A stretch of DNA of 64,000 nt, from IMG/VR virus record IMGVR_UViG_3300034101_004323, positions 1 through 64,000 of that record; one strand, 5' to 3'. The notes below the pieces were generated by a model. It was given only the letters and a program-made list of their open reading frames with translations, searched no databases and had not been told where the DNA came from. Positions 1 through 64,000 of the stretch are shown piece after piece (position 1 is the stretch's first letter; each line of letters opens with the position of its first letter). A program made the translations under genes and the position numbers. This stretch comes from a virus.

Positions 1-1
1 T

Positions 2-406
2 AATCAAGGTTACCAAGGAGAACAAGGTTATCAAGGTAATGATGGTAATCAAGGTTTCCAAGGAGAACAAGGTTATCAAGGTAATGATGGTAATCAAGGT
101 TTCCAAGGAGAACAAGGTTATCAAGGTTTCCAAGGAGAACAAGGTTATCAAGGTAATGACGGTAATCAAGGTTACCAAGGAGAACAAGGTTACCAAGGCG
201 ATCAGGGTTACCAAGGTAATGACGGCAATCAAGGTTACCAAGGTGATCAGGGTTACCAAGGCGATCAGGGTTACCAAGGAGATCAAGGTTACCAAGGTAA
301 TGACGGCAATCAAGGTTACCAAGGTGATCAAGGTTACCAAGGAGATCAAGGTTATCAGGGAAATGATGGTAATCAAGGTTTCCAAGGTGACCAAGGCCCG
401 CAAGGC
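2..406 (+). repeat. Collagen-type Gly-X-Y coding repeat (9-nt period)
   Basis: Nine-base units of the type caaggttac / caaggagaa / caaggtaat recur without interruption, with a higher-order block (NDGNQG followed by YQG or FQG units) repeated about six times. The units differ mostly at third codon positions, as expected for selection on protein. The array probably continues upstream of the window. Confidence 0.9.
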
Positions 407-547
407 TCATGCCCTTCGTGTATTGTAAGCGACACAACAGGAATAACAGGAGCCAGTAATATTACAAATATTGTTCAACTTAGTCAAACTAATTATGATA
501 GTATAAGTAGTCCCGATCCAAATACATTATATATAATCAATGATTAA
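2..547 (+). CDS. Collagen-like phage tail fibre protein, 5' truncated by window edge
   Basis: The frame opening at base 2 is uninterrupted to TAA at 545-547 and encodes Gly-X-Y triplets (GYQGEQ, GNDGNQ, GDQGYQ) for about 135 residues, followed by a short non-repeat end with GSCPSC and the closing motif YDSISSPDPNTLYIIND. That ending resembles the YDal-dpnTLYiI tails common at the end of phage fibre proteins. Collagen-like repeats in phages usually form trimeric stalks in tail fibres, so a fibre or receptor-binding role is likely. The start lies upstream of the window. A second open frame at 39-428 gives only Lys/Val/Ile/Met-rich repeats and is a shadow of this one. The next gene starts 10 bases later and also looks like a tail component. 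Confidence 0.85.
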   Translation, partial: NQGYQGEQGYQGNDGNQGFQGEQGYQGNDGNQGFQGEQGYQGFQGEQGYQGNDGNQGYQGEQGYQGDQGYQGNDGNQGYQGDQGYQGDQGYQGDQGYQGNDGNQGYQGDQGYQGDQGYQGNDGNQGFQGDQGPQGSCPSCIVSDTTGITGASNITNIVQLSQTNYDSISSPDPNTLYIIND

Positions 548-556
548 GAAATCTTT

Positions 557-1177
557 ATGCCAATAGATAGCGACCTATACTTAAATAGTCTCAACATTAA
601 CTCTGCTAAATTAGGAAGTAATAATATTTCTAAAATATTTTTAGGAAATAATATAGTATATTCAACAACCTCTTTTGGTAGTTCTGGTTTTCAATGGATG
701 ACAATTAATTCTGTCACAGCAACTTCAGCATCTGGAATTGGCCAGAATGATATTACGGTGTCAATTACTCAAGACGGTGGAGGTATGAATACTCATGATG
801 GTATGTATGGAGCATCTACTTTTCCAGAACAATTTGGTATTCCAATTAGTGGAACTCAAATATTAAATAGTCAAGCAGGAATATTCACAGCAGTTTTTAG
901 CGAATCTGTTACAGATGCTTTAGTCGCATTTGCTAGTGTTGGCCAACCTGGACTACCTGTTCCTGTTATAGTATCAACACCATTTACTCCAATTTGGAGT
1001 ATGGATACAACATATCAGAGCGGAATAAATGGTACTCAATACTATCAATTTACTGGACAAGAAGGATTTAATATTATTAGAATAGACGGTACAGCAAGCA
1101 CAGTAACTTTTAATTATACAGTTCCAGAGTATTATTGTACTCTTTGCTTTGGCTTTGTTGATCAAAATACAATTTAA
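557..1177 (+). CDS. Probable minor tail/fibre-tip protein
   Basis: This is a 206-aa protein. Its N-terminal 35 residues contain the pattern LNINSAKLGSNNISKIFLG, matching the ‘I..a.lGs..iskiylG...vY’ motif that recurs at the start of small phage tail proteins. The remainder (residues 40-206) is rich in Thr, Ser, Gly and Asn with alternating hydrophobics, as in beta-sandwich domains, and has no recognisable catalytic motif. It lies directly after the collagen-like fibre gene (10-base gap), so it may cap or attach to that fibre. I do not recognise a specific family for the C-terminal domain. A 63-aa antisense frame inside it (974-1165) was left out as a shadow. Confidence 0.6.
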   Translation: MPIDSDLYLNSLNINSAKLGSNNISKIFLGNNIVYSTTSFGSSGFQWMTINSVTATSASGIGQNDITVSITQDGGGMNTHDGMYGASTFPEQFGIPISGTQILNSQAGIFTAVFSESVTDALVAFASVGQPGLPVPVIVSTPFTPIWSMDTTYQSGINGTQYYQFTGQEGFNIIRIDGTASTVTFNYTVPEYYCTLCFGFVDQNTI

Positions 1178-1250
1178 ATAGATTATCTGGACTATTCTGG
1201 ATCTGTAACTATTATATTAGATATTCAATAGTTATTCTCATGGACATATT

Positions 1251-2495
1251 ATGAAATTTTCTCTTATAACTCCCACACATAAAAATACTTCATATATACA
1301 AGAATTATATCAATCTATTACTAAACAAACCTATCAAAATTGGGAATGGATTATATATATCAATGGATCTGCAACGCATGATCATTTTAATTTTTTAACA
1401 CAAGATAATAGAGTTAAAATATATTGTGACTATTCTAATAATACTAATGTAGGATATCATAAAAACAAAGCATTTAATTTAGGTACCGGAGATATTTTAG
1501 TAGAAGTTGATCATGATGATATCTTGTTACCAAAATGTTTAGAGAAACTAAAAGAAGCATATGAGAATCATCCTGATGTTGGATTTGTATATTCTGATAA
1601 TGCTAAACTTAACGAGAACTTTAAACCGTATAACACAGCATACGGATGGAAACACCAAAAAATATCCTATAATGGAAAAAGCTTATGGGTTCCTCAATCA
1701 TTTGGAGCAACAAGTCATTCAATATCATTAATATGGTTTGCACCAGATCATGTTAGATCATGGAGAAAAGAAATTTATCATACTGTTGGTGGCCATAATA
1801 ATAACTTGTCTGTACTAGATGATCAAGAATTAATAATAAGAACATATTTAATTACTAAATTTTATCACATACCAGAACCATTATACGTTTATAGGATACA
1901 TGGAGAAAATACATGGCTAGAAAGGAATAAAGAGATACAGACAGGAACAGTACAGCTTAGGAATAAATGGATTCAAAATCTTGCAGAAAGAGATGCTCAA
2001 TTAAAAAATCTAAAAATGATAGATATAGGAGGAGGTATAGATGGTAGAAAAGGATACATATCAATTGATCAAGAGGGATCAGATATTATTTGTGACTTAA
2101 ACGATGGAATACCAATGCCAGATAATTCCTGCTATGTTGTTAATGCTAGTCATATAATAGAGCATTTACGAGATCCATATAAAACAATGAAAGAAATACA
2201 CAGAGTTTTAGCTCATGGGGGATGGGCTTTTATACAAGTACCATCAACAGACGGTAGAGGAGCATTTCAAGATCCTACACACGTTTCGTTCTGGAATCAA
2301 AATAGCTTTTGGTATTATACTAAAGAACAACAAGCCAGATATATTAGAAATAATACTATTAAATTTCAAGCTTTCAGATTAGAAACAGACTATCCTTCAG
2401 ATTGGTGGAAAATAAATAATATTCCCGTTGTTTTTGCTGATTTGATAGCAATTAAAGATCAAAATCCTAGATTTCCAGGGTTATTAGAAATATAA
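1251..2495 (+). CDS. Glycosyltransferase family 2 fused to a SAM-dependent methyltransferase
   Basis: This is a 414-aa protein. Residues 1-240 look like a GT-A family 2 glycosyltransferase: the opening FSLITPTHKNTSYIQELYQSI is the usual N-terminal strand and helix, and VDHDDILLPKC supplies the DxD-type metal and nucleotide-sugar site. Residues 255-360 look like a class I methyltransferase: DIGGG (motif I), a following acidic strand end (SIDQEG), NASHIIEHL and LAHGGWAFIQVPS, as in Methyltransf_11-type enzymes. The fusion could add and then methylate a sugar. It sits among virion and lysis genes rather than in the 29.6-36.1 kb glycan island. The substrate is unknown. Start ATG 1251 follows a 73-base non-coding gap without a strong Shine-Dalgarno site. 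Confidence 0.8.
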   Translation: MKFSLITPTHKNTSYIQELYQSITKQTYQNWEWIIYINGSATHDHFNFLTQDNRVKIYCDYSNNTNVGYHKNKAFNLGTGDILVEVDHDDILLPKCLEKLKEAYENHPDVGFVYSDNAKLNENFKPYNTAYGWKHQKISYNGKSLWVPQSFGATSHSISLIWFAPDHVRSWRKEIYHTVGGHNNNLSVLDDQELIIRTYLITKFYHIPEPLYVYRIHGENTWLERNKEIQTGTVQLRNKWIQNLAERDAQLKNLKMIDIGGGIDGRKGYISIDQEGSDIICDLNDGIPMPDNSCYVVNASHIIEHLRDPYKTMKEIHRVLAHGGWAFIQVPSTDGRGAFQDPTHVSFWNQNSFWYYTKEQQARYIRNNTIKFQAFRLETDYPSDWWKINNIPVVFADLIAIKDQNPRFPGLLEI

Positions 2496-2559
2496 CCAAT
2501 CTTTGGTGTATTATACTAATATGGTTAATATATCAAAACATTATTAAGGAAATCTTATA

Positions 2560-2916
2560 ATGATTAAACCTGGTTATAAAACTAGCGAATTTTGGTTTAC
2601 AGCTGTCAGTTTTATATTTAGTGGCTTATATTTAATTGGTTTGTTTGGTGAAGATAATCAGCAGAAAGAAGATTTAATTAGGGATGTTAGTCATGGTGTA
2701 GAAAGTATTATACTAATCGGTGGACAATTAGCTATATTATTTAAATATCTTAATGGTCGAAAAGAAATTAAAAAAACATTTTATTCTTCTACTAGTCCTA
2801 GTGACGTAACAGAAAATACTAAACCAAATGATCCAATTCCAGTCCCAAGTAGAAAATCTAAAAGCAGATCTAGAAAATCTAATTCAAGAAAATCAAAAAA
2901 TACTAGGAGAAGTTAA
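2560..2916 (+). CDS. Holin-like small membrane protein
   Basis: This 118-aa protein opens MIKPGYKTSEFWFT, a start seen in small phage holin-like membrane proteins. It has two predicted membrane segments (about residues 11-29 and 46-62) separated by an acidic loop. The C-terminal third is a low-complexity Ser/Arg/Lys tail (RKSKSRSRKS type), as often found at the cytoplasmic end of holins. AAGGAA lies about 8 bases before the ATG. The papain-like protease gene 1.5 kb downstream could be the matching lytic enzyme, but that pairing is inference. The last 89 bases overlap the next open frame, which is unusually long for this genome. Confidence 0.55.
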   Translation: MIKPGYKTSEFWFTAVSFIFSGLYLIGLFGEDNQQKEDLIRDVSHGVESIILIGGQLAILFKYLNGRKEIKKTFYSSTSPSDVTENTKPNDPIPVPSRKSKSRSRKSNSRKSKNTRRS

Positions 2917-3250
2917 AACAGTAGCTATTGCGCAAGCATGGAAAATTCTCCAATTAGCAATAGCCAAAATTATACAAAATATTGAGAATAAAAGTAAAAC
3001 TCTAGCAGGAAAAGATAAAAAAGAAATAGCAATGATATTATTATCACAGTTTTACGATAGTGTTTTTATAGCTATAGATATTCCTCTTGTTCCTACTGTT
3101 GCAGAATCTATTATACATAGGTATACAAAAAGTTTTTTGATGATTTTAGTTAGCTCAAGTATAGATGCAATGGTTGCAACATTTAGAGAAATTGGTGTTT
3201 TTTCATCAAAAGATTATGTATCGTCAGTACTAGTAAATGAAGTGCCATAA
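2828..3250 (+). CDS. Hypothetical protein overlapping the holin-like gene (start uncertain)
   Basis: The frame gives 140 aa from ATG 2828. The first 28 residues form a coiled-coil-like stretch (VENLKADLENLI) inside the holin-like gene's basic tail. The rest alternates amphipathic and hydrophobic helices, including FVAIDIPLVP-like and SFLMILVSSSID segments that could be membrane-associated. No Shine-Dalgarno site precedes ATG 2828. AGGAGA at 2905-2910 sits downstream, but no ATG, GTG or TTG follows it in this frame, so the start is unresolved. Either the long overlap is real, or a frameshift joins the two frames into one protein of about 230 aa. No family recognised. Confidence 0.5.
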   Translation: MIQFQSQVENLKADLENLIQENQKILGEVKTVAIAQAWKILQLAIAKIIQNIENKSKTLAGKDKKEIAMILLSQFYDSVFIAIDIPLVPTVAESIIHRYTKSFLMILVSSSIDAMVATFREIGVFSSKDYVSSVLVNEVP

Positions 3251-3267
3251 ATATAAAGGAAAAACAT

Positions 3268-3630
3268 ATGAACGTTACACAAAGTTTTGAAGAATTTTCT
3301 AAAGGAATCGGTGCCATGGATTTGGCTCTTTATGCTGGTGTTGGTATGATAATTTGGATTCTATTCAAAGATAAACTGAGTCCAGTACAAACAGCCTTAC
3401 TAAAATTATTTAATAAGGATCAATTCTCTATTCCAAGTATAGACACAAAAAGCCCAATAGTAGTTTCAAAACCATCAGAAGATGTATTTTTCCAATTGGT
3501 AGCAAGCTGGAAACAAACACGAGACTTGGCTGTTAAAAGCGGATGCTCAGAAGCTATCAAGGTGGCAGATCAAATGTTTCCGCATCTATCCCCTAATGCT
3601 TGTTCATCAGATAAAGGAAAAGTTCTATGA
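3268..3630 (+). CDS. Hypothetical single-pass membrane protein
   Basis: This 120-aa protein has one strong transmembrane helix near residues 17-33 (MDLALYAGVGMIIWILF) preceded by a short acidic N terminus. A soluble C-terminal domain follows, with SKPSEDVFFQLVASWKQTRDLAV. The downstream protein carries the related phrase VKPSEDLKDESDAI, hinting that the two share a short motif or interact. AAAGGAAAA precedes ATG 3268 at usual spacing, and the stop overlaps the next start by four bases (ATGA), so the two are translationally coupled. It belongs to a run of small membrane proteins around the holin-like and protease genes. Function unknown. Confidence 0.6.
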   Translation: MNVTQSFEEFSKGIGAMDLALYAGVGMIIWILFKDKLSPVQTALLKLFNKDQFSIPSIDTKSPIVVSKPSEDVFFQLVASWKQTRDLAVKSGCSEAIKVADQMFPHLSPNACSSDKGKVL

Positions 3631-4124
3631 AAGATAATAAAATTATACTATTAAGTATTGCTAGTATTCTAGTTCTTATTGGCTTAATTAAACCAGACTT
3701 TAATAAATTCTTTCCTTCATCACCAGATACTGTTTCAGTAGAAACTAACAATTTTGTTAAACCATCAGAAGATCTAAAAGATGAATCTGATGCTATAATA
3801 AATGCTTTATCTGTAGACAAGGATAGAAAACTTGATGGAAAAAGATTAGCTAGTTTGGCTGGTGATATGGCCACACTGATTGAATTAGACAATGAAAATG
3901 AAGTTATAAAAAATACAGAAGAAATTAGACAAGCAAATAGTCTTATTGGCCCAATGTTAAAATTAAATATATCTGGAAAATATCCAGATCTAAAAACTGC
4001 TTCACAAAACATGATAGTATCTGTTATTGGAGATGATAGTGTTCCATTAAATAAAGATCTAAGAAAAAAAGCTGTTATTGCTTTTAAAACTTTAGCATGG
4101 TCATATTATGAGGGTAGTAAATAA
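3627..4124 (+). CDS. Hypothetical membrane-anchored protein
   Basis: This 165-aa protein starts with an uncleaved-signal-like helix (IILLSIASILVLIGLI, residues 5-20) and continues as a charged, helical soluble domain with DLKDESDAI, DKDRKLDGKRLASLAGDMATLIEL and a C-terminal AFKTLAWSYYEG. The topology (short cytoplasmic N terminus, periplasmic or surface helical domain) would fit an accessory lysis protein or an envelope anchor. I do not recognise a family. It overlaps the preceding gene by 4 bases and its stop shares a base with the protease start (TAATG), so the three are one translational unit. Confidence 0.6.
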   Translation: MKDNKIILLSIASILVLIGLIKPDFNKFFPSSPDTVSVETNNFVKPSEDLKDESDAIINALSVDKDRKLDGKRLASLAGDMATLIELDNENEVIKNTEEIRQANSLIGPMLKLNISGKYPDLKTASQNMIVSVIGDDSVPLNKDLRKKAVIAFKTLAWSYYEGSK

Positions 4125-5047
4125 TGTCAAGATATTCATCAGAAGAACTATATAATAATTATCGCAAAGGATTTAGTGGCTGTTTATGGGAGCAGCACGT
4201 ATTTGATCATCTAATGGAAAATAGTAAATATGCGTTATTTGGTGATGCTAATAAAAAAATTAAAAGTAGTGGAAAAGGTAAATTATCAACACCATATAAA
4301 AGTGTGTTAAAATTTGACAAAAAAGCTTATGAAGAAAGACAAACTACTGGAGATTGTGTGTCTCATGGAACACGAAACGCTTGTGATATTAGTAGAGCGG
4401 TTGAGATAGATGTCAATAATGAAAGAGAAGCATGGATAGCAAGAGGAGCAACAGAAGCAATTTATGGGGCACGAGGTCACGGCGGACAAGGAATGAGTTG
4501 CTCAAGAGCAGCTGAGTTTGTTAGCAAAAACGGAGGAATATTGTTACGCCAAAACTATAAGGGTGTAGCTGACTTTACAAAATATAATGGTAATCTCGGA
4601 GCAGGATGGGGAGGACGAGGATTGCCAGATCCTGTAATTGATCTTGCAAATGACCATCAAATTAAAACCGTTAGTCTTGTTAGAACAATTGAAGAAGCTC
4701 GTGATGCTCTTGCTAATGGTTATGGATTAGCAGTATGTTCTAATTATGGATTTTCTAATAAAAGAGATAAAAAGGGTATAGCAAATACTAGTGGTAACTG
4801 GGCTCATTGTATGGCTTGGATAGCATGTGATGATACTGGTAGTGAACCATTATTTCTTGTTCAAAATAGTTGGGGTAAATGGAATGATGGTGGTCATCCA
4901 GAATGGGGAAATATTCCTGATGGCTCTTTTCTTATTCGTGCCGAAGTTGCTGCTGGTATGCTAGCAAGTAATGGTAGTTATGCTTTTAGTAATTTTGACG
5001 GCTTTCCAGTACAAAAGCTTCCAGATTATGGATTTACATATTTATAG
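4124..5047 (+). CDS. Papain-like (C1A) cysteine protease
   Basis: This 307-aa protein carries the papain triad in order: Cys78 in QTTGDCVSHG (with Gln73 as likely oxyanion residue), His228 in NWAHCMAW and Asn248 in LVQNSWGKWNDG. The last segment is the hallmark ‘NSWG..WG..G’ motif of the C1 family. There is no signal peptide or long pro-region. The N-terminal 70 residues are Lys- and Ser-rich and could be a short propeptide or targeting segment. It may cut a virion protein, a host protein, or peptide cross-links of the envelope. Its place after a holin-like protein and two membrane-anchored proteins favours a lysis or entry role, but this is inference. A 60-aa antisense frame within it is a shadow. 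Confidence 0.85.
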   Translation: MSRYSSEELYNNYRKGFSGCLWEQHVFDHLMENSKYALFGDANKKIKSSGKGKLSTPYKSVLKFDKKAYEERQTTGDCVSHGTRNACDISRAVEIDVNNEREAWIARGATEAIYGARGHGGQGMSCSRAAEFVSKNGGILLRQNYKGVADFTKYNGNLGAGWGGRGLPDPVIDLANDHQIKTVSLVRTIEEARDALANGYGLAVCSNYGFSNKRDKKGIANTSGNWAHCMAWIACDDTGSEPLFLVQNSWGKWNDGGHPEWGNIPDGSFLIRAEVAAGMLASNGSYAFSNFDGFPVQKLPDYGFTYL

Positions 5048-5059
5048 AAAGATATTATT

Positions 5060-7393
5060 ATGTCAGATGGATTCATAAGAAAAGTAGGAAATAAGTTTTA
5101 TATTAGATATTCAAATGGTGGAGTTTGGTTATACTCTCCATCTACTGGAACATCTCTTACAGAATGTCAATCTTGCTGTCCTATTCAATATTTATCTCAG
5201 TGGGAAGACCCAAATGCTGTTTGTGTAGATAAAAGGCTCGTTCATTCAATTGATTTAAAATCCCCGTACTATATTTTTAAAGGACAACCATTTAATGGAA
5301 CCATTTCGAGCATACCCAAACCAGCTCCATCATCAGCATATAATCTTTTTTGCGGAACCCCTCCTACAGCAAATATTAGTTCAAGAATAACTATTAAAAT
5401 TGCTAACGATCCAGTATTTAGTGGTGTTTACACATTTGATTATAGATATAACAAAAATCCACAATGGCAATATAATAGTTTAGAGAGCGATACATCAGTA
5501 TCAAATTATCAAGATTCGACTAATCCACTATACACTGGTGTTGGTCAAAAATTAATAAGCTTAGAAGAAACTATTTATGAACCGTCATATAAAGGATATG
5601 TTGAATATGCCACAACTGGTGCTGCTGGATCAAATTTGAGCGGAGTATACGCTTTTCCTGCTCAATTTGTATTTTCAATTGTTCAGCCCCCCACAAATGT
5701 AAATGGAATAAATGATGGATTATCTCCAGTATTACCAACAGGAAGAGGCCACAGAGCTGTTATAGGTTTTAATCCTCCTTTAAGATGGAGACATCCATAT
5801 AGCGATTGGGTAGTTGCTGATACTATTGGTCATAATATATTACCTGAAAATTATCCTGTAGGAGTAACAGGAGGAACTGCTCCATCAAAACCTTGGTATA
5901 ATACTAATTATTGTACAGGAATAGCTTCTCAACCATATTCAATTAATATTAGTGGAATAAGTGATAATCCATATGATTTATCAAGCTCCTCATCAAAAAC
6001 CCCGGTTTGCACAGATCTTTCAACTATGGGATTCTCTTATAGAACTTCTGGAGTTGGAGTTCCTTTTGATAGTTCAGCATACGGAGTTTCTATGCTGAAT
6101 CGTTGTACCGGAATCAGATCAGACTTTCATAATTATACATTCACTTATAATAGTAGCAACTATTCTCTTAATGAAACGTCATTATTTAGTCCAAAAGAAT
6201 ATTTAGAAGCATCAGTAGAATTTGATTTTTCTTGCAGAACATCAGGAACAATTTGTTCAGAATTTAATTCTTTAACTCCTGTATCAACAGGATATTCAAC
6301 AATTAGTAATAGTTGTTTTGGATCATATGTTAATGCTGACTTTATGTGTGGAGATAATTTTGCTCATCCTAGCGGAGAATATTTTACAACCGAAGGTATA
6401 GTTGATCTTAGAGTTATTTACTCTGGAATGCCATATCAGGTAGCTTCGGTTCCTCACATTTATCCTATGGTAAAAGCAACAAATTCTACTGGTAATGTTT
6501 ACAAAGCTAATAGTGGACAAATGATTTTTGTTGATTACGATGGACCAATTACTCCTGATGGTTTTAGATCGTGGATAAATTCAGATTTTAATTTTGTAAC
6601 ATTAGATATAAATAATAATATTACTATCAAATGGCCCGGAGTTGATGTATATTGGCAAATTAGGAGTGATGCTATTGTTGTTTCAGGATTAAGTCCTGAT
6701 ACTTTTGGATTCAATGGAACCTACTATCTTGCAAATGTTCTTGATAATAATAGTTATAACTTTTATTCAAAAACTGGTGGAAACAGTTTTCCTAGAATAA
6801 TGGTCGCAGGCGGAGATGTATGGGCACTATCTCAGAATGGTAGTCCTAACTATGAGCTAGGATCCGCAAGCTATCCAAGTCCACCAATAGGAAATTGGGG
6901 CAGTGGTGATGATAACATACCATCTCCAACAACAAGTTATTCTAATAAAACAGCTTGGGCACGAGTTACTCCAGAAGGTGGAGAAGGAAGTAATGTTGGA
7001 GTATATGTTTTTCAAGCAGGATCAACAGAATTTATATCTCAATATTCTTATGATTCTGATGATAATAGATATATTAGTCTTAATGACTCAAATATACAAA
7101 TGAGATTTTCTGTTGATAAATGGCAATTGGGCAAAGTTGAAACTGGCACATTCGTTGTATATTACGAATTAAGCAATGTAACGTGTGGAAATCCAAAATT
7201 TTTGAATCTTTTATTCACAGACTATAGCAGTTTTACATTAGCAAATAATACTTATGCAGCAGTAGAGATTCCTGTAACGTGTAAATCTCAACCTATTGGA
7301 CAATGGAGTGGAGCAAATCTTCCAGGAGACGGAGCAGCAGTATCTATAAAAGATCCGTTGGCTGGCGGTAGTACTGGTTCTATTAATTGTTAA
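5060..7393 (+). CDS. Large structural-looking protein, probably virion surface
   Basis: This 777-aa protein is rich in Ser, Thr, Asn, Tyr, Gly and Pro, has many scattered cysteines (for example QSCCPI and SGTICSEF), and shows no membrane segment after the start. Residues 8-25 (GNKFYIRYSNGGVWLY) look like a beta-hairpin opening, and the rest reads as repeated beta-strands with GxYxF turns, as in virion decorations and adhesins. Phrases such as TFGFNGTYYLANVLDNNSYNFYSKTGG resemble units of beta-repeat phage proteins. No enzyme motif is visible. Translation start at ATG 5060 is 12 bases after the protease stop. It may be a fibre or appendage protein, but I cannot assign it to a named family. Confidence 0.55.
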   Translation: MSDGFIRKVGNKFYIRYSNGGVWLYSPSTGTSLTECQSCCPIQYLSQWEDPNAVCVDKRLVHSIDLKSPYYIFKGQPFNGTISSIPKPAPSSAYNLFCGTPPTANISSRITIKIANDPVFSGVYTFDYRYNKNPQWQYNSLESDTSVSNYQDSTNPLYTGVGQKLISLEETIYEPSYKGYVEYATTGAAGSNLSGVYAFPAQFVFSIVQPPTNVNGINDGLSPVLPTGRGHRAVIGFNPPLRWRHPYSDWVVADTIGHNILPENYPVGVTGGTAPSKPWYNTNYCTGIASQPYSINISGISDNPYDLSSSSSKTPVCTDLSTMGFSYRTSGVGVPFDSSAYGVSMLNRCTGIRSDFHNYTFTYNSSNYSLNETSLFSPKEYLEASVEFDFSCRTSGTICSEFNSLTPVSTGYSTISNSCFGSYVNADFMCGDNFAHPSGEYFTTEGIVDLRVIYSGMPYQVASVPHIYPMVKATNSTGNVYKANSGQMIFVDYDGPITPDGFRSWINSDFNFVTLDINNNITIKWPGVDVYWQIRSDAIVVSGLSPDTFGFNGTYYLANVLDNNSYNFYSKTGGNSFPRIMVAGGDVWALSQNGSPNYELGSASYPSPPIGNWGSGDDNIPSPTTSYSNKTAWARVTPEGGEGSNVGVYVFQAGSTEFISQYSYDSDDNRYISLNDSNIQMRFSVDKWQLGKVETGTFVVYYELSNVTCGNPKFLNLLFTDYSSFTLANNTYAAVEIPVTCKSQPIGQWSGANLPGDGAAVSIKDPLAGGSTGSINC

Positions 7394-7414
7394 ATTTTTT
7401 ATAAAGGTTAATTT

Positions 7415-7576
7415 ATGAAAATTCTAGATAAAATAGCTCTTAATAGATTAATTAGTATAATAAGTAATTTTATATTAAGTCTATTAAAAATATTTGCTCC
7501 TAAGTCTGTAGATAATATAGATATTCCAAAGCCTAAAAGAAAAAAAATATTACCATGGAGAGCCAAAGATGAATAA
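7415..7576 (+). CDS. Small amphipathic/membrane-associated protein (53 aa)
   Basis: ATG 7415 follows AAAGG at 7403-7407 with good spacing and opens a 53-aa frame ending in TAA 7574-7576. The stop overlaps the next start (ATGAATAA), the same junction style as elsewhere in this genome. The first 30 residues are strongly hydrophobic and amphipathic (ISIISNFILSLLKIF), and the end is basic (PKPKRKKILPWRAKDE). This arrangement suits a membrane-associated accessory protein. There is no family assignment. Confidence 0.55.
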   Translation: MKILDKIALNRLISIISNFILSLLKIFAPKSVDNIDIPKPKRKKILPWRAKDE

Positions 7577-7892
7577 ATTATTAGGTTTAATTTTAATTGG
7601 TTCTGTTATTATTGGATCATCAAGCTATAAAGGATCAACAACAGCCGGAATAACCTTAATAGGTGGAATCATTAAAGCTGAACATGTTGATACTACTAAA
7701 AAACATAAAAGAAAAGACTGTCCAGTATGCAAAGGTAAAGGATGGTACATAAGCGGAGATGGTATTAAAAAGGTTGATTGTGGATATTGTGAACCAGAAG
7801 ACAAAGGATCCACAAAAGTTATAGTTCATCCTCCTGTGGTACTAGAACAAAATTGCTCAAAAGGATCATGCAAACCAATTAATGAGAGGTAA
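7569..7892 (+). CDS. Secreted or anchored small Cys-pair protein (DnaJ-zinc-finger-like motif)
   Basis: This 107-aa protein begins with a signal-like hydrophobic segment (MNKLLGLILIGSVIIG) without a lipobox cysteine. A central zinc-binding-type motif follows: CPVCKGKGWY, then CGYC 18 residues later, like one half of the CxxCxGxG zinc centre of DnaJ proteins. Further cysteines lie near the end (NCSKGSCKP). A similar CPQCAGLGYY...CPLC pair is embedded in the 1961-aa tail protein of this window. Zinc binding and an envelope location are inferred. It is translationally coupled to the genes on both sides. Confidence 0.6.
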   Translation: MNKLLGLILIGSVIIGSSSYKGSTTAGITLIGGIIKAEHVDTTKKHKRKDCPVCKGKGWYISGDGIKKVDCGYCEPEDKGSTKVIVHPPVVLEQNCSKGSCKPINER

Positions 7893-7894
7893 TT

Positions 7895-8296
7895 ATGGCG
7901 AAATCAAAAAATGAAAAACAATTAGAAACTATAGCAAAAGATGTTCTAAAAAAAGCTAATATTCCAGAAGATCAAAATTTTGGAAGTATTATCGCTATTC
8001 TTATGATGATTAGTATAATATTAACTGTTATAAGAGTTTTACAGGAATGTAATAAAAATAAAACATCTAACATGACAACACAAGAAATTGGTGGTCTATA
8101 TGGTGAAGAAATTAGATCATATAGCAGAAAAAGGGGTTGGTTCACAAGATTAAGAGTCAAGCGTATTATGCGTCAAAAATTATCAAAAGACGATTATCAT
8201 AAATATGCTATCAAGTTAACTGAAATTTTGTTAGATAAAGGAGAAACTATCACGGACGATGAAGCATTAATACTACTGGAGGCATCAAATGTTTAA
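7895..8296 (+). CDS. Hypothetical protein with one transmembrane helix
   Basis: This 133-aa protein has a charged N terminus, one strong helix near residues 29-47 (SIIAILMMISIILTVIRVL) and a basic C-terminal region with RSYSRKRGWFTRLRVKRIMRQK, followed by an acidic end. GAGAGG precedes ATG 7895 closely, and the stop region overlaps the next gene by 8 bases. The topology suggests a membrane protein with a cytoplasmic basic domain. It belongs to the same run of small membrane proteins (2.5-8.5 kb). No family recognised. Confidence 0.55.
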   Translation: MAKSKNEKQLETIAKDVLKKANIPEDQNFGSIIAILMMISIILTVIRVLQECNKNKTSNMTTQEIGGLYGEEIRSYSRKRGWFTRLRVKRIMRQKLSKDDYHKYAIKLTEILLDKGETITDDEALILLEASNV

Positions 8297-8543
8297 TTTA
8301 TTAGTCTGGTGTGTATATGGTTTATTCGTTGGTAGCATAGCAAAATCAGTTGTTCCGGGAGAAGAAAATTTTGGTTTTATTAAAACAATAGCGTTAGGAG
8401 TAGCTGGCTCATACATGGGTGGAGCAGTATTATATATGTTGGGCGAATACAGTAGTGTTAGTCCTGCGGGCATATTCATGGGAGTTGCTGGAGGAATTCT
8501 AACCCTTGTCGTATACAATAAACTCAACTCAACAACAAGATAA
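8289..8543 (+). CDS. GlsB/YeaQ/YmgE-type (transglycosylase-associated family) membrane protein
   Basis: This 84-aa protein has three membrane-spanning segments and the glycine-rich pattern of the GlsB/YeaQ/YmgE family: W.vyGLFVGSIAK at the start, a middle GVAGSYMGGAV and a final AGIFMGVAGGILTLVVY. Family members are small integral membrane proteins of unknown biochemistry, often linked to envelope stress. In a phage this could modify the envelope or serve as a holin-like or antiholin-like component, which is inference. The last 38 bases contain the TTG start of the next gene and its Shine-Dalgarno site. Confidence 0.7.
   Translation: MFNLLVWCVYGLFVGSIAKSVVPGEENFGFIKTIALGVAGSYMGGAVLYMLGEYSSVSPAGIFMGVAGGILTLVVYNKLNSTTR
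8490..8496 (+). promoter_or_regulatory. Shine-Dalgarno site deciding a TTG start
   Basis: GGAGGAA lies nine bases before TTG 8506 inside the GlsB-like gene. It is the best Shine-Dalgarno match near this junction and supports the TTG as true start of the RgpF-like gene despite a 38-base overlap. Confidence 0.6.
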
Positions 8544-9486
8544 AGTAGCAATAATACTTTGGTTATATCATATTGATCTATGGCCAGAATTTTATGGTCT
8601 ATTAAAACCATTAGCCGATAATATAGTTTTATATTTAGGACTATGTGATAGTTCGCTTTCTGATTATCCAGATATAAAACGTGATATTGATTTATTTGAT
8701 TATAGAATATATTATCAAAATAACTATGGCTGTGACGTTGCGCCATTTTTAAATCAGATCCAAATGGTGTCTGAACCAGTATTTATTAAAATACACTCTA
8801 AGAAGTCACTGTGGGGCGTCAAGAACATCATTCAGTGGAGATCTGTTTTATTGAATGGTCTCATAGGATCTAAAAAGATATTTGATAATAATATTATAAG
8901 ATTATCGGACCCAAATGTTGGAATGATCTGTAACGAAAATCTTTTACTAAAAGAAAGAGAAGGCAAGAATACTGAAATTATACAAAAAATTAGCAATATG
9001 ATAAACATGAACTATGATCATGTTGCAAACTCGTCATTTCCTGCCGGAAACATGTTCTGTTCAAAAACATCAATTTATCACAAATATTTCACTCCAGAAG
9101 TATGTGATCAATTAAACTTTTATCTAAAAAAAGAACAAGGAAAAGTAGACGATAAATCAAATGGAACATATTCTCATTCTTTAGAAAGAATATTCGGATA
9201 TATTATAAAACAAGACAATAAAATATTTAATTTTCCTGAATATGATATTATTAAGATATTAAACGATCAAGCTCCTAATGGTAAATATTTTTCTTTAATT
9301 AAAACATATAATAACCATTGCTATTTAGAAGAAGATCTTAATGCATATGGAAATATTGTTGATCAAAGACATAACGACATGACTATAGAGTGGTTTCATA
9401 TGCCAACAAAAATATATCAAAAATATAATATAATAGATAAAAATACCATAATAAGAGAAAGAAATGCAAAAAATTCAATCAGTTAA
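8506..9486 (+). CDS. RgpF-like (rhamnan synthesis protein F family) glycan protein
   Basis: This 326-aa protein matches the RgpF pattern: an N-terminal AIILWLYHIDLW strand, the motif NNYGCDVAPFLNQI (usually N.GrDi.pFl), FIKIHSKKS (K.H.Kks) and WRSVLLNGLIGS. RgpF-type proteins act in rhamnan and related surface polysaccharide synthesis. In phages they are rare and may alter host surface glycan or decorate virions. Start TTG 8506 is supported by GGAGGAA nine bases upstream, and no better start exists before the conserved AIILW strand. It overlaps the following glycosyltransferase by 23 bases, so the two are likely co-translated. Confidence 0.75.
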   Translation: MSYTINSTQQQDKVAIILWLYHIDLWPEFYGLLKPLADNIVLYLGLCDSSLSDYPDIKRDIDLFDYRIYYQNNYGCDVAPFLNQIQMVSEPVFIKIHSKKSLWGVKNIIQWRSVLLNGLIGSKKIFDNNIIRLSDPNVGMICNENLLLKEREGKNTEIIQKISNMINMNYDHVANSSFPAGNMFCSKTSIYHKYFTPEVCDQLNFYLKKEQGKVDDKSNGTYSHSLERIFGYIIKQDNKIFNFPEYDIIKILNDQAPNGKYFSLIKTYNNHCYLEEDLNAYGNIVDQRHNDMTIEWFHMPTKIYQKYNIIDKNTIIRERNAKNSIS

Positions 9487-10942
9487 AGATCTGATACAAA
9501 ATCCAATTTTTCATAAACTCTTAATAGATCATCCGTGTCTGATTCCTGATGATTTTGATTGGAACGCATATATTAATAATAGTCCAGATCTGATGCATAT
9601 TTATGAATTCACTACAGAAATAGAAGCAAAAATTCATTATATGTTATATGGTAAGAGTGAACATAGGAATTATAAAAAGAAATTATCCAATGATGAGACG
9701 CTTACTTTAAAACAATATGAAAATATTTTACATAATTATAAATTTAATCCAAAAATATATAAAATTTTAAATGTTGATTTATCTTATTTCTCTGATCAGG
9801 ATGCTACGTTACATTTTTTACGACACGGAATACAAGAGAAAAGAGAATATTTAACAGATTACGAGTATGGTGATATATTAGAAATATCCAGCAAAAGTAT
9901 AGATAAGATACAAAAAACAGATATATTATTGATTAATCACTCATCATCTTTAACCGGAGCGCCGAAAGCTCTAGTAAATATATATCATCATTTAATTAAA
10001 CAAAATTTAAAGGTATTATTTGTTGACATTCTGCCAACTAATGCTTTAAATGTTGAAAATCAAACATATCATCTAAACAATATGCATCTATTAAAACAAA
10101 TTATTAATAAAAGTAATCCATCCAAAATATATTCTAATTCATTAAATATTTATTTACTATATATATCTAAATTTATAGAAGAATTAAAATATACAACGCT
10201 ATATTTTCATGAAACATATAATGGTTTTAGTATATTTACTAAAGATAAATACAATAATTTATTAAAAAATCAACCAATTTATGTGGTAACGGAAAAAATT
10301 AAAAATGAATTTATATCTAAAGGATTTACCAATATCCACATTTCTCCACCATTCTTACCAACAGAAGAACAATCTCAGATAGATCTTTTAAAACAAGAAA
10401 ATATAGATCATCCTATTGTTAGTATTAATGGAAAATATCCACTAGACATGAATAAGATTATTATAGGAATGTGTGGAACCGTATGTAAAAGAAAAAATTT
10501 CGATCTTTTTGCTAATTTATGCTCTAAACATTCTTATCTACAGTTTTTATGGATTGGAGCAGATTCTAAAAAAATAGATGACGAATACAGGAGTATCAAA
10601 AATCTATTTATTGTTCCAGCAACAAAGAATCCATATAAATATTTTAATATTCTGGACTATTTTTTCTTAACTAGCATATCCGATCCTTGTCCATTTGTTG
10701 TATTAGAAAATCTATATATGAATAAAAAAATCATAGTACTAGACAAAAACATACATTACGAGCATCCAAAAGAAAAACTAGAGAACTTCATTGTTTTATA
10801 CGATCATAATAATGATATCAATACTATTTCTAAAAAAATAAAAAATCTTAATCTCAATAAATTACCAAATAAGACGACTAAAAATATTGATTATATAGTT
10901 CAAGAATTCTCAACACCAAAAATCATACTCGATACGATATAA
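9464..10942 (+). CDS. GT-B (family 4-like) glycosyltransferase with N-terminal repeat domain
   Basis: This is a 492-aa protein. Residues 20-135 hold two copies of a motif of the form F.w..Yi...pDl...t..eA..Hy..yGk.E.R.yk (DWNAYINNSPDL, then YKILNVDL with HFLRHGIQEKREY), a module often attached to phage and bacterial glycosyltransferases. From residue 147 (DILLINHSSSLTGAPKALVNI) a GT-B fold starts. The second Rossmann half begins at IIIGMCGTVCKRKNFDLFANL, with the donor-site region SDPCPFVVLENLYMNKKII corresponding to the usual E-x7-E. It is most likely retaining family 4-like. Paired with the RgpF-like gene, it suggests polysaccharide assembly. Confidence 0.75.
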   Translation: MQKIQSVKDLIQNPIFHKLLIDHPCLIPDDFDWNAYINNSPDLMHIYEFTTEIEAKIHYMLYGKSEHRNYKKKLSNDETLTLKQYENILHNYKFNPKIYKILNVDLSYFSDQDATLHFLRHGIQEKREYLTDYEYGDILEISSKSIDKIQKTDILLINHSSSLTGAPKALVNIYHHLIKQNLKVLFVDILPTNALNVENQTYHLNNMHLLKQIINKSNPSKIYSNSLNIYLLYISKFIEELKYTTLYFHETYNGFSIFTKDKYNNLLKNQPIYVVTEKIKNEFISKGFTNIHISPPFLPTEEQSQIDLLKQENIDHPIVSINGKYPLDMNKIIIGMCGTVCKRKNFDLFANLCSKHSYLQFLWIGADSKKIDDEYRSIKNLFIVPATKNPYKYFNILDYFFLTSISDPCPFVVLENLYMNKKIIVLDKNIHYEHPKEKLENFIVLYDHNNDINTISKKIKNLNLNKLPNKTTKNIDYIVQEFSTPKIILDTI

Positions 10943-10951
10943 AAAACACTG

Positions 10952-10979
10952 TTGACTTTTGATCAGCGTCGAGTATCAT
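10952..10979 (+). promoter_or_regulatory. Sigma70-like promoter, probably giving a leaderless mRNA
   Basis: TTGACT (10952-10957), 16 bases, then TATCAT (10974-10979). The predicted transcription start, six or seven bases after the -10 box, coincides with ATG 10986 of the dCMP deaminase. No Shine-Dalgarno site precedes that ATG. The spacer is GC-rich relative to its surroundings, as in the promoter at 29029. Confidence 0.55.
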
Positions 10980-10985
10980 ATCTTC

Positions 10986-11453
10986 ATGAGACCATCGTGG
11001 ACAGACTATTTTCTAGGCATGGCTAAAGTTGTATCTCAACGTAGTCATGATGTTCATACAAAACACGGTTGTGTCATTACAGATTCAAATAATAGAATTT
11101 TGGGTGCTGGATATAATGGTTTTGCCAGAGGACTAGACGATCAACAATTGCCAAAGACTAGGCCAGAAAAATATCCATGGATGATTCATGCCGAAAGAAA
11201 TGCTTTATCCAATTGTGTTGTTAGGCCGGATAATGGCGTTGCGTATGTTACCGGTCAATGCTGCAATGACTGCATCATGGCTTTGTGGCAAGAGGGTGTT
11301 ACAAAAGTTTTTATGACAGATGATCACGGAACAAAATTATTCGATAACGAAGCAAAAAAAAGATTTGATGACTTTGTAAGAATGAGCGGAATAGAAATAC
11401 TAATAGTAAAACCTGATCTTTCGTGGATTAAGAATCTTTGCGGTGTATTATGA
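10986..11453 (+). CDS. dCMP deaminase
   Basis: This protein deaminates dCMP to dUMP, feeding dTMP synthesis; the dUTPase gene nearby supplies the same pool. It has the cytidine/deoxycytidylate deaminase zinc site: His-Ala-Glu in MIHAERNAL and two cysteines in QCCNDCIM. The usual Pro before the first cysteine is replaced by Cys. The N terminus MRPSWTDYFLGMAKVVSQRS is where family members normally begin, so ATG 10986 is preferred over TTG 10959, which would add nine residues and fall inside the promoter. Length is about 155 aa, normal for the family. It opens the nucleotide-metabolism block. Confidence 0.9.
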   Translation: MRPSWTDYFLGMAKVVSQRSHDVHTKHGCVITDSNNRILGAGYNGFARGLDDQQLPKTRPEKYPWMIHAERNALSNCVVRPDNGVAYVTGQCCNDCIMALWQEGVTKVFMTDDHGTKLFDNEAKKRFDDFVRMSGIEILIVKPDLSWIKNLCGVL

Positions 11454-11519
11454 TATCACCTAAAATTTTACAACAATCCGCGCCACTCTGCGTAAAATAC
11501 AATATAAAGGAATAAGTAA

Positions 11520-12494
11520 ATGATATTTGATGAACAAATTACTAGAAAACCAGATCACTATCCTTGGACACAAGACTTTATAGAGGCGATGCACAATGGT
11601 TTTTGGACACACAGAGAATTTAGTTTTCAAAGCGATGTGCAAGATTTTCTTGTTAATTTAACAGATCAAGAAAAACAGATTGTTATCAGGGCATTATCCA
11701 CAATAGGTCAATTAGAAATATCTGTAAAGAAATTTTGGGCCAAATTAGGAGATAATTTACCCCATCCATCTATTAACGATATGGGATACGTAATGGCAAA
11801 TGTAGAAGTTATTCATGGAGATGCATACGAAAGACTATTAGAAGTCTTAGGTATTGATGATAGTTTTGATGAAATTCTAAAATTAGATATTATCAAAGGA
11901 CGAGTAAACTATCTCAGGAAACACTTACATAAATTCCATGAAAATAATAAAAAACAATTTGTTTATTCACTAATACTATTTACATTATTTGTTGAAAATA
12001 TTGCTTTGTTTTCTCAATTTTATACAATAAGTTGGTTTGGTAGATATAGAAATCTGCTTAAGGATACAAACAAGCAAGTAGAATATACATCTAGAGAAGA
12101 AAATCTACATGCTATGATAGGTATAAAAATTATCAATGCTATAAAAGAAGAATATCCAGAATTATTTGATGATGAACTAAAAAATAAAATCATATCAGAA
12201 GCATCAGAAGCTATCAAATATGAGTGCCAAATAATAGAGTGGATAGTAAATGGCTACGATCATGATAAATTAAATTCACCACTTTTAAAAGAATTTATTA
12301 AGAACAGGATGAATGAATCATTAGTTAAGATAGGGTTTGATCCTGTATTCGATGTTGATGAAGAAGTAATAGCAAAAACATCATGGTTTGATGAACAGGT
12401 ACTAGGAAATAATATGACAGATTTTTTCCATAGCAGACCAGTAGAATATGCAAAAAGCACACAAAGTTTTACAGAAGAAGATTTATTTAATTAG
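11520..12494 (+). CDS. nrdB: Ribonucleoside-diphosphate reductase, beta (small) subunit, class I
   Basis: This 324-aa protein is the radical-generating subunit that pairs with the alpha subunit encoded next. The ferritin-like four-helix core is visible with likely metal ligands Glu66 (QLEISVKKFW), Glu96 and His99 (VEVIHGDAY), Glu159 (LFVENIALF), and Glu194 with His197 (EENLHAMI). Tyr103 sits where the radical tyrosine of class Ia lies. The first ligand appears to be Glu where E. coli has Asp84. AAAGGA lies 8 bases before the ATG. The C-terminal STQSFTEEDLFN should be the tail that docks on alpha. The alpha gene starts 15 bases downstream. Confidence 0.95.
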   Translation: MIFDEQITRKPDHYPWTQDFIEAMHNGFWTHREFSFQSDVQDFLVNLTDQEKQIVIRALSTIGQLEISVKKFWAKLGDNLPHPSINDMGYVMANVEVIHGDAYERLLEVLGIDDSFDEILKLDIIKGRVNYLRKHLHKFHENNKKQFVYSLILFTLFVENIALFSQFYTISWFGRYRNLLKDTNKQVEYTSREENLHAMIGIKIINAIKEEYPELFDDELKNKIISEASEAIKYECQIIEWIVNGYDHDKLNSPLLKEFIKNRMNESLVKIGFDPVFDVDEEVIAKTSWFDEQVLGNNMTDFFHSRPVEYAKSTQSFTEEDLFN

Positions 12495-12508
12495 GACAAA
12501 TAAGGAAT

Positions 12509-14158
12509 ATGAATAAGAAATATTACTGGTTAAATTCTCATAGTAGAATTTTTCTTGAGAGAGGCTATCTAAAAGAAGGCGTCACTCCAGAAGAAAGAGT
12601 TAGACAGATTGCAGAAAATGCAGAGAGTATTTTACATATTCCTGGATTTGCAGACAAGTTTGAAGACTATATGAGTAGGGGTTTTTATTCATTATCAACC
12701 CCAGTATGGACAAACTATGGGAATAATAGAGGACTACCTGTTTCATGTTTTAGTTCTTATATTCCTGATACTATGGATGGGATATTAGATAAAGTAGCAG
12801 AAGTTGGAATGATGAGTAAACTTGGTGGAGGAACATCAGGGTTCTTTGGAGACTTAAGAGAAAGAGGAGCAAAAATTAGTGTTGGAGGAGAATCTAGTGG
12901 TCCTGTACATTTTATGGAGCTTTTTGATAAAGTTGCCGAAGTTGTATCTCAAGGGTCAGCACGTAGAGGGTCATTTGCTGCTTATTTACCAATAGAACAT
13001 CCAGACATTAATGAGTTTTTGCAAATAAGATCAGAAGGACACAATATTCAAAACATGAGTATTGGTGTTACAATAACTGATGATTGGATGAAAGATATGG
13101 TTGACGGTGATAAGGATAAGAGAAAAATTTGGGCTAAAATTATTCAAAAAAGATTTGAAACAGGATATCCTTATCTTGTATTCATAGATAATGTTAATAA
13201 TAGTGCTCCACAACCATATATAGATCAAAAACTAAAGATCAAGAATAGTAATCTATGCTCAGAAATAACCTTATATACTGATGAACAAAATTCATTCGTT
13301 TGTGTTCTGTCTTCTCTCAATCTTCTTCATTGGGATGAAATAAAAGATACAGACGCTATAGAGACATTAATATATTTCTTAGATTCTGTTAATGAAGAAT
13401 TTATTCGTAAAACAAAAAATTTAAGATTCATGGAATCTGCTAGAAACTTTGCCATGAACCAAAGAGCTTTGGGCATGGGTGTTCTTGGATGGCATTCTTT
13501 ATTGCAGTCTAAAATGATTAGTTTTGAATCTATGCAGGCTAAATTATTAAATACAGAAATTTGGAAAACAATTAGGACTAAAGCGGATAATGCAACAACT
13601 GAATTAGCCAAACTTTTAGGAGAACCTCCTTTAATAAAAGGATATGGTAGACGAAATGTAACAACATTAGCTGTTGCTCCAACAACCTCAAGTTCTTTTA
13701 TTCTTGGTCAAGTAAGTCCATCTATTGAGCCTCTTAATTCAAATTATTTTGTTAAAAAATTAGCTAAGGGTAATTTTACATATAAAAATCCATATTTAAA
13801 AAAACTACTAAAGGATAAAGATCAAGATAAAGAAAATATCTGGAAAGACATACTGATAAGAGGAGGATCTGTACAACATCTAGACTTTTTATCACAGGAA
13901 GAAAAAGATATCTTTAAAACTTTTGGAGAAATTTCTCAGAAAGAAATTGTTATTCAAAACATTCAAAGACAAAAATATATTGATCAAGCTATTTCTCTAA
14001 ACTTAATGATTCCACCAAATTCTCAAGCTAAAGAAGTTAGTGAGTTATTGATATACGGATGGGAGAATGGAGTGAAAACATTTTACTATCAAAGATCGTC
14101 CAATCCTGCTCAAGAATTAGTACGAAGTATTTTAACCTGTTCGTCATGTGAGGCATAA
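12509..14158 (+). CDS. nrdA: Ribonucleoside-diphosphate reductase, alpha (large) subunit, class I
   Basis: This 549-aa protein reduces NDPs to dNDPs. Visible sites: Cys80 (GLPVSCFSS) and Cys265 (FVCVLSSLNL) as the redox pair, the NLCSE active-site segment at 248-252 (thiyl Cys250), tyrosines 526-527 (KTFYYQR) for radical transfer, and the C-terminal CSSC (544-547) that shuttles electrons. It is about 200 residues shorter than E. coli NrdA because it starts just before the region following the ATP-cone, so dATP feedback through a cone is absent. This reduced form is common in phages. Its stop abuts the dUTPase start exactly (TAAATG), which implies coupling. Confidence 0.95.
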   Translation: MNKKYYWLNSHSRIFLERGYLKEGVTPEERVRQIAENAESILHIPGFADKFEDYMSRGFYSLSTPVWTNYGNNRGLPVSCFSSYIPDTMDGILDKVAEVGMMSKLGGGTSGFFGDLRERGAKISVGGESSGPVHFMELFDKVAEVVSQGSARRGSFAAYLPIEHPDINEFLQIRSEGHNIQNMSIGVTITDDWMKDMVDGDKDKRKIWAKIIQKRFETGYPYLVFIDNVNNSAPQPYIDQKLKIKNSNLCSEITLYTDEQNSFVCVLSSLNLLHWDEIKDTDAIETLIYFLDSVNEEFIRKTKNLRFMESARNFAMNQRALGMGVLGWHSLLQSKMISFESMQAKLLNTEIWKTIRTKADNATTELAKLLGEPPLIKGYGRRNVTTLAVAPTTSSSFILGQVSPSIEPLNSNYFVKKLAKGNFTYKNPYLKKLLKDKDQDKENIWKDILIRGGSVQHLDFLSQEEKDIFKTFGEISQKEIVIQNIQRQKYIDQAISLNLMIPPNSQAKEVSELLIYGWENGVKTFYYQRSSNPAQELVRSILTCSSCEA

Positions 14159-14584
14159 ATGATAAAAGTTAAAAGCGTACATCCAGAAGCTAAACTACCT
14201 ACTAGAGCGAACAATAATGATGCTGGTGCAGATTTATACTCTGTTGAGCATAAAGTCGTTGAACCATTAACGAGAGCTTTAATTAGTACCGGTATAACTA
14301 TAGAATTGCCAGAAAATGTATATGGTCGTATAGCACCAAGATCTGGTCTAGCATTTAAACATGGACTAGATATTTTAGCTGGTGTTATAGACGAAGGATA
14401 CAGAGGTACTGTTGGTGTTATTGTATATAATACAGACAAAGAAAAATCCTATGAAATCAATATTGGTGATAAAATCGCTCAACTAATTATAGAAACATAT
14501 CATAAAGAATCATTCGATTGGAGCGACAATTTGAGTGATTCTGAAAGATCTGAGAAAGGATTTGGGTCATCTGGAACTAAATAA
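14159..14584 (+). CDS. dut: dUTP diphosphatase (trimeric dUTPase)
   Basis: This 141-aa protein hydrolyses dUTP to dUMP and pyrophosphate, preventing uracil incorporation. All five trimeric dUTPase motifs are present in order: DAGADLY (21-27), APRSGLA, VIDEGYRG, GDKIAQLI and RSEKGFGSSG at the C terminus, which closes over the active site. Length is typical. It follows the reductase alpha gene without a gap. A 109-aa antisense frame over it (14110-14439) is a shadow. Confidence 0.97.
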   Translation: MIKVKSVHPEAKLPTRANNNDAGADLYSVEHKVVEPLTRALISTGITIELPENVYGRIAPRSGLAFKHGLDILAGVIDEGYRGTVGVIVYNTDKEKSYEINIGDKIAQLIIETYHKESFDWSDNLSDSERSEKGFGSSGTK

Positions 14585-14650
14585 TATTTTATGGTAAGGT
14601 GTATTATATTATATATGATTGCTTACATCTTTCTATAAAGAGAGGCTCAA

Positions 14651-15379
14651 TTGAAAAAAAATAATAAAGCTGGTAAGAACAAACAAAGGGTTATCGATGC
14701 TACAAATAATATTCAACCAACCGCACTATCTTATAGAAATAAATTAAAACCAAGAACAGAAAACCAAAAAAACTATGTTAAGTCTATTATAGATAATACA
14801 ATTACATTTTGTCAAGGATTGGCTGGTAGTGGAAAAACACATATTGCTATTGGTATGGCAATAGAATCACTACTAGAAAATAAAGTTAATAAAATTATAA
14901 TAACAAGACCAGTTATAGAAGCCGGAGAAAAATTAGGATATCTTCCAGGATCAGCAGAAGAAAAACTTCATCCTTATTTATTACCAATCATTGATGAAAT
15001 TCATCATTTCATTACTCCAGCCCAATATGCATCATTCAAACTTAATAATAAAATAGAAGTCGTACCATTAGGATTGATGAGAGGTAGAAATTTTCATAAT
15101 TGTTTTATTGTGGCAGATGAGTGCCAAAATGCATCATATGAGCAATTAAAGATGTTATTGACAAGAACTGGTCAACAAAGTAAAATGGTGCTAACCGGTG
15201 ATATAGGACAGTCAGATCTTAGCAGACATTTACAAGGCGGCTTTATCACAATGATAGAAGCTCTTGAAGGTGTTGTTGGAATAGGATATTGTAAACTAGA
15301 ATCATCTGATATTATTAGAAATGCGATCATATCAGATATTCTATCTAAATTAGATATTTATGAAAGAAATAGAACATAA
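14651..15379 (+). CDS. phoH: PhoH-like ATPase
   Basis: This 242-aa protein has the PhoH signature: Walker A GLAGSGKT (56-63), the ‘ITRPVIEAGEKLGYLPG’ segment, Walker B FIVADECQN and LTGDIGQSD. PhoH-like proteins are frequent in phages; their role (RNA helicase or ribonuclease-linked ATPase) is not settled. The start is TTG 14651, five bases after AGAGAGG (14639-14645), and no ATG precedes the conserved region. A 66-base gap upstream is AT-rich (TATTATATTATAT) and may hold a promoter, but no convincing -35 box is seen. The end overlaps the HNH gene by 20 bases. Confidence 0.92.
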   Translation: MKKNNKAGKNKQRVIDATNNIQPTALSYRNKLKPRTENQKNYVKSIIDNTITFCQGLAGSGKTHIAIGMAIESLLENKVNKIIITRPVIEAGEKLGYLPGSAEEKLHPYLLPIIDEIHHFITPAQYASFKLNNKIEVVPLGLMRGRNFHNCFIVADECQNASYEQLKMLLTRTGQQSKMVLTGDIGQSDLSRHLQGGFITMIEALEGVVGIGYCKLESSDIIRNAIISDILSKLDIYERNRT

Positions 15380-15962
15380 GAAATGCCTGCTATTAAATGC
15401 AGACTATACTCCTATACATATAATATCTTGGAAGAAGGCTATTATATGGTCTATGAAATATACATCAGAGCATAAATATGCTATTGAGATAATATCTTAT
15501 TACAATGATGAATTTATACAAGGTAGTTGTGGTAAAAAGCACCCAGTTCCTGCTGTAGCAAAAATTCGGCAATTTTTTAATCTTTATCGCAAGAATATTA
15601 ATTTTTCTCGTAGAAATTTATTTATAAGAGATAATTATACCTGTCAATATTGCGCTAAGAAATTATCAATTGCACAATTAACATATGATCATGTTATTCC
15701 AAAAAGTAGATTTGATATAAAGAATAAACATAAATGTACAAACTGGACTAATATTGTAACTTGTTGCTGGGAATGTAATAATAAAAAAGGAAACAAAACA
15801 CCCAAAGAAGCCAATATGATACTTCTTAATCAGCCAATTATTCCCAAATATTGTTCTGTGTACTTGCCGTGGTATCGTGACTTTTTTACTATAAGTGGTA
15901 GTTTTCCAGAGTGGACACCGTTCATAGAAGGTTATATCAATAATGAGAGTAAATGCATCTGA
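15360..15962 (+). CDS. HNH endonuclease
   Basis: This 200-aa protein has the zinc-supported HNH core at residues 85-150: FIRDNYTCQYCAKKL, then LTYDHVIPKSR (catalytic His in DHV), and NIVTCCWECNNKKGNKTP as second cysteine pair with the Asn. The N-terminal 80 residues start with CLLLNADYTPIHIISWKKAI, the form found in stand-alone HNH nucleases of phages and bacteria rather than in inteins. It could act in genome processing or as a free-standing homing-type nuclease. It overlaps both neighbours by 20 bases, so it is integrated in the operon rather than a recent insertion. Confidence 0.88.
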   Translation: MKEIEHKKCLLLNADYTPIHIISWKKAIIWSMKYTSEHKYAIEIISYYNDEFIQGSCGKKHPVPAVAKIRQFFNLYRKNINFSRRNLFIRDNYTCQYCAKKLSIAQLTYDHVIPKSRFDIKNKHKCTNWTNIVTCCWECNNKKGNKTPKEANMILLNQPIIPKYCSVYLPWYRDFFTISGSFPEWTPFIEGYINNESKCI

Positions 15963-16356
15963 TTATAAAATTTCTACACGAGATACAACAGAAGACAAAT
16001 TTTATACAATAAATGGTTCAGAATCTTTTATTGATGATAATGGAGATCCTAGAACAACAAAAGAATCTGATAAGATTTATGCTAAAGCAACAAAAAGCTA
16101 TTCGTCAAAAGATTTACATAATAAAACTTTACAGTATAGATATTATATATTAACAGATTCAAATAATAATCTTTATAATCCTATAGAAGAATCATCACTA
16201 CTATCTATTACGACCAAAAATCAATCATATATAAATAAGGTTTGTAAAAACGAACAAATCTTTACAGAAGTTAGTCAGAGCATTTTTAATCAATATATTT
16301 CTTTTTTGAAAACAAAAAGCAAGAAATTCTTAATCTCTGCCCAACGAGAAATATAA
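15943..16356 (+). CDS. Hypothetical protein, paralogue of the 17.0-17.4 kb gene
   Basis: This is a 137-aa protein. It shares a clear pattern with the product at 17039-17428: FIDD...PR..(K/T)E.DK..AK, a middle Y.I..D...L(Y/F)NP, then (I/M)F.EV...F..Y..FLKT and a C-terminal AERE or AQRE. The two are probably duplicated copies separated by two small genes. The sequence is polar and mixed alpha/beta with no cysteine pair or nucleotide motif. Function unknown. Confidence 0.65.
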   Translation: MRVNASDYKISTRDTTEDKFYTINGSESFIDDNGDPRTTKESDKIYAKATKSYSSKDLHNKTLQYRYYILTDSNNNLYNPIEESSLLSITTKNQSYINKVCKNEQIFTEVSQSIFNQYISFLKTKSKKFLISAQREI

Positions 16357-16360
16357 CTCT

Positions 16361-16705
16361 ATGCCGACATACTCATACTTATGCAATAGCTGTAAGGCTG
16401 ATTTTGAATTATTCTTCTATATTAAGGACTATACAGAACATCCTACTTGTCCAGTATGCAAGAAAAAAACAACTGATCGTAATTATAGTATAGACATGCT
16501 GACGCTAAACTCCTCTGTCAAAAAATCTGACACTGAATTAAAAACGATTGGAGATTTAGCTAACAGGAATAGAGACAGAATGACTGAGGATGAAAAAAAT
16601 GCTTTGTATATAAAGCATAATTCTTATAAAGAAGAACCTAGTGAAAAACCACTTCCTAAAGGAATGACTAGACTTAAGAAACAAAACAAAATAAAATGGA
16701 CATGA
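16361..16705 (+). CDS. FmdB-type zinc-ribbon protein
   Basis: This 114-aa protein starts MPTYSYLCNSCKADFE and carries the second cysteine pair in HPTCPVCKKKTTDR, the two-CxxC layout of the FmdB/Zn-ribbon_8 family. The rest is a charged helical tail (DRMTEDEKNALY, KPLPKGMTRLKKQ). Family members are small putative regulators. Phages often carry versions in their replication region. It lies between the two paralogous genes. Confidence 0.75.
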   Translation: MPTYSYLCNSCKADFELFFYIKDYTEHPTCPVCKKKTTDRNYSIDMLTLNSSVKKSDTELKTIGDLANRNRDRMTEDEKNALYIKHNSYKEEPSEKPLPKGMTRLKKQNKIKWT

Positions 16706-16709
16706 TATA

Positions 16710-17042
16710 ATGTTAAACCAAGACGAAATGAACGAAAAACTAAAAGAGATACAGGATCTGAGTATAGAAGAATTAAAAAATATTCTAGAAATTAATAAGG
16801 ACTATGAATTTGAAGACAATAAAAAATTAATATCATGTGCTCATGAAATAGTATTTGCTATAAATGCTTCGGTCTTAATGGAAAATGAAAAGGGAGAACT
16901 AACAGGAACCAGAGAAGTTTGTTCTAAGAATTTCCATATTCCTGTGCCAATAGATAAAGACTATGAAATATTTATGAAAACATTCTTTGACTATATAGAA
17001 AACTGTTTGATCAACGGCATACAAGAAAGTTCAAAACCATGA
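16710..17042 (+). CDS. Hypothetical acidic protein
   Basis: This 110-aa protein is predicted all-helical at the N terminus (MNEKLKEIQDLSIEELKNIL) followed by a mixed domain with SCAHEIVFAINASVLMENEKG and KNFHIPVPIDKDYEIFMKTFF. There are no recognised motifs. It is coupled to the next gene by a four-base ATGA overlap. The gene order (paralogue, zinc ribbon, this, paralogue) suggests a small functional module, but nothing in the sequence reveals its role. Confidence 0.55.
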   Translation: MLNQDEMNEKLKEIQDLSIEELKNILEINKDYEFEDNKKLISCAHEIVFAINASVLMENEKGELTGTREVCSKNFHIPVPIDKDYEIFMKTFFDYIENCLINGIQESSKP

Positions 17043-17428
17043 AAGATAATCAATTTATTTTTACACAAAATCATTCTGAAAAATCAGAAGCCAATAAAGA
17101 TAGATTTTTTTGTTTATTAGAAGATAAAGATTTTATTGACGATCAAAATAATCCTAGACTAAAAACAGAAGATGATAAAGTATTAGCAAAAATAAAATAT
17201 AAACCAAATGGTATTCCTAAATATCTAATTAGGATAGATGATACTAAAAAATTATTTAATCCAACATTAGATTTACCAGAAACAAAAAATATAAAACTAT
17301 TACATTCTATCGGTCAAGAGACAATGATATTTAAGGAAGTAAATAAAAAAGTATTCGATTTCTATTTGATGTTCCTTAAAACAACTAATACTTCGTGGAT
17401 TTTAAACGCTGAAAGAGAGGATATATAA
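17039..17428 (+). CDS. Hypothetical protein, paralogue of the 15.9-16.4 kb gene
   Basis: This 129-aa protein aligns by eye with the product of 15943-16356 over most of its length (FIDDQNNPRLKTEDDKVLAK, FNPTLDL, MIFKEVNKKVFDFY, LMFLKTTNTSWILNAERE). The shared C-terminal AERE end and central NP are the best conserved. There is no catalytic motif. It overlaps the gene before by four bases and shares its last base with the start of the next (TAATG), so it is part of the same translational chain. Confidence 0.65.
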   Translation: MKDNQFIFTQNHSEKSEANKDRFFCLLEDKDFIDDQNNPRLKTEDDKVLAKIKYKPNGIPKYLIRIDDTKKLFNPTLDLPETKNIKLLHSIGQETMIFKEVNKKVFDFYLMFLKTTNTSWILNAEREDI

Positions 17429-17760
17429 TGTCAAAACTAAATAAAACACAAATATATGCTATAAGATGGTTAGCCAATCAAGGAACCACACAAGAAAGTA
17501 TAGCATCAGAGCTTGATCTTAACATAGAACAGGTTATAAAAACATTAGAGAAATATGGAACGTCCAATCAGAACAATAATATAGAAGCAAAACAAAGTCC
17601 AGCCAAAACATCGAATATGATAACGGAAACTTCTGTCAAAAAGACTAAGAATGTAGCGATCATGACAAAAGAAGCTTCTGAACAACATGATGCTATGAGA
17701 CATAAGACACACCCTATGAACAATGAAAGCTCTATTTTTAGACCAAAGAACAATGGATAA
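17428..17760 (+). CDS. Small HTH-type DNA-binding protein
   Basis: This is a 110-aa protein. Residues 1-42 form a helix-turn-helix: LNKTQIYAIRWLANQGTTQESIASELDLNIEQVIKTL, similar to sigma-like/resolvase HTH segments (recognition helix around residues 29-40). The rest is Lys-, Ser- and Asn-rich and probably disordered, with a conserved-looking C-terminal MRHKTHPMNNESSIFRP. It may regulate phage transcription, but no operator could be identified. Its stop overlaps the next start (ATGGATAA). Confidence 0.65.
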   Translation: MSKLNKTQIYAIRWLANQGTTQESIASELDLNIEQVIKTLEKYGTSNQNNNIEAKQSPAKTSNMITETSVKKTKNVAIMTKEASEQHDAMRHKTHPMNNESSIFRPKNNG

Positions 17761-18163
17761 ATATACTTCAAAGTATTCAAATGGAAAATCAGTATCAGCA
17801 GTACAATATATAACAGAACTAATATGTGAAAATAAAGCAAGAAAAGATAAAACAGATTTGCATTATAGATTTTGGACAACAAAATCTTGGTCTGCATTCT
17901 ATAGAAATCAGATAGCGTCTGCCAATAAGCTAATTGAAAAATATGATGCAAAAGCAATTATAGCAGCACTTAGACACAAGGATGCAGAAAGAATATATTC
18001 ATTGCGAGCCCCTCATCTACCGGCTATAATAGAAAAAATGCAAAACGAGATCAACGCTCAAAATACTATATTAACACAAAAATTTGATAGAAAAGACAAG
18101 TTGACTCTTAGACCAAACCAAAAGACAAATAGCATTATTTCAAGACTAGAGGAATTAGAATGA
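17753..18163 (+). CDS. Hypothetical protein upstream of the recombinase
   Basis: This protein is about 136 aa from ATG 17753. The frame could start at 17723, but ATG 17753 gives the eight-base ATGGATAA overlap that matches junctions elsewhere here and begins at MDKYTSKYSNGKSV. It is basic and helical, with LHYRFWTTKSWSAFYRNQIASANKLI in the middle and a hydrophilic end (FDRKDKLTLRPNQKT). It overlaps the RecA-like gene by four bases. DNA binding is possible from the charge but unproven. No family recognised. Confidence 0.55.
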   Translation: MDKYTSKYSNGKSVSAVQYITELICENKARKDKTDLHYRFWTTKSWSAFYRNQIASANKLIEKYDAKAIIAALRHKDAERIYSLRAPHLPAIIEKMQNEINAQNTILTQKFDRKDKLTLRPNQKTNSIISRLEELE

Positions 18164-19173
18164 CACTAAAAGAGGACGTGATTAAAAATTTTGGTGACGA
18201 AATTATCCTAACAGGCAATGCTCTGGTAGATAAAAAAGTTCTTACTATTCCAGTAGGTCCATCACTAGATATTGCTTTGAATGGCGGGATTCCAGAGGGC
18301 AGTTTTGTTGTATTAACTGGTCAGCCTAAATGTGGTAAAACAACAACATCCCTGGACTTCTCTGCTACAGCACAAAAGAAAGAATATGCTTATGGTTCCT
18401 TTAAGGAAGGAAGACAAGTGTATTACCTTAACATTGAAGGTAGATTGAAGAAAAGAGACTTAGAAGGCATTCCAGGTCTAGACCTATCAAGATTTCATAT
18501 TATAGGAAGTCAACAAGGAAAGATATTACATGGTGAGGAATATCTACAAATTGCTGAAAGGATTATTAATGAGGCTCCAGGATGTGTCCTTATCATAGAC
18601 TCCTACTCTGCTTTATGTACAGAAGCTGAAATTACAAGCGATATGGATAAAATGCAAAGAGCAGATGGAGCAAAGCTATTAGCTAAATTTTGTCGAAAAG
18701 TAGCTAATGTTATTCCAGTAAATAAAAATATAGTTATAGGTATCACACATCTTATGGGCAATCCAACAGGATATGGTGCAGAATTTAAGGAGAAGAGTGG
18801 ACAAGCTATTGCTTATCAAACAGATATAAAATTACGAGCAAAAACATTTAAGCCATGGGTTGTTGGTACCGATAATACACAAATAGGACAAGAAATAGAA
18901 TGGCAAGTTGTTTGTTCTGCTCTTGGTCCTCCTGGGGCTGTTACAACTAGTTATATTAGATATGGTCAGGGTATTGATAGATATACAGAACTTATTAATC
19001 TTGCTTGTGATGTTGGTATTATTAACAAGGGCGGTGCATGGTATACCATAACAAATTTAGAAGATAAACCAAAATTTCAAGGAACCGAAAAAGTAAGAGC
19101 TTTTCTTTTAGATAATAGCGAAGCATACACAAAAATAGAACAAGATGTTAAGAGTGTTTTGGGAATCAAATGA
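18160..19173 (+). CDS. RecA/UvsX-type recombinase
   Basis: This 337-aa protein has Walker A GQPKCGKTT (54-62), a Walker B strand CVLIIDSYSAL and the L1/L2-region pattern ITHLMGNPTGYGAEFKEKSG, as in phage RecA-like recombinases (UvsX class). It should coat ssDNA and perform strand exchange in recombination-dependent replication and repair. Length is close to bacterial RecA core. The C-terminal region (GTEKVRAFLLDN) resembles the end of cellular RecA. Neighbours are a nuclease and DnaB helicase, consistent with a replication/recombination operon. ATGA overlaps couple it to both neighbours. Confidence 0.9.
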   Translation: MTLKEDVIKNFGDEIILTGNALVDKKVLTIPVGPSLDIALNGGIPEGSFVVLTGQPKCGKTTTSLDFSATAQKKEYAYGSFKEGRQVYYLNIEGRLKKRDLEGIPGLDLSRFHIIGSQQGKILHGEEYLQIAERIINEAPGCVLIIDSYSALCTEAEITSDMDKMQRADGAKLLAKFCRKVANVIPVNKNIVIGITHLMGNPTGYGAEFKEKSGQAIAYQTDIKLRAKTFKPWVVGTDNTQIGQEIEWQVVCSALGPPGAVTTSYIRYGQGIDRYTELINLACDVGIINKGGAWYTITNLEDKPKFQGTEKVRAFLLDNSEAYTKIEQDVKSVLGIK

Positions 19174-19577
19174 AAATTATAGATTTGGATGGAAACATCC
19201 ATAATTGGCACTTGACAGGTCATATAGCAAAGGGTAAACTAACCAATAAGTCTTCTTTCCATTTGATGGCGAGAAAACTAATAATAGATACTTTTCCAAC
19301 TTTACAAATCTTGGAAGAAGTTTCTATACCTTTAAGAAAATCTGAAACGCTGTATCTTGACTTTTACTTACCTCTTGCTAAACTATGCATAGAAGTACAT
19401 GGAGAACAGCATTTTAAATTTGTTCCATTTTATCACAACAATATTTTAAACTTTTTGAAATCTCAAAAAAGAGATAAAGAGAAAACAGAATGGTGTGAAA
19501 AAAATAATATTAGGCAAATAGTGTTAGCACACAATGAATCTGAATCAGAATGGAAAGAAAAACTAAAATATGAATAA
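19170..19577 (+). CDS. PD-(D/E)XK-fold nuclease (Vsr/DUF559-like), possible resolvase
   Basis: This 135-aa protein has the core LDFYLPLAKLCIEVHGEQHF: an Asp at the end of one strand, then Glu-Val-His-Gly on the next, as in very-short-patch-repair-like and DUF559 nucleases, followed by a Lys/Arg-rich helix (SQKRDKEKTEWCEKNN) and IRQIVL strand. Such single-domain enzymes act as junction resolvases or nicking enzymes. Its tight coupling to the RecA-like gene favours a recombination role. It differs from the larger nuclease at 36.0-36.9 kb, though both share the D...E.hG/dG..HF layout. Confidence 0.65.
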   Translation: MKIIDLDGNIHNWHLTGHIAKGKLTNKSSFHLMARKLIIDTFPTLQILEEVSIPLRKSETLYLDFYLPLAKLCIEVHGEQHFKFVPFYHNNILNFLKSQKRDKEKTEWCEKNNIRQIVLAHNESESEWKEKLKYE

Positions 19578-20061
19578 AACAACACAAGAAGAAATACAGT
19601 ATTGGGATAAAATATTAGATGACTATGAAAAAACACTGTCTCTTCCAGAATACTCTTCAGGCTGCTCAGTTCCTGAAGCAGAAATAAATAACTATCTTAG
19701 TATGTCTAGGGATCAAATAGAGAAATTAAATCCAGAAGATTGTGCTCAAATTTCATATAGACTATCTCAATTCGGTTTTTATTTACAGCGTAGTTTGAAT
19801 AGAGAAATAGCCAGATTTAACTGGGCAGAAGAGAGCATTAAAGAAACAATAGCAGATGAAATAAATAGTTATAAAGGATATGGTTATTTAGAAAAATCTT
19901 TACAGGCTATTAAGCATAATGATAGGGCATCAAATCTGTATAAAATTAAAAAATATGCCCAACAAAGAATGGACAGATTAAGTTATTTGGCTAATAATAT
20001 TAAAAATTTATCAGATATACTTCTTTCTATACAAAGAACCAAGGTGAAACATGCCTCTTGA
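19570..20061 (+). CDS. Hypothetical helical protein
   Basis: This 163-aa protein is mostly alpha-helical, with a conserved-looking CSVPEAEINNYLSMSRDQIEKLNPEDCAQISYRL segment in the middle and amphipathic helices either side. Its position between the resolvase-like gene and DnaB, and its helical build, would fit a recombination or helicase-loading accessory factor, but there is no sequence signature to prove this. It overlaps its neighbours by 8 and 11 bases. Confidence 0.55.
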   Translation: MNKTTQEEIQYWDKILDDYEKTLSLPEYSSGCSVPEAEINNYLSMSRDQIEKLNPEDCAQISYRLSQFGFYLQRSLNREIARFNWAEESIKETIADEINSYKGYGYLEKSLQAIKHNDRASNLYKIKKYAQQRMDRLSYLANNIKNLSDILLSIQRTKVKHAS

Positions 20062-20458
20062 TAATGACGACATAAAACAACTCATAGCAATTTTACAAAA
20101 GGGTCTATCATCAGACTCAGAGGAGAATGAATCTGTTGCTGAGACAGTAGAGAAACCTAGACGTAAAAGAGGAAAGATCCCACAGATAAATACTGCTCCA
20201 CTAAAATCGACTACTCGTAATAAAAAATCAGAATCTTCAAACAGATTTGACTTAATGATGGAGAAAAACCTTCATAAGGAAGATCTTGAAGTAGATAAAT
20301 TATTATCAAAATATCCACCAACAATAAGATCAAGGGAATTTACTCCTGTCGAAGTAAAATGTAGAGTATGTGGAACAGAAGATAGTATTAATCCAGCATT
20401 AATGAATGACGCCCCAAATAGATATAAATGTAACAGATGTTCAAAGGAGCCGGGATAA
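20051..20458 (+). CDS. Hypothetical protein with C-terminal zinc ribbon
   Basis: This 135-aa protein has an acidic N-terminal helix (DNDDIKQLIAILQKGL), a disordered basic middle (EKPRRKRGKIP) and a C-terminal zinc ribbon: VKCRVCGTED and, 18 residues on, YKCNRCSKEPG. The ribbon could bind DNA or a protein partner. The stop TAA and the DnaB start ATG share one base (TAATG), so it is coupled to helicase synthesis. It may help load the helicase, but this is inference from position only. Confidence 0.6.
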   Translation: MPLDNDDIKQLIAILQKGLSSDSEENESVAETVEKPRRKRGKIPQINTAPLKSTTRNKKSESSNRFDLMMEKNLHKEDLEVDKLLSKYPPTIRSREFTPVEVKCRVCGTEDSINPALMNDAPNRYKCNRCSKEPG

Positions 20459-21915
20459 TGGTTTTGTGTGATCCATCAGCAGAAAGAGCTGTTCTGAGTT
20501 GCATTATGCAACACGGTGAAAAAGCTTATTATGAAATTAACGATATTATAAATGAATCCTGTTTTACTATAGATAGTAATCAACTTATTTATAGCTGTAT
20601 TAAACATATATTTTCCAATGGTCAGGTTAGTACTCTTGACATAGCATCAATATATTCTGCCTCTCAAGATTTGGGTTTCTCTCATATCTTTAGCAAAAAA
20701 GAAGAGGCTCAACATTTAAAGGCTATTTTAGATTTTCCAGCAAATATAGCGAATATAAATCAATTTGCAACCAAAATCAAAAAACTAGATATAGCAAGAT
20801 CCTTACATAAAGAGCTAGAAGCAGCACAAGAAAAATTATTAGATGTTACTGGTTCAGAACCTATATCGTCAATATTATCTATAGCAGAAGATACTCTGTT
20901 AGACTTTGGCTCTCACTTGTCTAATGATAATGAGCCGAAATCCATTGGCGATGATATAGATAATTATATCGAATACTTAAAAAGCAATCCGGTTGATCAG
21001 CTTGGCATATCAACAGGGTTTCCCATATATGACCATGCTATTGGTGGAGGTTTTAGAAAAGGAACCGTAAATGTTATTGCAGCAAGACCAAAGGTAGGAA
21101 AAACATTATTGGCAGATAATATAGGATTTTTTATAGCAAATAAATTAGGTATTCCTGTATTAAATATGGATACAGAAATGAGTACTAAGGACCATATTCA
21201 TAGAATATTGGCTATGATGACAGAGACAGAAATTAATAGTATAGAAACAGGCAAATTTGCTGCTACTCCAGCAACCAATAAAAAAATAAACGATGCCACA
21301 GAATCTCTGAAAAATACAAAATTATATTATAAGTCAATTGCCGGTAAGCCTTTTGATGAACAACTAAGTATAATGAGAAGATGGTTGTGTAAAGATGTCG
21401 GACTGAATCCAGATGGAACAGCAAAGGATTGTGTTATTGTATATGATTATTTAAAACTAATGGATAGTGCTGGAATTAGTCAAGACTTAAAGGAATATCA
21501 GATTCTAGGTTTTATGATGACAGCATTACACAATTTTGCTGTTAAATATCAAGTACCTATCTTAAGTTTTATACAATTAAATAGAGATGGTATTAGTAAA
21601 GAAAGCACAGACACGGCATCTGGATCAGATAGAATTATTTGGTTATGTAGTAATTTTTCTATATTCAAAAGAAAATCAGATGAAGAGATGGCTGAGGACT
21701 CTGGTAAAAGTGGGAATAGAAAACTTATTCCTTTAATATCCAGACACGGTGGATGTCTAGACGATAATGATTATATTAATTTTGGCCTCAAAGGATGGTG
21801 TGCAAAAATCACAGAGGGCCAAACAAAACTAGAAATATCTAATGGTATTAAAAATCAAAAAGACGGATTTATCGTAAATGAAGACAACAATGAAGAAGAA
21901 ATCAGTTTCGTATAA
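20458..21915 (+). CDS. dnaB: Replicative DNA helicase, DnaB family
   Basis: This protein is about 485 aa. The N-terminal domain begins DPSAERAVLSCIMQ, the typical DnaB opening, so ATG 20458 (sharing a base with the previous stop) is preferred to an ATG seven codons upstream. The RecA-like ATPase domain has FRKGTVNVIAARPKVGKTLL (Walker A near residue 210), Walker B CVIVYDYLKLMD and LSFIQLNRDG downstream. It unwinds DNA 5'-3' at the replication fork as a hexamer and should work with the primase encoded immediately after (38-base overlap) and the polymerase further on. Confidence 0.92.
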   Translation: MVLCDPSAERAVLSCIMQHGEKAYYEINDIINESCFTIDSNQLIYSCIKHIFSNGQVSTLDIASIYSASQDLGFSHIFSKKEEAQHLKAILDFPANIANINQFATKIKKLDIARSLHKELEAAQEKLLDVTGSEPISSILSIAEDTLLDFGSHLSNDNEPKSIGDDIDNYIEYLKSNPVDQLGISTGFPIYDHAIGGGFRKGTVNVIAARPKVGKTLLADNIGFFIANKLGIPVLNMDTEMSTKDHIHRILAMMTETEINSIETGKFAATPATNKKINDATESLKNTKLYYKSIAGKPFDEQLSIMRRWLCKDVGLNPDGTAKDCVIVYDYLKLMDSAGISQDLKEYQILGFMMTALHNFAVKYQVPILSFIQLNRDGISKESTDTASGSDRIIWLCSNFSIFKRKSDEEMAEDSGKSGNRKLIPLISRHGGCLDDNDYINFGLKGWCAKITEGQTKLEISNGIKNQKDGFIVNEDNNEEEISFV

Positions 21916-23038
21916 TCAGCATAAATTAAAACTATTATCAGATAAGCTATGCGATAATATAGAATCTTTATTAGATTATTTTGGTATAGAATACAAGAGG
22001 TTATCTAAGATGATAACTATGAGTTGTCCTATACATGGTGGAGACAATTCATCCGCATTAAATCTATATCCAGAAGGCGATACATATAGAGGTAACTGGA
22101 AATGCAGAACACATAATTGTGAAGAAGTATTTAAATCTTCAATTATTGGATTTATTAGAGGCATAATATCTCACAATAACCATAATTGGATTAAAAATGG
22201 AGACACAGTATGCTCTTTTGACGAGGCACTGCAATTTGCACAAAATTTTATAAAACAAAACTTATCAGATATAAAAATAGACAAGAAAACGATAGAAAAA
22301 AGTAGTTTTGTCAATACTATTAATTATATCAATATTAAACAAAATAATAATCAATCAAGAGTAACAAAACAACAGATTAGAAAATCTCTAACTATTCCAT
22401 CACAATATTTTATTGATAGGGGATTCTCTGAAAATATATTAAATAAATATGATGTTGGAGATTGCACAACAAGCAATAAGGAAATGTCAAGTCGAGCCGT
22501 AGTACCAGTATATGATATTGACTATAAATATATGGTTGGTTGTACTGGAAGAAGCGTACATGAAAAATGCGAACAATGCTCATGCTTCCATGACAGTTCG
22601 GTATCCTGTCCAAAAGATGAATATTCTTGGCTAATGTCAAAATGGAGACATAATAAAGATTTTAAAACACAAGAATATTTATACAATTATTGGTTCGCAA
22701 AAGATTTTATTAAAAAAACTGGATGCGCTATTATTGTAGAGAGTCCAGGTAATGTTTGGAGACTAGAAGAATCAGGAATACATAATTCTGTCGCTATTTT
22801 TGGCTGCTCGTTATCTGATAAACAGAAAATGTTATTAGATATTTCTGGAGCTTTGACACTAATTCTTATTATGGATAATGACGATGCTGGTAAAAAAGCA
22901 ACAGATGCCATGATAAAAAAATGTCAAAAAATATATAATATCCATAATATAACGATAAAAAAAGAAGACATAGCCTCGATGAGTATTGATGAGATCAGAC
23001 AAGAAATATTACCCGAATTAGAAAAATTATCCTTATGA
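21878..23038 (+). CDS. DNA primase, DnaG-type (zinc finger + Toprim)
   Basis: This is a 386-aa protein. The N terminus has a zinc-binding segment MSCPIHGGDNSSAL ... KCRTHNCEEVF, as in CHC2-type primases but with altered spacing in the second pair. A Toprim domain follows with IIVESPGNVWRLEESG and LILIMDNDDAGKKA (acidic metal ligands). Between them is a Cys-rich patch (EKCEQCSCFHDSSVSCP) that is probably a second metal site, unusual for a bacterial DnaG but seen in some phage primases. It lays RNA primers for the polymerase. Start ATG 21878 overlaps DnaB by 38 bases. A second ATG four codons later is an alternative. Confidence 0.85.
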   Translation: MKTTMKKKSVSYNQHKLKLLSDKLCDNIESLLDYFGIEYKRLSKMITMSCPIHGGDNSSALNLYPEGDTYRGNWKCRTHNCEEVFKSSIIGFIRGIISHNNHNWIKNGDTVCSFDEALQFAQNFIKQNLSDIKIDKKTIEKSSFVNTINYINIKQNNNQSRVTKQQIRKSLTIPSQYFIDRGFSENILNKYDVGDCTTSNKEMSSRAVVPVYDIDYKYMVGCTGRSVHEKCEQCSCFHDSSVSCPKDEYSWLMSKWRHNKDFKTQEYLYNYWFAKDFIKKTGCAIIVESPGNVWRLEESGIHNSVAIFGCSLSDKQKMLLDISGALTLILIMDNDDAGKKATDAMIKKCQKIYNIHNITIKKEDIASMSIDEIRQEILPELEKLSL

Positions 23039-23625
23039 CAAAAATAATAGCATTCGCAGGAAGAAAACAATCAGGAAAAACAACATGCTCCGAATTTGTA
23101 GCTAATTGTTATGCTGGTTCTTTGTTAGGAACGCCACAAATATATAACTTTGCAGATCCATTAAAAAAAGATATATGTATGAATATTTTAGGCTTATCAT
23201 ATGACCAATGCTATGGTAGTGATGAAAATAAAAATACATTTACAGATTGTTATTGGCAAGATACTAGACTAACCGCACGAGAGGTTATGCAATTTGTTGG
23301 TACAGATCTGTTTCGTAAAATGAAAAATAATGTTTGGGCATCGGCTACAATTAATAAAATTAAATTAGAACAACCAAAATTAGCTATTATTGCCGATTGT
23401 AGATTTCCTAATGAAGTTGAAGCAATTCAAAATGCTGGAGGATTAGTAATAAAATTGACACGAAATCCATATGGTTCTGATCACGATAGTGAAACAGCAT
23501 TAGATCCTGAAAGATATTCTACTGAAAATTTTGATCTTATTATTGAAAATACTCATATGACTATTGGAGAACAAAATAAACTTATACATCAATATCTTAT
23601 GGATAAAGGAATACTCTCATTATAA
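23035..23625 (+). CDS. Deoxynucleoside monophosphate kinase
   Basis: This 196-aa protein begins IIAFAGRKQSGKTT (P-loop at 9-17), the form of T4 gp1-like dNMP kinases, and contains the LID-like and base-binding segments TAREVMQFVGTDLFRK and IADCRFPNEVEAIQNAGG. It phosphorylates dNMPs, including dTMP, toward dNTPs and so extends the nucleotide pathway (deaminase, reductase, dUTPase). Length is normal. It overlaps the primase gene by four bases (ATGA). The RBS of the next gene lies inside its 3' end. Confidence 0.85.
   Translation: MTKIIAFAGRKQSGKTTCSEFVANCYAGSLLGTPQIYNFADPLKKDICMNILGLSYDQCYGSDENKNTFTDCYWQDTRLTAREVMQFVGTDLFRKMKNNVWASATINKIKLEQPKLAIIADCRFPNEVEAIQNAGGLVIKLTRNPYGSDHDSETALDPERYSTENFDLIIENTHMTIGEQNKLIHQYLMDKGILSL
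23605..23610 (+). promoter_or_regulatory. Ribosome binding site for a likely ATT start
   Basis: AAAGGA is followed, after eight bases, by ATT 23619, the first codon of the conserved N terminus of the nuclease (IITYFRSSSF). No ATG, GTG or TTG occurs between this site and the conserved residues. Confidence 0.45.
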
Positions 23626-24671
23626 TAACATATTTTAGGTCTTCAAGCTTTAATGCTCATTCAATGTGTGAGCAACAGTATTTTATAGAATACGTTCTTG
23701 GATGGAGAGGTCCGTCTGGACAAAAAGCAGATAAAGGAACGATAGTTCATAAAGTATTAGAAATTTTAGCTGTTATTAAAAAAGCAGAACAAGATAATCA
23801 ATTAACTATAAATGATGATATAGCAGGCATTATAGACATTACTAATTATGATTTAGACAATATTATTGATTTAATATACAATCATTACTCGTTATCTGCA
23901 AAACATCATAAATGGAGTCCAAAAGATAAAAAGGACTGTAGTGAGTGGGTATATAAAGCTATTAAATTCAATGATGGTATGTTTGATCCAAGAAATAGAA
24001 AAATTCTTGAACCAGAACAGCACTTTGACTTTACTATAAATAAGTCGTGGTCAAAATACTCGTTCAAGACTGATGATGGTATAATATCTGGTAATCTTGC
24101 CTTAAAAGGTACAATAGACCTAATCACTCTTGTTAATGATAATACTATAGAAATAATTGACTGGAAAACAGGCAGAAGACTAGATTGGGCCACAGGTCAA
24201 GAAAAAACTCAAGAAAAACTAGAAAATGATCCGCAGTTAAGAATATATCATTATGCTATTAGTCAGCTATATCCAAATATAGATCATATTATATTTTCAA
24301 TATATTTTATAAATGATGGTGGTCCATTTTCAATATGTTTTGACAAGAGTGATCTTCAAAAAACAGAAGATATGTTAAGACAAAAATTTGAAATTATAAA
24401 ATCGTCAAAAAAACCAAAATTACATAAAAGTTGGATGTGTAATAAACTATGTCATTTTGGTAAAACAAATTTTTCTGATTCTAATATTTTACCAATTTTA
24501 GAATATAGAGATAGTCAAACATGTAAGCAGGGCGAGTTTATGACAAAATGCGAACAAATCAAACACGATTTAGAGTTGCATGGCATGGATTCTGTGGTAC
24601 AATCATACAAACACCCAAATCATTCGTTTGGTAAATATAAGGCTCCAGGAAGCATAGAGGAGAATAAATGA
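23619..24671 (+). CDS. PD-(D/E)XK (RecB/Cas4-like) nuclease, probable ATT start
   Basis: This protein is about 350 aa. The region starting TYFRSSSFNAHSMCEQQYFIEYV is the ‘S.S.l..~.Cp..y...yv’ opening of PD-(D/E)XK_1 nucleases, upstream of the first ATG (23664). The frame is open back to 23607, and the best initiation is ATT 23619 behind AAAGGA. Core residues: GTIVHKVLE (His), LKGTIDLI (Asp) and IEIIDWKTG (Asp/Lys), the RecB-type active site. C-terminal cysteines (CNKLC, TC, KC) could form an Fe-S cluster or zinc site as in Cas4/AddB-like enzymes. It likely processes DNA ends in recombination. If started at ATG 23664 it loses conserved residues. Confidence 0.75.
   Translation: MIITYFRSSSFNAHSMCEQQYFIEYVLGWRGPSGQKADKGTIVHKVLEILAVIKKAEQDNQLTINDDIAGIIDITNYDLDNIIDLIYNHYSLSAKHHKWSPKDKKDCSEWVYKAIKFNDGMFDPRNRKILEPEQHFDFTINKSWSKYSFKTDDGIISGNLALKGTIDLITLVNDNTIEIIDWKTGRRLDWATGQEKTQEKLENDPQLRIYHYAISQLYPNIDHIIFSIYFINDGGPFSICFDKSDLQKTEDMLRQKFEIIKSSKKPKLHKSWMCNKLCHFGKTNFSDSNILPILEYRDSQTCKQGEFMTKCEQIKHDLELHGMDSVVQSYKHPNHSFGKYKAPGSIEENK
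24657..24663 (+). promoter_or_regulatory. Shine-Dalgarno site for the upstream (interrupted) polymerase start
   Basis: GAGGAGA stands 4 bases before ATG 24668 and 7 before ATG 24671. It is the only good Shine-Dalgarno match near the polymerase; none precedes GTG 24716. Confidence 0.6.
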
Positions 24672-24715
24672 TGGACGTGATTAAGGAATATGCCCCTTTA
24701 CACGTCCATTCCTAA
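24668..24715 (+). CDS. 15-codon frame carrying polymerase PHP motif I, ending in TAA
   Basis: ATGATG at 24668, with a strong Shine-Dalgarno site, opens MMDVIKEYAPLHVHS and then TAA at 24713-24715. The last residues PLHVHS are the first strand and H-x-H metal motif of the PHP domain that opens bacterial PolIII alpha. The next in-frame codons GTG ACT CAT give HYSLLDGLSK, the direct continuation of that motif. So the polymerase N terminus is interrupted by this stop. Either a short peptide is made and the polymerase restarts at GTG, or the ribosome passes the stop, or the base sequence is in error. See findings. Confidence 0.6.
   Translation: MMDVIKEYAPLHVHS
24673..24707 (+). other. RNA hairpin overlapping the interrupted polymerase start
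   Basis: GGACGTG (24673-24679) is the exact reverse complement of CACGTCC (24701-24707). Inside lies a second short stem AAGG (24683-24686) with CCTT (24695-24698). The structure covers the last base of ATG 24671 and ends six bases before the TAA. It could hinder or stall translation around the stop. Confidence 0.6.
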
Positions 24716-26548
24716 GTGACTCATTATTCACTTTTGGATGGGCTCAGTAAACCAGAACAAATAGCTAAAAGATGCCAAAAAATTGGATCTAAGATTTGTG
24801 CTATAACAGATCATGGAACAATATCTGGCGCTGTACAGTTCTATTCGTCTATGAAAAAATATGGTATCAAACCGATATTAGGTTGTGAGCTATATTTATC
24901 TGATAATGATTGTACAATCAAAACTCCTGATAATGCTAAATTAAGCCATTTTATAGTTCTGGCTAAAAACTATAATGGATGGAAATCTTTAATCAAAATT
25001 ATTTCCAGGTCTAATAATCCTGATATTTTTTATCATAAACCAAGAATAGATATAGATACTTTATTGCCATACTTAGATGGTAATATTATAGGTTTTGCTG
25101 GTCATCTTGGATCATTAGTTGCAAATAGCATAAAAAACAATGACTCTAATACTACTATTAATCTTATTCAAAAGTTGAAAGACGGATTTGGAGAAAATAA
25201 TTTTTTTCTAGAAGCTCAATTAATAGACCAAGAACAAAATAAAGATCAAATTGATCTTACAAAAGAAATTAGAAGATTAGCACAAATAACAAATACTAGA
25301 GTAATAGCCACACCAGATGCTCATTATTGTGAATCTGAAGACGCTGTTGATCAGAGGATTCTACTGTGTAATAATCTTAAGACAACATTAACAGATATTA
25401 ATAGAAAACTTATATCTGATGAAGATACTCCTATGTCTTGTTTTTTTAAATCTGATAAGTATCATATTCCTTCTTTTGAAGAAATGAGCGAAATACATAA
25501 TCATAATGAATTAGAAGCAACATTAGAATTAGCTTCTATGTGTGAAGACTATGATATAACCAACAAACCAATGTTGCCATTATTTCAATGTCCAAATAAT
25601 GATAATCCGGACGAATATCTTAGACAGTTATGTAGGAATGGCTGGAAAGATAAAATAGCAAATATTATAGATCAAGATAAACAAGAAGAATACGTTAATA
25701 GAATCAAATACGAACTGTCTGTTTTACAAGGGGCTGGTCTGTCTAGCTACTTTTTAATAGTGCAGGACATAGTTAATTATGTATCGTCTAATGGGTGGTT
25801 ACCAGGACCAGGAAGAGGTAGTGCGGCCGGTTGTCTGGTCTCATATTTGATAGGAATAACTAGTATAGATCCCATCAAAAATGATCTAATATTTGAAAGA
25901 TTCTATAATGCAGGAAGAAATACACAGGATCGAGTGTCCATGCCAGATATAGATGTTGACGTTCCTATTAATAAGAGAGAAGCTGTTGTCGAATATATTA
26001 AAGATAAGTATGGTCATGATAAAGTCTCTCAGATGATAACATACAATACTATGAAAGGGAGAGGAGCACTTAAAGAGGTATTGAGAGTATATGGTAATAT
26101 ATCTTTCGACGAAATGAATAAAATAACAAAGTACATACCCGATGAAGCAAAGATAGCCGATGAATTGCAAGAAATGAAAGAAGAAACAGGAGAGGCTTCT
26201 ATTATACGCTGGGCTTTAGAGAATAATGTTGACAAACTCAAGGAATGGTGTTATTTATTAGATGATGGAACTCTATCCGGACCCCTCGCTAAAAGATTTG
26301 AGCAGGCTATTCGTTTAGAGGGCACTAAGTCTAACCAATCAAAACACGCTGCTGGTGTTGTAATATCTCAAGAAAAATTATCAGAAATATGCCCAATGGT
26401 TTACGATAGTAAAAATAAACAATTAATAGCTGGTATGGAAATGCAAGATCTTGAATCTTTAGGTGTAATCAAATTTGATATTCTTGGAATAGCAATGTTA
26501 GATAAAATCATGAATATTTCTCAAATATTATCATTAGAAGGAGTTTAA
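24716..26548 (+). CDS. DNA polymerase III alpha-like (C family), N-terminal part: PHP and palm
   Basis: The frame gives 610 aa from GTG 24716. It starts at HYSLLDGLSKPEQI, the continuation of PHP motif I, which itself is upstream of an in-frame TAA. PHP domain segments follow (AITDHGTISGA, ILGCELYL). The palm carries the catalytic aspartates: PGPGRGSAAGCLVSYLIG, then MPDIDVDVP, and VIKFDILGIAMLDKI near the C terminus. The protein ends right after the palm, where a normal alpha would continue into the fingers, which are encoded at 27416-29032. GTG start lacks a Shine-Dalgarno site and sits immediately after the TAA, so reinitiation is the simplest model. Confidence 0.9.
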   Translation: MTHYSLLDGLSKPEQIAKRCQKIGSKICAITDHGTISGAVQFYSSMKKYGIKPILGCELYLSDNDCTIKTPDNAKLSHFIVLAKNYNGWKSLIKIISRSNNPDIFYHKPRIDIDTLLPYLDGNIIGFAGHLGSLVANSIKNNDSNTTINLIQKLKDGFGENNFFLEAQLIDQEQNKDQIDLTKEIRRLAQITNTRVIATPDAHYCESEDAVDQRILLCNNLKTTLTDINRKLISDEDTPMSCFFKSDKYHIPSFEEMSEIHNHNELEATLELASMCEDYDITNKPMLPLFQCPNNDNPDEYLRQLCRNGWKDKIANIIDQDKQEEYVNRIKYELSVLQGAGLSSYFLIVQDIVNYVSSNGWLPGPGRGSAAGCLVSYLIGITSIDPIKNDLIFERFYNAGRNTQDRVSMPDIDVDVPINKREAVVEYIKDKYGHDKVSQMITYNTMKGRGALKEVLRVYGNISFDEMNKITKYIPDEAKIADELQEMKEETGEASIIRWALENNVDKLKEWCYLLDDGTLSGPLAKRFEQAIRLEGTKSNQSKHAAGVVISQEKLSEICPMVYDSKNKQLIAGMEMQDLESLGVIKFDILGIAMLDKIMNISQILSLEGV

Positions 26549-26549
26549 T

Positions 26550-26729
26550 ATGAATAAAGTATTTTCTGAATTAGCAGTCGGTGAAAGATTCAATTTAAAT
26601 GGCGTCGATTATATAAAGATACAAGAAGTCAGAGTTAGTTGTTGCAGATCTATAAATGCTCAGGATGCAAATAATCCAGCAACCAAAACATTTGTCCAAG
26701 CTTCAACAACGGTAACTATTAATGCCTAA
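26550..26729 (+). CDS. Small conserved-looking phage protein (59 aa)
   Basis: ATG 26550 starts one base after the polymerase stop, with AGAAGGAG (26536-26543) upstream at normal spacing. The 59-aa product reads FSELAVGERFNLNGVDYIKI, then EVRVSCCRSINAQD and an Ala/Thr/Val end. The ‘l.vGe.F.lnG..y.ki.e..vsccrsiNA’ pattern looks like a class of short uncharacterised phage proteins; I cannot name it. The frame overlaps the next gene by 8 bases. It lies between the two halves of the polymerase. Confidence 0.6.
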   Translation: MNKVFSELAVGERFNLNGVDYIKIQEVRVSCCRSINAQDANNPATKTFVQASTTVTINA

Positions 26730-27423
26730 TTTTCAAAAAATCTGTGTTTTCGACATGGAAACGGACGGGATTAACCCGGATGTTTGCAGTCCAGTACAAA
26801 TCGCTGCTGTTGTTATTGATCCAATAAAATTAGAAATAGTCAAAGATTCAGAATTTAATATAAATCTCAAGCCAGAACTTTTAGAAAATAATACAAGTTA
26901 TGCCTATGAGGACAGTGATGTTTTGGATTTTCATTCCAAAGTTAGAGGATGTTCTAAAGCAGCAATCCTTGACTCATGGAAAAAATACCAGTCACAAGAG
27001 GCTGGCTGGAAAATGTTTGTCTCTTATCTTGAAATGTATCACATTAAATCAAAGGGAAATAAAAAATCCTGCTTTTCTGCACCAATTGCTGCTGGATTTA
27101 ATATTAATAGATTTGATTTGCGTATTATAGAAAGATTAAGTAAAAAACATAATAATCTTAATAAAGAAGGAAGATCTTCTTTATTCTATCCAAGAGATGT
27201 TATTGATGTTATGAACTTATTATTTTATTGGTTCGAATACAATAATGAGTTAAAAAACTATACATTAGATAATCTAAGAGACTATCTTGGCATAAATAAA
27301 GACAATGCTCACGATGCACTAAAGGACGTAAAAGATACAGCAGACATTATGACTAGATTTTTAAAACTACATAGAAGCCTATCTAATAAGGTTAAATTCA
27401 AAGGATCTTTTATAAATGCCTAA
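26722..27423 (+). CDS. DnaQ-like 3'-5' exonuclease (DEDDh), likely proofreading subunit
   Basis: This 233-aa protein has ExoI motif FDMETDG (Asp11, Glu13), ExoII motif AGFNINRFDLRII (Asp132) and ExoIII NAHDALKDVKDTADIM (His197, Asp202). It therefore belongs to the DEDDh exonucleases, as the epsilon proofreading subunit of PolIII. Its gene lies between the two polymerase half-genes, and it overlaps both neighbours (8 bases each). A proofreading role for the split polymerase is the natural inference. With PHP motif I separated from the polymerase, a dedicated exonuclease would be useful. A 76-aa alternative frame inside is a shadow. Confidence 0.88.
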   Translation: MPNFQKICVFDMETDGINPDVCSPVQIAAVVIDPIKLEIVKDSEFNINLKPELLENNTSYAYEDSDVLDFHSKVRGCSKAAILDSWKKYQSQEAGWKMFVSYLEMYHIKSKGNKKSCFSAPIAAGFNINRFDLRIIERLSKKHNNLNKEGRSSLFYPRDVIDVMNLLFYWFEYNNELKNYTLDNLRDYLGINKDNAHDALKDVKDTADIMTRFLKLHRSLSNKVKFKGSFINA

Positions 27424-29032
27424 ATGGTCATTTGATTGTGGATGTTGTTTTGATATAATAGGATCATCTGGAGATAAACATAAGCTTGTCTTCTCTCCCA
27501 AGATAGAATCTATAAACTTATCATGCTCAAAAACATGGGAACTAATTTCTTCTGGCAACACAAAAGGCTGTTTTCAGTTAGAATCTAGGCTTGGGCAAAT
27601 GATGGCAAAAAAGCTTAAGCCTGAAAATATAGAACAATTATCTGGTCTGATTAGTATTTTAAGACCAGGGTGCTTGGAAGCAATTAGAGAAGGTAAAAGC
27701 GTAACCAATCACTATATAGACAAAAAGAATGGATTAGAGTCTATAAATTATTTTCATGAATCATTAGAGAGATCTCTCAGTACAACATACGGAGAGATGA
27801 TATATCAAGAACAAGCCATGTCAATAGCAAAAGATTTGGCTGGATTTGATCTACAAGAAGCTGATTCTTTAAGAAAAGCCATTGGTAAGAAAAAACCTGA
27901 AGAAATGGCTAAAGTTAAACAGAAATTTTTAGACGGAGCAAAAAAACTAGGCGTTGTAAATATACAAGAAGCAGAAGAGATCTTTGGATGGATAGAAAAA
28001 AGTCAAAGATATTCATTTAATAAATCTCACGGAATATCCTATGCTATGAACGCATACCTATCGGCTTATGCAAAAGCTCATTTTCCAGAAGCATTTTTTG
28101 TATCTTATTTAAAATTTGCAAAAGATAAAATAGATCCACAGCAAGAAATAAAAGAGTTAATAAAGAATGCTAATGAAATGGATATCCTGGTTTGCCTTCC
28201 AGATTTAAGACTGAAAAATCCAAATTTTGGCATTTTTAATAACAAGATTTATTTTGGTTTAACAGATATAAAAGGAGTTGGAGATTCTGTCTTCAGTAAG
28301 ATCACTGATATCTGTATAAATATTGATCTTTATAATCTTGGATGGATGGATTTATTATTAAAGCTATTACTTAATATTAATTCGACAGCTGCAAAAGCTC
28401 TTATTTCTAGTGGAGCTATAGATTATGTATCAAAAAATAGAACAGAAATGTTATTTGAGTTCGAAATTATTAGTTCATTAACTAAAAAAGAAATAGAATA
28501 TGCTAGTATGGTTACTCAAACAACAACATCTACTAAAGACATGTTAACCTATTTACTTAACCATAATAAGGTTAATGTAAAACGAAAACAGATAATACAA
28601 AGTTTATTACAGAGTGTTAATAAGCCACCTTATTCTTTAATAGATAAGATAGAATGGCTTGCTGATACTGAAGCTTCTTTGCTCGGAACTGCTATATCCT
28701 GTTCTAAGTTAGATAGTTATGATATAGAAATGACTAATGTAGACTGTAAAACATTTAAAACCAGTAATAATGCTGCTAATATTATTATCGCTGGGGAAAT
28801 TACTAATATTAATGTTGTAAAAACTAAAAAAGGAAAATTACCAGGACAAGAAATGTCTTTTGTTTCAATAGAGGATCAAACAGGGGCCTTAGATTCTGTT
28901 ATATTTTTTCCAGAAACATATGCTAAATATAAGCATTATTTATTTGAAAATAATATTCTTATTTTTATTGGAAATAAAAGCAAAACCAAAGACGGTCTGG
29001 TTGTAGATAAATGTTTCGTTCCCAAGTCTTGA
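27416..29032 (+). CDS. DNA polymerase III alpha-like, C-terminal part: fingers and OB fold
   Basis: This is a 538-aa protein. After a 33-residue N-terminal segment unlike normal PolIII (WSFDCGCCFDI, Cys-rich, possibly a small metal site) it joins the canonical alpha: TWELISSGNTKGCFQLESR, LISILRPGCLEA, YGEMIYQEQAMSIAKDLAGF, LRKAIGKKKPEEM and SFNKSHGISYAMNAYLSAYAK of the fingers. A weak HhH-like region follows, then an OB fold (GEITNINVVKTKKGK, MSFVSIEDQTGALDSVIF). The catalytic aspartates are in the other gene, so the two products must assemble. The stop codon is embedded in the -35 box of the ssb promoter. Confidence 0.9.
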   Translation: MPKWSFDCGCCFDIIGSSGDKHKLVFSPKIESINLSCSKTWELISSGNTKGCFQLESRLGQMMAKKLKPENIEQLSGLISILRPGCLEAIREGKSVTNHYIDKKNGLESINYFHESLERSLSTTYGEMIYQEQAMSIAKDLAGFDLQEADSLRKAIGKKKPEEMAKVKQKFLDGAKKLGVVNIQEAEEIFGWIEKSQRYSFNKSHGISYAMNAYLSAYAKAHFPEAFFVSYLKFAKDKIDPQQEIKELIKNANEMDILVCLPDLRLKNPNFGIFNNKIYFGLTDIKGVGDSVFSKITDICINIDLYNLGWMDLLLKLLLNINSTAAKALISSGAIDYVSKNRTEMLFEFEIISSLTKKEIEYASMVTQTTTSTKDMLTYLLNHNKVNVKRKQIIQSLLQSVNKPPYSLIDKIEWLADTEASLLGTAISCSKLDSYDIEMTNVDCKTFKTSNNAANIIIAGEITNINVVKTKKGKLPGQEMSFVSIEDQTGALDSVIFFPETYAKYKHYLFENNILIFIGNKSKTKDGLVVDKCFVPKS

Positions 29033-29057
29033 CATTTGAACGCGACCGGGCTATAAT
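29029..29057 (+). promoter_or_regulatory. Consensus sigma70 promoter for ssb
   Basis: TTGACA (29029-29034), 17 bases, TATAAT (29052-29057): both boxes match the consensus exactly. The -35 box overlaps the stop codon of the polymerase gene. The spacer is GC-rich. Transcription should start near 29064, about 40 bases before the ssb ATG. Confidence 0.85.
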
Positions 29058-29102
29058 AGCTGCGTGGGTTGAATTTGTACTTTAATTTTGAGGAGATTTG
29101 AT

Positions 29103-29477
29103 ATGAATATCACTTTGTTAAAAGGTAATCTTGCTAGGGATCCAGATCTAAGAACAGTTTCTACTGGAGGAAAGCAAACTGCTGTTGTGAATTTTACAGT
29201 TGCTACTTCCAGAGAATATACTAAAGCTAATGGAGAAAAAGATAAGATTACTTCTTTTATCAATTGCGAAGCATGGGATAGTGGTGCTGAAGTAATTGCT
29301 TCTTCATTTAAGAAGGGCGATCTGGTTTTGATTGAAGGTTCTTTGAGAAATGATTCATGGGAAAAGGATGGAATTAAGCATAGTACTCTAAAGGTTAGAG
29401 TGAATAATTTTTCCAAGATCACTAAGCTTGCTAAGAATAACCAGTCTAATCAGTCCGAGGAAGTTGTTGCGTTCTAA
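29103..29477 (+). CDS. ssb: Single-stranded DNA-binding protein
   Basis: This protein of about 124 aa has the SSB OB fold: ITLLKGNLARDPDLRTV, AVVNFTVATSREY, TSFINCEAWDSGAEVIASSFKKGDLVLIEGSL and KVRVNNFS. It ends acidic/hydrophobic (EEVVAF), like the C-terminal tip that binds partner proteins. It coats ssDNA for the helicase, primase, recombinase and polymerase. ATG 29103 is preferred over TTG 29088 because AGGAGA (29091-29096) is its Shine-Dalgarno site and would otherwise be coding. It has its own promoter and terminator, so it forms a single-gene, strongly expressed unit. An antisense frame over it is a shadow. Confidence 0.95.
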   Translation: MNITLLKGNLARDPDLRTVSTGGKQTAVVNFTVATSREYTKANGEKDKITSFINCEAWDSGAEVIASSFKKGDLVLIEGSLRNDSWEKDGIKHSTLKVRVNNFSKITKLAKNNQSNQSEEVVAF

Positions 29478-29522
29478 TAATCTAATAAAATAATATAATA
29501 GGATTTTAAAGGTTAAAATATT

Positions 29523-29548
29523 AGGGGTTGCAAAACCCCTTTTATTTT
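29523..29548 (+). terminator. Rho-independent terminator after ssb
   Basis: Stem AGGGGTT (29523-29529) / AACCCCT (29534-29540), with a GCAA tetraloop (a stable GNRA loop), followed by a T-rich tract TTTTATTTT. This is the clearest terminator in the window and closes the ssb unit before the glycan island. Confidence 0.88.
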
Positions 29549-29565
29549 ACCTCTTATCATAAAAT

Positions 29566-31230
29566 ATGAAACAAAAATTAAAAGTATTAATGTGTTCTGA
29601 AGCTAGTTTTATTAATTCTGGTTTTGGTAATTATACAAGAGAATTATTAACAAGATTACACAATACTAATAAATATGAGATAGCAGAATTTGCTTCTTAT
29701 GGTATGGTTAATGATCCAAGAGATAAAAATATACATTGGAAATATTATGCTAATGCAGTAAGAGAAAATGATCCAAGAATGCAAGAATATGCTTCTAGAT
29801 CAGATAATCAATTTGGAAGATGGAGATTTGATAAGGTATTACTTGATTTTCGTCCAAATGTCGTGATTGATATTAGAGACTATTGGATGAATAATTATCA
29901 GTCTCAGTCCCCATTAAGACCATTTTTTAATTGGGTTTTAATGCCAACTGTTGATTCGGCACCACAACAAGAATCATGGATAGATACATTTTTACATGCT
30001 GATGCAGTATTTACCTATTCTGATTGGGGAGCAAAAATTATACAGCAACAGAGCAATAATAAGATTAATTATGTAGGCACAGCATCCCCAGGTGTTGATC
30101 TAGAAACCTTTTGTATGAAACCAGATAGAGATTCTATAAAAGCAAAATACGGATTACCACAAGATAGTTTTGTTATTGGTTCAGTTATGAGAAACCAAAA
30201 AAGAAAACTTATCCCCGAATTATTATTAGCTTTTAGACAATTATTAGATGAACTAGAAGCAGATGGCAGTCCATTAGCAACTAAAACATACCTATATCTT
30301 CATACGAGCTATCCTGATGCTGGATGGGATATTCCAGAACTATTAAGACAAAATAGATTACTCAATAAGGTTTATTTCACTTACCATTGCTCAAAATGTC
30401 AAGCAACCCATGCCTCAGTATATACTCATCCACTTAAAATCTGTAAAAACTGCCTTGAATCATCAAGCAGATTTACTTCTGTTACAAATGGAGTATCAAA
30501 TGAAACCTTATCTGATATATATAATATGTTAGATATTTATGTTCAATATGCTATTTGTGAAGGATTTGGTATGCCTCAAGTAGAGGCTGGTGCTTGTGGT
30601 GTTCCTATAGCAACGGTAAACTATAGTGCGATGGAAGACGTTATTCATAAATTAAATGCTCATCCTATTAAAATTAAATCTTATTTTAAAGAACTAGAGA
30701 CAAAAGCTATAAGAGTTTATCCAGACAATAATGATTTAGTAAAGTTTATCTTAAAGTTTATGAGACAAACTAAAAATAGACAACAAGAAAAAAGAAAAGA
30801 AACTAGAAAATTAACAGAGAAGCATTATAATTGGGATAATATTAGCAAAATATGGGAAAACTTCCTAGACTCAGAATCATTATTTAGTGCTAAAAGAAAT
30901 TGGGATGATCCTCCAAAGTATTTACAGCCAATTCAAGAAAATATGCAAACATTACCAAAAGATAATTTTATGTCCATATATTCTGTATGCGCTAATAATT
31001 TAGGAGATCCTTCTTTCTTTGGAACATCTTTATGTCTAGATATTTTAAGAGATGGAGACTATGGATTTACTCAAAATGGTATGAATTTTAATAGTACAGA
31101 TATCAATCAAGCATATAAACATTTACAAATAATTATAGATAATAATAATCAAGCAGAACATGCTAGATCATCTCACATGTTATTTAATGAAGATTTTATT
31201 GAATACTCACACATAAAAAGTAGCACATGA
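29566..31230 (+). CDS. GT-B (family 4) glycosyltransferase with embedded zinc ribbon
   Basis: This 554-aa protein opens LKVLMCSEASFINSGFGNYTRELL, the GT4 acceptor-side start, and has the donor-side core FVIGSVMRNQKRKLIPELLLAF and YAICEGFGMPQVEAGACGVPIATV (EGFGMPxxEA, the E-x7-E nucleotide-sugar site). Between these, about residues 271-300, a zinc ribbon is inserted (YHCSKCQATH and KICKNCLESS), unusual in this family. A C-terminal extension of about 120 residues follows. It is probably the lead enzyme of the glycan island (29.6-36.1 kb). Its ATG comes 18 bases after the ssb terminator, so the island has its own transcription start that I could not identify. Confidence 0.85.
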   Translation: MKQKLKVLMCSEASFINSGFGNYTRELLTRLHNTNKYEIAEFASYGMVNDPRDKNIHWKYYANAVRENDPRMQEYASRSDNQFGRWRFDKVLLDFRPNVVIDIRDYWMNNYQSQSPLRPFFNWVLMPTVDSAPQQESWIDTFLHADAVFTYSDWGAKIIQQQSNNKINYVGTASPGVDLETFCMKPDRDSIKAKYGLPQDSFVIGSVMRNQKRKLIPELLLAFRQLLDELEADGSPLATKTYLYLHTSYPDAGWDIPELLRQNRLLNKVYFTYHCSKCQATHASVYTHPLKICKNCLESSSRFTSVTNGVSNETLSDIYNMLDIYVQYAICEGFGMPQVEAGACGVPIATVNYSAMEDVIHKLNAHPIKIKSYFKELETKAIRVYPDNNDLVKFILKFMRQTKNRQQEKRKETRKLTEKHYNWDNISKIWENFLDSESLFSAKRNWDDPPKYLQPIQENMQTLPKDNFMSIYSVCANNLGDPSFFGTSLCLDILRDGDYGFTQNGMNFNSTDINQAYKHLQIIIDNNNQAEHARSSHMLFNEDFIEYSHIKSST

Positions 31231-32225
31231 AAATATTATATATAGGACCATATAGAAACGAATTGTCTATAGGACAAGCATCAAGGAATATCGTTTCATC
31301 ATTAGCAAAAGATAATGATCTGACAATTAGACATATCTATGTGCAAAACAATAACGACTATAGGATCAGTAATGATCTGTTAGTATTGGAACAAAAGGAT
31401 ATAGAATCATATTATGATACTATTATTCAGCATTCAACTCCTTATCTATTGGCAACATATAACAATTTAGATATTGCAAAGAAAAACATAGCAATACCGA
31501 TCATAAATAAAACGATTAACAAAAAACAGTATCAAAATGCATTGTCTAAATTTGATAATATTCTAACAGATGATCGAGTCATAGAGTCTATTCTAACAAA
31601 ATCATATGGGATAGATAATATTAAACTGTTTAATTATAATATAACTAACAATAATCTAAATAAGATAAATTTAGATATTCATAATCAAAACAAAAAATTC
31701 TATTTTATTGGATCATTCTATAATAATAAAAAAATAATAAAACTAATAATTAGTAGTTTCTATCTAGCATTTGGAGGAACCTCAGAAGTATCACTTATAT
31801 TATTTATCACAGATAATTCTGATTCGGTAAAACAAGAGCTACAGAAACTAATAAATGATCTAAAAAAAGAATTAAATATCTTAACTACGAATTACAATCA
31901 TAAAATTATTGTTAAAACACTTTCTGATGAGGAATCATTATCAGTACATAACAGTTGCGATATTTATATCTCTTTACATGACTCTGGAATAGAATCAAAT
32001 ATTCATAGAGCAATTGCAGAAAAATATAATAATACTATTATAGACGAATCTAATACCAATATGATATATGATATTGATCAAGGTTATGGTGATACATATT
32101 CTTTTGGAGAGTTAACGATGACAACTAATAATGCATCTCTATCTCAATCAATGATAAGTTCTATAGTAAATAAAACAACAAAAAACAATACCACAGAAAC
32201 CATAGATAAAATTTTATGTCCATAA
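31227..32225 (+). CDS. Divergent GT-B-like glycosyltransferase
   Basis: This 332-aa protein starts MKILYIGPYRNELSIGQASRNI, an N-terminal glycosyltransferase strand and Gly-rich loop. The second half contains KKFYFIGSFYNNKKI and CDIYISLHDSGIESNIHRAIAEKYNNTII, a weakened version of the donor-site region (E-x7-E expected). The fold looks like GT-B, but key residues are not obviously complete, so it may be inactive or use another donor. ATGA overlap with the preceding gene. Polar, Asn/Ile/Lys-rich composition as in the whole island. Confidence 0.6.
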   Translation: MKILYIGPYRNELSIGQASRNIVSSLAKDNDLTIRHIYVQNNNDYRISNDLLVLEQKDIESYYDTIIQHSTPYLLATYNNLDIAKKNIAIPIINKTINKKQYQNALSKFDNILTDDRVIESILTKSYGIDNIKLFNYNITNNNLNKINLDIHNQNKKFYFIGSFYNNKKIIKLIISSFYLAFGGTSEVSLILFITDNSDSVKQELQKLINDLKKELNILTTNYNHKIIVKTLSDEESLSVHNSCDIYISLHDSGIESNIHRAIAEKYNNTIIDESNTNMIYDIDQGYGDTYSFGELTMTTNNASLSQSMISSIVNKTTKNNTTETIDKILCP

Positions 32226-33070
32226 ATTATCAAATACATAATATATTCCATAATATATTAACTAAACAAAAATATCCTAAGAATATTTTATATACATATA
32301 CAGAAAGCTTATTCGATAAAGCTATGGAAGATATTCCAGATACTATTATGATTAATAATCAGGTATTTTTGAATATTCCATTATCCTATGGACTATGCAT
32401 AATAAATGATCCTCTTGATTTTGCACAGAATATTGGAGCGTATAATAATTTATTTGCTAATAAAGTATTATTTTTTCATGATGGACCTCCACCATCCTTA
32501 AAAAAGGAAGATCTTTTTTTATTAAAAACATCATTACAAAAATTTCCTTCTTTTAGTTTTAGTTTAAATCATGAACAATGGATGAACCAGTCCATCCAAT
32601 CTCTAAATTATGGTATCAAGAATATAGATATAGATATTAATAAAGAAAAAGATATAGTTATATTATCTACTAAAAACCATAAACAAACAAAATTAATATA
32701 CGATAATCTCAAACAGGCTTATCCAAATACAGATCTGTTAACTATTAATAGTAATCAGTCTTATGAGGATATAATAAAGATAATATCTAAATATAAAATA
32801 TGTATAGATCTAGGATCATACTATAATGTCCTGTGCGGTGTTTCTGTTGGTTGCTATGGTATAACAACTAAGAAATCGTATCAAGATGATTATATTTATC
32901 AGATATCAGATTATCAACAATTAATAGGTATTGTTAAAGATATTCTATCATCACCTATTAACATTAATGATATGAGAAAATATATAGAAGATAAGTATTG
33001 TTATGAGTCTTTTATTCAAAAAATAAGCAATATAATAACTAATTATTCAGCAAAGGCCGTACTATTATGA
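32216..33070 (+). CDS. Divergent GT-B-like protein of the glycan island
   Basis: This 284-aa protein has a first half with ILYTYTESLFDKA and ANKVLFFHDGPPPSL, and a second half starting KDIVILSTKNHKQTKLIYDNL, with a C-terminal CIDLGSYYNVLCGVSVGCYGITT in the place of the donor motif of GT-B enzymes. These features suggest a glycosyltransferase relative, with weak conservation. It overlaps the previous gene by 10 bases and the next by four. It is comparable to the proteins at 31227 and 34906 in organisation, so they may be diverged duplicates. Confidence 0.5.
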   Translation: MSINYQIHNIFHNILTKQKYPKNILYTYTESLFDKAMEDIPDTIMINNQVFLNIPLSYGLCIINDPLDFAQNIGAYNNLFANKVLFFHDGPPPSLKKEDLFLLKTSLQKFPSFSFSLNHEQWMNQSIQSLNYGIKNIDIDINKEKDIVILSTKNHKQTKLIYDNLKQAYPNTDLLTINSNQSYEDIIKIISKYKICIDLGSYYNVLCGVSVGCYGITTKKSYQDDYIYQISDYQQLIGIVKDILSSPININDMRKYIEDKYCYESFIQKISNIITNYSAKAVLL

Positions 33071-33495
33071 GTAAAAATATTAATATAGTTCTACAGAATA
33101 TGAACGTCGATCTGGTTGGTTTTGAAAATGTTGTTATTGATCAAATAGCTTCGGTATATAGTTTTTCTTGTGATATTATCAATTGTTCTATTGCTAGTTT
33201 TTTTGAACATTCAAAATTTTGGATGATCATGGAAATTTTAATAGATAAATTAAAACCGGGTGGACAACTAGCAATATCAATATACGACACTCAAAGAATT
33301 GCTGCTCTATATACAAATAACCAAATTCAAAGTTCAGATTATCTAGGACTAATGAAAAATATTAATAATTGTATATCTCTATCTGATTTTATGGAATTTT
33401 CATCAAATAAAAAAGATATAGTAATAGCAGATATCAAGAAAGATCAATTAATAACCAATATTACAATTATCAAGAATCAAATAACAAATGGCTAA
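33067..33495 (+). CDS. Partial methyltransferase-like protein
   Basis: This 142-aa protein resembles the C-terminal half of a class I methyltransferase: DIINCSIASFFEHSKFWMIMEILIDKLKPGGQLAISIYD (the ‘vl.pgG.l.i’ strand and preceding helix). The N-terminal SAM-binding glycine motif is missing, so it would not be active alone unless it complements another chain. It might be a remnant or a partner of another island protein. Overlaps by four and eight bases with its neighbours. Confidence 0.5.
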   Translation: MSKNINIVLQNMNVDLVGFENVVIDQIASVYSFSCDIINCSIASFFEHSKFWMIMEILIDKLKPGGQLAISIYDTQRIAALYTNNQIQSSDYLGLMKNINNCISLSDFMEFSSNKKDIVIADIKKDQLITNITIIKNQITNG

Positions 33496-34240
33496 TACAT
33501 ATTGCAAGGGTTGCGCATTCTCTAAGACTAATATAGCGATAGAAGAAGCTTGTGAATTTGATATTCCATATCATGTAAAAGATATAAAAAATATCTTAAT
33601 TAAAGATGATTCTTACTATATAGAGAATTATAAGTGTAAATATGCTTTTTCAAATCAGATATTAATAGAGAATAATATTAATAAAAATGATATAAAAGAA
33701 AAGCTTGTATTGGGATCTCATATAGCATATTATCTAATCATTAATGCTAGGCATTTATCTAAAATAGAGGATTTTATATATATAGCTGAACAAATCAACT
33801 CAATGGATATTCAGCCAAAATTAGTATCAATACTTATTGATATAAATAATACCAACAATAAAACTATTTTTGAGACACTGCATAATAATATAAAAAAAGA
33901 TATAAGATGGAAGTTACATGCTTTTTTAAATGACGTATCTTTTAACGAAGCAGCAAATATTGCGGCAGAAACAAATATACAAACCAGCGAATCAGCGCTT
34001 TTATATTTTTGGGATAGTTCTGTTTCTGATTTTAGTATAACAAATAATAGAATTAATCATATATTTTTTGTTAGAAATATTCAACAAAATAACATATTTG
34101 GATTCAGATCATCAGAATTTGATGGAATGTGCTTACCGATATCATTATATAAATCTATCATTACTCTAGTAGATAGAGACATATTAAAAGCTTTATCTTC
34201 TATAACCGATTTTTCATTAGAGACATATGAACAAGAATAA
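33488..34240 (+). CDS. Cys-rich, possibly GT-A-like protein of the glycan island
   Basis: This 250-aa protein starts YCKGCAFSKTN, with further cysteines at EACEFD and YKCKYAF, so a zinc site near the N terminus is likely. A central alpha/beta region follows with AYYLIINARHLSK, DIQPKLVSILIDINN and IRWKLHAFLNDVSFNEAAN, reminiscent of GT-A-type transferases, and ends with ISLYKSIITLVDRDIL. The catalytic DxD is not obvious. The assignment to sugar transfer is by context only. It overlaps the following gene by 14 bases. Confidence 0.45.
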   Translation: MANTYCKGCAFSKTNIAIEEACEFDIPYHVKDIKNILIKDDSYYIENYKCKYAFSNQILIENNINKNDIKEKLVLGSHIAYYLIINARHLSKIEDFIYIAEQINSMDIQPKLVSILIDINNTNNKTIFETLHNNIKKDIRWKLHAFLNDVSFNEAANIAAETNIQTSESALLYFWDSSVSDFSITNNRINHIFFVRNIQQNNIFGFRSSEFDGMCLPISLYKSIITLVDRDILKALSSITDFSLETYEQE

Positions 34241-34937
34241 GCAACCATTATCTGCTATAATTTTAGCATCAGAAATAACAAAAGGAATGAAATCTATTGG
34301 ATCAAAAGCTCTATTGCCGATATCTGGATCAATAACAATAATAGATTATCAGATACAGTCTTTAAAGAGATTCTATAGTCCAATAGACATATACATATGT
34401 ACTGGATTTGATCATGATAAAATTGTAAAAAAAACACAGAAGTATAAAGATATAAAATATATCTATAATAAAAATTATATTAAACACAATCAAATGGATT
34501 CTTTACTTTTGTGTTTGGATAGATATAAACTCAATCATGCATTAATAATCAATAATGGAGTATTAATTTCTGAAAAAATTCATTTAGACACTAATACAGA
34601 AATTTTTACTATAAACTCTCCTAAAAAAACAGACTTTAGTATTGGATGCAATATTTCAAATTTATACACAAACTATCTGTTTTATGATCTGCCTCATAAA
34701 TGGGTAGAATGTGTTTTTATAAATAATGATGCTATACAAGCTTTATTGGAGTATTCAAAAATTAAGGATATTTCTAAATTATTTTTATTTGAAGGATTAA
34801 ACATTTTATCTGAAAATATTCATCCTTTGAAAACCAAAGAAATACATAAGACAGCCGCTATAAAAATTAATACGATCAAAGACTTATCGAAAGCTAAAAA
34901 ATATTATGAAAAATATATTTGTTCAAAACACGTATAA
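34227..34937 (+). CDS. Nucleotidyltransferase-like protein (NDP-sugar synthase type)
   Basis: This 236-aa protein begins LSAIILASEITKGMKSIGSKALLPISG, the shape of NTP_transferase enzymes (AiiLA.G.gkRm.p.t...pKpLlpi.G), although the usual GxGxR loop is altered. IDYQIQSLKRF, DIYICTGFDHDKI and YIKHNQMDSLLLCLDRY follow the usual order. Such enzymes make NDP-sugars from NTP and sugar-1-phosphate and would supply the transferases of this island. Because the signature loop is degenerate it may be a modified or inactive version. It overlaps the next gene by 32 bases. Confidence 0.6.
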   Translation: MNKNKQPLSAIILASEITKGMKSIGSKALLPISGSITIIDYQIQSLKRFYSPIDIYICTGFDHDKIVKKTQKYKDIKYIYNKNYIKHNQMDSLLLCLDRYKLNHALIINNGVLISEKIHLDTNTEIFTINSPKKTDFSIGCNISNLYTNYLFYDLPHKWVECVFINNDAIQALLEYSKIKDISKLFLFEGLNILSENIHPLKTKEIHKTAAIKINTIKDLSKAKKYYEKYICSKHV

Positions 34938-35616
34938 CAAACTAATAAATAATTTACATTATATTAATCTTCCAGATATCAAATTTTATTTTGATAATGT
35001 AAACAATAATTTATATAAATTATATTACAGTCTAAAATTATCTGATTGTATTTTTTCTTCATCTTCTATGAATGATGAAATCGTATCATTTATTAATGAT
35101 AATACTAATAATTCAAATATTAAAATTTATATTTATCATGATATGTATAATGAACATCTAATTAATATTATGCCTAAATGTTATCATATTATAGATGAGG
35201 ATAATTATACTAATAATGGAATTAAATTTCCTAAAAACATTATAAATACTGATATTTACAAGATTAATCCTAATATCGTTAAAAAAGATCGTATAGTTTT
35301 ATTCTTAGAAAAAGAAACAGACATATCAGACTCTGTAAAAAATAAACTATATCCAAATGAGACAAAAATATTAATGTTTAATAATGGTAATATTCCTCAT
35401 GACCAGAATATTGGATTTTTATCTGAAATAACCAGATCCGAAATTTTACAAGAATCTCGTTTCTTTGCTTGTAACAATAACTATTATGCAATAGAAGCGG
35501 GACTATGTGGATGTGAAATACTTGATATGAATAATCTCGATAACAATATAACAAAAAATTATGAATTTTCAAGCTATATAAACTATAATGAATATTTAGG
35601 AAAAATCTTAATATGA
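34906..35616 (+). CDS. Divergent GT-B-like protein with conserved donor-site end
   Basis: This 236-aa protein shows, in its C-terminal third, ESRFFACNNNYYAIEAGLCGCEILDM, which matches the EA.acG.pii donor-site helix of GT4 enzymes. The first half (CIFSSSSMNDEIVSFIN, KIYIYHDMYNEHL) is reduced relative to a full GT-B. It may be a minimal or partner transferase. Overlaps: 32 bases with the previous gene, four with the next. Confidence 0.5.
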   Translation: MKNIFVQNTYNKLINNLHYINLPDIKFYFDNVNNNLYKLYYSLKLSDCIFSSSSMNDEIVSFINDNTNNSNIKIYIYHDMYNEHLINIMPKCYHIIDEDNYTNNGIKFPKNIINTDIYKINPNIVKKDRIVLFLEKETDISDSVKNKLYPNETKILMFNNGNIPHDQNIGFLSEITRSEILQESRFFACNNNYYAIEAGLCGCEILDMNNLDNNITKNYEFSSYINYNEYLGKILI

Positions 35617-36077
35617 AACAGAATAAAGATCTCGGTTTTCTGATACCTGTATTAGATAATACTCAGTCATCAAATATTATATGCAATACAATATCACGTC
35701 TAATACAATCAAGACCAAAACAACAAATATGTATTTTCAATAGTTATTCTGAAAGAATTGACACAAAGAACATTCCTGTTACTCATATTAATCAGGCTAA
35801 ATTTTTTGATGGTAATTTAATAGTATTTGATTTACATTGTTTACAGCTATCTAATCTTTTTCCTCTTATACATGAAGTATATTATTATGCTCAAAACATT
35901 CCTTGGTCAAATGGTCAGAATCATTATGCTCAGTGGAAAGAGTTATTCGATAGGAAAAATTTAAAGATTATCTCTGCCAATAAACATATACATGATATAT
36001 ATAACATCGTATGGTCAAATTCAATAGGTATTTCGGAGACTTTTAACTATGAAACAGTCAACAAATTTATACTCTAA
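35613..36077 (+). CDS. N-terminal-half GT-B-like protein
   Basis: This 154-aa protein starts DLGFLIPVLDNTQSSNIICNTI and ends KIISANKHIHDIYNIVWSNSIGISETFN, including VYYYAQNIPWSN. This looks like the acceptor half of a glycosyltransferase without the donor half. Together with the previous gene, which has mostly the donor half, the two might be a split enzyme. That is inference. It overlaps the nuclease gene by 29 bases. Confidence 0.45.
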   Translation: MKQNKDLGFLIPVLDNTQSSNIICNTISRLIQSRPKQQICIFNSYSERIDTKNIPVTHINQAKFFDGNLIVFDLHCLQLSNLFPLIHEVYYYAQNIPWSNGQNHYAQWKELFDRKNLKIISANKHIHDIYNIVWSNSIGISETFNYETVNKFIL

Positions 36078-36855
36078 TTTAGATGATAATCAAAAATATA
36101 AAATATTACAAGAAATGTATGTTGAAAAAAAAATGAGTTTTGCAGATATTGCTCATGAGTATGATACTTACGCCAATAAAATTAGAAGAGACGCTGTATC
36201 TTTAAAAATAAAAATAAGAGATAAATCAGAAGCTCAAAAGAATGCCTTGGTAACAGGAAAACATAAACATCCGACTAAAGGAACTACAAGGTCGGAAGAC
36301 ACAAAAAATAAAATAGGAAAAGGAGTAATGGACTCATGGGACAATCTAACAGAGTCTGAAATTTCTGATAGAAGGAAAAAAGCAAAAGATAATTGGGAAA
36401 GTTTATCTCAGGACGAAAAGCAACAAATGCTTAAACTAGCAAACGCTGCTGTTAGAGAAACTAGTAAGGTTGGATCAAAACTAGAAAAATATATCCTATT
36501 AAATCTTATTAAAGATGGATATAAAGTAGAATTTCATAAAGAACAAACTTTACTAAATACAAAGTTGCAGATAGACCTATTTGTTCCTAGTATTGATACA
36601 GCCATTGAAATAGATGGGCCATCTCATTTTAGGCCAGTTTGGGGTGACGAAGCATTAAAAAGGAATATTTCTTATGATAACAAAAAAGAAGGACTAATTA
36701 TTGGAAAAGGATGGAAATTGGTAAGAATAAAACAAACTAAAGATTTTTCAAAAAGTAGAGCTAATTTTATCTATAAACAATTAATAGATACATTAGCCGA
36801 AATCAAATTAAATACAGGATCAGGCACAAACACTTTTAATATACAGGACACATGA
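36049..36855 (+). CDS. EDxHD-like PD-(D/E)XK nuclease with HTH and NUMOD3-like segment
   Basis: This is a 268-aa protein. Residues 15-60 are a helix-turn-helix (MSFADIAHEYDTYANKIRRDAV). Residues 74-110 resemble the NUMOD3 nuclease-associated DNA-binding motif (GTTRSEDTKNKIGKGV). The catalytic core follows: IDLFVPSIDTAIEIDGPSHFRPVWGDEAL, with Asp...Glu-Ile-Asp-Gly...His and KGWKLVRIKQ, as in the Vsr/EDxHD superfamily of phage homing endonucleases. It could be a homing nuclease or a resolvase. It stands just before the recombination-like genes. The start at ATG 36049 has a GGAGA about 8 bases upstream. Confidence 0.75.
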   Translation: MKQSTNLYSNLDDNQKYKILQEMYVEKKMSFADIAHEYDTYANKIRRDAVSLKIKIRDKSEAQKNALVTGKHKHPTKGTTRSEDTKNKIGKGVMDSWDNLTESEISDRRKKAKDNWESLSQDEKQQMLKLANAAVRETSKVGSKLEKYILLNLIKDGYKVEFHKEQTLLNTKLQIDLFVPSIDTAIEIDGPSHFRPVWGDEALKRNISYDNKKEGLIIGKGWKLVRIKQTKDFSKSRANFIYKQLIDTLAEIKLNTGSGTNTFNIQDT

Positions 36856-36858
36856 GCA

Positions 36859-37584
36859 ATGATGAGTAAAATTAAAAAAGACGCTGTAGAAGTCAAGCCA
36901 GAGGCCCAGGAAACGATTAAGATTCCATCTCACAACGACTTAGAATGGACGGACTATGTTCTTGGTTTATTGTCTGAAGACGAAAAAATTAAGGGTAATC
37001 CAACAACAGATGGTTTAAGAAGAATTTTTGAAATTGCCTTAAAATGCACAGTTATTCATTCTGATACAGATGTTGTTCAATCTCCTTCTCCAGATAATGA
37101 AAAACGAGCAACTGTTACACACAAATTAACATATGTTTTGAACGATAACAATCTTCCATCAGAACTATTAATTAGGTCAACAACAGGAGCAGCAGACGTT
37201 TATTGGGGAAATTGTGATAAAATCTATAGAAATCATCCAGTTGCTGTTGCGGAAACTAGGGCAGAAGGAAGGGCTCTTAGAAGAGCTTTGAAATTAAGAA
37301 AGGTAGTTGCTGCTGAAGAATTAACACAAGAGACAGAAGATCATCCTGATGCTAATTCGGTTAATAAAATTACCAATAATCAGATAAATTTTATTGACGT
37401 TATTGCTCAAAGGCTTAATATAAACATAAGCAAATTGTTGAAGCAGCAGTCTATTGATGTTAAAAATATCTATGGTCTTGCTCATCAAGATGCTGTTGAT
37501 ATAATCAGATTATTATCTAAATATCAGCAAACCGTTGGTGAAATACCAGAAGATATTATAGGCTACAATAACGAATGGAAATAA
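36859..37584 (+). CDS. Possible ssDNA annealing/recombination protein
   Basis: This 241-aa protein has the central signature AVAETRAEGRALRRALKLRKVVAAEE, a pattern (a.TRA..RALR...) that I associate with phage single-strand annealing and RPA/Rad52-like proteins. It is preceded by a domain with THKLTYVLNDNNLPSELLIRSTT. The C-terminal 70 residues (NQINFIDVIAQRLNINISKLL) look like a small helical domain. It may partner SSB and the RecA-like recombinase. There is no exact family match by eye. It starts MMSK; either ATG could be used. Confidence 0.5.
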   Translation: MMSKIKKDAVEVKPEAQETIKIPSHNDLEWTDYVLGLLSEDEKIKGNPTTDGLRRIFEIALKCTVIHSDTDVVQSPSPDNEKRATVTHKLTYVLNDNNLPSELLIRSTTGAADVYWGNCDKIYRNHPVAVAETRAEGRALRRALKLRKVVAAEELTQETEDHPDANSVNKITNNQINFIDVIAQRLNINISKLLKQQSIDVKNIYGLAHQDAVDIIRLLSKYQQTVGEIPEDIIGYNNEWK

Positions 37585-37587
37585 TTT

Positions 37588-37908
37588 ATGAAAGTATTTT
37601 ATAAGGCTAGTGATAAACTAACTTTTGAATTAGAGTCGGCGGGACAAAAAGAGCTTTTTAAAGATCTTGCTCTGATTCAAGAAATTTTTAGTGAAGAAAA
37701 ATGCGGAATGTGTGGAAGCACAAATTTAAGATTTGTGGTAAGAAATGTTGATGGCAATGATTACTACGAAATTAGATGTGCTGACTGTGGTGCCTTATTA
37801 ACATTTGGCCAACACAAAAAGGGTGGCACACTATTTCCAAAGAGAAAAGATGATGACGGTAATTGGCTAGCAAATAAAGGCTGGCATAAATACCAGAAAA
37901 AAGACTGA
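37588..37908 (+). CDS. Zinc-ribbon protein
   Basis: This 106-aa protein has CGMCGSTNLRFVVRNVD and, 22 residues after, IRCADCGALLTFGQHKKG, a classical two-knuckle zinc ribbon, followed by LFPKRKDDDGNWLANKGWHKY, an ending often found in phage proteins next to recombination genes. It probably binds nucleic acid. It is the last + strand gene: its stop directly abuts the end of the - strand gene (37909). Confidence 0.7.
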   Translation: MKVFYKASDKLTFELESAGQKELFKDLALIQEIFSEEKCGMCGSTNLRFVVRNVDGNDYYEIRCADCGALLTFGQHKKGGTLFPKRKDDDGNWLANKGWHKYQKKD

Positions 37909-38283
37909 TTACCATTTTGCTATTGGACAAGACTCGCTTTCACTAGCGAGCTTGTTCATATAGTTTCTATCTCTTGTAATATTACAACCACATTTTGTAC
38001 AGGTATTATTCTTTAAGAATTCGCAAGATAAGCATAAAGAATATCTCTGCTCAATTAATTCTAAAGAGCTATTTGGAATCATAGACTGAATAGCCGCAGG
38101 AATATCTTTTATATCTTTTTTTAATGGACTTCTACAAGGAAACAAAGGTGGTTCATTACCATCATTAAAAGAAACTTTGTTCCCGCATTTTGAACATTCA
38201 TAGATATTATCTATTTTTACAAAATTACAAAATATATCAGCCATATTATCAATTAAAATCATATGGTATCCAGTATCCTTCAT
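37909..38283 (-). CDS. Small protein with multiple cysteine pairs (zinc binding)
   Basis: This 124-aa protein has three Cys groups: ECSKCGNKVSF, LCLSCEFLKNNTCTKCGCNI and the final ESCPIAKW. The last part, ‘C..CEf....~C..CGC.i...~~~la...~CPi.kW’, is a small phage family often placed near structural genes. The first pair is an extra ribbon. It probably binds zinc, DNA or a structural protein. The start is uncertain: ATG 38283 overlaps the end of the 2394-aa gene by 35 bases, while ATGs at 38262 and 38244 reduce or remove the overlap. It is last in the - strand tail operon. Confidence 0.65.
   Translation of the reverse strand: MKDTGYHMILIDNMADIFCNFVKIDNIYECSKCGNKVSFNDGNEPPLFPCRSPLKKDIKDIPAAIQSMIPNSSLELIEQRYSLCLSCEFLKNNTCTKCGCNITRDRNYMNKLASESESCPIAKW
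37933..37950. terminator. Hairpin at the convergent gene junction, possible terminator
   Basis: CTCGCT (37933-37938) pairs with AGCGAG (37945-37950) across loop TTCACT, and AAG/CTT outside can extend the stem with one bulged A. It lies inside the 3' end of the - strand gene, 25-42 bases past the + strand stop. The following T-tract is weak (CTTGTTC), so termination is uncertain. Confidence 0.3.
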
Positions 38284-41200
38284 CTTTGGACTGAACTGTT
38301 TCTCTGCCTTGATATTCTAATCCATCCACACTACCAAAATAAGTTCTAAATAGCATTTCATTAAGCCAATAGTAATATGGACTATAAGGCTGTACATACT
38401 GCCCTGTTTTAGAGTCAATACATTTCCAAATCCTAAATGAACCATCTATTGGTCCACCAGGAGCAGGATATATACTCTTGCTTAATGCTCCAACATCATT
38501 TGGTTCGTACATATCAAATTGAGTATCTTTATTCCTTAATAGTCTTGGTATTCTTTTAAAATCAACATGTAGTTTTTCTATGTCATCTAAATTAAATATA
38601 TTATAGATTTTATTCTTAACATTTCCATCTGGCTCTACATCTGGTTGAGATGGTCCTATTGGACAGATATAACTATAGGTTGCTGTTATACCTTGTGCCC
38701 TCTCTGAGCCATGGAAATTTAGAAAGAACGTTCGTTCTACTACATAATTTATATCATTATTTTCTGGCCATTTTAAATTGGGATATTTTGCTTTTGTATC
38801 TTCTATTATTTTTTTTGATAGTTCGTAAGTTTGATCTGTCCCAATATTTCGAAGTGATTCATCGTCTCCAGAAATAATATCTGGAACAGTGGTATCTAAA
38901 CATACGCTATCAGCATTAAGACTCTTCATATCATTATACTGTAAACATACAAACTGAACCTTTTTTAATATTTTTATGGTTCTGTCTTTATCTATAGAAC
39001 ATCCTTGCTCAGGATCTATATTAATCCAGTATAAATTATTGTTTTCTTTTTCAGTAATAATTAATGATTCATCATCATTTTTGTTAATATTGATAGAGAT
39101 ATTAGGTATCGAACTCATGTTTTCGGATGGGGCTATATTATCAAGATAATATTGAATATTATTTTGTTCTGAATATAATATTTGTAAATCCTGAGCTGCT
39201 GCTTCTTTTTCTGATACTGGCTTATCAAAGTCTAAAAAATATTTTTTTGATAAATTTTTTGATTCTTTAATTTTATTCTTAATAAGATCATTTAATTTAT
39301 TAAGTCTATCTCTTAGATCAGATTTTTTAATTTTACTATCTTTATCTATTTTAATTATTTTTACAGGACTAATATCCTTGTCGAAAGATATGGTTCCTCT
39401 ATCAGATAATAAATCATTTTCGTTAAATAAAACATCAATTTCTGTCATGTACCCATAAGATTTATTTTCATAAACAGAATTGTCAATATTGGATAAGAAT
39501 GGATCAGCTAATACTTTTAAATTATTATCTGCATATAATTTATTATCATATTTATTTATATTATTATTCATATTATCTAATGTATAGATAAAAGCACATC
39601 CAGCAGTTGTGCCATTTGTTACTGGTTGAGTTTGATGAGCATAATATAATTCTGATGAAAATGAATTATAATCTATAGTAGAATTTTTATTATAATGAAT
39701 TCTATCAATCAATGGGATTATCTTACTATTAATATCTGGTTGAGATAACATATATCTGGTAGTAATATTAGAACCATATCCGTAGTTACTAACACCCCAA
39801 GCCGATTCTTTAATGTCCTGTGACGAATGAATATCGTGATCACTAGAATGATTATTTAATGACCAAAAATTTAATGGTAGTGTTGATTTTCCATCAATAC
39901 TTGTTTTATTATCTAAAATAAGAATTCTTTTACTTTTTTCTGGAGAAACAGATATAATATTCCCAGTTGGACTATCTCTAAAAATAACTATAGTTTTATA
40001 TGTACCAGAATCAAAAACATATCCAATATTTGTAATATAATTATTCTTAATATCATATGACATCAAAAAAATTTCATTTTCTAGATTTTTAAGTTCATCC
40101 TCATCGATTCCAAACTGGAGTTTCTTGAGTTCTTTTAGCTTATTAAATCTATCTTTTAATTTATCCATTTTTATATTGTCTATATCAGCTGGTTTTTTTT
40201 CTGTTAAGATAACAATATCATGATTATCTTGAAAAAAATAATAAGGCCTAAGCCCATCCATAACATACAATCTCTTCTCTGTAATAAGAGTATCAAAGTC
40301 ATTATCACTTTTAGATAAATTAAAAATATTATTATGTTTTATATATGAATCAGAATAAAATAAATCTTTAAAATTATTAATCGTTCTTTCACCACTAATT
40401 ATTCTAACTTGTTTTCTGTCCTTATTGCCAAATTCTTGATAAATATCTGATTGTTCTAGTTTTCCTCTTATGTTTTTAATATTTGTTTTAATTTTATTTA
40501 GTTTTGTTTCCTCGTCTTTTGTTAAGGTTGCTTTTGCAGATAATCTGGAATCCTCTTCCAACATGGAATCTGAATCGAATGGACTAACCCCAGTTTCTGT
40601 GTCATTCATATACAAAGACTTAATATAAGAATTATAAATAATCTTAATAAAATTATCTTCATTTATTAGATTAATTTTAAAAATAGATAAATCTCTTAAA
40701 TAACTATTATAATGTAGTTTATAAAATTGATGTTTATGTTTTTTCATAATAACAGAATTATTATATCTAAATATAGACGCTTCTGTTTTATAGAATAATT
40801 CGTTATCTTTTGATACGCTAAGAAGTATTTTATCTGATGATCCTACTGGATATTTGTCGTAATTAGGAACGTACCAAGCTCTATTAAAAATATCCTTTTG
40901 TCTTTCTTGTCTTAAAGAATGTAAATAGTTTGCTATTTGTCTAGTTTGTTCATTCATTGCCATTTCTACGCCTGGTAAAGCAGCTACAGCACCAAGAATA
41001 CTAGGTGGGAGCATTAATATCAGTGGAAATATTACAAACGGTAGAGGTTGAGAAAATTTTGGAACATTTAAACTTTCCTTTGAATACCTACAAAGTCTAC
41101 CATCTATAGTATATAGATTTGGGGCATTTATAACCGATGGAGGTAAAAGATGCAATTTGTCTGTTAGATCTGCAATAAAACTATATCCAGGAATAGATGG

Positions 41201-44200
41201 ATTATCATCTTCATATTTAATATTTCCTAAAGAATCACCAGGAATAAATCCATTACTATTATCTGTTCTGTGTATAATTAACTCCCAATTACATAGACTA
41301 TTTTCTACTAAATTTGATCTATTTTTAGTTACACAAGCATTATAGCCTATAAGCTCTTGTGTAGATAAAATCCTGTCATATGGCTCAAATGGATCGCTTT
41401 CATCAACAACTGCCACACACAACCTGAATGTTGTTTCAGAAGAATTTCCAGCTTTATTTACTGCCGACGGACTTTGGGAAAATATTGGCATACCAGCAAT
41501 TTTTTGAAATCTATGACTATTATTCAATAGTTTATTTTCTATCATAATTTTTTTATATGCGGATACCTGACCATCATCATATCCAGCTGCTGATAATGTA
41601 GGAGCTAAATCTATTGTATTATTAATTTTATCTGAAATATTATTATTTATATATAATGTAGAATCTATATTATTATTAGATGAATTATTAAATAAATCTA
41701 AAAGATCTGAAAATTTAATATTTATATTATATTCATAATTTTCAATATGATCTTGATTTAATAAGTATATTCTATAAGTAGAACTTCTTGGAATTTTTGG
41801 ATCACCACTAAAATTTTCTAATGTTTTGGAAGTATCTAAAGGAATATTATCATTCATATTCCATAATGATGATATATATTGTTTTATATGTTTGTTACTT
41901 TTTCCAAAACCATCATCCTCTTCTTCTGGTAGTAATCCAAAATCTCTATATTTATCATAATATGATCCTTTAAACCATGGATCTTTTGGCGGTGGAGATT
42001 TTCTTTCTCCTTCTCCTTCTTCAGATGACGGTGGATTTAATCGGTCTGCAGCCAATCCACAACTGTCTATTTCTAGCCAAACCACAAGATTTTTGGGATT
42101 CACATAATTTAAAAAATTAAGCTTAACCTCTATGTTAGATATGCTGCCTCCACCTTGTCTTCTCCATCTTAATCTTTTTGTAGATTCTCTATCTTTAAAA
42201 GGAATAAAAGATCCTGGTCTTGTGAATATATAAGAAGAAGAATAGTTTGATTCTTCTACAGTAATATCAGAGCAGTAGTTATCAGACGATACCGGGGCAT
42301 CATCTATTATTGGAAAATCTATCTTAAATTCATCATTATAATTTAACATCTTTAGATCTATATTTCCACCAACACTTCTATATCCATAATTATCTATATG
42401 GTCGCTAACTTCTCTTTGATCCACAATTTCTGGATTTTTATTCTCTTCTTCTCCAACAGGATCATAAGCTTCTGGATCAACGCTCAAAGTTATTGAACTC
42501 TTATATATTTTTGATTTTCCATCTTCAAAATCGTTCTTTAAATCATATAATCCTGGTCCTTTGAAAATTTGCACAGCTCTATTATATGGATCAAAATTAA
42601 CAACAGAAGATAAATTTTTGAATCTTAAATAGGCAGGACTATTAGAACCAATCCATCCATGAAACGGATGAAAACACCCTTTACTAAATTCTATAGAAGA
42701 ATTTAATGGTAATTCAGTATCATGACATAATTGAGTAACTTTACCATCTTTTTCATTTTTGGGACCGCTAAAAAAGTCATTTGATGCTGTAATTTCTGGT
42801 AAATATGAATTTACGGCAGGATGAAAAGGTATGTCTATTCCTAATTGAGATAATTGTTGTTTTGAAAATCCTCCATATGATTTAACAGCAAATCTTTTTG
42901 TTTTTAATCCATCAGGGGCGCTAATATTTACCATTTTATCATTATCCGAAGGATCCATAAAAATAAATCCTCCAGCATCTGATCCGCCATCCACAATAAA
43001 ACCTCTGTTATCTAAAATTCCTTCATATAAAGATTCACAGCCATTATATTCAGGACCAAATAAAGCCGCGTCAGCCGGATTGCTACTAAAAGGAGGAGCA
43101 TTTTTTGATTGGTCTGTTTCATGACTATTTAAATTTGTTAATATTATACGATTTAATTCAATTGTTGTATTATTACAATTATAATCGATGCTAAAATCTA
43201 CATTACCATGTACTATAGCTTTTTTTCCATCTTTATCAGATGTCATAGGCATAGAAAATTTATGATAATTATTACCTAATGGAATTACTGCCGGAGGTAA
43301 ACTATTTCCAGGCCCTGGCGGAGCATCAGGATTTGCTAATCCTTGAGGAACCTTAACAGAGCAGTCTGTGTAAGAAGGCCAAAAAACTCCCTGTTTACCG
43401 ATATAACATTCTCTAATATTTGGAACCATAATTGAAAGATTATTCTTTGCTTGTATATATTGAACAGAGGCTGGCCTTAGTCTTTCTTTTTGTTCTTTTC
43501 TGGAATATGAGACTATAACTTTTCCAGTGTCTATAATTTTTCCATTAGCATATATAGTTACGGTATCATATATTATACCAAATGACGTTCTAACTCTAAC
43601 TTCTAAAATATATTTTCCTGGGGATTTAATAAAAACAGTTGGTGATTCATCTGTGGAAGTTTCGTATCTTACTGATGGTTGTTTTGGGTCTAAGAATCTT
43701 AAACAGTCTGGACCAGATATTTTTCTCCATAGAACATCTGGTTGTTCTGACCCTATGATGCTTGTATCATATTTAGCATTATAGTCTATTGCGGCAGTTT
43801 CAAATGAGTATTCTATTTCTTTTAAGGATTCTACATCTTGATTTCCAAAATCTATATCAATATCTGGACCGGCAGTTACTGGAATCCTGACATTTTTAAA
43901 TTTTGATTTTTCTATATCCCAAAGAGGAATCATGAACGACTCATTCCTCTTTAGTTTGTTATTAAGCTTTAATTTCGTACTAGCGGCACTAAACTCTGTT
44001 GAAATTAAAAATGGTCCTGAAGAAATACTCATATTATTATATACTGTTGTATTTTGTAGACCTTTTGAACATCGACTAGTCATTTCTTGATTAATTTTAA
44101 CATGTGGGCCATTAACTAATCCTGGTTTATATTTAAGCTCACTCTCATTTTCTAATATAAGTTTAGATCCATATTTAAAGATTAATCTATTAAATAGATC

Positions 44201-45430
44201 ATCTCTAGTTGTGACCAAACCATGAGAGTATGTATATTGATTATTAGTCATATAATCAGTAGATAATATATTTAATTTTTCGGTTATGCTTAATAATACA
44301 TCTTGTATTAATTTAATTTCATCATAAACAGATTTTGGTTTGCTGTTGATATATTTTAAAACATGAGATGCAGTATCGGGATTTCTCAGTATAGATACTG
44401 TTGTTCTATCTAATAGTGGATAAGTAGATAATATATGACATAGTTTTTTAAATAATTTTGATTGCAGAGGAGAAAAATTTGGTTGTGGTATACCACCATT
44501 AATATTTCTAGTATTATTATTCCATGATAATGTATGATATACCTCTCTATAAATATTGGATAATGTTGGAGATATATAAGAAGATGAACACATATAATCT
44601 TGAGAACTAGCATCTTTCATTTGCGGAGATTTGAAATAGCTATATGTATCGCCATCTGGTATCCATAAACATAATTCTGGAGTCTCTTCAATAATACGAC
44701 TAGTTGGGTTTATTACAAATTTTATATTTTCTTTTTTAAGTTTTTTATCAGAATTAAGCATATCATCAATTTTAATATATTTATATTGAGCAGATGGCAA
44801 AAAAGTATCATACTGTAGATTCTTTATAATGCTATTTATTTCTGATATTAAAAAAGTTTCAGAATCATATTTAATTAATGGTATATCTTGAATATTTATG
44901 TTTTGATTATTTATTTTTACAGAAGCTGGACCAGAAGATAAGCGTACTGTGCTTCCTATAGGAATTTCTTCTATTGATAAAGGCTTATTGACAATTGAAT
45001 TATATTTAAACCAAAACATCAATCCATAGACCGGATAAAAGGGGCACAGGTCCGGAGTTATTATCCAATCAGTAGACATATATGGAGATTCATTTATTTC
45101 CCAATTATGAAATTTTGGATCAAAAATATCAATCGCATTTTGTATTCCTAAGTTATCACTAAGAGTGGTTGTTCCTTTATACAATGTCATATCATTAATA
45201 CGACTATTAAATAAATTAACAAAAACAGGATACCAAACATCTGATTTTGTTTTATATATATTATTTTTAATAAAGTTTATTGTATTTACTAGATAAACCT
45301 CACTTGTAGATTCCTTATTAGATAAATCAGGATTACTATAAATTATTTTATCGCCATTACTAGAATCAAATTTATACGAATATAAATCGTCTAAAAAAGA
45401 CTTATCATAAATGACACAATTTTTATTCAT
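38249..45430 (-). CDS. Giant virion (tail/baseplate) structural protein, about 2393 aa
   Basis: This is an extremely long single frame with no stop in 7.2 kb. It is rich in Asn, Ser, Asp, Ile and Tyr. Around residues 575-650 it has an Ig/PKD-like unit (VLWRKISGPDCLRFLDPKQP and SPGKYILEVRVRTSFGIIYDTVTIYANG). Other stretches read as repeated beta-domains with helical linkers (around residues 1610-1800: LKDRFNKLKELKKLQFGID). No enzyme signature is visible. It likely forms part of the baseplate or an elongated tail appendage. ATG 45430 is used, as AGGA lies 8 bases upstream; TTG 45433 would add one residue. The end overlaps the next gene by up to 35 bases. Confidence 0.7.
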   Translation of the reverse strand: MNKNCVIYDKSFLDDLYSYKFDSSNGDKIIYSNPDLSNKESTSEVYLVNTINFIKNNIYKTKSDVWYPVFVNLFNSRINDMTLYKGTTTLSDNLGIQNAIDIFDPKFHNWEINESPYMSTDWIITPDLCPFYPVYGLMFWFKYNSIVNKPLSIEEIPIGSTVRLSSGPASVKINNQNINIQDIPLIKYDSETFLISEINSIIKNLQYDTFLPSAQYKYIKIDDMLNSDKKLKKENIKFVINPTSRIIEETPELCLWIPDGDTYSYFKSPQMKDASSQDYMCSSSYISPTLSNIYREVYHTLSWNNNTRNINGGIPQPNFSPLQSKLFKKLCHILSTYPLLDRTTVSILRNPDTASHVLKYINSKPKSVYDEIKLIQDVLLSITEKLNILSTDYMTNNQYTYSHGLVTTRDDLFNRLIFKYGSKLILENESELKYKPGLVNGPHVKINQEMTSRCSKGLQNTTVYNNMSISSGPFLISTEFSAASTKLKLNNKLKRNESFMIPLWDIEKSKFKNVRIPVTAGPDIDIDFGNQDVESLKEIEYSFETAAIDYNAKYDTSIIGSEQPDVLWRKISGPDCLRFLDPKQPSVRYETSTDESPTVFIKSPGKYILEVRVRTSFGIIYDTVTIYANGKIIDTGKVIVSYSRKEQKERLRPASVQYIQAKNNLSIMVPNIRECYIGKQGVFWPSYTDCSVKVPQGLANPDAPPGPGNSLPPAVIPLGNNYHKFSMPMTSDKDGKKAIVHGNVDFSIDYNCNNTTIELNRIILTNLNSHETDQSKNAPPFSSNPADAALFGPEYNGCESLYEGILDNRGFIVDGGSDAGGFIFMDPSDNDKMVNISAPDGLKTKRFAVKSYGGFSKQQLSQLGIDIPFHPAVNSYLPEITASNDFFSGPKNEKDGKVTQLCHDTELPLNSSIEFSKGCFHPFHGWIGSNSPAYLRFKNLSSVVNFDPYNRAVQIFKGPGLYDLKNDFEDGKSKIYKSSITLSVDPEAYDPVGEEENKNPEIVDQREVSDHIDNYGYRSVGGNIDLKMLNYNDEFKIDFPIIDDAPVSSDNYCSDITVEESNYSSSYIFTRPGSFIPFKDRESTKRLRWRRQGGGSISNIEVKLNFLNYVNPKNLVVWLEIDSCGLAADRLNPPSSEEGEGERKSPPPKDPWFKGSYYDKYRDFGLLPEEEDDGFGKSNKHIKQYISSLWNMNDNIPLDTSKTLENFSGDPKIPRSSTYRIYLLNQDHIENYEYNINIKFSDLLDLFNNSSNNNIDSTLYINNNISDKINNTIDLAPTLSAAGYDDGQVSAYKKIMIENKLLNNSHRFQKIAGMPIFSQSPSAVNKAGNSSETTFRLCVAVVDESDPFEPYDRILSTQELIGYNACVTKNRSNLVENSLCNWELIIHRTDNSNGFIPGDSLGNIKYEDDNPSIPGYSFIADLTDKLHLLPPSVINAPNLYTIDGRLCRYSKESLNVPKFSQPLPFVIFPLILMLPPSILGAVAALPGVEMAMNEQTRQIANYLHSLRQERQKDIFNRAWYVPNYDKYPVGSSDKILLSVSKDNELFYKTEASIFRYNNSVIMKKHKHQFYKLHYNSYLRDLSIFKINLINEDNFIKIIYNSYIKSLYMNDTETGVSPFDSDSMLEEDSRLSAKATLTKDEETKLNKIKTNIKNIRGKLEQSDIYQEFGNKDRKQVRIISGERTINNFKDLFYSDSYIKHNNIFNLSKSDNDFDTLITEKRLYVMDGLRPYYFFQDNHDIVILTEKKPADIDNIKMDKLKDRFNKLKELKKLQFGIDEDELKNLENEIFLMSYDIKNNYITNIGYVFDSGTYKTIVIFRDSPTGNIISVSPEKSKRILILDNKTSIDGKSTLPLNFWSLNNHSSDHDIHSSQDIKESAWGVSNYGYGSNITTRYMLSQPDINSKIIPLIDRIHYNKNSTIDYNSFSSELYYAHQTQPVTNGTTAGCAFIYTLDNMNNNINKYDNKLYADNNLKVLADPFLSNIDNSVYENKSYGYMTEIDVLFNENDLLSDRGTISFDKDISPVKIIKIDKDSKIKKSDLRDRLNKLNDLIKNKIKESKNLSKKYFLDFDKPVSEKEAAAQDLQILYSEQNNIQYYLDNIAPSENMSSIPNISININKNDDESLIITEKENNNLYWINIDPEQGCSIDKDRTIKILKKVQFVCLQYNDMKSLNADSVCLDTTVPDIISGDDESLRNIGTDQTYELSKKIIEDTKAKYPNLKWPENNDINYVVERTFFLNFHGSERAQGITATYSYICPIGPSQPDVEPDGNVKNKIYNIFNLDDIEKLHVDFKRIPRLLRNKDTQFDMYEPNDVGALSKSIYPAPGGPIDGSFRIWKCIDSKTGQYVQPYSPYYYWLNEMLFRTYFGSVDGLEYQGRETVQSKDEGYWIPYDFN

Positions 45431-45433
45431 CAA

Positions 45434-48400
45434 TTAATTCCTACCTATAAGAATCCATTTTCCATTTTCAAACATAAACATTCCTGTATTCTTTGCTCCC
45501 GATATAGTAAAATTAAATCTAGTATTGTCAAATATTATAGGTATCCTTGGCGCATTTTCGGGTCTTCTTGATCCTTGTATATATGTTAATGATACTATTG
45601 CGCTATTATTTCCTGTAATTTGACCAAAAACAATAAAAGACTGCTTTGATACAGGCTCATAGAATCCTGAATTTGAATTATATCTGCATAATAATTTTGA
45701 TCCTCTTGGCGCTGTATATCCACTCTTATCTTTAACATAAATCAATCTTCTTATACCATAATCCATTGGCTGAACAGAATATTCTGCATCATCAATAAAA
45801 GCTCTTGTTGGATAGGTTTCAAATCCACCATCTGGTAAAATCATATCTTCTTCTAAAGTAATATATATCATCTTATATGGACATTTATTTTTAGCATTAG
45901 CTTTACCAATAAATGTATTTAATAAAGATATATCAGTCCCGCTAGCTACAACATATGGCGGAAGAATTTCTCCGTCACATCCTCCTCCACCACTAGCGGA
46001 CCATACTTTTCTATCATTATCCCATCTTACGTCTATAGGACCAACTGGCCACAGATCAGATCTTTCGGCCCAATTAAGATGAAAATATTTACTTTTTGTT
46101 TTAATCCATTCATTTCCTTCTTTTTTATAACCTTTTCCTATAATGTCTCCCAATAGTTTTCCCTTAGACGGAATAAATTCCCCATCCTTAGTATAGTCAT
46201 TTTGACCAGATGCATTTAATAGGAATCTCTTTGGTCTACCATATTTATCTATCTCAAGTGGTTCATCAGCAGCATTAGGAACAGGATATCCATCAGTATC
46301 ATATCCCCATCCGTGCATCATTAATGGTCCTCTTAATCCAAAAAATCTTTGATTTAATAGAATATTCTCATTAGTATTATATTTATATGTTAAATCGATA
46401 TCATAATAATCTTTATTTACAGCATTACTTAGGTTCATAACCTTCATTAATTCACTACTCTCTAGACCAGCTTGGGTTTCTCCTGATGGAACTTGTTGAA
46501 CAGCAAATTGACCAGTTATTGGATCGTATAAGCTTTGTATGTTTCTTGCAAGATCTAAACTTTCAAAATCTACAGGAGCATGTTCTGATCTTCCTATAAC
46601 AGATATGCTGTGTCTTGATCTTTCTCCGCTAGCAGACGGTTGAGAATTAGGATTTTTAAATTCTCCATGTGGCATAACAATCGGATTTAATGATAAGATA
46701 TTAATTTCTTGCGGCTGATCAGTATCTTCTCCAGATGGAAATACCAATTTTGATTTTGAACATAGTGGGCATGGGTAGTCTACTTCTTCTGCAATTTTAG
46801 AACCAGACGGAACAACTGAAATCTTATAATATCCTAATCCAGCACATTGTGGACAAATAATATTTTTTTTCTTTAATTCGTCAGTTATACATCTTGAGGA
46901 TAGAGAATATGTACTACCAAATAAAGTCGGATAGAATGATATTGGAGAGAAAAATCCATCCATACTCATGACTGCTTTGGAATCATACTCTTTGCTAAGT
47001 TCTGATAAAATTTCACTAGGCATATAAAGAGCGGTTCTTGTATTATGTCTTCTGAGTTCTCCTGATCCACCAGGATCTTTAGAAACAATATCTGTTTCCG
47101 GTATATAATGCATAGCCCTTCCTATAAAAACCTCGCCAGGACTTCTTCCATAAATTTTTGATTCAAAAGAAGATAAAGAGCTACCAGATCTTGTATTTGA
47201 AGAATTCTCCATAATTTTATTAATTTGATTTGATATTTTTTGTTCAAATTTTGATTGAGCATCACTTAATTTTTTTAACAGAGATATTCTAGATGTTGAG
47301 AATTGTTTAATTCTCTCTGCATTTTCTTTACTATATATACCTAATTTTTGTGAATATGTTCTAAAGCTATAATTTGTAGACACACCATTGGTAGAAGCAT
47401 AAGTAGAAATATTGCTTAATGTTAACCCCATATAATTATCTATATAGTTTTTTTGTAAAGAAACACAATTGAATCCATAGACTTTAGAAATTAAAGAAGC
47501 ATGAACATCATTATCTGTTACTCCCAAAACCATGCCTCCGCCAAGACCAAATAAAGGTGGTCCGTAAACAGACACTTGACCATTTTCCAATATTGGCTGA
47601 TAAGATAATTCAGAAGACATTGTATTTAGAACTAGTAAATCTAAAAATGATGTTCCTCCTGTTTGCCAAGGAACAAATTCCTCTCTTTTCTCCACCTTAG
47701 TGTCTCCTATTAACTGCTCGACAGCATTCGAAGAATCTATGATTCCAGGAAATACATTTGCTTGATTAGCTAAGCTCGGATAATTAGTCCATGGCCCATA
47801 ACAATATAAATTAGATTTTAATGGAATACCAGCAAATAGAGGATGAGCCATTTTTGCGCTAATCATTTCGTGTTTACTTGATTGGTTTGAAGTATCTCCT
47901 TCAGAAACTAAAAATCCATTGTCTAATATTGGTATACAATATGACAGTAAAACCTTTTTTAAATCAGCTGTTAATAATTTTTTCTTTTCTAATATAGCTA
48001 AATCCTCTATAGCTACATTAGCTATAACAGTTAAATTTGGATCTTTTGTATAAGAATAGCTACTACCCATCAATTCAATTCCTGGAGAATCTATTATAGC
48101 TCTGGGTCCAATTAAACTTGATGGATCAAAAAACGCAATATCGTCACAAGATGTGGTAATATATACTTTTCTTGATGGAGCAGAAAAGACTGATCGTTTA
48201 ACTTTATCATTACCGGATGATTGTTGTTGTTGTGATACTCCGCTAGATAATACTCCGGTTCTACCAAAAGGATCTTTTCTAACGTCAAACGTGTCTATCA
48301 ATAAATAATCTTGTCCAATTGAAGCTAAATTAATTGATGGAATAATTTTCTTTTCACAATTAATAGACGATCCTATTCTATTAGCCCATGCTTGATCGTA

Positions 48401-51319
48401 TTCTCTAAGTTGTTTTCTCTCTGATATCTTATCAGGTACATCATTTTGTCTAATAAGATTTCTATTATATCTAGCTTTTAATTGTTGAGCTTTAATCTCA
48501 TCACTCTGCTCGCACCACTTCTTTGACGCATCATCATAATTATACGATGCATTATATCCTAGTATAGGCTTAATTAATCCTTTATCATCTATTAGTCTAT
48601 AATAAGCAGGGCCGCCGACCATAATACAATCATCAATACTATTACCATACTCTTCCCATGCTCCATCTGCTAATTCTTTATCAAAAAAGATCTTTCCACT
48701 ACCCTGATAAACTGCAATACCTCCAGCAGATGATGGTATTTGAATATTTGAGTAAGCCTTATCTCTATATGCCATTAATCCTGGTAATCTTACCAAATAT
48801 TTTTTACCATAATATTTATCTCCGATACTTTTAATAAATTCAACCAAAATACGTAAATCATTCATAAATTCATAGCTTAATGTTAAACCAAAATTAATAT
48901 CTGTTTTTCTTTTTTCAGGATTTGGGGTGTTTGATCTTTGTTTAGCTTCGCCAGAATAATTTGCTTTTCCTGGTGCGGCGTCCATTCCTGGACCCGTATT
49001 TGGGGAGTTAGAGCTAAATCCTGGCATTGGTAATACTGTTAACTTATCTAATTTCTTATAAAGATTCACCAACATAACAAATAAGTCTGGTTTTTCTGTT
49101 CTGTATTTTGCTAAGCAATATGCTAGATAAGAATCAAATCCTGCCATTGCTGCTCTAATTTCTGTTTCTGTTATTTTGAAAGCAAAATCATTCAAATAAG
49201 CAGATTTTTGAATGTTCTTTTTGTTTTCTATCTCTGGTAATTGACCGTTTGCAGGAGGATCTTCTTCTTGTTCAGTATTATTTGTTGATGAACCTAAGCC
49301 ACTGTCCGTATATGGTATATTTCCAGGAATTGCAGGATCAAGTGCGTATAAACTAGACATGGACCCCAAGGATAATACTGGTAATTCTCTTGTTGTCATA
49401 CTAACAACAAGTTGTCCTGTCCATGTGTCTAATGAAACCGGTCTAATATATCTAAAGATATTATTTGATGTTGTACTAATTTCTATTTGTTCGTTGTGTT
49501 TGTATCCGAAAAATGGACATATAGCATGATTTATTAATGGGGTATATCTATTTTTTGATGCTCTACTATTCTCACTATCTAATCCTCCGGTTCCAGATCC
49601 GTTGCTAGCAGGCGTAGATGAATCTGAAGCACTACTGGAACTAACAACTCCTTTAGGAGCAGAATACTTTGTTCCTCCTCCATAACTAAAAGAAGAAAAA
49701 TAATTTCCAACCCATGGAATTGGTTTTCCTCCAACATTTGAATCTGAAAATTCAGTATCTTCTTTATTAAAAATATCACCAGTAAAAGTTTGTCTAATTG
49801 TTTCATTTCCATCATATAATTCTGAATTAACTGCTCCTAATACTTGCTTATTTATTACAGTATTTTTTGTAGATAAAAAATTAGGAACTTTTACAGCAGA
49901 TGATTTATCATTAAATCTATTATAATCAACAAATTTCTTAATTATCGGATTAAATATATAATTTGTTTGAGAATATGCTAATAAATATGACTTGGCTTGA
50001 TATAACCTTTGTTGATTACCTCCTATGTACATAACCTTAGGCGAATACCTATTATGTTCTTTACCAAATGATGTGGTTGTTGTTCCTATTCCTTCATTTT
50101 CTATATTACTAACTAATGATGATACAGCGTTTGGTACTACTGGCAGTGTTCTATTAATAGTTTTAATTTTAATAACATTAATACCATTTTTTCTTAATAT
50201 TGTAGTATAAAAATCTCTACCTGTCTTTTCACAGGCCACCCTAATAAGATCAGCAATACTAATAGAAGAATCTGGAGCACTTACTCTGATATCCAAGGGT
50301 GGTCTTGGTATCTCTGATAAGTCTAAAGAGAATAATGATCTTGAGTTATTGTCCGATGCTAATGTTGGTGGGATTAATCCAAAGCTATAATCTCTAAAAT
50401 TTGCTACCTGTGGAGACGCAGAATTTGTTAGAACTGTAGGAGCTATAATTCTGCCAAAAGGAGAAAATGCTTTTTTGGTACCCAGATCAGAAACATTAGA
50501 TGTTGATGTTAAAACAGATAATGTATCTAAAACATAAGCTAAAGGAATACCATCCTCATTTTTTGCTGAAGCTCCAAAACCATATGACTCCAAGAATCCA
50601 TAAACATTAAAAACATTAGGGATATTACCATCTTTTATTTGTCCAGCATATTGGAGTCTGGTATCATCAACAACATTAACTGGTCCTCCAAAAGAACCAG
50701 CATATCTGGCAAAAACAGATCCGGCGTAATGATCCACAATAACTTTTGAATTTTGCAGCAAATCATCTGCGGAAGAAAGCGTAACAGTATATGATATTAC
50801 ATTTTGTCTATTACTTCTTTCCCAAGATGTTATAAAACCTCCAAATGAAAAATATCCAAATCTGAAATATGCTGGACATCCTATAATATTGTAACTATAA
50901 GTGGTTTGAGGATCATAATTACCATCAGGATCAATATTTGTTATATCTCCGATAAATCCAGGATCGCTACTAACCCAGTATTTTGAAACCAGATTATTAT
51001 TTCGTAAAGCATGATAAACCTTACCTGGGATTATTCGGTCTTTACTTTTTCCAAAAACATATGGAGAACTTGTCTCATCAATATAACAATTATCATCAAT
51101 ACAATCATAATAATGATTATCTGGAAATGCTGATGGATCTATATCAAATATATTATTTGCTCTACATGCGGATATGTCATTAACCAGTTCAATATTTAAA
51201 GTAGACGATGTTCCACCCCAACCCAGATTATTACTAAAGGAAACAATACTTGATCCTAAAAATAACTGTTGTCCTATAATACTAGATCCTTTTATATTTC
51301 TCAAACATGAATTTGGCAT
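45434..51319 (-). CDS. Large tail/baseplate protein with gpD-like region and embedded zinc motif, 1961 aa
   Basis: The N terminus has FSNNLGWGGTSSTLNIELVND, a start typical of large tail proteins of environmental phages, and SYTVTLSSADDLLQNSKVIVDHY. Near residues 355-390, ISIADLIRVACEKTGRDFYTTILRKNG resembles the tail-hub (gpD-like) fold region. Near 1485-1520, CPQCAGLGYYKI and, about 20 residues on, YPCPLCSKS form a DnaJ-type zinc-binding pair inside the structural protein, unusual. The rest is Ser/Asn/Pro-rich. It abuts the downstream gene (TAA then TTG/ATG) and is one base from the upstream gene, so it is in the same operon. Confidence 0.75.
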   Translation of the reverse strand: MPNSCLRNIKGSSIIGQQLFLGSSIVSFSNNLGWGGTSSTLNIELVNDISACRANNIFDIDPSAFPDNHYYDCIDDNCYIDETSSPYVFGKSKDRIIPGKVYHALRNNNLVSKYWVSSDPGFIGDITNIDPDGNYDPQTTYSYNIIGCPAYFRFGYFSFGGFITSWERSNRQNVISYTVTLSSADDLLQNSKVIVDHYAGSVFARYAGSFGGPVNVVDDTRLQYAGQIKDGNIPNVFNVYGFLESYGFGASAKNEDGIPLAYVLDTLSVLTSTSNVSDLGTKKAFSPFGRIIAPTVLTNSASPQVANFRDYSFGLIPPTLASDNNSRSLFSLDLSEIPRPPLDIRVSAPDSSISIADLIRVACEKTGRDFYTTILRKNGINVIKIKTINRTLPVVPNAVSSLVSNIENEGIGTTTTSFGKEHNRYSPKVMYIGGNQQRLYQAKSYLLAYSQTNYIFNPIIKKFVDYNRFNDKSSAVKVPNFLSTKNTVINKQVLGAVNSELYDGNETIRQTFTGDIFNKEDTEFSDSNVGGKPIPWVGNYFSSFSYGGGTKYSAPKGVVSSSSASDSSTPASNGSGTGGLDSENSRASKNRYTPLINHAICPFFGYKHNEQIEISTTSNNIFRYIRPVSLDTWTGQLVVSMTTRELPVLSLGSMSSLYALDPAIPGNIPYTDSGLGSSTNNTEQEEDPPANGQLPEIENKKNIQKSAYLNDFAFKITETEIRAAMAGFDSYLAYCLAKYRTEKPDLFVMLVNLYKKLDKLTVLPMPGFSSNSPNTGPGMDAAPGKANYSGEAKQRSNTPNPEKRKTDINFGLTLSYEFMNDLRILVEFIKSIGDKYYGKKYLVRLPGLMAYRDKAYSNIQIPSSAGGIAVYQGSGKIFFDKELADGAWEEYGNSIDDCIMVGGPAYYRLIDDKGLIKPILGYNASYNYDDASKKWCEQSDEIKAQQLKARYNRNLIRQNDVPDKISERKQLREYDQAWANRIGSSINCEKKIIPSINLASIGQDYLLIDTFDVRKDPFGRTGVLSSGVSQQQQSSGNDKVKRSVFSAPSRKVYITTSCDDIAFFDPSSLIGPRAIIDSPGIELMGSSYSYTKDPNLTVIANVAIEDLAILEKKKLLTADLKKVLLSYCIPILDNGFLVSEGDTSNQSSKHEMISAKMAHPLFAGIPLKSNLYCYGPWTNYPSLANQANVFPGIIDSSNAVEQLIGDTKVEKREEFVPWQTGGTSFLDLLVLNTMSSELSYQPILENGQVSVYGPPLFGLGGGMVLGVTDNDVHASLISKVYGFNCVSLQKNYIDNYMGLTLSNISTYASTNGVSTNYSFRTYSQKLGIYSKENAERIKQFSTSRISLLKKLSDAQSKFEQKISNQINKIMENSSNTRSGSSLSSFESKIYGRSPGEVFIGRAMHYIPETDIVSKDPGGSGELRRHNTRTALYMPSEILSELSKEYDSKAVMSMDGFFSPISFYPTLFGSTYSLSSRCITDELKKKNIICPQCAGLGYYKISVVPSGSKIAEEVDYPCPLCSKSKLVFPSGEDTDQPQEINILSLNPIVMPHGEFKNPNSQPSASGERSRHSISVIGRSEHAPVDFESLDLARNIQSLYDPITGQFAVQQVPSGETQAGLESSELMKVMNLSNAVNKDYYDIDLTYKYNTNENILLNQRFFGLRGPLMMHGWGYDTDGYPVPNAADEPLEIDKYGRPKRFLLNASGQNDYTKDGEFIPSKGKLLGDIIGKGYKKEGNEWIKTKSKYFHLNWAERSDLWPVGPIDVRWDNDRKVWSASGGGGCDGEILPPYVVASGTDISLLNTFIGKANAKNKCPYKMIYITLEEDMILPDGGFETYPTRAFIDDAEYSVQPMDYGIRRLIYVKDKSGYTAPRGSKLLCRYNSNSGFYEPVSKQSFIVFGQITGNNSAIVSLTYIQGSRRPENAPRIPIIFDNTRFNFTISGAKNTGMFMFENGKWILIGRN

Positions 51320-51320
51320 T

Positions 51321-53207
51321 TTAATGATCCATATGATTTCTATCTGTGGTACATTGTTGGAAGATCCATGTTACAGACCTAGAATATCTTCCCTGAGATG
51401 GAGTCCATGTCTCTGAGTCTGATTGAGTAAAAACAGTTCCATATGGTTGAGAAATAGAATTTTGAAATAAAGCATTTGTTCTATTGCCGAATGGTCTATG
51501 TCCTTCAATAATTAAGTCTATATTTTGCCATAATGGATTATCTGTGTATAAAGGACATGATGGATCTGTTTGTATGGATTCTCTTGGAGATGATGGTGGA
51601 ACGATAACAACTTCAACACTAATGCTCTTTCTTGCGGTAGTCTTACCGTTGGTGGTAATAATAGGACCTAATTGGCGTCCAATAACTTGGGTTTCTGTGG
51701 TATTATCGGCTGGAGAATCTATTGTAACACTGATATTTTCACTAAGAACACCATTCCAAATAGAAGATAACATATTTGTTTTGTTATTAAATTCATAACT
51801 ATAATTTATAGTTCCTCTATTAGGATCATGACTTTCTGATGTTGATGCAGGAACGACGTTAAGGGTATTTTCTCTTGAATAATTCGGGTGTGTGTTTTGT
51901 TGACTTGGATTAATATCATTATATTCTGTTGTTCTATCATAACTATTAATGCCTAATGAAGCTCTTCTATATAACATAGGCTTAACTTTTTGTAACCAAC
52001 CATCTCTAGCACTATCATATTTAGTTCTTTTGGGGGATATATTAGTTGCTACAGTAGTGTTTGATGGTTCTTTTCCATTATATTCTGAAAACTTTAAATT
52101 AATAGGATTATCTAATCCAGATCCTGTTGGCATAATTCCAGAAGTACCATCCATGATTTCTTTTGGCGTTTCTATCAAACCCTGTAACGATCCAGCAACT
52201 CTCACTGTTGTTACATATTCTTGAGAAGTTGATCTTTCTATATTGAATGTCTCTATATATCCAATTTTTTCGGGCATTGCTAACCAAGAATCATTAACTT
52301 CGTATGTTCCATTATATATATCTATACTGGTAGTTCTAGCATGATTATATAGATGAGTACCACTAGAATTAGGAAAATAAGGAGAAGAACCAGCAGAATT
52401 TACTCCGCCAAATGGTTTTTTTAGCTGTTTTTCTACCCATGATTTGGCATATAAGTATGACTTATTATTTTGGGCTATTGATTCATCTATTGATAAACAC
52501 TCTGTACCACTAGGAACAGGAATACCTCTTGCTGATAATCTTCTAGAAATTCTAAATTGAGGTATAGAAGTAATATCCACAGGAGAAGAATTCATTGTAC
52601 CAATACCATTCAATGCTCCTATCACTCCAAAAGATGGGCTAAATGCCCCGTATCCTGGTGGACTTTCTGGTTTAGATGAAACATTATATATGTTATTTAT
52701 AAATGAGATATCATCTTGTGGTTCTATTGTCCAGCTCTCACTTCTATCGCTAACATTATCTGATCCACTAACAGCAGTTAAAAATTCTAATCCAATAGCA
52801 TAATCAGCAGTTTGAGTCCAATTATTTTCGCTTTTATTTACACTTAAATTAGTAACTCTTATACCACTAATACTATACATTACATCATTATTACATTTGA
52901 TCTCAAATAATCCATTTGAACAACTGAATAAATCCTCCAGTTTTTTGATAGATAAAATTATACCACTAATACCAGTTGATCCATTAGTATCACTAACAGC
53001 TTTTGTTGTACTTACTATTTTTCCTGTTAAATCTATCTGGTTTGTTATAGTTTCAACTATATTATTTGAATTAGCATTAAATGTTTTTGATATATCTACC
53101 AGAGGTTCTGGACCAACAATAGATCCTATATTAATACCTCTATAATATACTTTAACTCCGCTAGAGGATAATGCTTGAGCACTAAATAATAAATCTTGAT
53201 TAAACAT
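51321..53207 (-). CDS. Tail structural protein, 628 aa
   Basis: This 628-aa protein is predicted all-beta at the N terminus (VKVYYRGINIGSIVGPEPLVDISKTF), with NSNNIVETITNQIDLTGKIV, an arrangement found in tail-completion and baseplate proteins. The middle has SWTIEPQDDISF, a linker rich in Pro/Ser, and FRISRRLSARGIPV, while the C-terminal part contains KTTARKSISVEVVIVPPSS and ends DSETWTPSQGRYSRSVTWIFQQ. No enzymatic motif. Its gene is immediately upstream of the 1961-aa gene. Role inferred from position in the tail operon. Confidence 0.6.
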   Translation of the reverse strand: MFNQDLLFSAQALSSSGVKVYYRGINIGSIVGPEPLVDISKTFNANSNNIVETITNQIDLTGKIVSTTKAVSDTNGSTGISGIILSIKKLEDLFSCSNGLFEIKCNNDVMYSISGIRVTNLSVNKSENNWTQTADYAIGLEFLTAVSGSDNVSDRSESWTIEPQDDISFINNIYNVSSKPESPPGYGAFSPSFGVIGALNGIGTMNSSPVDITSIPQFRISRRLSARGIPVPSGTECLSIDESIAQNNKSYLYAKSWVEKQLKKPFGGVNSAGSSPYFPNSSGTHLYNHARTTSIDIYNGTYEVNDSWLAMPEKIGYIETFNIERSTSQEYVTTVRVAGSLQGLIETPKEIMDGTSGIMPTGSGLDNPINLKFSEYNGKEPSNTTVATNISPKRTKYDSARDGWLQKVKPMLYRRASLGINSYDRTTEYNDINPSQQNTHPNYSRENTLNVVPASTSESHDPNRGTINYSYEFNNKTNMLSSIWNGVLSENISVTIDSPADNTTETQVIGRQLGPIITTNGKTTARKSISVEVVIVPPSSPRESIQTDPSCPLYTDNPLWQNIDLIIEGHRPFGNRTNALFQNSISQPYGTVFTQSDSETWTPSQGRYSRSVTWIFQQCTTDRNHMDH

Positions 53208-53221
53208 CCTTTATCCTTACA

Positions 53222-54466
53222 TTATATTAATGCTACAGCACTCACATATATTGGGGTTATTTTTCCAGTAATTTCTGTTCCTAAATAATTAGCTTTTATC
53301 GTATCTCCATCGTATATACGATAATTGTATTGTAATTGTCCAATATTAGAACCATTATAATATAAAGAGGCAATACTAGGTATTTCTGATAAGTCTGGTA
53401 AATATTCTGTGGTTTTAGCAACTTCGGAAAATTTTACTGGCTGACCAGATACCGGAGGAACTATAGCCACAACCAAATCTTTAAAAGAATCTGAATTCAC
53501 AAAGATATCATCTATAACTATATCATAAGATTTATTCCCAAGATTTGCAATATATTTTGTACTCTCAATATCATTATATGTGGATAATATAGCTGATCTA
53601 ATTTGGTCCACTGTTACTTTTTTTGTTTTCATTGCTAAAGGATCAGCTATTATCCTAAATTTATCTTTATGGCCTCTATTTGGTAATAATTGATTATTTT
53701 TTTTGTTTAATATAATTGAATCTATATTATCTGTGCATGGTATAAATTTGGCTAAAATATAATTTTGGTAAGTATATGTCCAATTATTTTCTTTATTTAA
53801 TACAATAAATTCATCATCAATAGGATTACTAGATATAATTTCGCATGGAATATTTGAGGCATCAGAAACAATGATTTCTTTATATTGAGTTTTAATAATA
53901 GAATTAGAATCTAATCCCTTAACTGTCATCTTTAACAAAACTTTAGCAGAAGTTGAGAACTTTGGTATTATCTGAAACGATGTTATTGGAACGAACCTAT
54001 CATTGCCAGATATTGTATATATTTGAGGGGTAATATTAACAAATGTTCCAGACGGAACAGCAGATTCTACATTAAATTCTATAGAATAACTATTTTTAGG
54101 TTCTATGTTGTTTTCTAAATAAACCTGACCAAGAGCATCAGCAGAAGCTGCATCACTTTGACTTTGAAAGTAAGTAATCTCATCTGGGCTTGCTGTTATT
54201 AAAGTAAAATTTCCCACATAAGAGTTATTCAGTATCAGATCAGGACTTAAAAAATTAGAGGTATTTGGTGCTATTACGACTCTTGTTCCTGTTATAACAG
54301 GATATTCTGAGCTGAGATTAGCTATAGATAATGTAGAAATGCCACCCACTCTTTGAGAAGCTGTTATGTCTGCAACTTTAATTGGTTTAGGTCTAAGTTC
54401 ATCAAATGTGATGCTAAGTCCACAAGCCGCAGATATTATGTTATATTGTTCAGTTGGTATAAGCAT
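53222..54466 (-). CDS. Tail structural protein, 414 aa
   Basis: This is a 414-aa protein. It starts LIPTEQYNIISAACGLSITFDELRPKPIKVADITASQRV, then becomes Ser/Thr/Asn-rich with many beta-type repeats (TGTRVVIAPNTSN, SYSIEFNVESAVPSG, KVLLKMTVKGLDSN). The end is mixed alpha/beta with VTVDQIRSAILSTYNDIES and YDIVIDDIFVN. There are no catalytic residues. It is consistent with a tail-tube-associated or fibre-linker protein. It is 9 bases from the neighbouring gene and belongs to the same transcript. Confidence 0.55.
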   Translation of the reverse strand: MLIPTEQYNIISAACGLSITFDELRPKPIKVADITASQRVGGISTLSIANLSSEYPVITGTRVVIAPNTSNFLSPDLILNNSYVGNFTLITASPDEITYFQSQSDAASADALGQVYLENNIEPKNSYSIEFNVESAVPSGTFVNITPQIYTISGNDRFVPITSFQIIPKFSTSAKVLLKMTVKGLDSNSIIKTQYKEIIVSDASNIPCEIISSNPIDDEFIVLNKENNWTYTYQNYILAKFIPCTDNIDSIILNKKNNQLLPNRGHKDKFRIIADPLAMKTKKVTVDQIRSAILSTYNDIESTKYIANLGNKSYDIVIDDIFVNSDSFKDLVVAIVPPVSGQPVKFSEVAKTTEYLPDLSEIPSIASLYYNGSNIGQLQYNYRIYDGDTIKANYLGTEITGKITPIYVSAVALI

Positions 54467-54475
54467 AATTTGCCT

Positions 54476-54997
54476 TTAGCAGTTTTGGCAGGATATTGTT
54501 ATGGTTCGACTTGTTAGCTCAATAAGTTCTGATGATGAATTGTAGTTTAATATTTTAAACTTTAAAATAGTTAAATTTTTAGATCCAGATATGGTTAGTG
54601 TTATTGGAACAATAGCTTCTTTAAGAGGTATGGTATTATTTGAGCTTGGATCAGTATAATTATATTCTGTATAGACTGGAGTATTAATTGAGTAATTAAT
54701 ATCATTACCACTAAGATCTTCTAATTCAAATACATAATTAGTATCTGTCATTAGATCTATTACTTTAACATTTAGAATATCTCCACTACAACAAAAATTA
54801 TTTACAGAATCAAAAGTTATAGCAGGAACTTTGCTGAAACAAACTTGTTTACCAACGAACTCTACAACCGAACCATTAACTAATTTTGTATATAATTTAC
54901 CAGTTACTGCATTTATTGCTATTTCTCCAACCACTAATTGATTAGCATGAGGAGGATTTATAGTTTGTTGATCATTTTTAAGTCGTAAAGTACCCAT
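54476..54997 (-). CDS. Fibre/neck protein with GElAiN motif
   Basis: This 173-aa protein begins TLRLKNDQQTINPPHANQLVVGEIAINAVTGKLYTKL, the ‘L..GEiAiN..dGkLY.K...G.v’ motif that many phage tail-fibre proteins carry at their N terminus. A short beta-rich domain with paired cysteines (NNFCCSGDIL, TISCQNC) follows. It may connect the large adhesin (next gene upstream) to the tail. AGGAGA precedes its ATG. Good motif match, exact role inferred. Confidence 0.75.
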   Translation of the reverse strand: MGTLRLKNDQQTINPPHANQLVVGEIAINAVTGKLYTKLVNGSVVEFVGKQVCFSKVPAITFDSVNNFCCSGDILNVKVIDLMTDTNYVFELEDLSGNDINYSINTPVYTEYNYTDPSSNNTIPLKEAIVPITLTISGSKNLTILKFKILNYNSSSELIELTSRTITISCQNC

Positions 54998-55016
54998 TTA
55001 AACATTCTCCTTGATA

Positions 55017-58000
55017 TTAATAACATACTCCAGTAAACATCATACCCAATCCACTAGGTCCACCACTAAAGTCAAAAGAATCAGTTCCAAATGTGGATGT
55101 GTCCTCGGTTACTGTTGATCTAGGATCACCGTCTGTTCCTATACTTCTAATTTCTGATGGTTCACTGTCTCCATAGCTATTTGTGGCCACAATTTTAAAG
55201 AAATATGTATTATTCTCTGGTATATTATCAACAACAAGACTGGTCGCAGATGCACTTACCGATCCGTTATATGTTATCCAAGAGAATTGACCAATAGGAG
55301 TAACTCCATCATCAAGCCAATAATATACTATGTATCCGTTTCTTGCACTAAGACCATCATTAGCTGGTGCGGTCCAAGACAACAAAGCATCGTATTGATT
55401 TCTTGTTACGCTAAATGTTTGTGGTTTACTTGGAAAATCACTAGATGGCGTAACATTAGGTGTTGGATCACTTGGTTCTGATTTACCAACAGTATTAATA
55501 GCAATAACTCTAAATCTATAAGATGTTGTAGAGAATAAATTACTTACATAACGGTATGTTGCAGGATTAGACACTAGCGGTAGACCATCAGTAGTAATTT
55601 GTTCGCTTTCTAGTGGTAACCAATCTTCTGCGATATCAGAATAATATTCAACAAGATAAGCATATATATCTCTACCCCCATTGTCTTCTGGAGCTTGCCA
55701 TTCTAATACAACAGCATTATACTTTGGTGTTGCTATTAAGTCTGTTGGTTTTCCAGGAAGTTGTGGATTTGGTGGAGGAATTAGGGACACAATCTGTCCA
55801 AATGTATTTATTGTTAAGGGATAATTTGGAACATAAAGTTTTTTATTTAGTGATTCTTCGTATGGAACCGGAACCGATCCCGTCCATACTGGATTCAATA
55901 CTAGCTCTTTAGTAATAAGCCCACTACTATAAGTATAACCATCAACGCTCAAATCAGCATAGGTAGATAATGGAAGACTACCACTAATTGCTACTCCAGT
56001 AGAACTAATTTCCATACCATATGCTTTCTCTAATGCTAGATTTTCTTCAGCATTAGCTCCATAAGATATTATACCTTCGTATACTCCGTTTAATGTTGTT
56101 ATAGCATAAGGAGTATTGGTATTGATAGTAATTTTTGGTTTAACATCTAAATAAATACCTGTTGCTCTAACTGCTATCTGATTTTCTATAATTGTTGTTT
56201 TTCTAAAAATTCCACTTTCCAATGAACCTAAAACACTATTTGGAATAGAGGCATGAACTCTAAAAGCTGGAGTTAAACCAGAAGGAACTCCATTTTCATT
56301 TATGGCAAACCACTCTGGTTCATATCTTGTAAATAATGTTTTTCTATGACCATATACAATAAAATCAATATCTTCTGCGATTTTATTAAATGTTGTATAT
56401 ATATTGGGTCTGATACTAATAGTATTTATTGTGCTTGGTTTGAATCTATACTCACTATTTGCAGATAATCCATCGCAAGTAAAGCCTTCTATGGCATCTG
56501 GTTCAATCTTCATCTCCAGATATCCGCCCTTTTGTACAGAAAACGCGTAGCCTACATATCTTCCATTATCTTCATCTCCTTGACCGAGAACTAATTGTGA
56601 TGTTCCATAAAAATCTTCTGGAATAGGGGGACAAACAGTTACAACTAGATCTATTTCATTTGTAAAGAAATCTTTAGCGCCATCAGCATCTCTAGCGTCA
56701 ACAAGACTAATATTTGCAACTTTAACATAGAAGACATCTCTATTTTGATTATATATTGCTATAGTTTCATTATAGGCAAATTCTTTCTGTATATCAGATA
56801 AATTAATGCCTCCAGTACCACCCTTAGATTCGTCCAGTGAAATAAATTTGAATCTGTCTATTGTTCCGCCAACCCCTGCTCCAATAAACTCTATTGCTCT
56901 TCTAGGATATCTGGTCCAACTTACTCCTGGAGCACTAAGATAATCAGGTTGTTGCCATAGAGCTGGACCAGTACCATTATGAGTTAAAATACTTCCACTA
57001 AATCCTGGCACTAATGGTCCAACAAAAATTCTATCAGTATATAGTGCTGGTGGTAGTTCATTTTGTCCATCTGCTGTTTCACCAGAAGGCTTATAAATAC
57101 CAACAACATAATTGCCTAAAGAACTTGCTTGAGATGGAGCTAATCCAACGCCAAACCAGTTAGAAGCTGTTAAATAACCCTGATCAGAATTATGTATTAT
57201 ACTTCCTTCTGGAGTACCATTAAGAACAGGATATAGTCCAGTTGAACTTGTAATATTACCATCACCATCTGTTGAAGAAACAACCATGTACTCTGATTTG
57301 AAATGTTCAGAAGATACAACATTTGTATCATCTACCTTAAATAAGAATCCACCACTAGGGCCAGGGAACATACCACCCGGTATAACGTTACCATCTGCTC
57401 CAACATATTCTAGACCCCCACTAGAACTAATTTTAATACCACCACCATTAAGCCCTGATCCTATGAATAAATCCTGATAAAATTCTGTACGATTAGGAGT
57501 GAATCTAACAAGACTTAATGGATTAATTTTATTGATAAATACAGTATTGCCTGTAGTAGCAAAAACTATTCCGGTATTAGATATGAAAGTGCCAAAAGCA
57601 CCAGTAATAGAGGATAATGGATCAACTTCTACAACAGTATCGTCTCCACCAAATTTAATATTATAGTTAGAATTAGAAATATTTGCAGATAATAATTTAT
57701 TTCCGGATGATCCAAGACTTAGTGAATCAGCGTATATATTACCTCCAACACTAAGCGTTGAGACTAATCCACTAGCATATTCAAATGGTTCTACTCTACT
57801 AATTGTAACCGCTGATCCTGATGTACTAATAGACTCATTTGGAAGCGGCATGAAATAAGCAGCTTTATGCCATTCGTTTAATGATGGTAGCCAATATCCT
57901 GCATCTTTCTTGCGAGTTACAGAAATAACACCAGCAGATTCACTAATATTATATGATCCGTCTTCTGTTGTTGATGACGAAACCATATCTCCTGTTGGAG

Positions 58001-60920
58001 CACCATTATTTAACCAATTGATAAATCTTAATGAGCTCAGATAATTAATATAAACTACTGGTAAATTCAACATACCATCTTTAGCAGAGTATGCGAATGG
58101 AGTTATAGAACCATCGCCAGTTCTTAGAATACCACCATAAATTGTACCAGACATTCTTGGGTCATATAAACCATTAGCCGATATTCCCGTTGCAACAGCA
58201 TTTAGGAAAGAAATATATTGTTTATTTGTTATTTCTTTTTCAGAAATAGAGAATGGATATGGGACCGATCCTAAATTAGTTTTATTTATTGGGTTTGGTT
58301 CTGCTTTTATAGTAAATCTATTAGTATAAGATTCTGTATATAAAGCAGATTCGTCAGATGGATTATATATATCCTCTACGCTAGTGAATTTAAACTGCAT
58401 ACTATCATTAATAGAATTATTGCTAAATCCTGCTTTGGAACAAATTCTAAAACCAACATCATCAAAACCAGATAATCTTGGTGTTGGAACATAACTTCTT
58501 AATCCGTTGGGATCCAAAGTTCTCCATGAACCACCGCAAACATATTGCATTGAATTAGCAGAAGATATCTTTTGATCATCTTCAGTCCATTCATAAACAT
58601 TACCGTTTTGATCATATGTTCCATAAAAGCTTTTTCTACCATTTGTACCAACAACACTCAACATTCCTGACCAATAAGAAGAACCCTGAGTATATGCTGC
58701 TTCTTGAAAATTTACAGTATTATTAGATCCTCCTGCTCCGTTACCATTAATAGAAATTTTAACTGGAATAGGATCAATAGCCAATCCATCAGAATTTTCA
58801 AGTTGTGTTGCATACTGGAAATATTTACCTGATGGTTTGGTGTTAAGAGTAGCTTGGGCAAAAACATTAATAGCTGGAATATCGCCCACACCATAAACTA
58901 AAAAGTCTATATTCTTTTTTGTTGTATTAAAAATTGTTGGAACATTGGGTCTGGTGCTTAATTGAATAGCTGTTGCATCAGAAGCAACATTTGAAGTATA
59001 TAATTCATTTCTTAATATTCCTCCTCTTGTAATAGAGAATATACTAAGATCACCAGACAAATTAACACTGTTTTCTACTACTAGGCCAGTAATTTCATCA
59101 TTTGTAACAAATATATCTTCAATAATATTATAAGAGATAGTATTATCTACAATATTATTTATAGCGATTTGATCTCCAATAGCAAATTCTTCTGTAGATG
59201 CTGGAGTGATTAAATCTATTTCTTTTGTTGTTTTACCAATACATACTTGTCCAGATCTACTAGGATATCTTGTCCAAGATAAATCTTTTCCTCCTAATCT
59301 CACAGTACCTGTTTCATATGGCCAAAAATCTGAAATATTAAATTGAGATACAACGGTTCCTCCGTCTGTTGTGGTCAAAACCTTTCCAGCGCTTTGATTT
59401 CCTAGTCCTGGAATTTTAAATCCAGTAGTTGCTACGACTCTTTGAGAAGCATCTAAACATAATAATTGATCTGTTTGAGTAATATATGGCAATCTTAATG
59501 AGTTTAAAACAGATACTATTCCTGTGGTTGTTATATTTGAAGCTCTAATACCAACACTTCCGTCGTTTCCTGTTGTTGCTATAGAAATATTAGATGATTT
59601 TAATTGTATACTACTATTATCAAAAACTATACTATCACCAGATGATGATACTTCTATTCTACCATTACCATTTGATATTATTGTAGAGTCAGGATGACTA
59701 GTTAATGTTGTTTTAGTAGAATTACCATCTGATACAATTAAACTAATTTGCCCATCATTATTTGCTAATGATTTAGTGTTTGCTTCAATGGAAGCATAAG
59801 TAATTTTAGCCCCGGTACTATTTTTAGCAGAAAAAGAGACTTTGCCTATAACATTATTATCTGCATTGGTTAATGCGTATGGATTCTTATATAAAGCTAT
59901 ATGAGCTGGAAAATCACATGATGATTTATTTTCTAATCTTATATCTTCTTGGCATATATTATTAATAATATGAAAAACTGTTGCTGGTTTTATACCAGAT
60001 GGCATATTTAAACCAAAACGACCATCATGTGTAAAAATTAAATTTCTAGATGGATAATTGGGTAAATTACCACTACCATATACTATAAAGTTTCCTGATT
60101 CTTTAGTTTGATTAAATATTGTATCAAATGTTCCTGATGATGGTAGTATAACTTTAGCAGAGCTCTCTGTTGCTGAACCTAATAAGATTTTATTATTATT
60201 ACCTATATAAGCGTTAGCTCCTGCAAAAGATCCACTATTATTATATTGTAATGATCTATCATCTCCATTAGGATTACTTTGTGCTGAAAAGATGTTCTCG
60301 TTATCATTAAACGATAAAGAGCCGACATTACTATTATTGGTATTTAGTACCACCCAATCCAGCCCTGTTGAAATTATAGAAGCATAATCATCATTAGATA
60401 AAGATAGTAAGGTTTTATTATTATATTTTATTCCTAATGATCCTGATCCTACAATCTTAAAAAATACTTCTAATGCTTTATTTTTTGAAGCATCTATCAA
60501 GTCTGCTTCTATGTATCCTGTAGAGGTATCAACAATATATACCGTTTTAACATTATTAATAGTGAAACTATTATTTTGAAATGAAATATTATTAAAGCCA
60601 GTGTTAAAATTTAATGAATTAACAAATAAATAGAACTGTTTAGAGCCTTTAGAGGAAAAATTCACCATGCTATTCTGGTTCGATGAAGATACTACGCTTC
60701 TATCAGCAACAACAATGGCCGAATCATTTTTTTGTATAATTCCTACTCCAACTTCCCATTCTATGTTAGAATTATCTATTATATTTCGTGCTAAATATGG
60801 TATACTTGATCCAACATGAGTATCATTTAAATTATTATATCCTGGTAAATTATTTAAAATTACAAAATTATTGTTATTATTTATTGTAAAAACACATCCT
60901 ATATTATCGAATATGTGCAT
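55017..60920 (-). CDS. Giant tail adhesin, 1967 aa, with permuted FGE-like domain and fibronectin III repeats
   Basis: Layout in residues: 1-540 fibre-like beta repeats; about 545-700 a module starting SWTRYPSR and ending in RPNVPTIFN..DFLVYG; about 697-831 the C-terminal half and about 838-1025 the N-terminal half of a formylglycine-generating-enzyme/C-type-lectin-like domain; 1025-1330 beta repeats; about 1332-1600 a second SWTRYP...RPNIYTTFN..DFIVYG module; about 1720-1940 two fibronectin type III domains (LEWQAPEDNGG, LSWTAPANDG). The FGE-like domain lacks the paired catalytic cysteines, so it is probably a binding domain. It is probably the receptor-binding or side-fibre protein. Confidence 0.8.
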   Translation of the reverse strand: MHIFDNIGCVFTINNNNNFVILNNLPGYNNLNDTHVGSSIPYLARNIIDNSNIEWEVGVGIIQKNDSAIVVADRSVVSSSNQNSMVNFSSKGSKQFYLFVNSLNFNTGFNNISFQNNSFTINNVKTVYIVDTSTGYIEADLIDASKNKALEVFFKIVGSGSLGIKYNNKTLLSLSNDDYASIISTGLDWVVLNTNNSNVGSLSFNDNENIFSAQSNPNGDDRSLQYNNSGSFAGANAYIGNNNKILLGSATESSAKVILPSSGTFDTIFNQTKESGNFIVYGSGNLPNYPSRNLIFTHDGRFGLNMPSGIKPATVFHIINNICQEDIRLENKSSCDFPAHIALYKNPYALTNADNNVIGKVSFSAKNSTGAKITYASIEANTKSLANNDGQISLIVSDGNSTKTTLTSHPDSTIISNGNGRIEVSSSGDSIVFDNSSIQLKSSNISIATTGNDGSVGIRASNITTTGIVSVLNSLRLPYITQTDQLLCLDASQRVVATTGFKIPGLGNQSAGKVLTTTDGGTVVSQFNISDFWPYETGTVRLGGKDLSWTRYPSRSGQVCIGKTTKEIDLITPASTEEFAIGDQIAINNIVDNTISYNIIEDIFVTNDEITGLVVENSVNLSGDLSIFSITRGGILRNELYTSNVASDATAIQLSTRPNVPTIFNTTKKNIDFLVYGVGDIPAINVFAQATLNTKPSGKYFQYATQLENSDGLAIDPIPVKISINGNGAGGSNNTVNFQEAAYTQGSSYWSGMLSVVGTNGRKSFYGTYDQNGNVYEWTEDDQKISSANSMQYVCGGSWRTLDPNGLRSYVPTPRLSGFDDVGFRICSKAGFSNNSINDSMQFKFTSVEDIYNPSDESALYTESYTNRFTIKAEPNPINKTNLGSVPYPFSISEKEITNKQYISFLNAVATGISANGLYDPRMSGTIYGGILRTGDGSITPFAYSAKDGMLNLPVVYINYLSSLRFINWLNNGAPTGDMVSSSTTEDGSYNISESAGVISVTRKKDAGYWLPSLNEWHKAAYFMPLPNESISTSGSAVTISRVEPFEYASGLVSTLSVGGNIYADSLSLGSSGNKLLSANISNSNYNIKFGGDDTVVEVDPLSSITGAFGTFISNTGIVFATTGNTVFINKINPLSLVRFTPNRTEFYQDLFIGSGLNGGGIKISSSGGLEYVGADGNVIPGGMFPGPSGGFLFKVDDTNVVSSEHFKSEYMVVSSTDGDGNITSSTGLYPVLNGTPEGSIIHNSDQGYLTASNWFGVGLAPSQASSLGNYVVGIYKPSGETADGQNELPPALYTDRIFVGPLVPGFSGSILTHNGTGPALWQQPDYLSAPGVSWTRYPRRAIEFIGAGVGGTIDRFKFISLDESKGGTGGINLSDIQKEFAYNETIAIYNQNRDVFYVKVANISLVDARDADGAKDFFTNEIDLVVTVCPPIPEDFYGTSQLVLGQGDEDNGRYVGYAFSVQKGGYLEMKIEPDAIEGFTCDGLSANSEYRFKPSTINTISIRPNIYTTFNKIAEDIDFIVYGHRKTLFTRYEPEWFAINENGVPSGLTPAFRVHASIPNSVLGSLESGIFRKTTIIENQIAVRATGIYLDVKPKITINTNTPYAITTLNGVYEGIISYGANAEENLALEKAYGMEISSTGVAISGSLPLSTYADLSVDGYTYSSGLITKELVLNPVWTGSVPVPYEESLNKKLYVPNYPLTINTFGQIVSLIPPPNPQLPGKPTDLIATPKYNAVVLEWQAPEDNGGRDIYAYLVEYYSDIAEDWLPLESEQITTDGLPLVSNPATYRYVSNLFSTTSYRFRVIAINTVGKSEPSDPTPNVTPSSDFPSKPQTFSVTRNQYDALLSWTAPANDGLSARNGYIVYYWLDDGVTPIGQFSWITYNGSVSASATSLVVDNIPENNTYFFKIVATNSYGDSEPSEIRSIGTDGDPRSTVTEDTSTFGTDSFDFSGGPSGLGMMFTGVCY
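57843..58832 (-). other. Region encoding a circularly permuted FGE/sulfatase-like (C-type lectin fold) domain
   Basis: On the - strand, 58832-58429 encodes the normally C-terminal half (GKYFQYATQLENSDG, YGTYDQNGNVYEWTED, CGGSWR, GFDDVGFRI). Then 58410-57843 encodes the normally N-terminal half (FSISEKEITNKQYISFLNAV, GLYDPRM, VVYINYLSSLRFINWLNNG, YWLPSLNEWHKAAYFMP). In ordinary family members the order is the reverse. See findings. Confidence 0.65.
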
Positions 60921-60943
60921 ATTTAAAACTCATGATTAAAGGT

Positions 60944-63900
60944 TTATACTTGAAAAGGATTAATTAGTGGAGATCCTGCTATTTGATTTGCTGCTGCTAG
61001 TTCAGCAAACTTTTCTTGTATCACTGACATAGCAATATCTTGTAAATCCGGGGACAGCTTATTCAATGCGGCATCTCCATTAATTATCACATTATGAGTA
61101 TGTGTTACTGTTATAGTTATTTCCTGTGGTATTGCACTTAATCCGGCCAAAGTATCAGCTACGCTCTTAAGTCTGTTGGTAAATTCACCAATCTTATTAA
61201 GAGTATCCGAGTCAATAGAAGATACACCATTTGATGGCGCTGCTGCCGTTTGACCGCTCATTGCTTGGACGGCATTCTGAAAAGCTAATGTAATAGAACT
61301 ACTAATTTGGCCAACTATATTACCCATATAGGAGGACAAATCAAACATTTTATTTCCACCAGTTACACCTCCTGCTGTTTCATAATAATTTGGAGTTATT
61401 ATTCCACCATTAGATAAATAATTAACAATGCCACCTCTTGTATAATATCCGTCATTAATAGCTTTTAGTACTGGTAGATGTTTTTGTGTTGCTTTACGAT
61501 TAATAACAAATTCGCCAGGAGTTAACATGGCAGGAACAGTATCAGTTCCACGAGGTTGATAATTTACAAGAGTTCCATTCTTGGCATATACTGGCACTCG
61601 TCCCCCTGTTGCAAAGTTTTTAACACCAGAAAATACATTTCCAGCCCCTTCTTGATTTTGATCATTCTTTTTTTGTTGTTCTTCTTTTAGATTAGCTGAT
61701 GCTCTTATTAGAGCTTCTACTTGATCAGCATGAAGAGTATCTCGTCCATTTTCTAAGTTTAAGTCTCTTTTATAAGCATGCGCAAAACTATTCCAGTGAA
61801 TTTTTCCATTATCGCTTGATATTGCTTTTAAAGAATCTACAAAATATTTATAACCATAACCCACATTATTCTCATTCCATGGAATGACAGCATTCTTATC
61901 ATCAGACTCTCCGGTTTTTAGTCCTGTATTAAGTAGTGTATCAAAAGCTCTAAAATAAAGCCAAATATCTTTTAATCTAGTTTCTTTTTCTTTTTTGAGA
62001 TCGTCTGGTAAAAGATCCTCTCCGTATTCATTTTTTCCTCTAAAATAAAATTTTCGTAATTTATCAATAAGCTCACTTCTATCTTCAGAATTTGGAAAAA
62101 TTCTTTGAGGATCTAAAGCAACTTCCATTAATCTATTCCAACTATCAGGAAGTGCTTGTTCTGCACTTTCTACTTTACCAGCTCCTTTGGTTCCAAAAGT
62201 ATAAGAATCGCCCTTTAACTTATCGTCTTTGGTTTGTATGAATTTAGTACTAGTTCGTTTTGTCATATTTGACATTATTTGTCTATTTATTATTTTTTGT
62301 AATAAATCTTGACTAACATTCATTCTGTTCCAATATTTAATATAATCTTCACCCAAATCAGTTTTTCCCATTACAGCATTACTTATAATCTTTGTTTTGT
62401 TTCGATCATCTGGATCAGCAACTACCCTTGTTTCAGGGAAGCTCTCATCAGACAAATTTACTCCAAGATCTTGTAAAGTTTGTGTGCTATTTGTATCTTT
62501 CAGATTATATATTTCAGCAAAAACTGCTCTCCAAGCATCTATCCTTTCTCTTTCATAATTTCCAGGAAGTAAAGATGTTGGTATTTTTGATCCTATATTA
62601 GCAGCAGCATTTCCAATATCAGCAACACTTGTCATTTCTTTACCTATTGAGGAACTCACTAGGGGTGGTACATCATCACCAAGTCTTGCTAACCTATAGA
62701 ACTCTCTTGCTAAAGTTACTTTTTTAGCATCATCAATCTTGGCATATTCTCCTATACTAAAATCAGTTTTAGCATATGATAATGCTGTTTCATTCTTGAT
62801 TTTTTCCATATTAGCTTCACGAGCTTTGAAAAATTCATCTAGATTCAAGTCTAATGTTTCGTTAGATATAAAAGATTCACTACCAAATTTTGAATCATAA
62901 ATAGGACTATATGGAATTCCATTACTAGCTGATAGATTCGGAATTTCGCGGTAGTCTGTGCCTCCTCCCAGTATGTAGTGGTCTACATAGTCATCTAAAC
63001 GAGATTCTGGCAAGCCTAATGTATTATCACTTATTCCAAGAAACGGATTAAAAGGTCTCATCTTCTCATCATTTCCTTGCGGTGGAATTATTACATGCGG
63101 TTCCTTTACTCCTAATTCTTCAAAAGATTTTCCAAATCTTTTTTCATTTTCCAAATATAATCTACTCTTAGGATCATATTTGATATAACTAAATTTGACA
63201 CCATTCTTGTCATAGTTTCCTGGTGATCTTATTACTGGTTGTTGCACCATATCTGGTGATGTTACAGCTTCTCTGAAAATCTCATCATAGTCATCCAAAC
63301 TTAAATTAGCATCAGTCCATCTAAAATATTTAACAGTTCCATCTTTATTAATTCCAAGCATATCGGTTTTTTCTTCATCGCTGTACTGAAATTTTTGTTC
63401 TCCATCTTCTGCCTTCTTTGTGTTTAATGCTGCTAATTTAGCTTGATATTCTGTCCATCTGCCACTAATAGCTTCATTATAAGCTGTAATAGGGGCTAAA
63501 GGAGATCCAGCCATTGCTGAAGGTTCTATAACGGGCTTATCTAATTTTATAGATGCTACTGTTCCATTATATAAATTAACTAAATCGCTAACATTCTGTT
63601 TATTTCCTAAAGATTCTTTTGTTTCGCTCTCAAATTTCTCTGAAAGTAAAGCATCTTGATATCGTAATGCTGTCAATCTGATATTTTGGGCTAATTGTAG
63701 CGTTGCTATACTTTCCGTCTGATAATCTTGTATAACATTAGAAAAATTTGCCATTCCGTTTGGTGGCTCATGTTTAATCGTTTGTCCCTCGAAGTCGAAC
63801 CTGCCACCTTCCATACCCTCTTTTCTTATAAAATTTTCTTTACCAGATACAATAGGAAAGTTCTTTTCTCTTCCAAAACCATCAGCTCTAAAACCAATAA

Positions 63901-64000
63901 TATTACCAACAGGACTATTCTTTGCTTTTGCATAAAGATCGTCTCGTTGTTCCTTTCGGATAAAATAATAATAACTATTATCTTTTGAGGCTAATCCTTT
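60944..64000 (-). CDS. Tape-measure-like tail protein, 5' end beyond the window
   Basis: The ATG at 63814 is not the real start. The frame stays open upstream to base 64000 and reads as coding (LYAKAKNSPVGNIIGFRADG). The visible 1000+ residues are mostly helical. The C-terminal region shows FATGGRVPVYAKNGTLVNYQPRG, DTVPAMLTPGEFVINRKA and YYTRGGIVNYLSNGG, the ‘DtvPAMLTPGEfvi~~~a’ motif typical of the end of tape-measure proteins, which set tail length. About residues 720-740 are Glu/Gln/Lys-rich (NLKEEQQKKNDQ), coiled-coil-like. It is the most upstream gene of the - strand tail operon in the window. Confidence 0.85.
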   Translation of the reverse strand, partial: KGLASKDNSYYYFIRKEQRDDLYAKAKNSPVGNIIGFRADGFGREKNFPIVSGKENFIRKEGMEGGRFDFEGQTIKHEPPNGMANFSNVIQDYQTESIATLQLAQNIRLTALRYQDALLSEKFESETKESLGNKQNVSDLVNLYNGTVASIKLDKPVIEPSAMAGSPLAPITAYNEAISGRWTEYQAKLAALNTKKAEDGEQKFQYSDEEKTDMLGINKDGTVKYFRWTDANLSLDDYDEIFREAVTSPDMVQQPVIRSPGNYDKNGVKFSYIKYDPKSRLYLENEKRFGKSFEELGVKEPHVIIPPQGNDEKMRPFNPFLGISDNTLGLPESRLDDYVDHYILGGGTDYREIPNLSASNGIPYSPIYDSKFGSESFISNETLDLNLDEFFKAREANMEKIKNETALSYAKTDFSIGEYAKIDDAKKVTLAREFYRLARLGDDVPPLVSSSIGKEMTSVADIGNAAANIGSKIPTSLLPGNYERERIDAWRAVFAEIYNLKDTNSTQTLQDLGVNLSDESFPETRVVADPDDRNKTKIISNAVMGKTDLGEDYIKYWNRMNVSQDLLQKIINRQIMSNMTKRTSTKFIQTKDDKLKGDSYTFGTKGAGKVESAEQALPDSWNRLMEVALDPQRIFPNSEDRSELIDKLRKFYFRGKNEYGEDLLPDDLKKEKETRLKDIWLYFRAFDTLLNTGLKTGESDDKNAVIPWNENNVGYGYKYFVDSLKAISSDNGKIHWNSFAHAYKRDLNLENGRDTLHADQVEALIRASANLKEEQQKKNDQNQEGAGNVFSGVKNFATGGRVPVYAKNGTLVNYQPRGTDTVPAMLTPGEFVINRKATQKHLPVLKAINDGYYTRGGIVNYLSNGGIITPNYYETAGGVTGGNKMFDLSSYMGNIVGQISSSITLAFQNAVQAMSGQTAAAPSNGVSSIDSDTLNKIGEFTNRLKSVADTLAGLSAIPQEITITVTHTHNVIINGDAALNKLSPDLQDIAMSVIQEKFAELAAANQIAGSPLINPFQV

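Follow-up and report, generated by a model that had tools for sequence, protein, structure and literature searches.

The window analysed here is a stretch of 64,000 nt (positions 1 to 64,000 of the 84-kb IMG/VR virus record IMGVR_UViG_3300034101_004323). It contains a cassette of mostly small ORFs on one strand, one of which encodes a putative peptidase (Table 1). The cassette is preceded, at the record start, by a gene that is collagen-like and tail-fibre-like. Genes for dCMP deaminase, ribonucleotide reductase, dUTPase and PhoH are found downstream of the block, and the block therefore need not be late. Several of the ORFs overlap, i.e., by 89 bases (118-aa and 140-aa ORFs), 4 bases (120-aa and 165-aa ORFs) and 1 base (165-aa ORF and peptidase).

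A preliminary description of this locus placed a holin-like protein and two anchored proteins upstream of a papain-like protease. The holin-like ORF is real and is kept at most loci, but it has no Pfam or PHROG family, hence no holin family, at an E value of 0.1. Between it and the protease there are three small ORFs instead of two.

Table 1. ORFs of the peptidase cassette in the window, with the number of loci, out of 80, in which each is found
Feature	Position	Strand	Loci	Properties
118-aa holin-like protein	2560..2916	+	75/80	hydrophobic segment 11-29 (hydropathy)
140-aa protein	2828..3250	+	76/80	predicted membrane segment 67-85
120-aa protein	3268..3630	+	78/80	predicted N-terminal membrane anchor 14-32
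165-aa protein	3627..4124	+	79/80	predicted N-terminal membrane anchor 6-24
predicted papain-fold cysteine peptidase, 307 aa	4124..5047	+		Gln73, Cys78, His228, Asn248
777-aa ORF	5060..7393	+	6/80	insertion, outside cassette core
53-aa small cassette ORF	7415..7576	+	52/80	
107-aa protein	7569..7892	+	74/80	Cys-rich ...GxGW..GDG..C..C motif
133-aa protein	7895..8296	+	72/80	one membrane segment 31-49
84-aa membrane protein	8289..8543	+	72/80	two called segments; transglycosylase-associated-like

Fold and catalytic residues of the peptidase

Alignments and structure modeling identify ORF 4124–5047 as a papain-fold cysteine peptidase with an intact catalytic set. The AlphaFold model has a mean pLDDT of 91.8 and a pTM of 0.92 with an alignment of 104 rows; with 18 rows the pLDDT was 44. 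Among solved structures the best match is the papain-fold cysteine protease xylellain of bacteria (PDB 3ois), with a Z score of 21.0 and an rmsd of 3.1 over 234 residues (model residues 11–292). Xylellain differs in being a cellular enzyme outside any phage cassette, and its identity to the window peptidase is 16%. Other papain-type chains show Z scores of 17–19.

Cys78, His228 and Asn248 are invariant in 81/81 aligned sequences (the window and its 80 nearest loci). Together with Gln73 they are also invariant in all 101 aligned members picked across divergent groups. The intact triad of the preliminary description was thus correctly positioned, and the papain-like nature proposed there is supported by the confident model and by the solved structures. 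The fold, the Cys, His and Asn and the preceding Gln are common to the papain/cathepsin family C1A (PF00112). The NSWG motif is papain-type, whereas the Gln-Cys spacing is 5 in the window peptidase and 6 in papain. The window peptidase misses the PF00112 cut-off (15.5 bits vs 20.7), and it is therefore filed as papain-fold and C1A-like, outside PF00112. An E value of 0.01 against this family is reached by 13 of 104 members, the best being 0.002. A PDB sequence search with the single peptidase sequence gave no match; the peptidase profile gave weak cathepsin and ficin matches (best E 0.33).

The hydropathy scan shows no membrane segment in the 307-aa protein, and neither a wall-binding domain nor a signal peptide was seen. 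There is no match to a murein-hydrolase family for the window peptidase in Pfam and PHROGs, or for the 104 members in Pfam at an E value of 0.01.

Membrane proteins around the peptidase

The region around the peptidase is rich in putative membrane proteins. A membrane segment is predicted by hydropathy in 275/414 same-strand ORFs around the peptidase vs 132/738 farther out in the same loci. The 118-aa ORF has a second, weaker segment at about positions 46–64 by eye, and its C-terminus is very basic. No holin family was found for its homologue in the 244-kb genome G001 or for a 75-aa ORF in genome G009. In L165, by contrast, one cassette ORF of 62 aa has matches in four holin families of PHROGs, the best with an E value of 1e-4.

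The 165-aa protein is the most widely kept partner of the peptidase, its single-linkage cluster being present in 61/64 representative loci. The group-A profile of this protein matches 28/28 loci in group A, 25/26 in group B and 8/10 in group C; the corresponding values for the 133-aa protein are 28/28, 19/26 and 0/10. The 107-aa protein has a hydrophobic N-terminus that resembles a signal peptide by eye and is uncalled by the hydropathy scan. Its Cys motif is near the peptidase in 32/64 representative loci and nowhere else among 5,662 scanned ORFs. The link between the 107-like proteins of groups A and B consists of this motif only, as the profile matches 0/26 in B. Clean group-A profiles reveal no 165-like/107-like fusion ORFs. 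In a count based on motifs, four ORFs with the Cys motif also resemble the 165-aa protein weakly (E 0.0006 to 0.08), and six combine the Cys motif with WC[GP]PC. The 84-aa protein scores just below the PF04226 cut-off (24.5 vs 25.3 bits, E 3.1e-5). The inserted 777-aa ORF is without a match in Pfam, and its single match in PHROGs is weak (E 0.039). A published description of this cassette was not found, judged by titles and abstract openings.

Conservation and distribution of the module

Relatives of the peptidase are encoded by 485 IMG/VR stretches, and none were detected by tblastn among 50,697 phage records. Four pairwise comparisons show dN values of 0.06–0.14 vs dS values of 0.95–1.38. 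A chance ORF at this position is ruled out by the low dN relative to dS and by the conservation in 134 relatives from one scan. The peptidase is the best conserved protein of the cassette, with a median identity of 83% vs 48–75% for eight conserved neighbours. The phages that carry it span 35% to 64% G+C.

A comparison of G001 with the 60-kb genome G014 shows three best-hit pairs only (blastp E 1e-4). Two of them are proteases, namely an S8 peptidase (41.6%) and the papain-fold peptidase (35.1%); the third pair is partial, with 31% over 138 residues. There is no capsid pair among these best hits, a threshold at which distant capsid kinship could escape. Groups A and B have in common both the capsid protein (67.6%) and the papain-fold peptidase (53.6%). 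The 60-kb contigs have no exact terminal repeat; their completeness is deduced from permuted gene order. Relatives fetched by terminase (19 records from 80 loci) have the peptidase in 6/19 cases. It is present in 3/3 records of at least 54 kb, one of which (G024) is the same as contig L271; the 13 records without it are 26.5–47.8 kb and possibly fragments.

Processing of virion proteins occurs in many tailed phages, and the preliminary description had considered a virion-precursor or assembly protease as an alternative. The capsid protein common to A and B and the tail-fibre-like gene upstream of the window cassette are consistent with such a prohead or precursor protease. The presence of the peptidase in phages with almost no other detectable common genes, such as G001 and G014, disfavours a role in capsid maturation. 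The peptidase gene is also far from the major capsid gene (117.5 vs 237.2 kb in G001, 60.6 vs 10.0 kb in G009), and the capsid-gene region of G009 holds a ClpP-like ORF by eye. The ClpP-like homologue in G001 is about 5 kb from the cassette, and one G001 ORF matches PF00574. An assembly role is very unlikely on this evidence.

A virion-borne protease that digests a surface protein at adsorption or DNA injection is most unlikely. The catalytic Cys is absent in three aligned inactive paralogues, and an inactive, longer, Cys-rich paralogue is located near the cassette in 11 contigs. The latter looks exposed and would fit an entry function, and the fold was thus on at least one occasion co-opted for a non-catalytic use. 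That the module is shared by phages otherwise nearly lacking common genes argues against entry, and membrane-anchored proteins such as its neighbours are unusual virion parts.

The main rival to a lysis module is a membrane-tethered takeover or processing protease, a possibility that is on balance unlikely. Such an enzyme would be cytoplasmic, docked on its anchored partners and without a role in lysis. It would cut either one of these partners or some conserved membrane protein of the host, e.g., for superinfection block, membrane remodelling or host shut-off. The co-inheritance of the anchored partners and the lack of a predicted membrane segment in the peptidase agree with this, as does strong conservation of the peptidase beside variable partners, as if the substrate were constant. 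A subtilisin-type S8 peptidase, also in line with this role, is present in the eight 57–61-kb C records and the seven A relatives searched, and in G014 and G016 its gene is one of the cassette. A takeover protease would leave unexplained both the holin-family match inside one cassette and the failure to find known murein hydrolases described below.

A possible role in lysis

The preliminary description had suggested a new type of lysis, to be checked by a search for a second (murein) endolysin. Twenty-one relatives were searched along with the window's own record (22 records in all), some of them fragments. Seven murein-hydrolase families and the peptidoglycan-binding domain PG_binding_1 gave no match over the cut-off in these records; M15_4 gave one sub-threshold match of 16 bits vs 25. 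GH19 also gave no match, but its control was likewise silent and the result is uninformative. G014 has 80 called ORFs, and neither the 72 compared with Pfam nor the 53 compared with PHROGs include a member of a lysis family. The scans found 17 Pfam families and 14 PHROGs in that genome, and with so few recognised, a murein hydrolase of divergent sequence may have escaped there. The genomes of these phages are divergent enough to conceal a new one. The Pfam scans of G001 covered part of the ORFs of 90–600 aa, with the best 25 of 48 and the best 25 of 46 families, so that a lysin could escape. The preliminary description took a standard endolysin elsewhere together with an assembly role as refuting lysis. 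No such enzyme was found in the searches made and the assembly role is disfavoured, so the lysis idea is strengthened, not proven; a divergent endolysin may still be hidden.

The cassette resembles holin-endolysin cassettes in its overlapping ORFs and in a signal-less enzyme beside small membrane proteins. It differs in the papain-type enzyme, in having more membrane partners and in that a murein hydrolase was not found in the searches made. Papain-fold domains are present in lysin-like viral proteins of BFVD: the peptidoglycan-binding-like A0A6J5MXS7, the N-acetylmuramidase A0A8S5PQA2 and mycobacteriophage Lysin A. The similarity is at the fold level only, with 13–16% identity, and is weak for Lysin A (E 1e-3 to 3e-3). 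Unlike these proteins, members of the window family consist of one domain only and are encoded within a cassette of membrane proteins.

The peptidase could itself act on murein, as a papain-fold endolysin of a new and diverged kind that cleaves the peptide bonds of peptidoglycan in the manner of CHAP or NlpC/P60 and is let out by the holin-like protein, although the probability of this is low. CHAP has a papain-like fold. NlpC/P60 is described as sharing it (PMC7824862), and mycobacteriophage LysA as having a predicted papain-family N5 domain (PMC6116114). The lysin-like BFVD proteins also fit. A murein endopeptidase would account for the missing endolysin and, peptidoglycan being a conserved substrate, for the conservation. 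Yet the full papain-type Gln/Cys/His/Asn set and the best matches, which are papain-type proteinases, suggest protein substrates, and a wall-binding domain was not seen.

The reading tentatively favoured here, at somewhat less than even chances, is that the protease and the membrane proteins form a module that is directed at the envelope and serves in lysis. Most likely the peptidase would replace or assist a murein endolysin by attacking a protein part of the host envelope. A protease set among membrane proteins, where no ordinary cell-wall enzyme was found, may help to open the host, and the occurrence of the module in phages with almost no other detectable common genes fits a host-directed function. 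The invariant catalytic residues, the predicted fold, the enrichment of membrane-segment ORFs, the holin match in L165 and the papain-fold domains of lysin-like proteins also favour lysis. So does the position downstream of a tail-fibre-like gene, as lysis genes often come after tail genes. The lysis reading is weakened by the three ORFs without a holin family (118-aa, its G001 homologue and the G009 75-aa ORF) and in that neither a wall-binding domain nor a signal peptide was seen. Further against it, the conservation of the peptidase greatly exceeds that of its partners, whereas endolysins are fast-changing, and the strong conservation and the G+C spread speak for a single conserved substrate more than for diverse S-layers. 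The dCMP deaminase and other genes downstream, by which the block need not be late, also count against lysis.

A lysis pathway of four steps is proposed as a model, as are its protein topologies, timing and substrate. Small membrane proteins, one of them holin-like, would accumulate in the inner membrane and then make a hole or a docking site. The signal-less peptidase would get to the envelope side and meet exported partners of the 165-aa and Cys-rich 107-aa types; the thioredoxin motif of the latter in some phages could keep the active-site cysteine reduced. Cutting of envelope proteins by the peptidase would then burst the cell.

A broader proposal is a proteolytic lysis system, spread as a module between unrelated tailed phages. 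A papain-type peptidase, with a subtilisin-type one in many phages, and a membrane cassette would take the place of a murein endolysin and open envelopes held by protein (S-layer or peptidoglycan-poor wall). This is distinctly unlikely. Lysis of S-layer cells by a holin and a protease is presented as a hypothesis for archaeal viruses in a review (PMC4456609), which describes S-layer-degrading enzymes as not known at that time. The arrangement outlined there corresponds to the one proposed for the window cassette. Unlike the archaeal case of that review, one phage here carries a bacterial-type Sigma70_r4 protein. Five matches in public genomes were named Flavobacteriales, SAR202, Lokiarchaeota (two contigs, one bin) and Synechococcaceae. 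These host names disagree and may reflect binning errors.

The peptidase marks large uncultured phage lineages that have no relative among the phage records searched. If the module is lytic, it would represent a class of phage-release enzyme other than murein hydrolases, and the holin and protease idea for viruses of S-layer cells, as given in PMC4456609, would become testable. Should it have no part in lysis, its retention by otherwise dissimilar phages would still indicate an important and undescribed step of infection.

Fold and catalytic residues of the peptidase

The window covers bases 1 to 64,000 of a virus record 84,087 bases long. Its peptidase has a Pfam papain match under threshold (E 0.019, 15.5 bits vs a cut-off of 20.7) and no match in PHROGs. 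An AlphaFold model from 104 aligned sequences has a mean pLDDT of 91.8 and a pTM of 0.92. Among solved structures the model fits xylellain best (Z 21.0, rmsd 3.1 across 234 residues); procathepsins and papain-type enzymes come next, with Z values of 17–19. The preliminary description gave an intact triad of Cys78, His228 and Asn248, and this is borne out: these residues and Gln73 show no variation in 101 of 101 aligned members. Four pairwise comparisons show dN of 0.06–0.14 and dS of 0.95–1.38.

Eleven contigs carry a second papain-fold ORF, of 515–750 aa, near the peptidase (17 loci out of 323, with some contigs counted twice). In three aligned paralogues Cys78 is replaced by Gly, Ser and Gly, with His and Asn retained. 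The remaining paralogues inspected by eye lack the catalytic Cys too, and Asn is also absent in three. The papain fold was thus recruited without catalysis as well, which gives more weight to the unbroken conservation of the catalytic residues in the main copy. The Cys-rich insertions of the paralogue suggest an exposed protein.

IMG/VR holds 134 relatives of the window protein, of which 80 with 80–100% identity were kept. Locus L034, with a 100% identical peptidase, is probably the same phage. With a profile that includes distant members, 485 of 507 pattern-matching stretches are peptidase relatives. A pattern scan of genomes from 84,980 prokaryote species yields five loci; the bins that contain them are labelled Flavobacteriales, SAR202, Lokiarchaeota (two) and Synechococcaceae. 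By contrast with IMG/VR, tblastn found no relatives in 50,697 phage records. The closest peptidase decides the group: A resembles the window (contigs of up to 244 kb), B resembles locus L164 and C resembles locus L167 (many contigs of 57–61 kb).

Positions of the features discussed
Feature	Record	Positions	Strand	Remark
Collagen-like (GYQGxQG)n gene	window	1–545		incomplete at record start; end tail-fibre-like by eye
Family-2 glycosyltransferase + methyltransferase domain, single ORF	window	1251–2495		
Papain-fold peptidase, 307 aa	window	4124–5047	+	ORF call
777-aa ORF	window	5060–7393	+	extra large ORF
phrog_405 DNA polymerase match	window	24716–26548		match positions 51–609
phrog_405 DNA polymerase match	window	27416–29032		match positions 611–1054
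ORFs of 2394, 1961, 628, 414 and 173 aa	window	38249–63814	-	
Extra large ORF	L051	7592–9832		
Extra large ORF	L163	4039–5696		
S8 peptidase, subtilisin-type	G014 (= L329:7084–7977)	25084–25977		two small ORFs ahead of peptidase
Papain-fold peptidase	G014	26571–27530		
Papain-fold paralogues without catalytic Cys, with Cys-rich insertions	L070	8234–10009		and others
	L041	8253–9836		
	L324	3778–6030		

The membrane-protein cassette

The cassette is 3' of the collagen-like gene at the record start and 5' of genes for dCMP deaminase, ribonucleotide reductase, dUTPase and PhoH. The glycosyltransferase ORF between is present in just 4 of 80 relatives. Elsewhere in the window, an exonuclease-subunit ORF (phrog_192) separates the two phrog_405 ORFs, and the pair is a predicted split polymerase. 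On the minus strand, the five ORFs scanned have no PHROG match at E 0.01; ORFs of 1967 and 956 aa adjoin them.

Among the 80 nearest loci, in counts that include contigs ending within the cassette, the neighbours are present as follows: 118 aa in 75, 140 aa in 76, 120 aa in 78, 165 aa in 79, 53 aa in 52, 107 aa in 74, 133 aa in 72 and 84 aa in 72. The peptidase has a median identity of 83%, these eight 48–75%. The 777-aa ORF, found in 6 of the 80, is an insertion; different phages carry extra large ORFs at differing cassette points.

Dereplication leaves 64 loci (28 from group A, 26 from B, 10 from C), in which single-linkage clusters place a 165-like protein in 61, 120-like in 53, 133-like in 46 and 107-like in 45. 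Stricter group-A profiles (A, B, C) give 28, 25 and 8 for the 165-like protein, 28, 19 and 0 for the 133-like, 28, 6 and 0 for the 120-like, 28, 0 and 2 for the 107-like and 28, 0 and 1 for the 140-aa type. The 165-like protein is therefore the sole partner firmly linked to all three groups.

A simple hydropathy scan shows a membrane segment in 275 of 414 same-strand ORFs near the peptidase vs 132 of 738 farther off. In L165 the cassette includes a 62-aa ORF with matches to PHROG holins (best E 1e-4); neither the 75-aa ORF adjoining the peptidase of the 174-kb record G009 nor the homologue, in the 244-kb record G001, of the 118-aa protein matches them. The 84-aa ORF is similar, slightly below cut-off, to membrane proteins of the transglycosylase-associated kind. 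In 32 of 64 loci (15 in A, 17 in B, none in C) the Cys-rich motif seen in the 107-aa protein lies close to the peptidase, and the scan of 5,662 ORFs gave no match elsewhere. Six motif-bearing ORFs, all group B, also have WC[GP]PC, and the one tested (L164) has Pfam thioredoxin family matches. A membrane-tethered takeover or processing protease is the main alternative, somewhat less likely than the role proposed below.

Sharing between phages and the search for murein hydrolases

G001 has an exact terminal repeat of 43 bases, and one of its ORFs matches the Volactin family (E 5.7e-66). It shares 60 reciprocal best hits with G009, the peptidase being fourth by identity (53.6%). With the 60-kb G014 it has three such hits: the S8 peptidase at 41.6%, the papain-fold peptidase at 35.1% and a partial pair at 31% across 138 residues. 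Between G009 and G014 there are two, the papain-fold peptidase and the 165-like partner. Four group-C records (G014, G015, G018, G020; 59.6–60.3 kb) have no exact terminal repeats, and appear complete because of their circularly permuted gene orders. Of the 22 records, 15 have the S8 family: all seven A relatives, which are large, and all eight C records. None of the six B or other records has it, nor does the window's own 84-kb fragment. The eight C records are 57–61 kb, and the gene is within the cassette in the two inspected, G014 and G016. That unrelated phages share the module agrees with a function aimed at the host and argues against a protease of capsid maturation. A virion-assembly role is very unlikely for a peptidase common to otherwise unrelated phages, and an entry protease is marginally less probable still.

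The search for a murein endolysin, proposed earlier, was confined to seven hydrolase families and one binding domain in the 22 records at E 0.01, with NlpC/P60, GH25 and GH108 among the lysin families outside its range. Amidase_2, Phage_lysozyme, Peptidase_M15_3, SLT, CHAP, Amidase_3 and the binding domain PG_binding_1 have no match, and Peptidase_M15_4 has a single match below cut-off, in G006. The GH19 profile is silent, but so is its control, which makes this negative uninformative. In G014, Pfam finds 17 families in 72 of 80 called ORFs, with S8 as sole peptidase and no murein hydrolase; a PHROG scan of 53 ORFs finds 14 families, none for lysis. No searched murein family thus stands above cut-off, a negative limited by the high divergence of these phages and drawn from these 22 records alone. 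Identity reaches only 21% between the group-A capsid protein and Bacillus phage G, and about 25% between the group-C terminase and Arthrobacter phages. That the peptidase is itself a new papain-fold murein endopeptidase is improbable.

Proposed role

The favoured reading of the cassette, a tentative one, is an envelope-directed protease-membrane module, which would act at lysis. One of these phages has a Sigma70_r4 protein of bacterial type. For S-layer cells, the review PMC4456609 proposes holins and proteases and describes such enzymes as unknown at that time. The cassette would be a direct candidate for this scheme.
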